A stretch of 39,480 nt of DNA, from assembly GCA_902619165.1 (NCBI GenBank), contig CACNDI010000020.1, forward strand, positions 1 through 39,480. The letters are read 5' to 3'. A program made the translations under genes and the position numbers. Of this stretch, positions 1 to 39,480 are shown in pieces. The DNA is from an uncultured Alphaproteobacteria bacterium. Lineage in GTDB: Bacteria > Pseudomonadota > Alphaproteobacteria > Rhodobacterales > Rhodobacteraceae. Position 1 is the stretch's first letter. Every line of letters starts with the position of its first letter. Below the pieces are notes generated by a model that did no database searches, was not told the origin of the DNA, and saw nothing but the letters and a program-made list of their open reading frames with translations.

Positions 1-1974
1 AACCTCTTCCGCTGCGTTCAGAAAGTCTTGATGAAACCCTAACTGCCCTTCTACGCTAGCATCAGCTTTCAACCCAGCTTGCAGTATGTGTATATATTTT
101 TGAAGTGAAAGACTGTAAAAATAGTTTTTCCCCATAAGCTTTATTGTTTTATTCTGAAGTTTGTTAAATCTTTCAAGGTCTTGTTTTGACTTATTGCCTT
201 TTCTCAACAAAATATTTACCTTGTTTATTAAACTTGAAATCTCTTTCGCAAGAGAAAAATTTCGTTCAATAAAATTGACCATCTTTTTATTTCTAGCTTT
301 TATTTCATTTTTATTACTAGCCGGTGATGCAAAAATTGAGTTTATTTTTTTTTCGATGTTTATCTCACACTCGTTTTTCAAGAAATCCTCTAAACTACAA
401 TGTTCGAAACCATCTATATACATCCCTCCCTCCGTGCAGTTAAAAAACTTCAATTTTGATTTTTCTTTCTTTAACTGCTTTGCGAAGGTAGAAAAATGAT
501 TGGCAAACCCAAATAATACCTCACTTGTTAGAACAGTATTTCCAAAATATCCAGGGACTTCTAGATCATTTCCATAGCCTTCTCTAACTACTTTATCGTC
601 TTTTTTTCTTTCTAAGCCACCAGCAGCATAAGGTGATCCTCCTTCACCATATGCTAAATCTTGCCCTACTAAGGCAATAGAGCTACACCCAAATTCAACT
701 GCCACATCAAATGCCGAGTGCGAGACCGATCCCCCAACACGATTATAATCTTCTATATCAAGTGGAATATATTCTTTTATAGGTAATCCAGGATTCATCC
801 ACATGATATTTTTTGCAGGGATCTTGAAAAGATCACTGCTCGCATATGCGCTGGTAATAAAATAATTTACTTTAGATAAGTCATTTTTATTTATCCATTC
901 CTCCCAAAGATTTGAATCTAAACCCTGTTTTGTAGCGTCTATGGATCTCAAATCAATAGGGTCAACTTGAATAACAATATCAGGCTCTATTTGTTCTTTC
1001 TGCATATAGCTTAATGCATGTAAAACACATATAATAAGGGCTTTGCCTTTAACTTTTTTTAATGTTCGAATGTTTTTGCTCAGCGATGGACCGGGTGAAA
1101 CAATCACAGCAGGTATCCCATCAAATCTTTTATGAAATTCAGAGGTTTGGTTGTGAAATGTCAAGTTATACAAATTATCAAGTATTCCTTGGGAGTCTGC
1201 TCGATTAATTGTATTGAACCTTTGCCAGCATGCAGTCCTACCTAACTGGACCTCAAATTCCATCTTCTTAGCAGTTTCCACATCTAATTTAACTTCACCA
1301 CAGTCAATAGATACGATTTTTAATGGAGGGCGATCTACTATAGTTCTGATCAATTCTTTAATGACGTTCGGGTCATTATGAAACCAATAGGTCACTCCCA
1401 TATCACTAAGCTTTCTGTTGAGAGTTTCTTCTTTAATAGAGCCCCCTATTAAAAAAATTCTCTTCTGACCACGAGTAACGAGATAATCCAAAAGGCGTGT
1501 GTCTGTCAAATTTACTAATATTACTGCATCATATTCAAAATCCCAGGCGAGAGGCAAAAGATGGTCAAGTACAGCATTTGTTAATTCCTCAGATGAAAAC
1601 AACATAGGTCCAAAAGGAATTGAGGCCCCAGCCTCAAGAGCATCTTCAATAATTTTTAGATTATGCCTTAATTCAATTATTTTTCTTCCTAAACCAGAAT
1701 CTTTTTTCTCTTTTTGAGGCAGATTCTGTTCAGGCTCTTTATTTATATGCTCACTTAAAGTGATAGAATTTGTCGCAATGTAGCTCAAAAGTGGACGCAT
1801 CTTGTCGGTAAAAACACTAAAAAGCTTCATATTTTTGTTTTTTAAAGCCTCCACAGCATCAGTCGATAATGAACTGAGTGTTTCATACATGCGTCTGCTT
1901 CTATCTTTATCCAAACCCTGGAGCCTAATCACCCATGAAGGTTGTGATAAATCCTCTTTTTGCTTCAATTTCAT
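1..1974 (-). CDS. Maf-type motility accessory factor (DUF115 glycosyltransferase), partial at window edge
   Basis: Reading the minus strand from the ATG at 1974 gives an open frame of 658 codons that runs off position 1, so the C-terminus is missing. The middle holds the DUF115/MptE-like signature: IVSPGPSLSKN, then CVLHAL, PDIVIQVDP and, further on, VGQDLAYGEGGSPYA, the nucleotide-sugar-binding core of motility accessory factors. Known members transfer nonulosonic acids (pseudaminic or legionaminic acid) to flagellin in the cytoplasm before export. It lies 28 bases after the fliD stop on the same strand, so it is probably the second gene of a fliD operon under the sigma-54 site at 3707-3720. 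No good Shine-Dalgarno precedes the ATG, which suggests coupling to fliD. The family call is firm; the sugar and the acceptor are inferred. Confidence 0.85.
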   Translation of the reverse strand, partial: MKLKQKEDLSQPSWVIRLQGLDKDRSRRMYETLSSLSTDAVEALKNKNMKLFSVFTDKMRPLLSYIATNSITLSEHINKEPEQNLPQKEKKDSGLGRKIIELRHNLKIIEDALEAGASIPFGPMLFSSEELTNAVLDHLLPLAWDFEYDAVILVNLTDTRLLDYLVTRGQKRIFLIGGSIKEETLNRKLSDMGVTYWFHNDPNVIKELIRTIVDRPPLKIVSIDCGEVKLDVETAKKMEFEVQLGRTACWQRFNTINRADSQGILDNLYNLTFHNQTSEFHKRFDGIPAVIVSPGPSLSKNIRTLKKVKGKALIICVLHALSYMQKEQIEPDIVIQVDPIDLRSIDATKQGLDSNLWEEWINKNDLSKVNYFITSAYASSDLFKIPAKNIMWMNPGLPIKEYIPLDIEDYNRVGGSVSHSAFDVAVEFGCSSIALVGQDLAYGEGGSPYAAGGLERKKDDKVVREGYGNDLEVPGYFGNTVLTSEVLFGFANHFSTFAKQLKKEKSKLKFFNCTEGGMYIDGFEHCSLEDFLKNECEINIEKKINSIFASPASNKNEIKARNKKMVNFIERNFSLAKEISSLINKVNILLRKGNKSKQDLERFNKLQNKTIKLMGKNYFYSLSLQKYIHILQAGLKADASVEGQLGFHQDFLNAAEEV

Positions 1975-2002
1975 ATTTTTAATTTATCAAACTGTGAGTT
2001 TA

Positions 2003-3643
2003 TCAATCATTTTGATTTAAAGAGTCAATAAACCCTGTAAGAAACTCACCGGTTTTTTTGAAACTGGTCACAGCAGACTCCATTGCAGCAAACTGTGTCA
2101 TATACCGATCTCTAAGAGATACTATTTTATCCTCAATTTTCATTTTTTCTTCGTTATACTCTGAAATAGATGTATTCGCGTCAACAGTACCCTTTGCTAA
2201 GGTACCTACAGGAGATGTTACCTCATCGAGATAGTCAGTCAGCTTTGAAAGAAAGCTTTCACCAAAATATATTGTTGCAGACGTTACTGTTGATGGCATT
2301 TCTAGCTTAAGACCGGCTATATCTCCTGATAACCCTGCATACCTATTATTACCATTCTCTACGGGACCACCAGATACTGTCGCTCCTCCAAGAGTTGCTG
2401 TTGTACCATCGCTACTGACAACAAATTCATAAATTCCACCCTTTGGTTTTAGAACATCACTGTCGTTGTAAACTTTAACTGATGGATTATCAGACTTTCC
2501 AATTGAGTTTATCATCACGTCAAACAAAAGTGGTTCTCTATCAAATGCTTTTTTGAAGTCCGTTTCCGAAATACTCAGTGACCCATCTCTCTCCGTTTTA
2601 ATTCCCAGTTCTGATATGTAACGAGTTCTATCATCAAACCCACTAAGACCATCGGTTATTATTCCTCTTATTTCACGCTGAATTCTATTGAGAACAACAT
2701 CTCTACTAAGTGGGCCCTCCTCTGCTCCATTTATTCCTTTTCTTGTCAAATCAGCAAGAGTGTTATTAACACTGTTAAAAATATCTACAAACTCTTTAAC
2801 CTGTTGAAAGGCTAGATCAGGGTCTACTTTGCCTGTCACTGAGACTGGATCAGTTTTTATCTCATTGAGAGTGAATTCATAACCATCAATTAGATCAGTT
2901 ATTGTATTAGTACTTCTGGTGACTTGAACACCATTTATGTTGAGAGATGCGTCTGCTGCAGCTACTACTTGCTTTTCTGAATTGCTTGAAGTGTTATCAA
3001 AAGATGCCAAACCTAAATTATCAGTGTCTTCGGTTGCAGTCAATCGAAGTGCATTGTTTTCACCAGTATCAGAATTAACAATCAACGAATAAGTTCCATC
3101 ACCTTTGTTTGTTACTGTAGCTGTGACACCTTCTAAATCGTTTAATTCTTTGGCAAACTCAGTTAGAGAATTGTTGGAACTACCAATCGTGATATTTTGA
3201 ACTACTTTATCGTCGTTAATAATGAAACCACTAGAAGTCCACTTCCCAAATTCAATGCCTAAAGAACCAGTACCTACGGTTTCGGTTTTGCTACTGAAAC
3301 CAGTAAATTCTAGCGTTTGAGATGATGCAAGAGCTGATACAGAAATCTTGGCACTAAAATCTGTTGCTTGCGATTGGTCAACTACCTTCACTGAAACAGC
3401 AGAACTATTGGAAGACACAGAGTACGCAGTCGAACCCTTTACACTTTCTGCATAGCTTTTCATTTTTCCCAACTCAGCAGCTACAAGCCCGTAGCCAGAT
3501 ATTTGCTGATTTTTCTGCTCAATTTTACTATCTAATTGCCCGGAAAGAGGAGCGGTTTCGGCTTGCACCAAACTATCTACTATCTGGGTAATATTTAAGC
3601 CGGATCCTTGCTTATTTAGCGCACTTATATAGTCAACACTCAT
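2003..3643 (-). CDS. fliD: Flagellar filament cap protein FliD
   Basis: FliD (HAP2) forms the cap at the filament tip and promotes flagellin insertion. The 546-residue product has a FliD N-terminus (GSGLNITQIVDSLVQAET, residues 13-30, followed by coiled coil) and a FliD C-terminus with the heptad region ending MESAVTSFKKTGEFLTGFIDSLN. The length is usual for bacterial FliD with hypervariable outer domains. The ATG at 3643 follows an AAAGGAAA ribosome binding site, and a sigma-54 promoter lies 64-77 bases upstream of it. It is transcribed away from fliS, with the maf-type glycosyltransferase gene downstream. The pairing of filament cap and flagellin-modifying enzyme fits a late flagellar operon. 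Confidence 0.95.
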   Translation of the reverse strand: MSVDYISALNKQGSGLNITQIVDSLVQAETAPLSGQLDSKIEQKNQQISGYGLVAAELGKMKSYAESVKGSTAYSVSSNSSAVSVKVVDQSQATDFSAKISVSALASSQTLEFTGFSSKTETVGTGSLGIEFGKWTSSGFIINDDKVVQNITIGSSNNSLTEFAKELNDLEGVTATVTNKGDGTYSLIVNSDTGENNALRLTATEDTDNLGLASFDNTSSNSEKQVVAAADASLNINGVQVTRSTNTITDLIDGYEFTLNEIKTDPVSVTGKVDPDLAFQQVKEFVDIFNSVNNTLADLTRKGINGAEEGPLSRDVVLNRIQREIRGIITDGLSGFDDRTRYISELGIKTERDGSLSISETDFKKAFDREPLLFDVMINSIGKSDNPSVKVYNDSDVLKPKGGIYEFVVSSDGTTATLGGATVSGGPVENGNNRYAGLSGDIAGLKLEMPSTVTSATIYFGESFLSKLTDYLDEVTSPVGTLAKGTVDANTSISEYNEEKMKIEDKIVSLRDRYMTQFAAMESAVTSFKKTGEFLTGFIDSLNQND

Positions 3644-3706
3644 TGTTTTTCCTTTAACCTATAACCTACTACGACAAAGATACAAAAAATTTTAATTAAG
3701 TATTTC

Positions 3707-3720
3707 GCAAATAATATGCC
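3707..3720 (-). promoter_or_regulatory. Sigma-54 promoter of fliD
   Basis: On the minus strand the sequence reads TATGGCATATTATTTGCG, with the invariant GG (3720-3719) and GC (3708-3707) exactly ten bases apart. This matches the sigma-54 consensus TGGCAC-N5-TTGC except for one base of the -24 box. The predicted transcript start is near 3695, giving a leader of about 50 bases before the fliD ATG. Confidence 0.8.
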
Positions 3721-4002
3721 ATAAATAAAAAAAAGTACCATTTTTTAGAAAAAAGAGAAAATCTTAAGCACTTGGTTACATTTAAAAATGTTTATTTAGA
3801 AAAAAAAGTGTGAGAAAAATTGAGCGATTAATCTTTGGGCATTATAGCTAAAAAGTGGCAGTATCTTTAAGTAGAGATAGCACCAGGAAATTTAATTTTT
3901 TCCAATGATATCTCTTACATTTTCGAAAAAACCGGTGTGAAAAATTAAACAATTATATTTTCCAGTCGTTGACTGCTACAGGTTTAAAAACGGAGATATA
4001 TC
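3721..4002. other. Divergent intergenic region between fliD and fliS
   Basis: Apart from the fliD promoter at its left edge, this AT-rich stretch holds no gene I can support. I looked for a rightward sigma-54 site for fliS and found only TGGCAG at 3856, with no GC at the required distance. I also see no clear FliA (sigma-28) site. The GGAGATAT just before the fliS ATG is its ribosome binding site. Confidence 0.5.
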
Positions 4003-4374
4003 ATGAGTCTAGATCAAATAGCAAAGAGTTACAAACAGTCCGAAAATATGTATGTTAGAGGAATTGAGACCCCTCATGGAAGAGTACAAATAATATTTGA
4101 CCAGCTTGAAATAAACATAGAAAGCCTAATAGAAAAGCATCCCAAAACAGATTTTATTGCTTTTGGAAAGGTCATTCAGTGCCTAAAAATATTATCAGAT
4201 TCGCTGGATCATGAAAAAGGAAAAGGCTTAGCAGACCAATTGAATGAGCTGTACGATTATTGCTTAAGAACAGTAAAGAGTTATCTTACCGAAAAAGACG
4301 AAGCAAAGTTGAAAGAAGTTTTATCAATAGTAAATCAACTTTCTGAAAGTTGGAATAGTATTAAACCAAAATAA
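4003..4374 (+). CDS. fliS: Flagellin export chaperone FliS (copy 1)
   Basis: FliS binds flagellin in the cytoplasm and keeps it unfolded for export. The 123-residue product has the family layout: an N-terminal Tyr-containing segment (SYKQSENMYVRGIETPHGRVQIIFDQLE), a helix with LKILSDSLDHEKGKGLADQLNELYDYC, and a C-terminal helix ending SIVNQLSESWNSI, which corresponds to the usual 'LR.AW' end. Length is normal for FliS. The ATG follows CGGAGATAT. It stands alone between the divergent fliD operon and an unknown gene; a second FliS homologue lies at 7246. Flagellin itself is not in the window. Confidence 0.88.
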   Translation: MSLDQIAKSYKQSENMYVRGIETPHGRVQIIFDQLEINIESLIEKHPKTDFIAFGKVIQCLKILSDSLDHEKGKGLADQLNELYDYCLRTVKSYLTEKDEAKLKEVLSIVNQLSESWNSIKPK

Positions 4375-4544
4375 TCCTCCCAGCCAGAGTTTCAAAATAT
4401 TAAGTTTGGCTGATATATCGTAAACTAAAATATTGCTTTTTTATTAAAATTTGAAATTCAATTAGTAAGGGATTATACTCTCACATATTGAGGTTTTGGC
4501 ATAAAATATAATAATTTTCATATGCCTTAATTACGGGAGATAGC

Positions 4545-5036
4545 GTGAGCAATTTTTGTCCACTTTGGATTGCTAGCATAGTGACTGCGCACTCAGCTAT
4601 GGATTATTTGACTGGCTCAAGTCCTCTTGACGCCATCACAAAAAAATATGCGCGCGGGTTATCATCTGAGTATAATGATGTCCATGCTGGATATATTTCC
4701 TCAATTGCAGAAGATAAATTACGAACATTATCCGAGATTGAGGCTGCAGAAAATGCGACATTAATTTTAAATGCTTATATTTTTAGACGGTTTAAATACC
4801 ATAGGGATAATAAACCAAGGAAAATTACGGGTATGTTTAAATCGGAATTTAGTGGAGCAAAGACACCACTCCCTGAGGAAAAAGAAATGGTAAAAATGTT
4901 TAAAGCATTTATTTTTAGTATCCGATCTAATGTATACAATTATGCTCCAACCAGTTGGAGTATTATGGAAGAACCTGAAGCTTCTTGGCTTGGAGAATTG
5001 GTCGCCGAACCAGCCTCTATATTTGACGGATTGTGA
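4545..5036 (+). CDS. Conserved-looking hypothetical protein, 163 aa
   Basis: I do not recognise this family. The frame starts at a GTG preceded by ACGGGAGATAGC, a good ribosome binding site, which supports it as a gene. The product is soluble-looking and mixed alpha: an N-terminal hydrophobic stretch (CPLWIASIVTAHSAMDYL, perhaps amphipathic), an Ala-rich helix (EIEAAENATLILNAYIFRRF) and a second helical region (EKEMVKMFKAFIFSI). There is no clear signal peptide or metal motif. It ends 37 bases before the ClC channel gene on the same strand and may be co-transcribed with it. Its place between two fliS genes suggests, but does not show, a flagellar role. Confidence 0.6.
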   Translation: MSNFCPLWIASIVTAHSAMDYLTGSSPLDAITKKYARGLSSEYNDVHAGYISSIAEDKLRTLSEIEAAENATLILNAYIFRRFKYHRDNKPRKITGMFKSEFSGAKTPLPEEKEMVKMFKAFIFSIRSNVYNYAPTSWSIMEEPEASWLGELVAEPASIFDGL

Positions 5037-5073
5037 TTTTCCAATAGACTTAAGGTAAACAGTTGGCTTTTTT

Positions 5074-6756
5074 ATGTTTTGGAGAACTATCAATATAACA
5101 TTTCAGGTTTCTGTTACAGGGATAGTGATAGGGATAATAGTATCTCTATGTTCGATCGGCTTTGTTTTTGGTGTTCAAAATGCCTCTAACTTCAGAACAA
5201 GCTTTGGCTCATGTCTTTTTGACGTCGGAGGTTTGTGCTTTAGTGTAGCACCTTTAATTTTCCTTTTTATTACAGCTACAGTTATAATAATAGTAAAGAA
5301 GTACCTCAATATAGCTAGATACCACGGGCCAGCAGATGTAATCTTGAGCGCACATAGTAACGGTACAGATTTAGACGTAAAAACAGGCTTTTTATCTACT
5401 TTTGCGGCCTTTGTGTCAGCTTCAGGTGGTGCTTCAGTTGGCCAATATGGACCATTGGTTCATCTCGGTGGTACTATCGGTTCACTTATAAAAAGATATA
5501 CCCAAAACACGCTTACGAGGGATGTTTTTATTGGCTGCGGTGTTGCGGCAGCGATCTCGGCTGGGTTTAATTCACCTATTGGCGGTATGATTTTTGCGCA
5601 TGAGGCAATTCTAAGACATTTTTCTTTTAGAGCCATCGCTCCCATAGCGATTAGTAGTGTGGTGAGCGCTACGATAGCTAATCAATTTTTTCCTTCAGGG
5701 ATACTTTTTCAAAATACGGATGCAGATATCGCAGTTTTGCCTTCCGTAAGCATATCTCTTTTATTAGGACCTATATGTGCAATTATAGCTGTTGTTTTTA
5801 TGAGAGGATTGTTGTCGCTTCAAGCAAATTTAAATAAGATATCGTCTTCAGAAGTTCAGAGGATCTATATAGCGGCACTTATCTGTGGTTTATGCGGAGG
5901 ACTGATACCTGAAATCTTAGGATTGGGTGGTGATACAATTGAGGGAATATTATCGAATTCATACTCTTTAGCGTTTCTATTTATTATACTATTTTTCAAA
6001 TTATGCGTAACAGTTGTTTGCTTAAGTATGGGTTTTTTTGGAGGCGTATTCTCGCCTGCGTTAGTTTTAGGCGCAAGCGTCGGTGCAATTCTCACGGCAA
6101 TAGCCTCCCAAGTTGGGATCAATATACTAGGTGATTCACTAATTTTGGCTGCAATGGCCGCTCTATCAGCATCAGTGATTGGAGCACCTATCGCGTCTAT
6201 TGTGATTATTTTTGAGCTAACCCAGTCTTATGATCTGGCGTTCGTTGCCATAACTTGTGTGGCTAGTTCATGTGTAATAAGTAACGTGATATTTGGCCAT
6301 TCCTTTTTTGATAAACAGCTGCTCAATCGAAATTTTAAAATCTCCAGAGGAAGAACAGAAATTTTATTATCTGAGATCACTGTAAAGGACCTGTTAGGGA
6401 AAAATGACTTTCTCAAAGTAAAGTCAAATATTTTGAGGAAAGATTTATTACGAATGTTTGAAAAGTCAGAGTTTACAGAAGTGTATTTTGTTAATGATGA
6501 TGGGGTTCTTCTCGGCAAAACAAAGGTAAATGCTTTGTTACAAAAGAATACAACACTAATAGAAGATTCGTCACCATTGACGCTAAATATTAGCCTAGAT
6601 GTTTCTGATGCAATAGTAAAAGTGAGTAACTTTGTAGGTGAAAGCATCCCGGTGGTAGATCACAATGGTAAACTTGTGGGAGTATTGAACGAAGCGGACC
6701 TTTTCCTTCAGTATCTAAAGGTACAAGACGCTATTTCTCACATAGAAAAAGACTAA
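5074..6756 (+). CDS. ClC-family chloride channel with C-terminal CBS pair and non-canonical gate
   Basis: The 560-residue protein is a ClC-type anion channel or transporter of the inner membrane. About ten hydrophobic helices span residues 10-415, and two CBS domains (roughly 425-550, ending in PVVDHNGKLVGVLNEADLF) follow. The anion-pathway motif GGVFSPALVLG is intact. The first motif, normally G(K/R)EGP, reads GQYGP at residues 123-127: the gating glutamate is replaced by tyrosine (Y125) and the basic residue by glutamine. The position matching the internal proton glutamate of E. coli ClcA (E203) is alanine (helix AHEAILRHF). The later tyrosine (ELTQSYDLA) is kept. Loss of both glutamates points to a passive channel rather than a Cl-/H+ antiporter; this is inference. 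It ends one base before a convergent gene. Confidence 0.9.
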   Translation: MFWRTINITFQVSVTGIVIGIIVSLCSIGFVFGVQNASNFRTSFGSCLFDVGGLCFSVAPLIFLFITATVIIIVKKYLNIARYHGPADVILSAHSNGTDLDVKTGFLSTFAAFVSASGGASVGQYGPLVHLGGTIGSLIKRYTQNTLTRDVFIGCGVAAAISAGFNSPIGGMIFAHEAILRHFSFRAIAPIAISSVVSATIANQFFPSGILFQNTDADIAVLPSVSISLLLGPICAIIAVVFMRGLLSLQANLNKISSSEVQRIYIAALICGLCGGLIPEILGLGGDTIEGILSNSYSLAFLFIILFFKLCVTVVCLSMGFFGGVFSPALVLGASVGAILTAIASQVGINILGDSLILAAMAALSASVIGAPIASIVIIFELTQSYDLAFVAITCVASSCVISNVIFGHSFFDKQLLNRNFKISRGRTEILLSEITVKDLLGKNDFLKVKSNILRKDLLRMFEKSEFTEVYFVNDDGVLLGKTKVNALLQKNTTLIEDSSPLTLNISLDVSDAIVKVSNFVGESIPVVDHNGKLVGVLNEADLFLQYLKVQDAISHIEKD

Positions 6757-6757
6757 T

Positions 6758-7198
6758 TTAAGCGGAAATATCTACAGATTGCTGCAACTCTGTGTTTTGA
6801 TCCGTCATCATAGCAATTGCGTTAGCATTGTTAACTGACATCTCGGAGTCACTTTCGTCAATCTCGTTATTTGGAGCTATTTCAATGTCTGCAACTCTAG
6901 CCTCGAGCGCGCGTTCCGTCGTAAGTTCCAAAGGTCGAAAATTTTCTAATGCTGGTCTTAGCTGCGCCCCAGATGTTATGTTGTTTTCGATCGGTGGCCT
7001 AAGTTCTGGAGAGCCTGCATTAGAAAATGCGTTATTAGCATCACTATCCATCACTCTGGGCGTCACATCTATTACATCATCCATCACGTCGTTATCTGGC
7101 ATCGAACTTGCATTAGATACAGCAGCATTTCCTACAGACCTATTTTGCACAGGCTGTAACTGTGGAGCTGTAGAGTTTGCAATTATAGAATCAACCAT
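6758..7198 (-). CDS. Acidic hypothetical protein in the flagellar cluster, about 146 aa
   Basis: No recognised family. I chose the ATG at 7198 (product begins MVDSIIANSTAPQLQPVQNR) over an upstream in-frame ATG at 7225, though neither has a good ribosome binding site. The protein is acidic, rich in Asn, Asp, Ala and Val, lacks membrane segments and looks largely disordered (for example DNDVMDDVIDVTPRVMDSD), ending MTDQNTELQQSVDISA. The opposite strand is also open over most of this stretch but gives a Ser/Leu-rich product typical of an antisense shadow. It is convergent with the ClC gene and divergent from the second fliS. It could be a small flagellar-associated protein or a spurious frame; confidence is moderate. 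Confidence 0.5.
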   Translation of the reverse strand: MVDSIIANSTAPQLQPVQNRSVGNAAVSNASSMPDNDVMDDVIDVTPRVMDSDANNAFSNAGSPELRPPIENNITSGAQLRPALENFRPLELTTERALEARVADIEIAPNNEIDESDSEMSVNNANAIAMMTDQNTELQQSVDISA

Positions 7199-7245
7199 GT
7201 TGGTAACGTACCATAACATGAGCAAGAAAGCAACATTTTACAATT

Positions 7246-7626
7246 ATGAATAACAAAATCGCAAACCTATACAAGAATACTGATACAATAAAAGCTCCTC
7301 AAACAGATAATCCTAGAGCCATGCTTATCACAATATTTGATGAATTGCTAAATTCCATTAATGCCTTCCAGTCGAATATAATTCCTTCGTCTGATACATT
7401 TAGAAAAAAATCTTCAAGTTTTTCAAAAGCACTCACGATCCTGTATACGCTACAAGGTAGTATTGATTTTGAAAAAGATTTAGGAGTTGCAAAGAGCTTA
7501 TTTCAGATATATGAGTACACAAGAGTTGCGCTTATTGAAGAATTCAAGAGCTGTAAAATTGATAGGAGCCTCAAAGCCGTCAGTGCGTTATCGGAAATAA
7601 GAGAGAGCTGGAGTAGCATAGACTAG
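7246..7626 (+). CDS. FliS-like flagellar chaperone (copy 2)
   Basis: The 126-residue product has the FliS layout: NPRAMLITIFDELLNSINAF near residues 23-42, then SKALTILYTLQGSIDFEKDLGVAKSLFQIYEYTR and the C-terminal KAVSALSEIRESWSSI, matching the end of FliS at 4374 (LSESWNSI). It is only distantly similar to the first copy, so it is an old or separately acquired paralogue, not a recent duplication. Eight bases downstream begins a small helical gene in the position where fliT usually sits. It might serve a different client (a second flagellin or another late export substrate). The ribosome binding site is weak. Confidence 0.75.
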   Translation: MNNKIANLYKNTDTIKAPQTDNPRAMLITIFDELLNSINAFQSNIIPSSDTFRKKSSSFSKALTILYTLQGSIDFEKDLGVAKSLFQIYEYTRVALIEEFKSCKIDRSLKAVSALSEIRESWSSID

Positions 7627-7634
7627 AGGTCACC

Positions 7635-7937
7635 ATGACTACGATAAAATTCACGGAAATATCGAAGCTGAAAAATGAGATCGATCATGCTCTTGATGAA
7701 AATAATTTTGAAGAGCTTAATAATCTGTCAAATAGTCTAGAGGCCGTAGTGAAAGCGTTAGTCGAAGACAAAGACACAGCACGTAACCTTTCAAAAAGTG
7801 AGATCAATGTGCTTGTTAAGCTGCTTGAAGATATTTCTCGCTATGAGGAATTAACAAAAAAACGATTTAAAGACTATACGTACGGCGTATCACGAAGTCG
7901 GAAGATGCATGAAGCCTATAAACAAAGTCCTCGCTGA
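7635..7937 (+). CDS. Small helical protein, possible FliT-like export chaperone
   Basis: A 100-residue, highly charged and all-helical protein (ISKLKNEIDHALDENNFEELNNLSNSLEAVVKALV, then KLLEDISRYEELTKKRF). It follows the second fliS by eight bases and has an AGAGGTCACC ribosome binding site, so the two are surely co-transcribed. FliT proteins are small, helical, poorly conserved chaperones for FliD and are typically encoded directly after fliS. The assignment rests on position, size and predicted fold; I see no diagnostic motif. The stop is five bases from the end of the convergent fleQ-like gene. Confidence 0.6.
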   Translation: MTTIKFTEISKLKNEIDHALDENNFEELNNLSNSLEAVVKALVEDKDTARNLSKSEINVLVKLLEDISRYEELTKKRFKDYTYGVSRSRKMHEAYKQSPR

Positions 7938-7942
7938 TTTTT

Positions 7943-9055
7943 TTATTTTGAAATTCCATATTTCTTCATTTTCTCGATTAAAGTTGTTCTTCTAAGTTTT
8001 AATGCATCAGAGGCTTGACTAACCATTCCATCCGTCTTTTCCAACGCCGCTTCGATCATTACAATCTCTATTTCGCTAAGATGCCTCCTCAGATCCATTT
8101 TATCAAAATAAAGAAACCAATCCTTGTATTGCTCTGGTTTGGGAAGAGGCAGGTTGGTGACCTCTTCTTCTTTATCAATGGACTCCACCAAGTCAGTCGA
8201 GGCAGCCCATAACTCATCTTGTTCCTCATCAGGGTCAGGAACTTTCAATCTTAGTAGATTTTCCTTAACATTATCTCCAGACACCGATCTGTCGTTGAAT
8301 AATACAGATGCTCTTTCAATCACATTCCTCAACTCTCTTACGTTACCTGGCCAGTTGTAATTTGATAAAACCTTTATCGCATCTTCACTAAAGTTGACAT
8401 TAATTTCTTGGCCAGAAAATTTCATCTTCTCTATAATTCCTTGAATCAGGATAGGAACATCTACTGTTCTCATAGCTAGGTTTGGCACCTCTATTGGAAA
8501 TACATTTATCCTGTAAAAAAGGTCAGCTCTAAATTCACCCTTTTCTACTTTTTTATCTAAATCTTGATGGGTCGCGCATACCAGACGAAAATCAACGTCT
8601 ATTTCTTTATTTGAACCCACTCTCTGGATCTTCCGACCCTCTAATACTCTCAATAATTTGGATTGCAAAGGTAAGGGCATGTCTCCTATCTCATCTAGAA
8701 AAATCGTTCCATGATTTGCTTGCTCAAACCTTCCAGCTCTTGCACGATCTGCCCCAGTGAAGGCCCCTTTTTCATGTCCAAATAGCTCAGACTCTAAAAG
8801 CTCCGAAGGAATAGCGGCGCAATTTACTGAAATATTGCTTCCTTTCCTCCCTGATGCCACATGTAAGGCCTCTGCAACCAATTCTTTCCCTGTACCCGTC
8901 TCTCCTTGTATTAAAACAGTGGTAGCGGAAGCGCATACCATCTCAATTAGCTTTTTCATTTCTTTTATTGCTAATGAGTTTCCTAAAATAATTTTTTCTA
9001 TTGCCTGCATATATTTCGTATTCTCGTCAAAATTCTTACTAATGTTAGCATGCAA
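7943..9055 (-). CDS. fleQ: FleQ/FlrA-type sigma-54-dependent flagellar activator lacking a receiver domain
   Basis: An enhancer-binding protein that would open sigma-54 promoters by ATP hydrolysis. The AAA+ core starts almost at the N-terminus: Walker A GETGTGKE (residues 51-58), the sigma-54-contacting loop GAFTGA (97-102), Walker B GTIFLDEIG (116-124), arginine-finger region RADLFYRINVFPIEV and sensor II NWPGNVRELRN. The C-terminal HTH ends LKLRRTTLIEKMKKYGI, the characteristic FleQ/FlrA recognition helix. At 370 residues it lacks the roughly 130-residue FleQ domain found in Pseudomonas, so it may be constitutively competent or controlled by a partner. It is divergent from the fleT-like gene, whose sigma-54 promoter is a likely target. 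No clear ribosome binding site precedes the ATG. Confidence 0.88.
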   Translation of the reverse strand: MHANISKNFDENTKYMQAIEKIILGNSLAIKEMKKLIEMVCASATTVLIQGETGTGKELVAEALHVASGRKGSNISVNCAAIPSELLESELFGHEKGAFTGADRARAGRFEQANHGTIFLDEIGDMPLPLQSKLLRVLEGRKIQRVGSNKEIDVDFRLVCATHQDLDKKVEKGEFRADLFYRINVFPIEVPNLAMRTVDVPILIQGIIEKMKFSGQEINVNFSEDAIKVLSNYNWPGNVRELRNVIERASVLFNDRSVSGDNVKENLLRLKVPDPDEEQDELWAASTDLVESIDKEEEVTNLPLPKPEQYKDWFLYFDKMDLRRHLSEIEIVMIEAALEKTDGMVSQASDALKLRRTTLIEKMKKYGISK

Positions 9056-9193
9056 TTAGAAAAAATATAAGTAAAAAGTCAAATTTTTGAACTACTATTA
9101 TTAAAACAAAGAAATTGGTTAACTTAAAAATATATATTAAAAATACAATAAATTCAATATGTTAGGTATTAATTTCTTTCTAAAAATCTGTTT

Positions 9194-9207
9194 GGCTTAC
9201 TTTTTGC
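9194..9207 (+). promoter_or_regulatory. Sigma-54 promoter of fleT-fliEFGHIJ
   Basis: TTTGGCTTACTTTTTGCC places GG (9194-9195) and GC (9206-9207) exactly ten bases apart, with TTGC at -12. The predicted transcript start is near 9219, leaving a short leader that contains the AAAGGAGA ribosome binding site of the gene starting at 9238. The AT-rich 9056-9190 segment upstream would be the place for FleQ enhancer sites. Confidence 0.85.
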
Positions 9208-9237
9208 CTTTATCAAAATGTCAAAGGAGATTTAGGT

Positions 9238-10428
9238 ATGTTAAATGTTATAATAGAAGCCGAGAGGTTTCCCTTCGCAAAGAGGTTAAAAGAAATTCTC
9301 GAAGAACGGCAAGCAATTGTTGAGTATACGGGAAAGGATAATGTAGCGTGTAATAAGATGCAGCCTTCTAGAGAAGCAGAAAATTGTTTTCTTTGCTCCA
9401 AAGATTATTTTAATTCTATAGATGGCCAAGCTGGTTTAATAAATATTGCCAAAGGCCATAAAGCAAACTCTATTGTGATTGTAGGACAGGTTGATGATAC
9501 TTTTTCCGTGAGGGAGGAGTTGGGTGGGAAATTATTGCATATAAATTTTCCTAAAGATAATGAACATGAGGACACTATTAACGAGTATGGCTCTCAGATG
9601 GTCGCAACACTCGTCATGAAGAATAACCAATTCATTGCCGGGGACGCAAATACGAAGAAACTTTTAAAGCTAGCTGAAAAGGTTGCTAAGACAGATGTTA
9701 CAGTTTTTATAAATGGGCCTACCGGAACCGGTAAAGAGGTGTTGTCAAAATTTATCCATAAAAACTCTCCAAGGAGCGATAATCCCTTCGTTGGAATTAA
9801 CTGCGCAGCTATTCCAGAAAATATGCTTGAGGCAATTCTATTTGGGCATGAAAAAGGAGCGTTTACGGGTGCATCTAGCCCGAATAAAGGAATTTTCAGA
9901 GCTGCCGATGGTGGAACCTTGCTGTTAGATGAAATTAGTGAGATGCCCCTAAGTTTACAGGCAAAAATTCTACGAGTTTTACAGGAAAAAATAGTAACCC
10001 CTATTGGCTCACAGAAAGATTTGCCCGTGGATGTCAGAGTAATAGCGACCACTAACAGAAATATGCTGGAAGAAATAAAAAAAGGCACTTTTAGGGAAGA
10101 CCTTTATTATAGACTGAACGTCTTTCCTCTTGCCACTTCACACCTAAGAGACCGAAGAGATGACATTATACCTTTAACTACTGCCCTGCTTTATAGACAT
10201 TGCAAATCAGTTAATGAGCTTCCATGGCTAAAAAGTTCGGCATTAAAAACGCTTATAGATCATAACTGGCCAGGAAACGTAAGAGAGCTTGAAAATATAG
10301 TCCAAAGAGCCTTAGTCCTTTGCACAGAAAAAGAAATTTGTTCAACAGATATAGTTATTGATAACAATCCTCTTAATGTTGCAACAAATTCACCAGTCGA
10401 TGAAAATTCACAACAGCTAGCAATTTGA
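9238..10428 (+). CDS. fleT: FleT-like sigma-54 activator without a DNA-binding domain
   Basis: An AAA+ activator: Walker A GPTGTGKE (residues 160-167), GAFTGA (207-212), Walker B GGTLLLDEIS (225-234), arginine-finger region REDLYYRLNVFPL and sensor II NWPGNVRELENIVQRALVL. After this only about 40 residues remain, with no helix-turn-helix. The first ~130 residues look like a degenerate regulatory domain with three cysteines (C38, C50, C53, the last two as CFLC). In Rhodobacter sphaeroides, FleT has this same truncated form, is encoded just before fliE, and acts in a complex with FleQ, which supplies DNA binding. Here the stop is eight bases before the fliE ATG and a FleQ homologue is divergent. 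Strong ribosome binding site AAAGGAGA. Confidence 0.85.
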   Translation: MLNVIIEAERFPFAKRLKEILEERQAIVEYTGKDNVACNKMQPSREAENCFLCSKDYFNSIDGQAGLINIAKGHKANSIVIVGQVDDTFSVREELGGKLLHINFPKDNEHEDTINEYGSQMVATLVMKNNQFIAGDANTKKLLKLAEKVAKTDVTVFINGPTGTGKEVLSKFIHKNSPRSDNPFVGINCAAIPENMLEAILFGHEKGAFTGASSPNKGIFRAADGGTLLLDEISEMPLSLQAKILRVLQEKIVTPIGSQKDLPVDVRVIATTNRNMLEEIKKGTFREDLYYRLNVFPLATSHLRDRRDDIIPLTTALLYRHCKSVNELPWLKSSALKTLIDHNWPGNVRELENIVQRALVLCTEKEICSTDIVIDNNPLNVATNSPVDENSQQLAI

Positions 10429-10436
10429 GGTTTTAA

Positions 10437-10751
10437 ATGTCACAAATCGGAGCCATCACAAACAAAGTATTATCTTCTCACAAGGATATCATTGAAAGTG
10501 CAAGCAAAGCTTTAGGCAATGATACTGATCCTGGGAAATTCGGAGCCAGAATGGAAAAAGCGCTCGACTCAGTAGCAGACGCACAGAAGATCGCGGCTGA
10601 TACTACAAGAAACTTTGAGCTTGGAATTGAAAATGATTTGACAAAGGTAATGATTAATCAGCAAATATCTTCGTTAGGTTTCCAGCTTACACTAAATACG
10701 CGAAATAAAGTGCTTTCAGCATATAAAGATATTATGAGCATGCCCGTCTAA
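10437..10751 (+). CDS. fliE: Flagellar hook-basal body protein FliE
   Basis: FliE joins the MS ring to the proximal rod. The 104-residue product has the expected size and C-terminal signature: MEKALDSVADAQKIAADTTRNFELGIENDLTKVMINQQISSLGFQLTLNTRNKVLSAYKDIMSMPV, where the final 'R.K...AY..IM.MPV' is diagnostic (shown here by its key parts: RNKVLSAYKDIMSMPV). It is the first structural gene of a plus-strand run through fliJ, eight bases after the fleT-like stop, so its expression should depend on the sigma-54 promoter at 9194. Confidence 0.95.
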   Translation: MSQIGAITNKVLSSHKDIIESASKALGNDTDPGKFGARMEKALDSVADAQKIAADTTRNFELGIENDLTKVMINQQISSLGFQLTLNTRNKVLSAYKDIMSMPV

Positions 10752-10772
10752 TTAAAGCTAAAGGTATAAAAT

Positions 10773-12491
10773 ATGGCAGATACAACAGAATTCACAGGTA
10801 CGCAACAAACACAACAGGGAACCGGTTTGATTCCCCAAGCAGGTCAATTTCTGTCAAATGTTCAGCAGATTGCTAGTCAACCAAGCGTACAAAGATCTTT
10901 ACCCGCGATAATTGCAGTTGTTGTTTTAGTACTTGGACTATTTGTTTACTCTCTTTTACAACAGCCAGAACGAACAACCTTATACGCATCTCTTCCAGAT
11001 TCTGAGAAATCCAAAGTTCAAGATGCATTGAAGAACTTAGGGGTCGATGTGACGCTGGATCCCACTACTGGAGAAATACTCGTCCCTGTTGAAGATTATC
11101 ACCGTTCCAGAATTAGTCTAGCAGCACAGGGCTTGCCAAGCAGTGCGCCCGATGGATACTCAACATTAACAGATTTACCGATGGGTTCGAGTAGGTCAGT
11201 AGAGCTTATGCGGCTCAAGCAAACTCAGGAAATAGAGCTCGCGAAATCAATAAGAGAAATCGAAGGTGTTATATCAGCTAGAGTTCACTTAGCACTACCA
11301 GAAAAATCAGTATTTGTAAGAAACCAACTACCTCCTACTGCTTCAGTTTTTGTACAACTGCCTAACGGAAGATCAATGGCAAGTGGTCAAGTCAATGCCA
11401 TCATTCACTTGGTGTCCTCGTCAATTCCGAATATGACTAAAGAAGATGTAACCGTTATCGACCAAAACGGGCGGCTATTATCAAAGTCTTTAGATGATCC
11501 AGATAGTATGCTAAACGATGCGCAACTTGAACATAGAGTTAAACTCGAAAATATTTATCGTAGTCGTATTACAACTCTTGTAACCCCTATTGTCGGCCCA
11601 GGAAATGTCAGCACTCAAGTGAATATTGATATTGATTTCACGAGGAGTGAAATAACAGAGGAAATCGTGGATCCAGATGGAACAGCTCTTAGAAGTGAAC
11701 AAAGCACATTAGATTTAACCACCGATTTACCGGCAAAAGGAATTCCCGGTGCAGTATCAAATACTGCGCCCACAGAGGCTGAATTGAGCCAAAGCCCTGT
11801 GACGGGAGACTCCCAAGGGCAAATTAGAAATAGATCATCAAGTGACATAAAAAACTATGAAGTTAGCAAGCGAATAGCTACAACAATGGCTCCATCAACA
11901 AAGATTTTAAAGATAAATGCGGCCGTTCTTCTTAGAAGTCCTAAAGTAATAGATCCAGAAACCGGACTTGAGGTTTCCCAACCGTTGTCTGATGAGAAAA
12001 TTGAGGAGATTAGACAGCTCATTACAAGTGCGGTAGGGATTGATACGGAGAGAGGAGATAAGCTTACCGTCAGTAGTGCTCCGTTTATTTCCACACTTGA
12101 AGGGGTAGAAGTTACATGGCATGAGATCCCTCTAGTAAAAAATTTAATCAAACAATTGATTACAATTTCGATCTTGGCCATAGTGGCGCTGGGTGTTATT
12201 AGACCACTTTTAAGCAGAATGCTTGTTCCGGTCGGCTCAGGTGTTGCCGGGGAGATAGTTTCAGGTATGGATGATGATATTGATCTCGATACAATTGAAG
12301 TCAAAGAAGGTGAAAGCTTAGAAGACATTAAAGCAAAGCTTAAACCAAAGAAGCAAGCTATCTCTGCTGAAATGCTTGATACGGCAAATACTTATGATGA
12401 CAAAGTCGCCGTAATAAGGATGATAGTTCAGGATGAATCTGGTAGAGTATCAAATGTTTTCAAAAACATGATACAAAGAGATATGAATTAA
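10773..12491 (+). CDS. fliF: Flagellar MS-ring protein FliF
   Basis: FliF forms the MS ring in the inner membrane around the export apparatus. The 572-residue product has an N-terminal membrane helix near residues 41-62 (LPAIIAVVVLVLGLFVYSLL), the ring-building motif region (EQPERTTLYASLPDSEKSKVQDAL and ELMRLKQTQEIELAKSI), a low-complexity periplasmic section and a second membrane helix near 465-485 (LITISILAIVALGVI). The C-terminal tail NVFKNMIQRDMN is the FliG-binding segment. Length is normal. It sits between fliE and fliG in the standard order. Confidence 0.97.
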   Translation: MADTTEFTGTQQTQQGTGLIPQAGQFLSNVQQIASQPSVQRSLPAIIAVVVLVLGLFVYSLLQQPERTTLYASLPDSEKSKVQDALKNLGVDVTLDPTTGEILVPVEDYHRSRISLAAQGLPSSAPDGYSTLTDLPMGSSRSVELMRLKQTQEIELAKSIREIEGVISARVHLALPEKSVFVRNQLPPTASVFVQLPNGRSMASGQVNAIIHLVSSSIPNMTKEDVTVIDQNGRLLSKSLDDPDSMLNDAQLEHRVKLENIYRSRITTLVTPIVGPGNVSTQVNIDIDFTRSEITEEIVDPDGTALRSEQSTLDLTTDLPAKGIPGAVSNTAPTEAELSQSPVTGDSQGQIRNRSSSDIKNYEVSKRIATTMAPSTKILKINAAVLLRSPKVIDPETGLEVSQPLSDEKIEEIRQLITSAVGIDTERGDKLTVSSAPFISTLEGVEVTWHEIPLVKNLIKQLITISILAIVALGVIRPLLSRMLVPVGSGVAGEIVSGMDDDIDLDTIEVKEGESLEDIKAKLKPKKQAISAEMLDTANTYDDKVAVIRMIVQDESGRVSNVFKNMIQRDMN

Positions 12492-12533
12492 AGTAGATTA
12501 TTAATAGGATAGGGTAAGGATTAGGAAAAAATT

Positions 12534-13568
12534 ATGGCTGAGCAAGAGAGAGAGGATAAAAGCAAAGTTTTTGATAACCTTAGCGGAACACAAAAATCAG
12601 CAATATTGATGATGCTCTTAGGTGAAGATGAGGCTTCAGAAATTCTCAAAAACTTAACACCAAAAGAAGTTCAACATCTTGGTGGTGCAATGTATTCCGT
12701 TGAAGGACTAGACCAAGATACCGTGAATAAAGTTTTAGATGAATTTCTTGCAATTATTAAGGAACAAACAAGTCTTGGATTAGGAGCCGGCAACTATATT
12801 CAAAATGTTCTGAATAAGGCATTGGGGCAAGATAGAGCGCAATCTATTTTAGGGCGAATTACACCCTCTGAAAGTAACAACGCAATTGAAATACTTGAAT
12901 GGATGGATTCAAGAGCTATTGCAGAATTGATACAAGATGAGCACCCACAGATTATTGCTCTGATTATTTCCTATCTTGAGCCCGCGCAAGGCTCTGATGT
13001 ACTAGTTATGCTTGATGAGAAAATACAGCCGGAAATTGTCAAAAGGATTGCAACAATTCAAACAGTTCAACCTGATGCTTTAAAAGATTTAGAGCTTGTA
13101 ATGCAAAAGAAATTTGCTGCTAACACGTCACTTCGAGCTTCCCAAGTGGGAGGGGTAAAAGCCGCCGCGCAAATTATGAATTTCATGAAAGGAGAAGACG
13201 AACAAAAAATCTTTAAAGAAGTTGCGAAGTTCAGCAAGAATTTAATGACTGAAATTCAAGAGGCAATGTTTGTATTCGATAACCTCATTAAATCTGATGA
13301 TAAATCTTTGCAAATGATATTGAGAAGTGTCGAGACTGAGGACTTGGTTTTAGCAATGAAAGGAGCTGATGACGTTTTAAGAGATAAATTATTTGCTTGT
13401 ATGTCACAGAGAGCAGCAGCCAACATACAAGATGAGATGGAAGCTCTTGGTCCAGTTCGTCTTACTGAAGTTCAGGAAGCTCAAAAACGAATAATAAATG
13501 CTGCTCGAAGAATGTCGGATGAAGGCACTATAGTCTTAGCTGGCCGTGGTGGAGATGATTACGTTTAA
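12534..13568 (+). CDS. fliG: Flagellar motor switch protein FliG
   Basis: FliG is the C-ring component that interacts with the stator and generates torque. The 344-residue product begins with the FliF-binding domain (LSGTQKSAILMMLLGEDEASEILKNL), continues with the middle domain (DEHPQIIALIISYL, the EHPQ motif) and ends with the charged torque helix region (DKLFACMSQRAAANIQDEME, then LGPVRLTEVQEAQKRII). Length is typical. It follows fliF by 42 bases and precedes fliH by 18. Confidence 0.97.
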   Translation: MAEQEREDKSKVFDNLSGTQKSAILMMLLGEDEASEILKNLTPKEVQHLGGAMYSVEGLDQDTVNKVLDEFLAIIKEQTSLGLGAGNYIQNVLNKALGQDRAQSILGRITPSESNNAIEILEWMDSRAIAELIQDEHPQIIALIISYLEPAQGSDVLVMLDEKIQPEIVKRIATIQTVQPDALKDLELVMQKKFAANTSLRASQVGGVKAAAQIMNFMKGEDEQKIFKEVAKFSKNLMTEIQEAMFVFDNLIKSDDKSLQMILRSVETEDLVLAMKGADDVLRDKLFACMSQRAAANIQDEMEALGPVRLTEVQEAQKRIINAARRMSDEGTIVLAGRGGDDYV

Positions 13569-13586
13569 CAATATTAGATATCACAA

Positions 13587-14726
13587 ATGCAACCCTTAGA
13601 AGAAAAAGATAGCTCACCATTAGAAGACACTGAAATTACACGGCTTATAAAGGTTTCAAGAGAAGTAGGTTATAAAAAGCAAGATAAGATACCAGAGAGA
13701 AACTTGATCGATTTTAAACCAACCTCTATATCTCAAATCGCCACTTCGTTTGATAAGAAGAAACAAAATATATATGAAGCAGAGCCCCTTCAATCGTCAG
13801 AAACTCTAGAAAATAGTGAGCAAGAAAACGTAAAAAAGGCCTTAGATAATAGCCCTTCTGATGGTGGCGATAATCCAAACTATGCTGATGTTGAAGCAAG
13901 TTTACAACAAAATCAGAAAGAAAAGGAAGAGGGTGACACTTCAGAGAATTCATCAAAAAACTTAGATCTCTCCGATGACCCAGCCAAAGAAGACAAAAAA
14001 GATTCAAAAGCGGTAAATCTGAATAAAGAGCCTGAGGCAATTTCACCTGACGCCACCCCAAATGAACCCACTATCAGTGAAGAAACACCTAATGTGCCAC
14101 AGAAAAATACCAATACAAATGTCGAAGAAGCAAAACAGGAGGGCATTGAGATTGGAAAAAAAATTGCTTCGAAAGATATGGAAAATGAACAGCAAAAAAC
14201 CTTGGAAACCTTTAGAGATATTATAGCTAATATCAGGAAAAAAGAAACGATTGATAAAACTGAGATGATGCAATCTGTACTCGCAGTGGTTACCAGATTG
14301 GCTAGTGAAAGGGCCGGTAGCGCGATAGATGAAAATCCAGAACCCTTTAAAAATAAAATAATTGCGTTTGTTGAAAAAATTGAAAAAGCATCTAGAAAGC
14401 TTATTCTCAAGCTTAATCCAAAAGATGCTCATTTAATTGAGAAAAACTTAATTGGATCTTTTCATGAGGAGGAGCTGGAAATAAAAGAAGCGTCTGAGCT
14501 ATTTCGAGGGGACTTTATTCTTCAACTGGGCTCAGTAGAAATAGGTGACCTTATTTCAGAGCAAATATCAATCAACGAAGAAAATGACGAAAAAACAAAG
14601 GAAACGCAAGAAATTCATGATGATACTACCAACGAGACTGACATTGAAGTTAGTGAGGCAAGCAAGTCATTACAAAACGAAAGTAAAGATAGTCACGCAG
14701 TAAATGATGATAAAAATGAAAAATAG
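13587..14726 (+). CDS. fliH: Flagellar assembly protein FliH, long acidic form
   Basis: FliH is the peripheral stalk that binds and restrains the export ATPase FliI. Position between fliG and fliI makes the call. The recognisable FliH part lies near residues 185-320 (EEAKQEGIEIGKKI, a long helix, then KIEKASRKLILKLNPKDAHLIEKNL and FRGDFILQLGSVEIGD). At 379 residues it is well over the usual 230-270: about 150 residues of acidic, Asn/Ser/Glu-rich, probably disordered sequence precede the core, and another acidic tail of about 60 residues follows it. The 3' end overlaps the fliI start by 23 bases, implying translational coupling. Confidence 0.85.
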   Translation: MQPLEEKDSSPLEDTEITRLIKVSREVGYKKQDKIPERNLIDFKPTSISQIATSFDKKKQNIYEAEPLQSSETLENSEQENVKKALDNSPSDGGDNPNYADVEASLQQNQKEKEEGDTSENSSKNLDLSDDPAKEDKKDSKAVNLNKEPEAISPDATPNEPTISEETPNVPQKNTNTNVEEAKQEGIEIGKKIASKDMENEQQKTLETFRDIIANIRKKETIDKTEMMQSVLAVVTRLASERAGSAIDENPEPFKNKIIAFVEKIEKASRKLILKLNPKDAHLIEKNLIGSFHEEELEIKEASELFRGDFILQLGSVEIGDLISEQISINEENDEKTKETQEIHDDTTNETDIEVSEASKSLQNESKDSHAVNDDKNEK

Positions 14727-16041
14727 TTCGTCTTCAATAAAACAAGCTATTAATAGTATAAACTTATCGGGTACGCTAACAACCTCTGGAAGGGTTAACA
14801 AATACGACGGGCATTTTTTGGAGTGCGATGGGTTCCCAGCAAACCTTGGTTCTATTTGCTCGGTTGCGACTTCGGATGGTACTGAAACATTAGCGGAAAT
14901 AATAGGATTTAAAAAAGGCAATAATATTTTGTCTATGTTTGAAAGTGACACAAAAATTCAATCGGGAGCAAAAGTCTCAGTTGTTGATGAGGGTCATGAT
15001 GTCAAAGTTGGACCCTCGTTACTAGGAAGGGTCGTTGACGCAATGGGAGACCCTTATGATGGAAAACCGTTAGGGCCACTACCCGAAATCTGGCCTTTAA
15101 ATGGTAAGTTTCTTAACCCTTTAGCTAAAAACTCCGTCAATGAGCCTCTTGATGTGGGTGTGAGGGCTATCAACAGTCTTTTAACTGTGGGGCAAGGACA
15201 AAGGTTGGGGATAATAGCAGGATCTGGAGTAGGCAAGTCCGTACTACTTGGAATGATGTGTAAATATACGGAAGCTGAGGTGGTGGTTGTCGGCCTTATC
15301 GGCGAACGAGGGCGAGAAGTGGGGAGTTTTGTAAAAAATATTTTGTCAGGAAATGCAAAAAACAAAACAATAGTTGTCGCCGTACCGGCCGATAGGTCTC
15401 CATTACTAAGGATCCGGGGGGCGAATAGAGCAACTGCTATTGCAGAATACTTTAGATCAAAGGGGAAAAATGTACTACTTATAATGGACTCATTAACTAG
15501 AGTCGCCCATGCCCGACGAGAAATTGGGCTTGCGCTTGGCGAACAACCAACTGCTAAAGGTTATCCTCCTTCGGTAGTATCGCTAATACCTAAATTGATA
15601 GAGAGGTCCGGACCTGGAATTGACCACCAAGGATCAATTACGGCTTTTTATACCGTTTTAGCAGATGGAGATGATGAAAATGACCCTGTAGTGGACACGG
15701 CAAGAGCAATCCTTGACGGACATATTATTTTATCGAGACAGCAGGCGCAAATGGGAATTTATCCGGCTATTGATGTCTCAAGCTCTGTAAGCCGTGTAAT
15801 GAATGATATTATCGATGAAGCACATACTGAATACGCGCGAGTTTTTAGAAAACTGATTACGCTATACCTAGAAAATCGAGACCTTATCTTAATGGGAGGC
15901 TACACTCAAGGTAAGGATCCAGACCTCGATCTAGCAGTAACTCTTTGGCCCAATCTGACTGCCCACATACGGCAATTAGAAGGTGTATCGGCAAACTTCC
16001 GGGATAGCAAGGATGCTCTTCTAAAACTATTAGGAGGCTAG
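14704..16041 (+). CDS. fliI: Flagellum-specific export ATPase FliI
   Basis: FliI hydrolyses ATP at the base of the flagellar type III export gate. The 445-residue product shows GSGVGKS (Walker A, near residue 173), GERGREVGSFV, the Walker B-containing VLLIMDSLTRVAHARREIGLALGEQPTAKGYPPSV region (key part MDSLTRVAHARREIGLA) and SITAFYTVLADGDDENDPV, all highly conserved in FliI. Candidate starts are the ATGs at 14704, 14707 and 14716, all inside the fliH end; none has a strong ribosome binding site, so coupling to fliH is likely. FliJ follows five bases after the stop. Confidence 0.96.
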   Translation: MMIKMKNSSSSIKQAINSINLSGTLTTSGRVNKYDGHFLECDGFPANLGSICSVATSDGTETLAEIIGFKKGNNILSMFESDTKIQSGAKVSVVDEGHDVKVGPSLLGRVVDAMGDPYDGKPLGPLPEIWPLNGKFLNPLAKNSVNEPLDVGVRAINSLLTVGQGQRLGIIAGSGVGKSVLLGMMCKYTEAEVVVVGLIGERGREVGSFVKNILSGNAKNKTIVVAVPADRSPLLRIRGANRATAIAEYFRSKGKNVLLIMDSLTRVAHARREIGLALGEQPTAKGYPPSVVSLIPKLIERSGPGIDHQGSITAFYTVLADGDDENDPVVDTARAILDGHIILSRQQAQMGIYPAIDVSSSVSRVMNDIIDEAHTEYARVFRKLITLYLENRDLILMGGYTQGKDPDLDLAVTLWPNLTAHIRQLEGVSANFRDSKDALLKLLGG

Positions 16042-16046
16042 GTCGG

Positions 16047-16460
16047 ATGATGACAAAAAAAAACATATTTGATCGGCTTTCCCTTAAAAAGAAAATATCT
16101 CTTAATAAGAAGAATAAAATATCTAATCAGTTATCGTCAGAATTAGAAAAAAATACACAGCTTATTGAACAAATAAAAGAACTGCAAAATGATCGACTTA
16201 AGGATGATATTGGGCCTAGATCTGGGTACTTACTTAAATCTCAAAATTGGTATTCACAAAAATTGGCAGATGAACTCAATCAGAAACAAACTAAACAAAT
16301 ATTCATAGAAAAGGAGCTAAAGGAATTACAAAAAAAAATAGCTATTGAGCACAAAAATATGACTAAAGCTGAAAGAAAAGCTGATGAAAAAAGAAAAGAG
16401 GAAGAAGATTTCCTTGAAGCCAAGAGAGAACTGATGACACCCAAAATAAATAAACTCTAG
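16047..16460 (+). CDS. fliJ: Flagellar export chaperone FliJ
   Basis: FliJ is a coiled-coil stalk protein that couples the FliI ATPase to the export gate. The 137-residue product is almost entirely charged helix (LSSELEKNTQLIEQIKELQ, then KQIFIEKELKELQKKIAIEHKNM), as expected for this poorly conserved family. Identification rests on location five bases after fliI, size and coiled-coil character. It is the last gene of the operon that begins with fleT; a new sigma-54 promoter starts 15 bases after its stop. Confidence 0.8.
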   Translation: MMTKKNIFDRLSLKKKISLNKKNKISNQLSSELEKNTQLIEQIKELQNDRLKDDIGPRSGYLLKSQNWYSQKLADELNQKQTKQIFIEKELKELQKKIAIEHKNMTKAERKADEKRKEEEDFLEAKRELMTPKINKL

Positions 16461-16474
16461 GGTATTGTTACATT

Positions 16475-16488
16475 GGCACCTATTTTGC
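16475..16488 (+). promoter_or_regulatory. Sigma-54 promoter of fliKLMN
   Basis: ATTGGCACCTATTTTGCA is a perfect -24 box (TTGGCAC) and -12 box (TTGC), with GG (16475-16476) and GC (16487-16488) ten bases apart. The predicted start is near 16500, only about 14 bases before the fliK ATG, with the AGGATA ribosome binding site at the very 5' end of the message. Confidence 0.88.
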
Positions 16489-16513
16489 AAAGTCTATCAC
16501 AGGATAAGCTTAG

Positions 16514-17908
16514 ATGACCGAAATAGTACAAAATAACAATAGTATGAAATTTGATTTACTTGAAACTGGCAACTCTAGCTCGAGTGAACCTGACAGTGAT
16601 AATTTATTTAATAATTTGTTAGGAAGTGTTGATATCGAAAATACTGATCGTGAACAAGATAATCAAATGTCTGTTGATGAAGAGCTACACGCTGATAAGA
16701 ATATTCATGAAATATTGAGTGTTTTAAGCGAGGGTAATTTAAAGTTAGACGAAGATACTATTAAAGATATCAAAATACGATTGAAACATCTTTTTGAAAT
16801 GATAGAGCTGAATGTCGGTAAAGAAGCGAATAAAAGTCCAGAACAAGCACACGGTTTAATCAATGAAAATTTTTTACACCTCATGAAATTCTTAAAAGAA
16901 CTCGAAGGTTTAATCAGTGACCAACCAAATAACAAAAATACAAACAGAAATCTCGATTTGGTTTTGGACAAAGTAAGAACTAAGCTGAATGAACAGTTAA
17001 AAAATATTCTTGGAAAAAAAAGCAACATCAACGTAAAAGCGTTAAACAACGCGAATACCATTACTAACACAGAGCAAATCTCACCGCTTAAAGTTATTCC
17101 AAATGCTCAAAATAAAAATCCAAAAGAACTCGAAGGTAATCAAGGCAGAATAGCGTCTCACGGCAACTCAAAAAAGTCTGACATCAAAATTGATCTTGAT
17201 GCAGATTATTCACAAAAGGCAAAAAGTCTTAAAAGTTCTCATCAACAAGAAAACAAAATAACCCAGATTTCTGAGCTAGGGAATAAAGCCAATGAGAAGA
17301 ATGTGGATGTTGTGAACAAAAATTCCACCAGTGGTATGCTTTCAAAGGAATTAAATTCAGAAACAACTCTTTTTCGTCAGCCTATTACTCTAACTAATAA
17401 ACTAGATACGCCTTTAAACTCGGAATCGCTCAGTGCACAAAAATCTTCGGTCTTCGGCCAAGAAAATAACGGTAAATCGTTTCAAACACTAAATATGTTG
17501 TCAAGGAATTGGGGAGATAAGTTAATAGATAAAATTGAAAAATCGATCGTCGATGGGATCGAACAACTAGAAATTTCTTTAACTCCAAAAAGTTTGGGGA
17601 GGCTTAATGTCACGATAAATTTACACGATACTATTGCTAAGATTAATATTGTAGCTGAAAGTGCCGGCGCCGCCGCACTCTTAGGAGAGGCGGAACAGAA
17701 ACTATCACAGATGATGGAAGCTTCTGGACTTAAGTTGGCATCGCTTCAAACACTTACGCAACAGTTTGGTGGCAACCATAAAGGTAAGGGGCAAGAGCAT
17801 AAGCTTGCTTCAACAGAGAAAAAGAGTAATATCGAAGAAGATTTAAATTTACCACAACACGTTAAAAATATAAATAGTGAAAGCGAAGGGCTTAACCTTA
17901 TAGCTTAA
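16514..17908 (+). CDS. fliK: Flagellar hook-length control protein FliK
   Basis: FliK is the secreted molecular ruler that sets hook length and switches export specificity through FlhB. The 464-residue protein has a long, low-complexity, Asn/Lys/Ser-rich N-terminal region and the conserved Flg_hook C-terminal domain near residues 335-415 (LEISLTPKSLGRLNVTINL, the 'L.P..LG.v.v' motif, then EAEQKLSQMMEASGLKLASL). Its own sigma-54 promoter lies directly upstream; fliL starts 17 bases downstream. The weakly conserved N-terminal region is normal for this family. Confidence 0.9.
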   Translation: MTEIVQNNNSMKFDLLETGNSSSSEPDSDNLFNNLLGSVDIENTDREQDNQMSVDEELHADKNIHEILSVLSEGNLKLDEDTIKDIKIRLKHLFEMIELNVGKEANKSPEQAHGLINENFLHLMKFLKELEGLISDQPNNKNTNRNLDLVLDKVRTKLNEQLKNILGKKSNINVKALNNANTITNTEQISPLKVIPNAQNKNPKELEGNQGRIASHGNSKKSDIKIDLDADYSQKAKSLKSSHQQENKITQISELGNKANEKNVDVVNKNSTSGMLSKELNSETTLFRQPITLTNKLDTPLNSESLSAQKSSVFGQENNGKSFQTLNMLSRNWGDKLIDKIEKSIVDGIEQLEISLTPKSLGRLNVTINLHDTIAKINIVAESAGAAALLGEAEQKLSQMMEASGLKLASLQTLTQQFGGNHKGKGQEHKLASTEKKSNIEEDLNLPQHVKNINSESEGLNLIA

Positions 17909-17925
17909 ATAAGAGGACAGGCAAA

Positions 17926-18501
17926 ATGGCAGAAGAAGAAAAAGAAGAAGAGCCTAAAAAAGGCGGGTTAATGAGAATAATTATGCTTGCTTTAGGAGCT
18001 ATTGCTTTAATAGGAATTGGTGTAGGAGCAGGATATTTTCTATTTGGAGGGACACCAGCTGACCCATCTACAGAAATAGAAGAAATAATTGAAAGAAAGA
18101 TGAAGGAAGCTGAAGAAGCAAAAGCGGCAGAGGAAGCCGCAAATGCTGGACCTCAAAAAAAAGAAGCTCCAGAAGTGGAAAAGTTTATAACGACTTATTA
18201 TGAGTTTCCAGGTAACTTTACAACAAACTTGAGAGGCTCTAGAAAGTTTTTACAAGCGGGAATCGGGGTTTCGACCCAATATGATGAAAACGTCATAACA
18301 AATGTGGAAGATCATCAATTATCTCTAAGGTCTAGTATTTTGGCTGTTATGAGTGAATTTTCTGAACAAGATATTGAGGGTAAATCTGGAAGAGATGCAC
18401 TCGCAAAAGCTATTGCAGCAGAGCTAAACACAAAATTGCAGGCTTTAGAAGGATTTGGAGGTATCGAGAACGTTCATTTTACTTCCTTTATGCTTCAATA
18501 A
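17926..18501 (+). CDS. fliL: Flagellar basal body-associated protein FliL
   Basis: FliL is a single-pass inner-membrane protein that forms a ring around the stator and supports torque. The 191-residue product has a short acidic/basic cytoplasmic start, one membrane helix near residues 17-42 (IIMLALGAIALIGIGVGAGY), a charged Glu/Ala-rich linker and a periplasmic domain (YYEFPGNFTTNLRGSRKFLQ, then DALAKAIAAELNTKL and the terminal VHFTSFMLQ). This matches the family pattern. Ribosome binding site AAGAGGACAGG. fliM follows 19 bases later. Confidence 0.92.
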   Translation: MAEEEKEEEPKKGGLMRIIMLALGAIALIGIGVGAGYFLFGGTPADPSTEIEEIIERKMKEAEEAKAAEEAANAGPQKKEAPEVEKFITTYYEFPGNFTTNLRGSRKFLQAGIGVSTQYDENVITNVEDHQLSLRSSILAVMSEFSEQDIEGKSGRDALAKAIAAELNTKLQALEGFGGIENVHFTSFMLQ

Positions 18502-18520
18502 AAAGGGAATGAGGGCTTAA

Positions 18521-19498
18521 GTGGTATCATCTAGAAAATTATCCAGCGAGGAAGTTGATGCGCTAATTGAGGGTTTGCAGTCCGATGATATTGGAAGTTC
18601 GTCATCTTCTGACTTATCAGAATCTGCTAACGTTAGACCATATAAGTTTGGGTCAGATGAGTTATCTTTGTTGGGAGATTACTACGCTCTAAGGCTTGTA
18701 AACGAAAGATTCGCGCGACAAGCTAGAAGTGTCTTTCTTCCCATGCTGAGAATTCTTCCGCGAATATCTTCTTTTCCTCCGGAAGTGAAAACATTTGATG
18801 AATACTCATCAGGGATTGAAAGCTTTATGAGCCTAACATCCAATAGATTAGAAGAACTCAGAGGGAACATGCTACTGGTTATGGACCCAAATTTTATATC
18901 TATTTTAACAAATTCTTATTATGGTGGACAAATTGAAGCAATAAAGGAAAAGAGAGCCGAGTTTACGAGCACTGAAGAAAGGCTAATAGAGATCGTGTCT
19001 GAAGGGCTTAACAGGATGCTGGAGAAAGCATGGTATGATCTTATGCCAATTACTCTCGTAGAACAAAGTAGAGAGGTCAATCCACAATTCGCTTCATTCG
19101 TTGATAATTCTGAGATGGTGATAATATGCTCTTTTGTAGTTCAATTGCCTGGTGTTGATGCAGCAACCTTTGATGTAATCTATCCTCTACAAACGCTTAA
19201 GCCTATAGCTTCCCAGCTAAGATCTCGAGTTCAAAGCGAGGTAATTGATGATGATTATACATGGAAAGAAAAGTTAGAACGAATGGTTATGGAGATTCCT
19301 TTGAATGTCAGTTGCCGATTGAGTGAACCTACTGTCCAAATGAATAAACTTCTCCAAACCCGAGCAGGTGACACCTTCCCTATATATGTGGGCGAAGGCA
19401 TTGAAGTTTTAATTGAAGATCAATTAGTGTTTTTAAGTGAATTGGGAGAACTTTCTGGACAAGCAGCGGTAAATATAAAGAAAAGATTAAGTAAATAA
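18521..19498 (+). CDS. fliM: Flagellar motor switch protein FliM
   Basis: FliM is the C-ring component that binds CheY-P and transmits direction switching. The start is GTG at 18521 after a GAGGGC ribosome binding site. The N-terminus carries the CheY-binding peptide LSSEEVDALIEGL; the middle domain includes ELRGNMLLVMDPNFISILTNSYYGG, and the C-terminus the SpoA domain (IPLNVSCRLSEPTVQMNKLLQ). 325 residues is standard. Retention of the CheY peptide implies a chemotaxis input encoded outside this window. Confidence 0.95.
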   Translation: MVSSRKLSSEEVDALIEGLQSDDIGSSSSSDLSESANVRPYKFGSDELSLLGDYYALRLVNERFARQARSVFLPMLRILPRISSFPPEVKTFDEYSSGIESFMSLTSNRLEELRGNMLLVMDPNFISILTNSYYGGQIEAIKEKRAEFTSTEERLIEIVSEGLNRMLEKAWYDLMPITLVEQSREVNPQFASFVDNSEMVIICSFVVQLPGVDAATFDVIYPLQTLKPIASQLRSRVQSEVIDDDYTWKEKLERMVMEIPLNVSCRLSEPTVQMNKLLQTRAGDTFPIYVGEGIEVLIEDQLVFLSELGELSGQAAVNIKKRLSK

Positions 19499-19514
19499 CA
19501 AATGGGATCAAACA

Positions 19515-19856
19515 ATGGGTGAAGAAGAAAACATAGAGGAACAAAGTGAAGAGCAGTCAGCTAATATTGAAGAAAAAGATCAAACCACCGCTTCTGCGGA
19601 TAATCTGCGCGTTTTAGAAAATATTGATGTTAAACTGACAGTTGAAGTAGGCAGTGCCGAGCTCAAAATCAAAGAATTACTCAGGCTAAATGAAGGATCT
19701 GTTATTGAGCTAGATAGATTAGCAGGAGACCCATTAGACATATTAATAAATGGGACAATGATTGCTAAAGGTGAGGTCGTAATGGTTGGTGAAAGATTTG
19801 GAATTAGATTTGTTGAGATAGTTGATCCTCAAAAAAGAATTGAGAGCGTCAAATAA
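19515..19856 (+). CDS. fliN: Flagellar motor switch protein FliN
   Basis: FliN forms the lower C-ring with FliM and helps dock the FliH-FliI complex. The 113-residue protein has an acidic, Glu/Gln-rich N-terminal 35 residues and a SpoA domain (ENIDVKLTVEVGSAELKIKE, then LLRLNEGSVIELDRLAGDPLDILINGT and VMVGERFGIRFVEIV). It is the final gene of the fliKLMN unit; a sigma-54 promoter for the next operon lies 83 bases downstream. Confidence 0.95.
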   Translation: MGEEENIEEQSEEQSANIEEKDQTTASADNLRVLENIDVKLTVEVGSAELKIKELLRLNEGSVIELDRLAGDPLDILINGTMIAKGEVVMVGERFGIRFVEIVDPQKRIESVK

Positions 19857-19938
19857 ATAGGTCATTTTTTTGACGTTATTCGTTGAAAATTAATATTTTT
19901 CTTACAAAAGACGGCTAATTTACAAGAATAATTTCTTT

Positions 19939-19952
19939 GGCACAATATTTGC
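19939..19952 (+). promoter_or_regulatory. Sigma-54 promoter of fliOPQR-flhB and downstream genes
   Basis: TTTGGCACAATATTTGCC is a near-perfect sigma-54 promoter: TTGGCAC at -24, TTGC at -12, and GG (19939-19940) to GC (19951-19952) spacing of ten. The predicted start is near 19964, just ahead of the GGAGGCAGGT ribosome binding site of fliO. Confidence 0.9.
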
Positions 19953-19976
19953 CTTTTACTAAGCAAGGAGGCAGGT

Positions 19977-20399
19977 ATGCAAGTTCAAGATATAAGCGTA
20001 ACTCAAATAGTTGTTGTATTACTCTTTTTAGGTGCTCTTATTGTTTTACAACAGTTACTGAAAAATAATAAATTTAGTTTCCAAAGTCATTTAAACAAAA
20101 AGAGAAGAATAAAATTCATTGATGAATTTGCTTTGAGTAATTCCGAGCGAATTAGATTAATTAGAGTTGATAACAAAGAATATCTTTATTTCTTTGTTAA
20201 AGGATCCCAACCAACAATTATTCCTCATGAAGGGAAAAATACATCAACAATTAAGCAAAATATTGAACTCAATACGCTGTCGGATAAAACGACTAACGAA
20301 CCGCGCAATAAGGAAAAATCAACCAGTAAGCCTAACATTTTGTCAGACGCGATATCTAATGCACGAAAAATGAATCCAAAGCTAGGATTTAAGAGATGA
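19977..20399 (+). CDS. fliO: Flagellar export-gate assembly protein FliO
   Basis: FliO is a membrane chaperone for assembly of the FliP ring. The 140-residue product has one N-terminal membrane helix (residues ~10-27, VVVLLFLGALIVLQQLL) and a basic cytoplasmic domain with the FliO-like strand pattern RRIKFIDEFALSNSERIRLIRVDNKEYLYFFV, followed by a Thr/Lys-rich disordered tail. The family is poorly conserved; position directly before fliP, with a four-base ATGA overlap, settles it. Confidence 0.88.
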   Translation: MQVQDISVTQIVVVLLFLGALIVLQQLLKNNKFSFQSHLNKKRRIKFIDEFALSNSERIRLIRVDNKEYLYFFVKGSQPTIIPHEGKNTSTIKQNIELNTLSDKTTNEPRNKEKSTSKPNILSDAISNARKMNPKLGFKR

Positions 20400-21175
20400 T
20401 AAAACTCAAAAATATACTAGCATTGCTACCGATAATATTCTTATTTCTTTTAGCTGGTTCTGCCTTTGCACAGAATGGGATATCAAACTTTGCGGAAGGA
20501 CTCCCAGCTTTGAAAGTTGAAAGCAATGGGGACTCAGAAACAACCTACTCCTTATCGCTACAGATCCTTGCTCTAATGACCGGGTTGACCCTGCTCCCCT
20601 CCATAGTGCTAGGAGCTACTTCGTTCACCAGAATAATAATTGTTTTGTCAATACTCAGACAAGCTATGGGAACGCAACAAACTCCACCAAACCAGGTTCT
20701 TATAGCGATAGCACTTTTCTTAACTTTCTTTATTATGACCCCAACACTGACGGAAATAAATAAAATAGCCCTTGACCCCTATCTTGAAGGGGAATTACCA
20801 GCAAAAACAGCATTATCTAAGGGATCAAATACCCTTAAGGAATTTTTGGTAAAAAATACTAGAGAAAATGATTTATCTATGTTTACGGATTTAATCGGCA
20901 ATGAAGGATATCGTGGTCATGAGGATATACCACTCACCGTAATACTCCCAGCTTTCATTACATCAGAATTGAAAACTGCTTTTCAAATAGGCTTTCTTCT
21001 TTTCCTTCCTTTTCTGGTTATAGATATGGTGATTGCCTCGATATTGATGTCCTTAGGAATGATGATGCTCAGTCCTATGTTAGTCGCCCTTCCGTTTAAG
21101 CTTCTCCTTTTTGTTCTGGTTGATGGTTGGGCAATGACGGTGGGATCGCTGGTAGCAACGTATGTGTCAAATTAA
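20396..21175 (+). CDS. fliP: Flagellar export-gate protein FliP
   Basis: FliP builds the core channel of the type III export gate with FliQ and FliR. The 259-residue product has a cleavable signal peptide (residues 1-26, ending AGSAFA-QNG), then the conserved TSFTRIIIVLSILRQAMGTQQTPPNQVLIAIALFLTFFIM region (key parts TRIIIVLSILRQA and TPPNQVL) and, near the C-terminus, LMSLGMMMLSP with PFKLLLFVLVDGW. Length and motifs are standard. Confidence 0.97.
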   Translation: MIKLKNILALLPIIFLFLLAGSAFAQNGISNFAEGLPALKVESNGDSETTYSLSLQILALMTGLTLLPSIVLGATSFTRIIIVLSILRQAMGTQQTPPNQVLIAIALFLTFFIMTPTLTEINKIALDPYLEGELPAKTALSKGSNTLKEFLVKNTRENDLSMFTDLIGNEGYRGHEDIPLTVILPAFITSELKTAFQIGFLLFLPFLVIDMVIASILMSLGMMMLSPMLVALPFKLLLFVLVDGWAMTVGSLVATYVSN

Positions 21176-21190
21176 AAAAGGAGCCTTGGC

Positions 21191-21463
21191 ATGGAATTCG
21201 ACAAGAACATCACTTATTTAGAAGATGCTTTCTGGCAAATAATTATTTCAGCAGGCCCAGTCCTAATAGTGGCACTTGGCATAGGCCTCTTGATTGGTAT
21301 AATTCAGGCAGCAACTTCGATCAATGAAATGACCTTGAGTTTTGTTCCAAAGTTAGTTCTTGTTCTTCTGACTTTGGCTTTGATTGCAAATTTTATGTTA
21401 ACTGGTCTTTCCGATTACTTTGCGTTTATTTTTGATCAAATAGCCGCAATCGGTCAAGCCTAA
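21191..21463 (+). CDS. fliQ: Flagellar export-gate protein FliQ
   Basis: FliQ is a two-helix subunit of the export channel. The 90-residue protein has membrane helices near residues 14-36 (IIISAGPVLIVALGIGLLIG) and 52-74 (VPKLVLVLLTLALIANFML), with the conserved loop IQAATSINEMTLSFVPK. Ribosome binding site AAAGGAG. Two bases separate its stop from the fliR start. Confidence 0.97.
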   Translation: MEFDKNITYLEDAFWQIIISAGPVLIVALGIGLLIGIIQAATSINEMTLSFVPKLVLVLLTLALIANFMLTGLSDYFAFIFDQIAAIGQA

Positions 21464-21465
21464 AA

Positions 21466-22281
21466 ATGGAACAATCAATTAACGAGATTATTCCAGGCCT
21501 AGGGCTTCACAATATAATAGAAATATTGCTGGCTTTTTTTTTAACTTCCATCAGACTTAGTGCGTTCATTATTGCATCACCTTTTTTTAGTGCACGATTC
21601 ATAATGTTGAGAGTAAGAATAATAATTGCGTTTGTAATTTCAATTGTAGTTTTTTCAATTCAACCTATGGATTTAGACACTCAGGTACTTACCTCTGCCT
21701 ACGGTATCGCTATTATTTTTAAAGAGATTGCTATAGGCGCGACCGCTGGACTAATACTTTCTATAATGTTCTCAGCAGCTTCGTTAGCAGGGGAAAAAAT
21801 TGCAACCAGCGCAGGCTTAAGTTATGCAGCCCAAGTAGACCCAGTTTCTGGCGTCCAGACACCCGTGGTGAGCCAAATTTTGTATCTTTTCCTTATAATG
21901 ATTTTTTTGACAGTTAATGGTCACCTTGTAGCACTAAGGATCATAATTGAAAGTTATAATTTCATCCCTATAGGTACGCTTCCAGTTCCTTCAGCATTAA
22001 TAGATGGTGGAATGGCTGCTTCAGGCTCCATGTTCTTAAATGCATCAATAATTATGATGCCAGTTGTTCTGGTAGTATTACTCATCAATGTGGCAATAGG
22101 AATAATTACTCGATCGGCTCCACAATTAAATTTGTTTTCATTTGGTTTCCCAATCACAATGCTTGGTACTTTTATCGTTTTATATTTTTCCATAAGCAAC
22201 CTAGGATTTGCGTTCTCAGATTTGATTGATTCATCTCTCGACCATCTAATGACAACTCTTGAAAGTTTAAAAGATGGCTGA
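21466..22281 (+). CDS. fliR: Flagellar export-gate protein FliR
   Basis: FliR completes the FliPQR channel. The 271-residue product has six or more hydrophobic helices and the family region IFKEIAIGATAGLILSIMFSAASLAGEKIATSAGLSYA (key part KEIAIGATAGLIL) followed by DPVSGVQTPVVSQILYL; the C-terminus contains IGIITRSAPQLNLFSFGFPITMLGT (key part RSAPQLNLFSFGFP). The last eight bases overlap the start of flhB. Confidence 0.96.
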   Translation: MEQSINEIIPGLGLHNIIEILLAFFLTSIRLSAFIIASPFFSARFIMLRVRIIIAFVISIVVFSIQPMDLDTQVLTSAYGIAIIFKEIAIGATAGLILSIMFSAASLAGEKIATSAGLSYAAQVDPVSGVQTPVVSQILYLFLIMIFLTVNGHLVALRIIIESYNFIPIGTLPVPSALIDGGMAASGSMFLNASIIMMPVVLVVLLINVAIGIITRSAPQLNLFSFGFPITMLGTFIVLYFSISNLGFAFSDLIDSSLDHLMTTLESLKDG

Positions 22282-23428
22282 AGAAAACCAAGATGGACAG
22301 GAAAAAACGGAAGAGCCTTCCCAACGCAAAATTGACAAACATAAAGAAGACGGAAAGGTTTTAAGTTCCAAAGAAATGTTTGTTTTCACAGGGATTGCAG
22401 CAGCTTTGTTGCTTATGTACGCTTTTTCTTTTGCATTTAAACCAATTTTATTTGAATGGGGAAATCTATTTGTTTTCACAGGAAATGACAAGCTGGACGA
22501 TTTACCAACAACAAAATCACTAGATGCTTTATTTTTTATAATAAAAATCTCTCTATATGTTGGCGTGCCAATGTTAGTCGTTGTATTGGCTACGCAATTT
22601 GCCGTTGGAGGTATAAATTTTGCACCCAAAGCCCTTTCTTTTAAATCTAATAGAATTAATCCGTTAAGTGGATTAAAAAGAATGTTCTCCTTAAAGAGTT
22701 TAGTTGAGCTCGGAAAAGCATTATTAAAAGTCGGTTTGTTATTTGCAAGTGCTATTGGCGTAATTTATTATTTGCTGCCCCAAATACTGCGAATAACAGA
22801 TGGTAATTTAAAGACTGGGCTAGAACTCACTCAATCTTCTTTTCCACTCTTGATAGGAGCCTTGCTGATTTGTTTATTGATAATAGCGGCAATAGACTAT
22901 TTTTATCAAAGGTACGAGCACATTAAGTCTCTTCGAATGACCAAGCAAGAAGTTAAAGACGAGTATAAACAGACGGAGGGTTCCCCTGAAGTAAGAGCGA
23001 AAATAAGGCGACTTCAAATGGAAAGTGCCACGAAATCTGCAAAGCAGCAAGAAGCTTTAGAAAATATGGGTGAAGCCACAGCTATTATAACAAACCCAAC
23101 GCATTTTGCTGTTGCTCTCAAATACGAAGTTGGGCAATTAGGAGCCCCCAAAATCATTGCGATGGGTAAAGGACTGATTGCAAAAAGGATAATAGATATC
23201 GGCTCTGAGAAGAACATAACAAGTTTTCGAAGCCCACTACTCGCCAGAGCATTATTTTTTACAGGAGAAATTGGAGAAGAGATCTCTGAAAAGCTTTACA
23301 ATGCGGTGGCAGTAGCACTAGCATATGTTTATAAACTAGATAGAGGGGAAGATATAGTAACCCCAGATATTGATGTTCCAGAGGATTTAAGATTCAATGA
23401 AAATGGAAAGATTTTGAAGGAGAATTGA
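22274..23428 (+). CDS. flhB: Flagellar export switch protein FlhB
   Basis: FlhB controls substrate switching from hook to filament export. The 384-residue product starts with the conserved GQEKTEEPSQRKIDKHKEDG segment, has four membrane helices, and carries the autocleavage motif NPTH (around base 23095, in AIITNPTHFAVAL). This is followed by the conserved KYEVGQLGAPKIIAMGKG and FRSPLLARALF. Length is standard. Unlike many gamma-type clusters, the gene is not followed by flhA but by four small accessory genes. Confidence 0.97.
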   Translation: MAEENQDGQEKTEEPSQRKIDKHKEDGKVLSSKEMFVFTGIAAALLLMYAFSFAFKPILFEWGNLFVFTGNDKLDDLPTTKSLDALFFIIKISLYVGVPMLVVVLATQFAVGGINFAPKALSFKSNRINPLSGLKRMFSLKSLVELGKALLKVGLLFASAIGVIYYLLPQILRITDGNLKTGLELTQSSFPLLIGALLICLLIIAAIDYFYQRYEHIKSLRMTKQEVKDEYKQTEGSPEVRAKIRRLQMESATKSAKQQEALENMGEATAIITNPTHFAVALKYEVGQLGAPKIIAMGKGLIAKRIIDIGSEKNITSFRSPLLARALFFTGEIGEEISEKLYNAVAVALAYVYKLDRGEDIVTPDIDVPEDLRFNENGKILKEN

Positions 23429-23429
23429 T

Positions 23430-23657
23430 ATGCCTAGAAGAAGCCACGAATCTCTTGGAGACTATATAAGTTCCGCTTGCTTTGGAGGAGTTGCTTTTCT
23501 ATCCCTATTAAACGGTCTTGAAGCATTTTATGCAGGCAATATTTTAAGAGCTGTAGTTATTTGGATTGTCTGTTTTTTGTTGTGCTTAGCTGTCTTTAGA
23601 TATGCAATAGCTCGCCTTTTTGACTCTATAAATGAGAAAAAAAATAGAAAATCATGA
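23430..23657 (+). CDS. Small two-helix membrane protein of unknown function, 75 aa
   Basis: The ATG follows AAGGAGAATTGAT, an excellent ribosome binding site, one base after the flhB stop. The product has two predicted membrane helices (SACFGGVAFLSLLNGLEAFY and LRAVVIWIVCFLLCLAVF) and basic ends. I do not recognise a family. It shares four bases with the next gene, so it belongs to the fliO-flhB transcript. A role in export-gate or motor biogenesis is possible but only by context. Confidence 0.8.
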   Translation: MPRRSHESLGDYISSACFGGVAFLSLLNGLEAFYAGNILRAVVIWIVCFLLCLAVFRYAIARLFDSINEKKNRKS

Positions 23658-23848
23658 TAACTTGTAATCAATGCATTCATTTATTTATTACACATGATCC
23701 TAGACGAAGGTGGGGTTGTCGAAAGTTTGGTTTCAAGTCGTCAAGGATTCCTTACCAGGAGGTTATGGCAACAACTGGCATGAAATGTGCTTACTATAAA
23801 CGTAGAAATGTAGAAAAGACAATTGAATCTCGCAGGAGGTCACATTAA
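23654..23848 (+). CDS. Small four-cysteine, zinc-ribbon-like protein, 64 aa
   Basis: The start overlaps the previous stop (ATGA) and the stop overlaps the next start (TAATG), so it is embedded in the operon. The protein begins MITCNQCIHLFITHD and contains RRRWGCRKFGFKS and then TGMKCAYYKRR. Cysteines C4, C7, C22 and C45 are placed like a small zinc-binding fold. I recall similar short proteins with 'C..C.H..IT.D...P.GC..FGFKS....P' in other bacteria, always uncharacterised, but cannot confirm that here. It could be a metal-dependent regulator or assembly factor. Confidence 0.8.
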   Translation: MITCNQCIHLFITHDPRRRWGCRKFGFKSSRIPYQEVMATTGMKCAYYKRRNVEKTIESRRRSH

Positions 23849-24597
23849 TGAGTTCAGATCTAAGTACAATCGAAGAAAGTATTAAAATCGCCCTAGATGC
23901 AGCAGACGCGGCGACTGATGTAACCTCTGAATACAACAAAGTAAAAAGAGAGCATAAAAAACTGGAGACACAAGTGAAGCAAATACATCGTTATACGACT
24001 ATAATTTTTGGAAGCTCTATGATCGCAGCAATAGTAGCGATGATATTTTCATCCGTGCTCTATTTCCGCTCAATGTCAGACTTGAGCGTGATGACTACTA
24101 CAAATAGAGAGGCTCTTGTAATTTTTGCAGAAAATGTTGATGATCTCAAAGATAACGTCAAAGCTTTATCAGTGGCCATGGAGAGTCAGGTAGCACTCGA
24201 AAAACAGAATGCGAAATTAGTAGAGGAGTTATCTTCTTTGAGAAAAGAAATTTCTGTTGCAACAAACGCTCTCGCCAGCAGAGTGCTTGAACAAAACAAA
24301 GGCTTACAAGACGCAATGACTAAAAATACAGAGCAAGCGGTTAATATATTTGCTGAAAAAATAGCCCAATCATTTGAAAAAAGGCTTAATGAGCTTAGTA
24401 AAGGAATTGACGCTTATCAAAATGAACTCCTCGCTTCTTTAAAGAACATTAATACTTCTTCCTCTGACAATATGGTAATGGAAGAGATATCTAAGTCTCA
24501 GAACCAATTAACAAAAGAAATCAGATCTCTCTATAAAAAGAACGAAGAAATATTCAGTAAAATTAAGAGCTCAGATGGACTGATTAAATTCCCATGA
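23848..24597 (+). CDS. Membrane-anchored coiled-coil protein of unknown function, 249 aa
   Basis: The ATG follows GCAGGAGGTCACATTA. The N-terminal ~45 residues form a cytoplasmic helix (ending EHKKLETQVKQIHRY), a single membrane span lies near residues 51-72 (IIFGSSMIAAIVAMIFSSVLYF), and the remaining ~175 residues are long coiled coil (for example ALEKQNAKLVEELSSLRKEI and KRLNELSKGIDAYQNELLASL). The second half resembles the helical-hairpin style of sensory or cell-pole scaffolds but has no MCP signalling motif. Co-transcribed with flhB and the PDZ-like gene 19 bases downstream. Confidence 0.8.
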   Translation: MSSDLSTIEESIKIALDAADAATDVTSEYNKVKREHKKLETQVKQIHRYTTIIFGSSMIAAIVAMIFSSVLYFRSMSDLSVMTTTNREALVIFAENVDDLKDNVKALSVAMESQVALEKQNAKLVEELSSLRKEISVATNALASRVLEQNKGLQDAMTKNTEQAVNIFAEKIAQSFEKRLNELSKGIDAYQNELLASLKNINTSSSDNMVMEEISKSQNQLTKEIRSLYKKNEEIFSKIKSSDGLIKFP

Positions 24598-24616
24598 TTT
24601 CTTGGAATAAGCTACT

Positions 24617-25483
24617 ATGCAAGATTTAGATAGTCAACAATCAGAGAGTGAAAACGAGGACTTCATTAAGCCAGAAATGTCCGACACAAATTCTATTGCA
24701 TTAAACGAAAGTTCTTCTGAAGAAGCACAACTGCAAACTTTCTTAAAGCTTAAAGAGCATGGCCAATCTTCTAGAACTAAAGCTTTAAGACTGAAAGAAA
24801 ATGATGTGATAGTTGCGGTAGATGGAAGCAGTTATCACGAGAGCATAGATAAATTGGTTGATCTACTGTCCAGTGGAGAAGAAGATGACATGTGGCTCTT
24901 AACGGTATGGAGGAATGGCAAGTTTTTTGAGATATTTACCAGAGGTCCATTAGGTGGAATTTTTGAATTCACTCGTCCTGAGGAGTCTCAGATGATTATG
25001 GAATTGTTTCAGAAAAGGGAAATGGGACAGAAAGAGGAATACCGTATTTTTGAGGCACTGAGAGACGTTAAAAGAGTCGTAGATGTCTACGATACGACAC
25101 ATTCTCAGCTCGCAGTTATCTTACCTCCAGTATGGTTGCTGCAACAGAAAATGTGGGAGCCATTGCTAGCAATACTTTGTGTCTACCTTATCACCTTCAG
25201 CGTAAACATATATCTTTTTATATTAGCAGTCGTTTTAGTAAGCCTCTATTTAAGAAAAGGCCAAGTCACTCTTAGAAGAAGCTACGGGCTGTTTCAGGAT
25301 CGGCAAGTATGGGCAATAGTTGCGGCAAGATCAGATAAAGAAGCTCAAGAGATGTGTCGAAACCTCGATGAAAAAGTTAATTTTATAAATGCCGTTGTAA
25401 AACCTTATAAAAAGGAAGTTCATAAGCCTAGGAAAAAAAATAAATCAGGAAATGTTCTCAAAGCCTCACAACAATACACGTAA
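24617..25483 (+). CDS. PDZ-like membrane protein of unknown function, 288 aa
   Basis: An acidic, Ser/Glu-rich N-terminal ~45 residues precede a PDZ-like segment (ALRLKENDVIVAVDGSSY, then LVDLLSSG and WLLTVWRNGKFFEI, residues ~56-108), where the 'L..ND.I..VDG' turn is typical of PDZ carboxylate-loop proteins. A linker helix leads to a hydrophobic hairpin (residues ~181-212, PLLAILCVYLITFSVNIYLFILAVVLVSLYL in outline) and a basic C-terminal domain. Both soluble parts are probably cytoplasmic. Last gene of the fliO operon. No known family recognised; a scaffold role at the flagellar base is conjecture. Confidence 0.8.
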   Translation: MQDLDSQQSESENEDFIKPEMSDTNSIALNESSSEEAQLQTFLKLKEHGQSSRTKALRLKENDVIVAVDGSSYHESIDKLVDLLSSGEEDDMWLLTVWRNGKFFEIFTRGPLGGIFEFTRPEESQMIMELFQKREMGQKEEYRIFEALRDVKRVVDVYDTTHSQLAVILPPVWLLQQKMWEPLLAILCVYLITFSVNIYLFILAVVLVSLYLRKGQVTLRRSYGLFQDRQVWAIVAARSDKEAQEMCRNLDEKVNFINAVVKPYKKEVHKPRKKNKSGNVLKASQQYT

Positions 25484-26527
25484 GAACCCTGAATAAGTTT
25501 AACTACTTACTTAGCCATACATTTTTTTTTCAGTGTTAATTTTACTAAAAAGTATGTATTGATCTCTCTCTATACCTTCCTACAATAAATAGGTGGATAA
25601 ATGTATGGACTTTCAAAGAAAGAATATAGAGTAACGAGCAATTAGATTGGGTGGCTAGCACTAATTTCAGTAAATCTCACCAATACTTTTTTGGGTCATA
25701 ACAAGCTTTTTTGATGTTGTTTTAAATACAAAATGCCTATTTTTACTTAAATTATACTCGATCGTTTCAAAGTAATTCTGGAAAATTTCTTTAGTATTAT
25801 CCTTCACTAATCTTAATTTAAGAAATTCTCTACAACTTAGACTTTTAATAGATCAATCTCGGTTCATTATAGCGCTGTAAAAAATAAAATTCTTTTTTTG
25901 CAGAATTAAGTTAAATAATAAAAAAAATTTAATGATCTTACCTTTATATTTTAATTGGTTTATGAAAACCAAAGAGGCAGATTTGCCGTTATAATGATAT
26001 ATCTTATCGCATGACTCACTGCTTTTGCTTTTCCAGTTATTGATCTCATCTACAAAACAACAGGGATACCAAATTTGCTAATGACGTTCTGAAGAAGAGA
26101 AACAAATGACTATTGCGAAAATAATTTTCTGATTTTTTTGCGATTAATCTTATAAAATTTCTACAATCCTACTTTTAATGCAATAAGTAAATCCTATTTT
26201 TTCATATCACTCCATAGGCCTAAATCCTCTCTTTGGCGGGAACTTTTATATATAGCTCAGCGAGGTTAGATAAAATCAGGAGCAAGCACATGCGTATGGA
26301 TGCGTTTTTAGATTCCTCCATTTTAAATAAATTTTAGTATCCATCGCATAAAAGTCACAATTTTGGTTATTAAAATCAACAAGCTCTTTACTACCTTAGT
26401 TTCAAAGTTGATAACGTAAATAGTAATTGTTATATCTATCAAAATATTGCTGTAAGATTTTTGTTGATATCGTAGTTTAACAATGCATTTGTTACAAATA
26501 AATTCTTACGGCGTTAGAGTAAGATTA
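25484..26527. other. 1-kb AT-rich region without a convincing gene
   Basis: This is the longest apparently non-coding stretch in an otherwise densely packed window. Both flanking operons end here (PDZ-like gene from the left, motB from the right). I see no tRNA or rRNA, no IS ends and no array of repeats. The best open stretch is minus strand 26077-25856 (74 codons, beginning after a stop and without a start codon), containing a protein-like run WKSKSSESCDKIYHYNGKS; it could be a remnant of a decayed gene or chance. No strong terminator was seen for either operon. Confidence 0.5.
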
Positions 26528-27688
26528 TCAGAAATTTATTTCAATCTCAATTCTTCTATTTTTTTCTCTTCCAGCAGAAGTCTCATTTGTATCAATTGGC
26601 TTTGACTCACCAAAGCTCACCGCTTTCATTCTATCTGTGCTTATGTTTCCTGCTTTTTCGAGCTCTTGCACTACACTAGATGCTCTAGCTGCAGCTAAAT
26701 CCCAGTTGTCTCTGAAATTTCCTCCAAACATCAAGGGAACATTATCAGTATGGCCAGAAACAGTCACTGTCCCTGTCTCTCCTACCCCCTTATCGGCAAT
26801 TTTTGCCATAATCTGTCTTGCTTGAGACGTTAACTCCGCTGATCCTGATGAAAATGCTCCACCAGAGCCTACTGTCACGAAGACCTTGCCATCTTTTCTT
26901 TCTACACTAACAAGACCCTTATCTATTTCATTTTTTAAAGCAACTTCAAGTTCATTCGCTGCTTGATTGGCTGACGCTTCTTCTGCCGACATTTCTTTAT
27001 CTGATACCCCTGAACCGGAATCTTTTGATGAACCTTTTGTTTCGCCATCAGCCTCTGTCTGTGCAAGAGAGGCTAATTCCTTTAATTTCTCCTCAAGACC
27101 CCCAAAAAGTACCTCTTGATCAGCATTACCTGTTTTATTCTTAGCTTCTTCAATAGCTTCTAGCGTTTCTTGTATCAACTTAGGAAGGTCCTTCGCCAAA
27201 GTCTCTTCATCACCTATTTCTACTTTTACAGCTTCCCCAATTGCTTCTACTTTTATTTCTCCTTTATCAACAGCTTCTTGAAGGGCCTCTACTAATTCCT
27301 TAGCTTTTTTATCGTTCTCGCCTCCCTCATCTTCTTCCGTTTTTACTTCAAGCTCTTTTTTTTCAAGATTAGTTGTTTGTTGGGTCATCTGCTTTGTAAC
27401 TGATGGACTAGGAGAAGGGCTAAAGTTTAAGGACAATACCGTAGTTCCTTTTGGTTGCTCAACAACAGGAACCAACCTTTGAACACCAAATGCATTTTTC
27501 AACGAGCCGGATATCTGCTTAAATTTGGGCACATTAAATTCTGCAAATGACAGTATCAGAACAAAGAATGCCATTAAAAGAGTCGCCATATCTGCAAAAG
27601 TTGCCATCCATGCAGGAGCCCCAACAGGAGGGCACTTAGGGCATTCCTCTTCCTCTTCTTCTATCTCAGCTTCTACTTCTTCTGCCAC
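26528..27688 (-). CDS. motB: Sodium-type flagellar stator protein MotB/PomB with enlarged linker
   Basis: MotB anchors the stator to peptidoglycan and forms the ion channel with MotA. The start is GTG at 27688 after GAGGGAAC. Residues 15-70 (CPKCPPVGAPAWMATFADMA, then FKQISGSLKNAFGVQ) closely resemble PomB of Vibrio; D33 is the ion-binding aspartate. The C-terminus is an OmpA-like peptidoglycan-binding domain (VSGHTDNVPL, then NWDLAAARASSVVQEL and GREKNRRIEI). At 386 residues it exceeds the usual 300-330: residues ~131-159 (ELVEALQEAVDKGEIKVEAI) look like a second copy of the pre-OmpA unit at ~246-275 (ELEVALKNEIDKGLVSVERK). Encoded 29 bases after motA. Confidence 0.92.
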   Translation of the reverse strand: MAEEVEAEIEEEEEECPKCPPVGAPAWMATFADMATLLMAFFVLILSFAEFNVPKFKQISGSLKNAFGVQRLVPVVEQPKGTTVLSLNFSPSPSPSVTKQMTQQTTNLEKKELEVKTEEDEGGENDKKAKELVEALQEAVDKGEIKVEAIGEAVKVEIGDEETLAKDLPKLIQETLEAIEEAKNKTGNADQEVLFGGLEEKLKELASLAQTEADGETKGSSKDSGSGVSDKEMSAEEASANQAANELEVALKNEIDKGLVSVERKDGKVFVTVGSGGAFSSGSAELTSQARQIMAKIADKGVGETGTVTVSGHTDNVPLMFGGNFRDNWDLAAARASSVVQELEKAGNISTDRMKAVSFGESKPIDTNETSAGREKNRRIEIEINF

Positions 27689-27717
27689 TTCTATGTTCCC
27701 TCAAGATCCAAATCTTA

Positions 27718-28482
27718 TTAAGCGGCAGCTTCAAGTTTTTGTTGGACTGCAGGTGGTAAATTAGCCACCATCTGATCTTGAATATTCCGAGGAGATTCTC
27801 CTCTTGCTATATTTCTGAGACCCATAACCACCATTTCTCTATATGTCACCTCATATGCGGTATATCCTTCTAGGGACGTAATCATCGGCAAGAACAAAAC
27901 GTTTGCTATAAAAGCACCATACAGAGTGGTTAAAAGAGCGACAGCCATAGCCGGGCCGATAGCCTTCGGGTCGGCCATATTTCCCAACATTAAAACCAAT
28001 CCGACAAGAGTGCCAATCATTCCCATTGCTGGGGCAATGTCTATCCAGGCTTTTACAACACCTTGATTAGTCTCGTGGCGTGCCTTCATAGCCTTTATCT
28101 CTTGATTTAATTGCGTCGTCAGTTTGGCCTCATCTGCCCCGTCAACAAGCATCTGTAATCCCTTGGAAAAAAACTTATCAGGCACGTCTTGACCTTCAAG
28201 TGCCATCATTCCATCTTTCCTAGCAATACCCGCTAATTCCACCATTTTTGTTACTAATTCATCTTGAGGTTTCACAGGTGGAAAAAAAGCCTTTGCCATC
28301 ACGCCGAAAGAGCCAAGAAACGTTGGCAAAGGACATGTGTACATGACACAAAAGAAAGTTCCACCAAAAACGATAGCTAGTGAAGGTACATCTATAAAAG
28401 GACCAACGCCGCCGCCTGAAACCATTGCGTATATAATAAATCCAAGAGCTCCGATTAATCCAAGAAGAGAGGCTATATCCAT
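27718..28482 (-). CDS. motA: Flagellar stator protein MotA/PomA
   Basis: MotA surrounds MotB and applies torque to FliG. The 254-residue product starting MDIASLLGLIGALGF resembles PomA: four membrane helices, the cytoplasmic loop VELAGIARKDGMMALEG with conserved charged residues, and DIAPAMGMIGTLVGLVLMLGNMADPKAIGPAMAVALLTTLYGA (key part PAMGMIGTLVGL). An in-frame upstream TTG at 28536 would add 18 residues, but it falls inside the -12 box of the sigma-54 promoter, whereas the ATG at 28482 has AAAGGAAA in front and starts the protein at the normal PomA position. I therefore use 28482. The stator is probably Na+-driven, inferred from similarity to PomAB. Confidence 0.94.
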   Translation of the reverse strand: MDIASLLGLIGALGFIIYAMVSGGGVGPFIDVPSLAIVFGGTFFCVMYTCPLPTFLGSFGVMAKAFFPPVKPQDELVTKMVELAGIARKDGMMALEGQDVPDKFFSKGLQMLVDGADEAKLTTQLNQEIKAMKARHETNQGVVKAWIDIAPAMGMIGTLVGLVLMLGNMADPKAIGPAMAVALLTTLYGAFIANVLFLPMITSLEGYTAYEVTYREMVVMGLRNIARGESPRNIQDQMVANLPPAVQQKLEAAA

Positions 28483-28532
28483 AGTTTTTCCTTTATCCTC
28501 ATTATGTTTTATTACCTGCAACGATAACCACT

Positions 28533-28546
28533 GCAATTATAGTACC
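28533..28546 (-). promoter_or_regulatory. Sigma-54 promoter of motAB
   Basis: On the minus strand, TTTGGTACTATAATTGCA has GG (28546-28545) and GC (28534-28533) ten bases apart and a good TTGC -12 box; the -24 box reads TTGGTAC rather than TTGGCAC. The predicted start near 28521 gives a leader of about 39 bases to the motA ATG at 28482. Confidence 0.75.
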
Positions 28547-28642
28547 AAAAAAATTCAACTAATTTAAAAAATGAAAATTTTTGGCATCAAACTTGTTTAT
28601 GAATATAATAATGTTATATACAAATACAAGAAAACTAATCCG

Positions 28643-29122
28643 ATGCTAAACTTACGATTGACAGCGATATGTTGGGTTTTAATACTAACTGGTACTATTT
28701 CTAATGCTAGTGACAGTAGATTTGTTGTAAAAGACCACATTGTTATAGATCTGGAACATAAAATTGAATGGTTAAGATGTTCCGTTGGCCAGAGGTGGGA
28801 CGGGAATAAGTGTTCAGGGAAAATTGTGAACTTATCTTTAGATCTCGTACCAGAAGCGATAAATATTGCTAATGAACAACTAGGCGGAAATTGGCGATTA
28901 CCTTCAAAGGCAGAGCTTACATCTATAGTTTGTAAGAGCTGCCCTTCTCCTAAGATAAATGTAAAAATCTTTCCCAACACGGATAATGCGCCGTACTGGA
29001 CAAGTAACCGCAGTATTTTTAACAGTAAATTCTACGTTAGCGTAAATTTCCACACTGGATTTTCCTTTAATAGATTTTCTCCGATCAAAGATCTAGCGGT
29101 AAGGTTGGTAAGGGATAGATAA
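28643..29122 (+). CDS. Exported DUF1566 (Lcl C-terminal-like) protein
   Basis: The most sensible start is the ATG at 28643, giving MLNLRLTAICWVLILTGTISNAS, a clear signal peptide; an in-frame ATG at 28571 would add 24 residues ahead of it and lies at the divergent promoter region. The mature ~135-residue domain has the DUF1566 pattern: DLEHKIEWLRC, CSGKIV, GGNWRLPSKAELTSIV, then FPNTDNAPYWTSN and a terminal AVRLVRD. Cysteine pairs (RCSVGQRWDGNKC and CKSC) may form disulfides. Members occur in surface or periplasmic proteins of unclear function. Its link to motility is positional only. Confidence 0.75.
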   Translation: MLNLRLTAICWVLILTGTISNASDSRFVVKDHIVIDLEHKIEWLRCSVGQRWDGNKCSGKIVNLSLDLVPEAINIANEQLGGNWRLPSKAELTSIVCKSCPSPKINVKIFPNTDNAPYWTSNRSIFNSKFYVSVNFHTGFSFNRFSPIKDLAVRLVRDR

Positions 29123-29133
29123 AAATACTAGAG

Positions 29134-29376
29134 TTACATTTTCTTTTCAATTTTATCTGTTTTCCACTGCCAAAGCTTAAACAAAAATACAACTAGTCCA
29201 AACACCAAAACGAGTATTGCTATTAAATCTGTAGAAATAAATGTCAATAAATGCATTTTGTCACTGGCAACTAAGCCTAACACTATGAGCATTACTGTAG
29301 CCATTATAAAAGATCTAATTAACCTACACGTAAAGCACGGACCCTCGGGAGCATTTTTCTGTTTTATTCTAAACAT
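29134..29376 (-). CDS. Small two-helix membrane protein, 80 aa
   Basis: The ATG at 29376 follows GCGAGGAAAATTATA. The product has a CFTC motif near the N-terminus (residues 14-17), two membrane helices (FIMATVMLIVLGLVAS and LIAILVLVFGLVVFLFKLW) and a Lys-rich tail. It is divergent from rpoN and convergent with the DUF1566 gene (stop-to-stop 11 bases). I recognise no family. Confidence 0.65.
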   Translation of the reverse strand: MFRIKQKNAPEGPCFTCRLIRSFIMATVMLIVLGLVASDKMHLLTFISTDLIAILVLVFGLVVFLFKLWQWKTDKIEKKM

Positions 29377-29584
29377 TATAATTTTCCTCGCATAGATTAA
29401 CTTATAATTTTAAATTTTCATAGTAATTTTTTGACACAATTAATTTCTATTTTTTTAATAAGAAAATACAAATCATTGATATTGTTGCATAAATTTTTCA
29501 AAAAGCTGACATTAAAGCTCGTCAAATTGATTTTTTTTAATTTTAAGCGAAATCTGCTTTCATAATCTCATAAGGAGATTTGAA

Positions 29585-31075
29585 ATGCAACTATCCCAGT
29601 CTTTAAATATAAAACAAAAACAGTCATTAGTAATGACCCCACAGCTCCAACAAGCTATAAAATTGCTTCAGTTGACTAACCTGGAACTAAAGCAGTTTTT
29701 GGAGGAACAAACTTTTGACAATCCATTTATAAATGTAGAAGAAGAAACCCAGGCATCAGAAAATAATGAGCCTTCGGTCGACTTGTCGAACAAAAATGAC
29801 TCTAATAGTGAGCAAGTAACAGCAAAAGAACAAACTGATTTTGGAGATGATCCCACTAATAACGAGGATTATGATAACCGCTTCGACAATGCGAGCATCG
29901 ATTATGGAGTTGTTGGAAATAATAAATCAAATAATGGCGAAGATTGGGACTTAATAGCATCCATAGTACCTAACCATGAAAAATCGTTGATTGCGCACAT
30001 TGAGGATCAGTTACCTTTTTTGTTGAATTGTCCGAAGGAACATTTCATTGCAAGACATTTTTTGGAAGCAATAGAGCCATCAGGCTGGTTGGGAAAATCA
30101 ATTGACGAAATTCATATCGACACGAACGTGCCTTACGTCGATCTTGAAAACGTTTTAAAAAAGCTACAGAGCTCAGAACCGACAGGACTATTTGCTAGAA
30201 ACTTATCAGAATGCTTAAGGCTTCAGATATTAGAAAAAGGCTTAATGTGTGATGAGCTCTCAGTTCTCTTAGATAATCTTTCTCTACTTGGCAAAGGTGA
30301 TTTGAATGGTTTGATGCGAAAAATTGGCTGTGACGAACGAAAAATAAAGGACTGTCTAGCGATAATTAGAAGCGTTAACCCCAAGCCAGGATGTTTATTT
30401 TTGTCAGAAACTTCAAATATGCACAAACCAGATCTGCTGGTGAGGAAAGTAGGTAAGGATTGGATAGTTGATCTTAATCGGTCCACGCTACCGTCCATAA
30501 ATATAAATGAAGACTATGCCAAAAAGTTATCGCCAGTAGGTCACAACAATTCAGAAATTGATGGCTATGCAAGCCAAGCACTTTCATCTGCTAGATGGTT
30601 AAAAAGGGCTTTGGAGCAAAGAAACATTACAACGCTAAGAATTACAGCAGAAATAATAAAGAGGCAAAAGAGTTTTCTAGAAAGAGGGTTGGACTTTCTT
30701 GAGCCCCTATCACTAAAAGATATCGCAATTGCAGTAAAAATGCATGAGAGTACAGTAAGTAGAGTAACAAACGGATTGATGGTCTCTACCCCCAAGGGAA
30801 CGTTTCCATTAAAATCATTTTTTAGTGTTACCATTGAAACTAATGATAGGGAGAATAGTAAGTCAGCTGCAGCGGTAAGAAATATGATAAAGAGAATTTT
30901 AAATGAAGAAAAAGGCGAAAGACCACTTAGTGACGATACTATAGCGAAAATGGTGAGTAAGAATGGTGTAAAGCTCGCAAGGAGAACGGTAGCTAAATAT
31001 CGGGAAATGTTGAATATCCCCTCTTCTTCAGAAAGAAAAAGAAGGGCTAAATTAGATGCAATGGCTGCAAGCTAA
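29585..31075 (+). CDS. rpoN: RNA polymerase sigma-54 factor RpoN
   Basis: Sigma-54 directs RNA polymerase to -24/-12 promoters and needs an AAA+ activator. The 496-residue product has the activator-interacting N-terminal region (LNIKQKQSLVMTPQLQQAIKLLQLTNLELKQFLEEQ in outline, key part MTPQLQQAIKLLQ), an acidic linker, the core-binding domain, the HTH (LKDIAIAVKMHESTVSRVTNG) and the invariant RpoN box (ARRTVAKYRE). The ATG follows TAAGGAGATTTGAA. It stands alone, without the usual downstream hpf/ptsN genes, but amid flagellar genes with seven sigma-54 sites. It may therefore be a flagellum-dedicated copy, as rpoN2 is in R. sphaeroides, or the only one; this cannot be told from the window. Confidence 0.95.
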   Translation: MQLSQSLNIKQKQSLVMTPQLQQAIKLLQLTNLELKQFLEEQTFDNPFINVEEETQASENNEPSVDLSNKNDSNSEQVTAKEQTDFGDDPTNNEDYDNRFDNASIDYGVVGNNKSNNGEDWDLIASIVPNHEKSLIAHIEDQLPFLLNCPKEHFIARHFLEAIEPSGWLGKSIDEIHIDTNVPYVDLENVLKKLQSSEPTGLFARNLSECLRLQILEKGLMCDELSVLLDNLSLLGKGDLNGLMRKIGCDERKIKDCLAIIRSVNPKPGCLFLSETSNMHKPDLLVRKVGKDWIVDLNRSTLPSININEDYAKKLSPVGHNNSEIDGYASQALSSARWLKRALEQRNITTLRITAEIIKRQKSFLERGLDFLEPLSLKDIAIAVKMHESTVSRVTNGLMVSTPKGTFPLKSFFSVTIETNDRENSKSAAAVRNMIKRILNEEKGERPLSDDTIAKMVSKNGVKLARRTVAKYREMLNIPSSSERKRRAKLDAMAAS

Positions 31076-31111
31076 CCTATTAGATACAAATTCCTCTCCT
31101 AGCTTATAATA

Positions 31112-31282
31112 CTATTTCTGTATAGGCTTGTCTCTTTCAATACTAAAAGTACTTAGAGCTTTATATTGAGCTGGTTCTACTTCTTCATTATTGTCATCAA
31201 AGAAAACTAGTTTGAAAGCCAAATTAAAATCGTCAACTAAGATCACTTTGTCTGAAACTTTTTCAATTGTTTTGCTAGTCAT
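31112..31282 (-). CDS. Small 56-aa protein with its own sigma-54 promoter
   Basis: The minus-strand frame from ATG 31282 to TAG 31112 encodes 56 residues: MTSKTIEKVSDKVILVDDFN, then LAFKLVFFDDNNEEVEPAQY and KALSTFSIERDKPIQK. It was easily missed because it is short. Support is strong from signals: an AAAAGGAGAAGG ribosome binding site and a sigma-54 promoter whose predicted start lies about 15 bases before the ATG. The product is soluble, acidic and probably a small beta-rich domain. It lies 58 bases downstream of the K+ channel stop and converges on rpoN. I know no family; regulation suggests a flagellar or motility-linked role. Confidence 0.75.
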   Translation of the reverse strand: MTSKTIEKVSDKVILVDDFNLAFKLVFFDDNNEEVEPAQYKALSTFSIERDKPIQK

Positions 31283-31308
31283 ATCCTTCTCCTTTTAGTG
31301 GAGAAACT

Positions 31309-31322
31309 GCATAATATATGCC
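31309..31322 (-). promoter_or_regulatory. Sigma-54 promoter of the 56-aa gene
   Basis: On the minus strand, GTTGGCATATATTATGCA has GG (31322-31321) and GC (31310-31309) ten bases apart; the -24 box TTGGCA is perfect and the -12 box is ATGC instead of TTGC. The predicted start near 31297 places the message just upstream of the AGGAGAAGG ribosome binding site. Confidence 0.75.
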
Positions 31323-31340
31323 AACACAATCATGGACCGC

Positions 31341-32243
31341 TTATTTCTTCGTATCTTTGAAAACCTCGATAATTGCATCAACGTGATCTTCGCTCAAATC
31401 AAATCTTTTTCTTAACGACTCAATCTTCTCTTGTTCTTGATCCGAAATTTCGCCATCCAAAAGAGCATTAGCTACCTCTGCCTCTAATATCGCTTTTCTT
31501 CTTGCTACTTGATTGGCAAAAGCATTTGCTACAATACCAGTTAAAAGAGCAACTACGCAAACTCCCATTATAGCAGTAACAGCACCTATAATCTTTCCCA
31601 AGGGTGTAAGAGGAGAAACATCCCCATAACCAACCGTTGTCAACGTAATCAAAGACCACCACATTGTTTCGGGAATTGATTTAAATTTATCCGGTTGCGC
31701 GGTATTTTCAGCAACGTACATCATTGCAGATGAAAAGAATAACGCAATAGCAAAAAGATAGATAGCGGCTACGAATGAACTTCTTTCATGCTTTATTGCT
31801 GACCATAGGTCTTCAAGTGCTGTGGAATAGTGAGAGATTTTCAGTAATCGAAGTAACCTTAGAACCCTCAACCACCTTAAGTCTACACTGCTTATAAATA
31901 TTGCAAGAATACTTGGCACGATCGCTAAAAAGTCAATGATCCCAGTAAAACTAAAAATATAGCTTAATCTTCTCCCAAGCCCCGTTTTATACTTTGTGTC
32001 TTTTTTCTCCGCGCTTGCCCATATACGTGCAATGTATTCCAAACCGAAAATTACCACCGAAAAAATCTCAAAGTAAAGAAAAGACCCAGCATATTTTTCA
32101 CTCAAAGTGGGCACTGACTCCAATGAAACAGCTATGAGATTCATTATTATTAAAGAGGATAGTGCGATCTCAGTATAAAAGCTTACTTTATCTTCAGGCT
32201 TACTTTTATCTAATATTTCTAGAAGACGTTCTTTTGTAATCAT
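31341..32243 (-). CDS. Voltage-gated-type K+ channel (six-helix, VGYGD filter)
   Basis: A 300-residue inner-membrane ion channel. Helices S1-S3 occupy roughly residues 22-115, S4 carries regularly spaced positive charges (R123, R126, R129, R132, K135 in LRWLRVLRLLRLLKI), and the pore loop holds the K+ selectivity filter TTVGYGD (residues 202-208) before S6 (IIGAVTAIMGVCVVALLTGIV). The cytoplasmic tail (~250-300, LLDGEISDQEQEKIESLRKRFDL) resembles the acidic helical repeat found after many bacterial Kv channels. It lies 20 bases after the 73-residue gene and belongs to the run starting with the lytic transglycosylase; by context it may adjust membrane potential in motile cells, which is inference. 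Confidence 0.9.
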   Translation of the reverse strand: MITKERLLEILDKSKPEDKVSFYTEIALSSLIIMNLIAVSLESVPTLSEKYAGSFLYFEIFSVVIFGLEYIARIWASAEKKDTKYKTGLGRRLSYIFSFTGIIDFLAIVPSILAIFISSVDLRWLRVLRLLRLLKISHYSTALEDLWSAIKHERSSFVAAIYLFAIALFFSSAMMYVAENTAQPDKFKSIPETMWWSLITLTTVGYGDVSPLTPLGKIIGAVTAIMGVCVVALLTGIVANAFANQVARRKAILEAEVANALLDGEISDQEQEKIESLRKRFDLSEDHVDAIIEVFKDTKK

Positions 32244-32263
32244 AGCTTAAACCGTGATTAATT

Positions 32264-32485
32264 TTAAACCCAAGCCTTATTCTTCCGTCTCTTGCTTGAA
32301 TCACTTTTCATCATCTGACTAAATGCATTTGCAAACCTTCTATGGGCTTCCCTATTTTTTTTTAGTGCACTATTCAGAGGTATAACGAGGTCTCCATCCG
32401 TTCTGAAAAAAGGAGGGTCGAAATCTGGATGATTTTTCAATATTTTTGCTATTTCATCCAATAGTTTCTTTTCTGTCTCGTTCAT
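32264..32485 (-). CDS. Small basic hypothetical protein, 73 aa
   Basis: A short, helical, Lys/Arg-rich protein (LLDEIAKILKNHPDFDPPFF, then KKNREAHRRFANAFSQMMKS) with no membrane helix. It starts nine bases after the lytic transglycosylase stop and ends 20 bases before the K+ channel start, which is the main reason to believe it. No family recognised. Confidence 0.65.
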   Translation of the reverse strand: MNETEKKLLDEIAKILKNHPDFDPPFFRTDGDLVIPLNSALKKNREAHRRFANAFSQMMKSDSSKRRKNKAWV

Positions 32486-32494
32486 ACAATATAC

Positions 32495-33418
32495 TCAATT
32501 GTTATTTTCAAGTTGATTCCTTATAGATAACACAATTGTCCAATTATCACGAATATATTTAGGTACCGCCGTATTTTTACGACTTACACTTTTGACAAAG
32601 CTCGTAAAATCGAATTCAGTGTCAGTATCCACCAATTTCTGAAAATTCATGCCACTAACGACTATGGATTTATTTTCCTCGATATTCTGCTTATAATTTT
32701 CTGACTTTTTAAACTGTAGATATTGATCATTCTGATTTAATTTGATCAGAGGCGTAGTTTCTTTTTTCTTGATAATAATGTTTTCTTTTTTAGGTTTAGG
32801 GGCGAAAACAGCAGCTACTAGTTTTGGTGCCAATGAGCTTTCATTGTTCTCTTTATTCCAGACCGCTTTAACCTTTCTGTAGTATTTTACGTTATATTTA
32901 CTCTTTGAAGAGTGGTAATATTTTACCGCCTTTTCCCATGAACCATGTCTTTGATGCAGTTTTTTGAGGAACTTTGCTGCGTAATCAACATTCTTAATTG
33001 GGTTTATCATCTCGCTTAAGTTATTAAAAAAATCTTTGTGCCAACGAAAATTAAGCTGCATACAGCCAATGTCGATATTCGTGACACCTCTTTTAATCCT
33101 TTCTTCCAAATGACGCAACGCATCTTCTTTATTTTGAAAATAAGCGCTATCACCTCCTGCATTCAATGTCCATGGCCAAGCTCTCGTAACTCCGTCCACT
33201 TTTTGATAACCTGACTCAACTCTTGATATACTGAGCAGGACATTTTCTGGTAATCCATACTTTTTTTCAGCATCTAAGGCCAAATACTCACACCGTAATG
33301 CATCTTGGTGACTATTCACTGACTGAGAATGCACCCCACTAAAGTTTAATATTAACGTTAAAAGGAAAATAAAAAAGGGGATTTTATACTCAAGAAATCG
33401 TAGATTAATTATGATCAT
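32495..33418 (-). CDS. Exported lytic transglycosylase (SLT family), flagellar candidate
   Basis: Cleaves peptidoglycan, probably to let the rod pass. The 307-residue product has a signal peptide (residues ~1-31, core IPFFIFLLTLILNFSGV), then the SLT fold: YGLPENVLLSISRVESGYQ with catalytic Glu68, GCMQLNFRWH (the usual 'GLMQ' loop) and WEKAVKYYHS. The C-terminal ~130 residues are Lys/Asn-rich and not conserved to my eye. A strong sigma-54 promoter abuts the ATG (33431-33444). That regulation suggests a dedicated flagellar muramidase comparable with SltF of R. sphaeroides rather than a housekeeping enzyme. First gene of the run with the 73-aa protein and the K+ channel. Confidence 0.88.
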   Translation of the reverse strand: MIIINLRFLEYKIPFFIFLLTLILNFSGVHSQSVNSHQDALRCEYLALDAEKKYGLPENVLLSISRVESGYQKVDGVTRAWPWTLNAGGDSAYFQNKEDALRHLEERIKRGVTNIDIGCMQLNFRWHKDFFNNLSEMINPIKNVDYAAKFLKKLHQRHGSWEKAVKYYHSSKSKYNVKYYRKVKAVWNKENNESSLAPKLVAAVFAPKPKKENIIIKKKETTPLIKLNQNDQYLQFKKSENYKQNIEENKSIVVSGMNFQKLVDTDTEFDFTSFVKSVSRKNTAVPKYIRDNWTIVLSIRNQLENNN

Positions 33419-33430
33419 GCAAAGAATTTT

Positions 33431-33444
33431 GCAATGAACATGCC
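33431..33444 (-). promoter_or_regulatory. Sigma-54 promoter abutting the lytic transglycosylase gene
   Basis: On the minus strand, ATTGGCATGTTCATTGCA matches both boxes (TTGGCA, TTGC) with GG (33444-33443) and GC (33432-33431) ten bases apart. The predicted start falls at about 33419, one base before the ATG at 33418, so the message would be essentially leaderless; no ribosome binding site is visible there. Confidence 0.78.
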
Positions 33445-33457
33445 AATGTGGGTTAAT

Positions 33458-34537
33458 TTATTTCTTTCTTACCTCAACAATTTCCAATCCTTTCATTATT
33501 GGACCATCTTTGTGGAAAAGCAGCCGAGCTATTATCGTAGCTGCACACCTAGTTTCATTCTCACTGGATATAACAGGCAACCCACACTCACCAACTAAAG
33601 TGCCGGTAAAGTTGTCTTGAACCATCATTATTTTCTGGCCTTCCCTAGTCATAAAAATTATTTCTTTACGTTCAAGGTCATAACCCATAAAACCAGAAAA
33701 TACGACTTTAATACCATTCAACTCATCAAAGTTAACTCTATACTTTTCTGTTCGCGCTATCTCACTTTTTAATCTTCCAACCTCATTTCTGTGTTCTTTC
33801 TTTAAATCTAGTATTAGCTTTTTGTAATTGTCATTATTATCAATTTCAGAGCCACTAATGCTATTTAATTGAATTTGTTGATTTGATTCATAGCCCTCAA
33901 TAAGCATTTTTTGAGTAGTAAGTTGTTCATTAAGCGAAACTATTTTCTGTTTAAGTTCTTCCGACCTTTCCAGTAATTTTTCCTTGTCAGGGACACTTTT
34001 TACTTGTTCGGTTAAACTTCTATTTTTTTTCTCTAAATTATTTAATGCGCTTTCCAATTTGCTTTTTTCCAGGGCCACTTCATCCAACGCGATAATCTTT
34101 TCTTTCAACTGCTCGTTTTCCTTTTTAAGCAGTTTTAGCTCGCTTTCAGTTTTGCCTCTTTTATTTTCAGCTAATTTTTTTTTGTTTTGTTGATCTACCA
34201 GTTCAAATTTAAGCTTTTCTATACTTTGCTTAAGTTTTTCTTTCTCCGTTTGTAGACCATTCCTAACCATTTCTAATTGAGATAATTCTTGCCTGCTATC
34301 TAGCAACAATTTCTCAACATTCTCTGTTTTAGAGGTTAATTCTTCAAGGTGTCGATTTACGAGAATCTGTCTGTTTTTGCTTTCGACATCATTACTTACT
34401 TCTTCAAGATTAATCGAAAATATATTTGATTTCACTAACGCAGCTATTATTTCACCAGAATAAAGAGTGAAACCAAAAAACGCTGCTCCTACAACCAACA
34501 GCATCGTTCGATTTCTTCTAGGATTTTTCGAGACCAT
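33458..34537 (-). CDS. Membrane-anchored coiled-coil protein, 359 aa
   Basis: The ATG at 34537 follows ACGAGAGAAAA. A basic start (MVSKNPRRNRT) and one membrane helix (residues ~12-33, MLLVVGAAFFGFTLYSGEII) precede ~200 residues of continuous coiled coil (EKVLLDSRQELSQLEMVRNG-like heptads; KKLAENKRGKTESELKLLKK), then a compact C-terminal domain (FDELNGIKVVFSGFMGYDLE, GTLVGECGLPVI, ARLLFHKDGPIMKGLEIVEV). The coiled coil and C-terminal domain would be periplasmic if the positive-inside rule holds. No family recognised. It ends 13 bases before the sigma-54 promoter of the transglycosylase gene and is divergent from hisB. Confidence 0.75.
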   Translation of the reverse strand: MVSKNPRRNRTMLLVVGAAFFGFTLYSGEIIAALVKSNIFSINLEEVSNDVESKNRQILVNRHLEELTSKTENVEKLLLDSRQELSQLEMVRNGLQTEKEKLKQSIEKLKFELVDQQNKKKLAENKRGKTESELKLLKKENEQLKEKIIALDEVALEKSKLESALNNLEKKNRSLTEQVKSVPDKEKLLERSEELKQKIVSLNEQLTTQKMLIEGYESNQQIQLNSISGSEIDNNDNYKKLILDLKKEHRNEVGRLKSEIARTEKYRVNFDELNGIKVVFSGFMGYDLERKEIIFMTREGQKIMMVQDNFTGTLVGECGLPVISSENETRCAATIIARLLFHKDGPIMKGLEIVEVRKK

Positions 34538-34652
34538 TTTTCTCTCGTAATGAAATAAATTTGATGCTAAAAGACATGTGACTATTCACGCGGCTAATTC
34601 TTTATATCCTAACGAAGCCGAAAATTAAAGCTTAAAAATTAATGGTAAGCAA

Positions 34653-35237
34653 ATGCGCACTTCTAAAATAGAAAGAGTTACCAATGAGACCAAGGTTAAT
34701 TTGGTTTTAGACCTAGACGGTGTCGGGAGAGGTAAAATTAAAACCGATATTCCCTTCTTTGATCATATGCTTGAACAACTTACCTTCCATTCTTCAGTTG
34801 ACCTCGAACTAAATGCACAAGGGGATATCGATATTGATTTCCATCACTCTGTTGAGGATTGTGGGATTTGTTTGGGAAAGGCTTTTTTCGAGGCCCTTGG
34901 GGATAAAAAAGGTATCAATAGATACGGCTTTTTTTTACTCCCTATGGATGATGCCTTGATAAGGGTTGCTCTAGATTTTTCAGGAAGGTCGTTTCTCAGT
35001 TGGAAAGTAAACTTTCCAACTAACAGAGTTGGTAATTTTGATTTAGAGCTTGTGCGTGAGTTTTTCAATGCGTTCAGCACAAACTCAGGTACTACACTCC
35101 ATGTGGAAATGCTTGATGGTTTCAATTCACATCACATCTCAGAGGCCATTTTTAAGGCTATGGGTAAATCTATTAAAATGGCCATCGAAAAAAATAAAGT
35201 TGTGGAGATGATACCCTCTACGAAAGGAAGCTTATAA
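34653..35237 (+). CDS. hisB: Imidazoleglycerol-phosphate dehydratase HisB
   Basis: Catalyses dehydration of imidazole-glycerol phosphate, the sixth step of histidine biosynthesis. The 194-residue monofunctional enzyme (no fused histidinol-phosphatase, unlike enteric HisB) has the metal-binding motifs DIDFHHSVEDCGICLGKA and, near the end, GFNSHHISEAIFKAMGKS, plus FFDHMLEQLTFHS near residue 27. It opens the his cluster; hisH begins three bases after its stop. The upstream 115 bases, shared with the divergent coiled-coil gene, should hold its promoter; none is obvious. Confidence 0.97.
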   Translation: MRTSKIERVTNETKVNLVLDLDGVGRGKIKTDIPFFDHMLEQLTFHSSVDLELNAQGDIDIDFHHSVEDCGICLGKAFFEALGDKKGINRYGFFLLPMDDALIRVALDFSGRSFLSWKVNFPTNRVGNFDLELVREFFNAFSTNSGTTLHVEMLDGFNSHHISEAIFKAMGKSIKMAIEKNKVVEMIPSTKGSL

Positions 35238-35240
35238 AAA

Positions 35241-35885
35241 ATGAACATTGCCATTGTCGATTATAGAAGTGGCAATCTGCATTCTGCTCTCAAAAGCTTC
35301 CAAGCTGCTGCATCAAATTTTAAGAATGTGAATGTTAAAATAACTTCTTGCTACAAAGATGTTCGTGTAGCAGATAAAGTAGTTTTACCAGGAGTTGGAT
35401 CATTTTCTTTTTGTAAGTCAAAATTGCATGAGAACACCGATGTTTGTAACTCTCTCATTGATATGGTAATAGAAAAGAAAAAACCATTTCTCGGAATATG
35501 TGTTGGAATGCAACTTCTTGCAACAACAGGGCATGAGGGACAAAGTAATAATCCAGGTTTAAATTGGATCCGTGGTGAAGTGAAAAAAATTGATGTAGAG
35601 CAGAATTTAAAAATACCGCATATGGGTTGGAACAACCTTTCTTTTAAAAATTACCATCCAATATTCAATGGCATTAACACAAATGACCATTTCTATTTTG
35701 TTCATTCTTATGAATTTATTGCTCGTTCTGAGAATGATATTGTGGCTACTACAAATCATGGCAAGAACATAGTGGCAGCTATAGCTAAAGAAAATATTAT
35801 TGGTCTGCAATTTCATCCTGAAAAAAGCCAAATTCCGGGACTAAAGATGATAAGCAATTTTATCGAATGGGATCCTCTACGTTAA
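35241..35885 (+). CDS. hisH: Imidazole glycerol phosphate synthase glutaminase subunit HisH
   Basis: HisH supplies ammonia from glutamine to HisF. The 214-residue class-I glutaminase has the nucleophile elbow FLGICVGMQLLA (the catalytic Cys within GICVG), HMGWNNL, FVHSYEF and the His-Glu pair in LQFHPEKSQ. The N-terminus IVDYRSGNLHSALKSFQAA is typical. The gene is convergent (five-base gap) with a DUF2147 gene on the other strand, which separates it from hisA and hisF, so transcription of hisBH probably ends here. Confidence 0.97.
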   Translation: MNIAIVDYRSGNLHSALKSFQAAASNFKNVNVKITSCYKDVRVADKVVLPGVGSFSFCKSKLHENTDVCNSLIDMVIEKKKPFLGICVGMQLLATTGHEGQSNNPGLNWIRGEVKKIDVEQNLKIPHMGWNNLSFKNYHPIFNGINTNDHFYFVHSYEFIARSENDIVATTNHGKNIVAAIAKENIIGLQFHPEKSQIPGLKMISNFIEWDPLR

Positions 35886-35890
35886 CGAAC

Positions 35891-36298
35891 CTATTTTACT
35901 TTGCCCCATTCCTGTGCCTGACAAATAAACAAAACACATCCCGATACTCCGATTTTTTTCTTTGTTAGTATTTCCATTTTTGAATTATAAACTTTTCCAT
36001 CACTATAGTCTTTTATTTTACCCCCTGAAAACTTATTGTCTCCATCTTTTTTCATATCCCAAACAACATACTTACCCTTGTGTTCATAATTTTTTATCAC
36101 TTTCCCATCTTTAGAAAAAGCCTTTATTAAAGTACCACATGTTAAGTGTTTATTCTCTTTACATGCTCCAAATTTCACATAAGCCCAGCCCCCAGACTTT
36201 TTACTTGGCATAGTTTTGTATGTACCTGAAAACGCTCCCGCAAAAACATGAGTGCTAATCATAAGACAAGCTACTATTGCTATAAGTGTTTTCATCAT
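35891..36298 (-). CDS. Exported DUF2147 family protein
   Basis: I chose the ATG at 36298 because GGAG lies six bases upstream; a GTG four codons earlier overlaps that ribosome binding site. The 135-residue product has a signal peptide (MMKTLIAIVACLMISTHVFA) and a DUF2147-like mature domain (FSGTYKTMPSKKSGGWAYVKF, GTLIKAF, GKYVVWDMKKDGDNKFSGGKI, KMEILTKKKIGVSGCVLFIC, QEWGKV), a small beta-barrel, lipocalin-like periplasmic protein of unknown function. It sits inside the his cluster on the opposite strand. Confidence 0.8.
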   Translation of the reverse strand: MMKTLIAIVACLMISTHVFAGAFSGTYKTMPSKKSGGWAYVKFGACKENKHLTCGTLIKAFSKDGKVIKNYEHKGKYVVWDMKKDGDNKFSGGKIKDYSDGKVYNSKMEILTKKKIGVSGCVLFICQAQEWGKVK

Positions 36299-36403
36299 TA
36301 TTATCTCCACTAGAAAGTCTTTAAATCTTGTTAATGAATTAATTACATTGTATTAAACTCACGACGCCATTTTACTAGAAAAACTAAGATAAGGAAAGTT
36401 AAG

Positions 36404-37123
36404 TTGAATTTTTATCCGGCTATTGATCTTAAAGAAGGCCAATGTGTAAGACTGCAGCGGGGGGATCTAGACACTGCGATCGTTTACAATGATAATCCTA
36501 TTGCTCAAGCAAAGATATTTCAAGAGGCAGGGTGTCATTGGTTACACGTAGTAGACCTAGATGGTGCCGTTTCTGGGACTAAGAAGAATGTAAAAACCAT
36601 TGAAGAGATAAGAAGTTCTACCTCCCTAAAAATTCAAGTTGGTGGGGGGATAAGAAGTCTGAAGGAAATAGAATTCTGGAAGTCGAAGGGTGTAGATCGT
36701 GTCATTTTAGGGACTTTAGCCGTTTCTAACCCTTCTGTAGTTCAAGAAGCATGTAGACTATTTGATGGCATCCTAATTGCGCTAGACTCCAGGTCAAATA
36801 AGGTCGCTACGGCAGGCTGGAAAACCACATCAAATAAAAATACCTTAGACCTGGCAAAAAGTTTTGAAGATTGTGGTGTCGATGCAATTATTTTCACCGA
36901 TATAGAAAGAGATGGCTTAATGACGGGATTGAATTCTGATGCTACAAAGAGACTGTCGGATAATGTAAGTATTCCCGTAATTGGGTCAGGAGGTATAAAT
37001 GGCCCTGAGAATCTTGAAAACGTGAAAAAAAATATTCCGAACTTAGAGGGGATTATCGCTGGAAAAGCTTTATATACTGGAGCTTTAAGAATTGAAGAGG
37101 CATTGAGAATTTTGAAGGATTAG
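36404..37123 (+). CDS. hisA: Phosphoribosylformimino-5-aminoimidazole carboxamide ribotide isomerase HisA
   Basis: HisA performs the Amadori isomerisation of ProFAR. The start is TTG at 36404 (preceded by TAAGGAAAG), giving the canonical N-terminus MNFYPAIDLKEGQCVRLQRG. The (beta/alpha)8 half-barrel repeats show catalytic Asp in AIDLK (D8) and in IIFTDIERDGLMTG, with phosphate-binding GGGIRS and GSGGI. 239 residues is standard. Because a minus-strand gene intervenes, hisA needs a promoter in 36311-36403. Confidence 0.97.
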   Translation: MNFYPAIDLKEGQCVRLQRGDLDTAIVYNDNPIAQAKIFQEAGCHWLHVVDLDGAVSGTKKNVKTIEEIRSSTSLKIQVGGGIRSLKEIEFWKSKGVDRVILGTLAVSNPSVVQEACRLFDGILIALDSRSNKVATAGWKTTSNKNTLDLAKSFEDCGVDAIIFTDIERDGLMTGLNSDATKRLSDNVSIPVIGSGGINGPENLENVKKNIPNLEGIIAGKALYTGALRIEEALRILKD

Positions 37124-37124
37124 C

Positions 37125-37889
37125 ATGTTAAAAACGCGTATAATACCTTGCTTAGATGTTAAAGATGGTAGAGTTGTCAAAGGAACAAATTTTATAAACC
37201 TGCGTGACGCTGGTGATCCTGTGGAAATAGCAAAAATTTATAATGATAAAGGTGCGGATGAATTATGTTTTTTAGACATTTCGGCTTCCCAAGAGAATAG
37301 GAATACAACCTACGAAATTGTAAAAAAAACAGCCGAACAATGCTTTATGCCTTTAACGGTTGGAGGAGGGGTACGACAAGACTCTGAAGTTGAAAAGTTA
37401 CTCAATCATGGTGCAGATAAAGTAAGTTTTAATAGTGCTGCCGTTTCTAATCCTCAATTGATATCAATAGCTGCGAATAAATTTGGAAGTCAATGCATCG
37501 TTGTAGCAATAGACGCCAAATTTAGTGCGAGCATAAATGATTGGGAAGTTTTTACACATGGAGGGACTAGGTCCACTGGTATAAAAGTTACTGAGTTTGC
37601 AAAATCTATGGAAGATAATGGTGCTGGAGAGATTTTATTAACCTCTATGGATAAAGATGGTGTACAAGATGGCTATGATATAAAGCTCCTAAAAACCATA
37701 ACAGATTTTGTAAGAATACCGGTAATAGCATCGGGAGGTGCTGGCAAGGTAGAACATTTCCTCGAGGCTGTTAAAGACGGTGGCGCATCAGCTTTGCTTG
37801 CTGCATCCGTTTTTCACTTTAACGAAATTTCCATATCGGAGGTAAAAGAGTTTCTTAATAAATCTAACGTACCCATGAGGATGACATGA
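37125..37889 (+). CDS. hisF: Imidazole glycerol phosphate synthase cyclase subunit HisF
   Basis: HisF uses HisH-derived ammonia to make imidazole-glycerol phosphate and AICAR. The 254-residue barrel begins IIPCLDVKDGRVVKGTNF, with catalytic Asp in CLDVKDG, and has LTVGGGVRQ, VVAIDAK, GAGEILLTSMDKDG and VIASGGAGKVEHF. One base separates it from hisA, and the stop overlaps the hisE start by four bases. Confidence 0.98.
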   Translation: MLKTRIIPCLDVKDGRVVKGTNFINLRDAGDPVEIAKIYNDKGADELCFLDISASQENRNTTYEIVKKTAEQCFMPLTVGGGVRQDSEVEKLLNHGADKVSFNSAAVSNPQLISIAANKFGSQCIVVAIDAKFSASINDWEVFTHGGTRSTGIKVTEFAKSMEDNGAGEILLTSMDKDGVQDGYDIKLLKTITDFVRIPVIASGGAGKVEHFLEAVKDGGASALLAASVFHFNEISISEVKEFLNKSNVPMRMT

Positions 37890-38206
37890 ACAAGATACTT
37901 GAAAGATTGGATTTAACAATTCAAGGAAAAACAACTGAGTCTCCAAACAAATCATATACCGCAAAGCTGTTAAAGAAAGGAACAGAAAAATGCGCAGAAA
38001 AATTTGGCGAGGAGGCAATAGAACTCATCGTTGCCAGTGTAAAAAAGAAAAAAAAAGAGATTATTGGAGAGGCTGCTGATACTTTGTATCATATGTTCGT
38101 TTTGTTGAGATCAAAAAATATATCTATAAACGAAGTAATGACAGAGTTAGCTTCTAGAGAAGGCACATCGGGAATTGACGAGAAAAGAAAAAGGAATTTA
38201 GAATGA
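37886..38206 (+). CDS. hisE: Phosphoribosyl-ATP pyrophosphatase HisE
   Basis: HisE hydrolyses PR-ATP to PR-AMP. The 106-residue stand-alone enzyme has KSYTAKLLKKGTEKCAEKFGEEAIELIVA and EIIGEAADTLYHMFVLL, the Glu/Asp-rich helices that bind Mg2+ (key residues in EKFGEEAIE and GEAADTLYH). A free-standing hisE directly after hisF, rather than a fused hisIE, is typical of alphaproteobacteria. The stop overlaps the following psiE-like start by four bases. Confidence 0.95.
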   Translation: MNKILERLDLTIQGKTTESPNKSYTAKLLKKGTEKCAEKFGEEAIELIVASVKKKKKEIIGEAADTLYHMFVLLRSKNISINEVMTELASREGTSGIDEKRKRNLE

Positions 38207-38595
38207 TAGAGGAAACCATAAAAATTACAGAAAAAGTACTTTTAACTTTAATCGGCATAGCAACTGTCTTTGCTACCGGTCAAGAAATTTACTATCTGAT
38301 ATTACAACAAAAGGTTCAATTAGCAGATCTCTTACTCCTTTTTATCTACACCGAGGTTCTGGGGATGGTAGCAATTTTTTACAAAAGTCGACGGATCCCG
38401 ATACTTTTACCTCTATTCATTGCGATTACCGCTCTTAGTCGTATGATAATCTTGCAGGGGAAAGGCTCTGATCCACAGAACCTCATATACGAGGCTGGTG
38501 CGGTTCTTCTCCTTGCAATTGCTTGTTTCATTGTAACACATAAAAATGTTTCTAGAGCAGAAGATTTCGATTTTAATAGTAAAAAAAGTAATTAA
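38203..38595 (+). CDS. PsiE-family membrane protein
   Basis: The 130-residue product has four predicted membrane helices (VLLTLIGIATVFATGQEIYYL, LADLLLLFIYTEVLGMVAIFY, LLPLFIAITALSRMII and NLIYEAGAVLLLAIACFIVT, each shown in part) and the 'LL.LFIYTE' and 'ALSRMII' signatures I associate with phosphate-starvation-inducible PsiE proteins. Function is unknown. It overlaps hisE by four bases and so is co-transcribed with the his genes. Confidence 0.8.
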   Translation: MIEETIKITEKVLLTLIGIATVFATGQEIYYLILQQKVQLADLLLLFIYTEVLGMVAIFYKSRRIPILLPLFIAITALSRMIILQGKGSDPQNLIYEAGAVLLLAIACFIVTHKNVSRAEDFDFNSKKSN

Positions 38596-38631
38596 TAATA
38601 TACAAAGTTCTAAACTAAAGAGGGTATAAAA

Positions 38632-38736
38632 ATGGAAGGTAGTCTTGGCGCAATGTTTGTTTTTGTATTTATTATATGTATAGCTATTATTGCGTTGATT
38701 TTGGCTTTGGAATCTCATAGAAAAAACAACGAATAA
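38632..38736 (+). CDS. Single-pass membrane peptide, 34 aa
   Basis: ATG 38632 to TAA 38736 encodes MEGSLGAMFVFVFIICIAII, then ALILALESHRKNNE: one membrane helix and a short charged tail. The AAAGAGGGTATAAAA upstream is a good ribosome binding site, and the frame lies 36 bases after psiE on the same strand. Too short for a family call, but the helix plus ribosome binding site make it a plausible small membrane protein. Confidence 0.55.
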   Translation: MEGSLGAMFVFVFIICIAIIALILALESHRKNNE

Positions 38737-38791
38737 TTTTCTCTTTACTTTTATAAAATTAAATCTATTTGTACCTTCTCAGGTCATAAAT

Positions 38792-39322
38792 ATGAAATTA
38801 TTACTAAAGGTTATTATATTGTTTTTTTCAACCGTCGTACCGGCACTTACAGATGCAACAGAATTCTCATTTAAAAGTATAGACGGGGGCTCCTTGGATA
38901 TAAGTGCGTATGAAGGAAAGGCGGTATTGGTTACCAATACTGCTTCAAGATGCGGATTTACAAACCAATATTCACATCTAGAGAAATTACACAGAAGCTA
39001 CAAAGACAAAGGGCTGGTAGTGATAGCTGTACCATCTAACGATTTTAATCAGGAGCTATCAAGTAATTCTAAAGTTAAAGAGTTTTGTAATATATCATTT
39101 GATCTTACTCTACCTATGACAGAAATCACTTCGATTCGAGGCAAAAATGCTCATCCATTCTACCGTTGGTTAAAAAAAGAACATAACTTCCAACCAAAAT
39201 GGAATTTTTATAAAGTTTTATTAGACAAAAATGGACACTTCCACAGTAGTTTCAACTCGTTAACAAAACCTAATTCAACCAGTATACTGAAAGTGGTTGA
39301 CGAAATACTAAAACAACCTTAA
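38792..39322 (+). CDS. Exported glutathione peroxidase-family protein
   Basis: A thiol peroxidase that reduces hydroperoxides. The 176-residue product has an N-terminal signal-like segment (MKLLLKVIILFFSTVVPALT), the peroxidatic cysteine C54 in NTASRCGFTNQY, the conserved Gln/Asn region IAVPSNDFNQEL, a possible resolving cysteine in VKEFCNIS and the Trp in PKWNFYKVLL. It is the non-selenium (Cys) form. The usual 'FP.NQF' is VPSNDF here. A periplasmic location is inferred from the signal sequence. Confidence 0.9.
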   Translation: MKLLLKVIILFFSTVVPALTDATEFSFKSIDGGSLDISAYEGKAVLVTNTASRCGFTNQYSHLEKLHRSYKDKGLVVIAVPSNDFNQELSSNSKVKEFCNISFDLTLPMTEITSIRGKNAHPFYRWLKKEHNFQPKWNFYKVLLDKNGHFHSSFNSLTKPNSTSILKVVDEILKQP

Positions 39323-39352
39323 TCATCTTACCTATAATTGGGAGACGTTAAG

Positions 39353-39436
39353 ATGAAACAAATTATTTTACTAGGTTCGTTGGTGTTATTGTCCGCGTGC
39401 TCATCGTTTGATGTGCCATTGATACCATTTATCTAA
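39353..39436 (+). CDS. Very small lipoprotein, 27 aa
   Basis: ATG 39353 to TAA 39436 encodes MKQIILLGSLVLLSACSSFD, then VPLIPFI. LLSAC is a clear lipobox with cleavage before Cys16, leaving a mature peptide of only 12 residues. GGGAGACGTTAAG is a strong ribosome binding site. It resembles other tiny entericidin-like lipoproteins only in plan. A hairpin follows the stop. Confidence 0.6.
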   Translation: MKQIILLGSLVLLSACSSFDVPLIPFI

Positions 39437-39445
39437 ACTCAAATA

Positions 39446-39470
39446 GCCCTTCTTCGTAAAGAACAAGGGC
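39446..39470 (+). terminator. Hairpin after the small lipoprotein gene
   Basis: GCCCTT at 39446-39451 pairs with AAGGGC at 39465-39470, and TTC/GAA extend the stem inside a C/C mismatch, closing on a GTAAA loop. The sequence after it (ACTTTGAA) is only weakly U-rich, so terminator activity is plausible, not certain. Confidence 0.5.
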
Positions 39471-39480
39471 ACTTTGAACC

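Follow-up and report, generated by a model that had tools for sequence, protein, structure and literature searches.

The four genes that directly follow flhB in an uncultured member of the Rhodobacteraceae are confirmed to be intact and constrained, and we assign the third of them, orf3, as an orthologue of the Cereibacter (Rhodobacter) sphaeroides motor protein MotF, as judged from homology over the first 100 residues and from synteny. We propose that the four genes probably constitute the MotF operon of a horizontally acquired sigma-54 flagellum and act as a stator-activation module. This flagellum is Fla1 of C. sphaeroides, referred to as fla3-type in a 306-genome survey.

Organization of the gene block behind flhB

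The block was analysed within a stretch of 39,480 nucleotides (contig CACNDI010000020.1), referred to here as the window, in which the relevant features are as follows.

17926..18501, + strand: fliL (Pfam FliL, 1.9e-17)
19938..19952, + strand: sigma-54 (-24/-12) promoter, likely transcript start (exact TGGCAC-N5-TTGC)
19977..23428, + strand: fliO, fliP, fliQ, fliR and flhB, export-gate operon of the C. sphaeroides Fla1/fla3 type (open reading frames and Pfam)
23430..23657, + strand: orf1, 75 aa, after a 1-base gap behind flhB, which ends at 23428
23654..23848, + strand: orf2, 64 aa, sharing a 4-base ATGA overlap with orf1
23848..24597, + strand: orf3, MotF orthologue by sequence and synteny, 249 aa, overlapping orf2 by 1 base
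24617..25483, + strand: orf4, 288 aa, after a 19-base gap behind orf3
26528..28536, - strand: motB and motA, stator genes convergent with the four-gene block (Pfam)

The positions, overlaps and short gaps of the four genes were all as described in the first-pass annotation. Within the export-gate operon, Pfam recognized FliP, Bac_export_3, Bac_export_1 and Bac_export_2, and the match to FliO was weak (18.3 bits vs a cut-off of 22). That the block is read from a fliO sigma-54 promoter, as first suggested, agrees with the exact site located 24 bases upstream of fliO and with the lack of terminator-like sites on the + strand from flhB to the end of orf4, in a scan that returned 5 sites vs a shuffle mean of 4.4, hence without enrichment over shuffles. 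The window contains 2 exact sigma-54 sites and 8 with one mismatch, where 1.67 were expected; this count of 10 was reached in none of 100 shuffles, and some of these sites are likely not promoters. The good ribosome binding sites claimed for the block could be read upstream of orf1 (AAGGAGA) and orf3 (AGGAGG), whereas those of orf2 and orf4 are weak or absent. Comparison with two close relatives yielded omega values of 0.02 to 0.08 in all four genes, which are rough because synonymous sites are near saturation (pS 0.54 to 0.73). The whole window had no Rfam match at gathering scores. Weak family matches, among them PF01545 and TIGR02160, were regarded as composition noise.

orf3 encodes an orthologue of MotF

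Alignment of orf3 with the C. sphaeroides protein by hhalign gave 98.8% over 190 columns. The first 100 residues alone also gave 98.8%, with a score of 90.6, compared with no more than 17.2 for 50 column shuffles and 12.4 for the reversed control. In contrast, the coiled-coil parts of the two proteins could not be aligned and had no detectable homology (hhalign 0.43%). orf3 is predicted to consist of a conserved cytoplasmic N-terminus, a single transmembrane segment (about 51-76) and a periplasmic coiled coil with an invariant terminal proline; in 25 orf3 sequences, K/R residues averaged 4.5 before the segment vs 1.9 after it, predicting that the N-terminus is inside. The C. sphaeroides orf3 protein (239 aa, 24.8 kDa, hydrophobic maximum at 54-72) is of similar size, with its single segment at the same place, and MotF is given as a 24-kDa protein with a transmembrane segment at 54-74 in its published description (PMC7277832). 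We attribute to composition noise both the weaker matches to orf3 (28.3 bits or less, none of them spanning the first 36 profile positions) and the apolipoprotein-like matches to its coiled coil.

The genome that supplied the C. sphaeroides sequence (G051) was assigned to this species since a 4-kb part of its 105-kb contig shares 99.9% identity with a strain 2.4.1 plasmid; its 37-kb contig had no match in the same identity test. In its locus (L046), flhB is followed by orf3 and then by orf4, while orf1 and orf2 are absent, indicating that neither is needed there beside motF. Thus, motF comes directly after the same type of flhB in C. sphaeroides, whereas in the window it takes third place among the four. 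We take C. sphaeroides MotF to be RSP_0067, an assignment supported by the order in L046 and by the printed locus tags. These tags are RSP_0062 for fliO, 0063 for fliP, 0064 for fliQ, 0065 for fliR, 0066 for flhB and 0067 for a hypothetical protein (PMC9779115), an order that agrees with that of L046.

According to its description, C. sphaeroides MotF is required for the rotation of Fla1 and works via the MotB plug, its defect is suppressed by MotB plug mutations, and the protein is seen as a polar focus (PMC7277832). The C. sphaeroides literature also links MotF to FlgT, FliL and MotB. The name is shared with proteins of Sinorhizobium meliloti and Agrobacterium fabrum, which are likewise connected with stator function and have been described as FliL paralogues. 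For orf3, searching up to E 1 gave no match to FliL, and the fliL of the window is a separate gene; the common name is a clash. The first-pass annotation had regarded the four genes as an undescribed flagellar module. Because orf3 corresponds to a characterised motor protein, this does not apply to the whole set; the partner proteins of MotF look undescribed.

The block is conserved and co-occurs with one FlhB type

Among 80 relative loci, the order flhB-orf1-orf2-orf3-orf4 on one strand was found in all 77 fetched loci carrying all five genes, the remaining 3 being cut by contig ends. orf2 always holds the same place within the 80 loci, and orf4 lies behind motF in 78, the other 2 ending before orf4. 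Nearly all aligned relatives are 15-50% identical to the proteins of the window. The genes are thus locked in behind flhB beyond chance, as first proposed. Thirty-four of the 80 loci are titled SAR116, a host range broader than that given in two papers, which label MotF as restricted to Rhodobacteraceae (some members) or as Cereibacter-specific.

In a sample of 100 genomes of the family, the FlhB of the window was matched at E 1.4e-90 or better in 10 (its own included), after which the next match dropped to 4.9e-47. Nine of these 10 genomes carry orf3 at 241 bits or more, with orf4 adjoining it in every case, while none of the other 90 reached this level (2 matches, at most 20.9 bits). Across a sample of 191 genomes of the class, the FlhB type, orf1 and orf3 occur in the same 5 genomes; elsewhere in the sample orf1 and orf3 gave weak matches only, at most 24.7 bits, orf1 contributing a single extra match of 20.6 bits. 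These profile searches bear out the earlier suggestion of a conserved flagellar unit, tied here to one flhB type through orf1 and orf3. Distances to FlhB were correlated for orf4 (Spearman 0.81) and orf3 (0.71), with 0.69 for fliP and flhB; those of orf2, which is short, tracked orf3 and orf4 poorly (0.28 and 0.22). A further genome (G484) had orf4 at 299 bits and no match for flhB, orf1 or orf3; its contig stops inside orf4, hence an assembly gap is likely.

One genome (G076) possesses the FlhB type and orf1 and lacks motF, which connects orf1 with the export gate and not with MotF and shows that this flagellar type can exist without MotF. Its 312-kb flhB contig had no match to motB, fliL or motA. 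The retention of orf1 behind flhB in this genome, together with the position of all the genes directly behind flhB, their coupled or close starts and their constant order in 77 of 77 loci, would suit an alternative in which orf1, orf2 and orf4 aid FlhB/FliPQR assembly or the specificity switch, motF being simply co-transcribed. Against this, the C. sphaeroides locus keeps motF and orf4 together without orf1 and orf2, and orf4 was not found in G076, either genome-wide with the sequence of the window or with the profile on the flhB contig. We therefore consider a set of export-gate accessory proteins unlikely and favour a module acting on the stator.

orf4 combines a PDZ domain and a membrane hairpin

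orf4 is built of an N-terminal PDZ domain (about 43-118) and a mixed part that contains a DUF2628-like membrane hairpin (about 180-226). The PDZ-like domain noted in the first-pass annotation is supported both by the AlphaFold2 model (mean pLDDT 86.5, with 10-residue means of 86-97 over residues 41-120), which Foldseek matched to many PDZ chains of the PDB with a probability of 1.00 (best E 7.8e-4), and by profile. orf4 scored 17.5 bits against PDZ_6, under the Pfam gathering score of 27, and 15 of 25 members matched this family at E up to 0.01; the corresponding figures for DUF2628 were 22.7 bits vs a gathering score of 23, and 10 of 25 members (best 8e-6). The hairpin half had no specific match among the best Foldseek rows, all of which were PDZ-containing chains. 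Although the orf4 profile matched 77 of the 191 class genomes, only 5 exceeded 140 bits; the other matches score no higher than 31.4 bits, resemble PDZ domains or hairpin-like regions in other proteins, and were left out of the count. The orf4 protein of one relative locus (L045) had no match in a plasmid collection searched for plasmid-borne copies.

PDZ domains of the Do/DegQ/RseP type are similar, since the orf4 profile matches DegQ (E 2.4e-9) and the RseP and GRASP PDZ domains are among the best Foldseek rows; orf4 itself has no protease domain. By charge counts, the PDZ domain lies on the inner side of the membrane and the tail of MotF on the outer side. Binding of the PDZ domain to the invariant C-terminal proline of MotF was set aside for this reason: a domain predicted to be cytoplasmic has no access to the periplasmic end of MotF, which makes such pairing unlikely.

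A PDZ protein anchored in the membrane and next to a coiled-coil protein makes a scaffold-like pair, and the first-pass annotation had envisaged a membrane scaffold at the flagellar base. Such a scaffold, or a platform for polar placement, would replace part of the role of FlhF and FlhG. PDZ-like domains are indeed reported for PflC, a flagellar motor accessory protein of Campylobacter jejuni that forms the medial disk in the periplasm (PMC12222027). However, PflC is described as a periplasmic, HtrA-like protein in which the PDZ-like domain occurs twice, whereas orf4 has a single PDZ domain, a membrane hairpin and no protease part. Given that the PDZ domain of orf4 is predicted to face the cytoplasm and that MotF has a known role in rotation in C. 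sphaeroides, we find such a scaffold or platform improbable as the main function; orf4 and orf1 would suit a membrane scaffold as such, yet stator activation is the more specific reading of the evidence.

A putative stator-activation module

The convergent stator genes were recognized by Pfam (MotB_plug 1.3e-17, OmpA 2e-16, MotA_ExbB 2.9e-28), and among the 64 loci that extend more than 3 kb beyond orf4, 40 have motB downstream in convergent orientation. As in C. sphaeroides, where FliL is the other plug-remodelling factor, the flagellar type is equipped with both FliL and FlgT. FlgT_N is present on another contig of the same genome (C11), where flhA adjoins flgT. At E up to 0.1, FlgT_N was detected in 10 of 10 genomes tested, 8 of them above the family cut-off and two (G039 and G097) under it, and in 0 of 14 control genomes.

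By analogy with C. sphaeroides, MotF would play the same role here. With its N-terminus in the cytoplasm and one helix in the inner membrane, it would extend a coiled coil into the periplasm and be recruited there by the FlgT H-ring. MotF and FliL would then help to shift the MotB plug helix, allowing the stator to conduct protons. orf4, and perhaps orf1, are putative partners of MotF. orf4 in particular may be its standing partner, an inner-membrane adaptor inserted through its hairpin, with the PDZ domain predicted in the cytoplasm, that would hold MotF, and through MotF the stators, at the flagellar base. There is roughly an even chance that MotF works as the effector within a conserved complex of the inner membrane that also contains orf4, helped in most of the lineages analysed by orf1 and the four-cysteine protein; this complex would be part of an ancestral form of the flagellum, widespread in SAR116 and its relatives, and be reduced in C. 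sphaeroides.

MotF is among the factors that genetics links to the question of how stators become unplugged and are kept at the motor. Its assignment accounts for part of a block of unknown genes in bacteria common in the sea. orf4 becomes a candidate partner by its position directly behind motF, also in C. sphaeroides, a species with published motF mutants and suppressor alleles of MotB.

orf1 and orf2

orf1 is a small membrane protein, which probably has two helices. I13 and R57 are invariant and G10, F18 and I60 nearly invariant in an alignment of 26 sequences. It had no Pfam or NCBIfam match above the curated cut-offs, and no Pfam family was matched by more than one of the 26 members at E up to 0.01. 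orf1 may be a small helper in the membrane, more constant in its association with flhB than in that with motF.

The four cysteines noticed in orf2 (C4, C7, C22 and C45) are real, being invariant in 34 of 34 aligned members. Modelling by AlphaFold2 (mean pLDDT 82.4) predicts a small ribbon-like fold, putatively metal-binding, for which no fold match was obtained in the PDB at E up to 0.001; the protein could be an accessory, perhaps for folding or insertion. The orf2 protein of the window had nothing above cut-off in Pfam, nor did 22 members in NCBIfam, where one member each matched two families (best E 0.011).

The orf2 family is spread over Pseudomonadota, with members in 59 of 299 genomes (that of the window included). 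Of the 58 others, 18 neighbourhoods were read, and 16 were without flagellar genes; the two exceptions were L176, from its listed translations, and L187, from matches to proteins of the window. We therefore reject orf2 as a flagellum-specific gene and regard it as a member of a broad four-cysteine family; the claim of an undescribed flagellar gene fails for orf2 because its family mostly sits away from flagellar genes. The many other settings of orf2 would fit small genes merely inherited with the operon and devoid of joint function, but for the set this is hardly credible given an order kept in 77 of 77 loci at 15-50% identity for nearly all aligned relatives, omega values of 0.02-0.08 and the occurrence of orf1 and orf3 together with a single FlhB type. 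In several of the orf2 neighbourhoods, reading of the translations revealed iron-sulfur (SUF-like) genes, and in others unrelated genes.

Setting of orf1-orf4 in the flagellar cluster

The window is contig C20 in full, from an assembly of 2.28 Mb in 51 contigs (87.8% complete). Pfam searches identified fliOPQR-flhB directly upstream of orf1-orf4, and the flagellar cluster includes a sigma-54 gene and two sigma-54 activator genes. The first-pass annotation had placed these four genes behind flhB under a sigma-54 promoter at fliO, and both statements were borne out: the starts are coupled or close, and an exact sigma-54 site lies ahead of fliO. A scan revealed no terminator-like site on the + strand within orf1-orf4. 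Compared with the close relatives L067 and L070, all four genes are constrained (omega 0.021-0.083, rough values since synonymous sites are near saturation), and orf3 (0.021-0.023) is lower than flhB (0.029-0.040). A gene for a ClC-type chloride channel with a CBS domain (5074-6756, +) also lies in the cluster, as do two fliS genes (4003-4374 and 7246-7626, +).

orf3 corresponds to MotF of C. sphaeroides

Judged by its sequence, genome G051 is C. sphaeroides. A 4-kb segment of its 105-kb contig matches a strain 2.4.1 plasmid at 99.9% identity; its 37-kb contig gave no match in the same plasmid comparison. At its flagellar locus, located on a contig of 3,188,524 bases, flhB is followed directly by orf3, then orf4. 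We take RSP_0067 to be motF, as reportedly described by Ramirez-Cabrera et al. 2012. The available text of PMC9779115 assigns tags RSP_0062 (fliO) through RSP_0066 (flhB) and labels RSP_0067 hypothetical. C. sphaeroides orf3, with its start codon set at the aligned Met, encodes 239 aa (24.8 kDa) with a hydrophobic maximum at 54-72; published MotF is 24 kDa with a TM at 54-74 (PMC7277832, in part). Profile comparison of 19 window-type with 4 C. sphaeroides-type orf3 proteins gave a 98.8% match. The homology signal is carried by the first 100 residues (score 90.6; reversed control, 12.4; 50 column shuffles, at most 17.2), and the coiled coil gave none in the profile comparison with the C. sphaeroides type.

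According to the accessible sections of PMC7277832, C. sphaeroides MotF contributes to flagellar rotation, MotB plug mutations suppress motF loss, and FlgT recruits MotF and binds FliL, MotF and MotB. These known partners (FliL, MotAB, FlgT_N) are all present in the window's genome. FlgT_N (E up to 0.1) was found in 10/10 genomes tested versus 0/14 controls, over the family cut-off in eight and under it in G039 and G097. flgT and flhA are ~1 kb apart in 5/5 genomes tested for both, including the window's own, where they lie on contig C11.

orf1 and orf3 track one type of FlhB

Among 100 family genomes, window's own included, 10 encode a window-type FlhB (E at most 1.4e-90; next 4.9e-47). orf3 scored at least 241 bits in nine of these and in none of the 90 others, two of which gave matches of at most 20.9 bits. 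Reading of the neighbourhoods placed orf4 next to orf3 in all nine genomes having orf3; the window's orf4 as query matched in 8/100. orf1 lies behind flhB in 9/10 (in G045 assigned from position and alignment), the exception being the C. sphaeroides locus, and orf2 is present at the locus in 5/10, counting G030, where it was assigned separately from this reading. In the class sample, 5/191 genomes have a window-type FlhB (at least 425 bits; next 312), and orf1 and orf3 occur in the same five, with weak extra matches in G464 and G502 (orf3) and G478 (orf1). The suggested co-occurrence with flhB, checked by profiles, is upheld for orf1 and orf3 and one FlhB type. orf4 exceeded 140 bits in four of the five; in the fifth, G514, the contig ends within orf3. 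orf4 also exceeded 140 bits in G484, where motA, motB and rpoN adjoin orf4, the contig ends within orf4, and the class-sample search did not match flhB, orf1 or orf3. In the phylum-wide sample of 299 genomes, orf3 was found only in the window's own, five others reaching at most 28.3 bits.

Gene order is constant

Searching a named genome collection with an orf3 profile of nine proteins (A1) yielded 151 relatives, and the analysis retained the best 80 of them. By title, SAR116 accounts for 34 of these best 80 of 151 and unspecified Alphaproteobacteria for 32; Rhodospirillaceae have 4, Rhodobacteraceae or Paracoccaceae 3 and Proteobacteria 2, while Planktomarina, Puniceispirillum, Rhodobiaceae, Pelagibacterales and Gammaproteobacteria are named once each. 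Profiles of 4 to 9 family-sample proteins each matched orf1 in 79/80, orf2 in 80/80, orf3 in 80/80 and orf4 in 78/80 of them (lowest scores 28, 62, 153 and 74 bits, respectively); two of these loci, L074 and L077, may coincide with genomes behind the profiles. Order and strand are identical in all 77 loci of this best 80 that have flhB and all four genes, and contig ends interrupt the remaining three (L063, L108, L136). The loci are not independent, as 81 four-gene loci (these 77 plus four from the family sample) leave 21 representatives at <75% orf3 identity. For SAR116 flagella and FlhB, we found no paper in the open-licence literature, which leaves most subscription papers outside.

orf4 encodes a predicted PDZ membrane protein kept beside motF

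The AlphaFold2 model of orf4 (25 sequences; mean pLDDT 86.5) has a PDZ domain (~43-118) followed by a mixed part and then a hairpin of helices (~180-226). The proposed PDZ-like part was recovered both by profile (DegQ, 2.4e-9) and by fold, and window-type and C. sphaeroides-type orf4 profiles gave a 99.7% match. Both ends, PDZ domain included, are predicted to be inside because positive charges follow the hairpin (mean K/R 2.9 after vs 1.2 before, 25 sequences). C. sphaeroides keeps orf4 beside motF at a locus without orf1 and orf2. Patristic distances of orf4 correlate with those of FlhB (Spearman 0.81) and orf3 (0.78); the values are 0.50 for orf1 with FlhB, and 0.36, 0.28 and 0.22 for orf2 with FlhB, orf3 and orf4, each pair above all 199 permutations. 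We infer that orf4 is a partner of MotF.

The first-pass annotation had called the four-gene set undescribed. This fails for orf3, which is MotF and known in C. sphaeroides, and appears to stand for orf4, not described in the available portions of PMC7277832, PMC9779115, PMC10954123, PMC9812332, PMC12222027 and PMC12363192 (open-licence literature, with most subscription papers outside). MotF is termed restricted to some Rhodobacteraceae in PMC7277832 and Cereibacter-specific in PMC10954123. PMC12363192 names genes RSP_0032 to RSP_0083 of C. sphaeroides as a fla3-type cluster, a type making up 23/284 clusters across 306 Rhodobacterales. Because RSP_0067 is taken as motF, we equate this cluster with Fla1 of PMC7277832; a discussion sentence in PMC12363192 reads as if the two names were paired otherwise. 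The four-gene set is a variant of a known system, not a new kind of system; new here are the wider range of MotF, its constant four-gene setting and its proposed PDZ partner.

orf1 and orf2

No protein family was found for orf1, a small membrane protein, in Pfam. Genome G076 has a window-type flhB with orf1 behind it (locus L049/L246, contig C17), and orf3 has no match anywhere in this genome. The window's orf4 sequence, a query that also misses the C. sphaeroides copy, detects no orf4 in G076, and the orf4 profile had no match on the flhB contig. Since G076 keeps orf1 behind flhB while motF is absent, a gate-side role for orf1 is possible. G076 also represents a natural case bearing on how MotF and the MotB plug are linked.

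The family of orf2, a broad one with four cysteines, is represented in 59/299 phylum-wide genomes. A flagellum-specific status for this family was not sustained, as 16 of the 18 neighbourhoods read show no flagellar genes, which for this gene counts against the proposed flagellar module. The AlphaFold2 model of orf2 (pLDDT 82.4) had no match in the PDB at E up to 0.001. The four cysteines are invariant in 34/34 sequences, suggesting a role in metal binding. In L173, L174, L178, L180 and L181, an orf2-family gene follows a Rieske-like ferredoxin gene (translations read by eye), a hint of a link with iron-sulfur assembly in these loci.

Neighbouring and unrecognised genes

Features near the four genes, in the window unless stated otherwise
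25484-26527, 1-kb gap without called gene between orf4 and motB, 28.6% G+C (window, 36.8%)
28571-29122, +, Lcl_C-domain protein gene between motA and rpoN (Pfam 2.9e-20)
29134-29376, -, small cysteine-bearing membrane protein gene between the Lcl_C gene and rpoN (weak DsbB match under cut-off)
L044 6929-7510 and L048 4109-4678, -, unrecognised gene of ~190 aa directly before motF, on the opposite strand

The gap has no Rfam match; of 12 close loci compared, four match it at 84-88% identity and the other eight show no match. The ~190-aa gene, present in two family genomes (L044 and L048) and without Pfam match, lies between orf1 and motF in L044. An Lcl_C relative occurs in 32/32 kept loci having motA and at least 700 bases past it; the Lcl_C-domain gene is possibly a further flagellar accessory gene. 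In L234, L235 and L236, small genes that resemble 29134-29376 by eye stand next to the Lcl_C gene.
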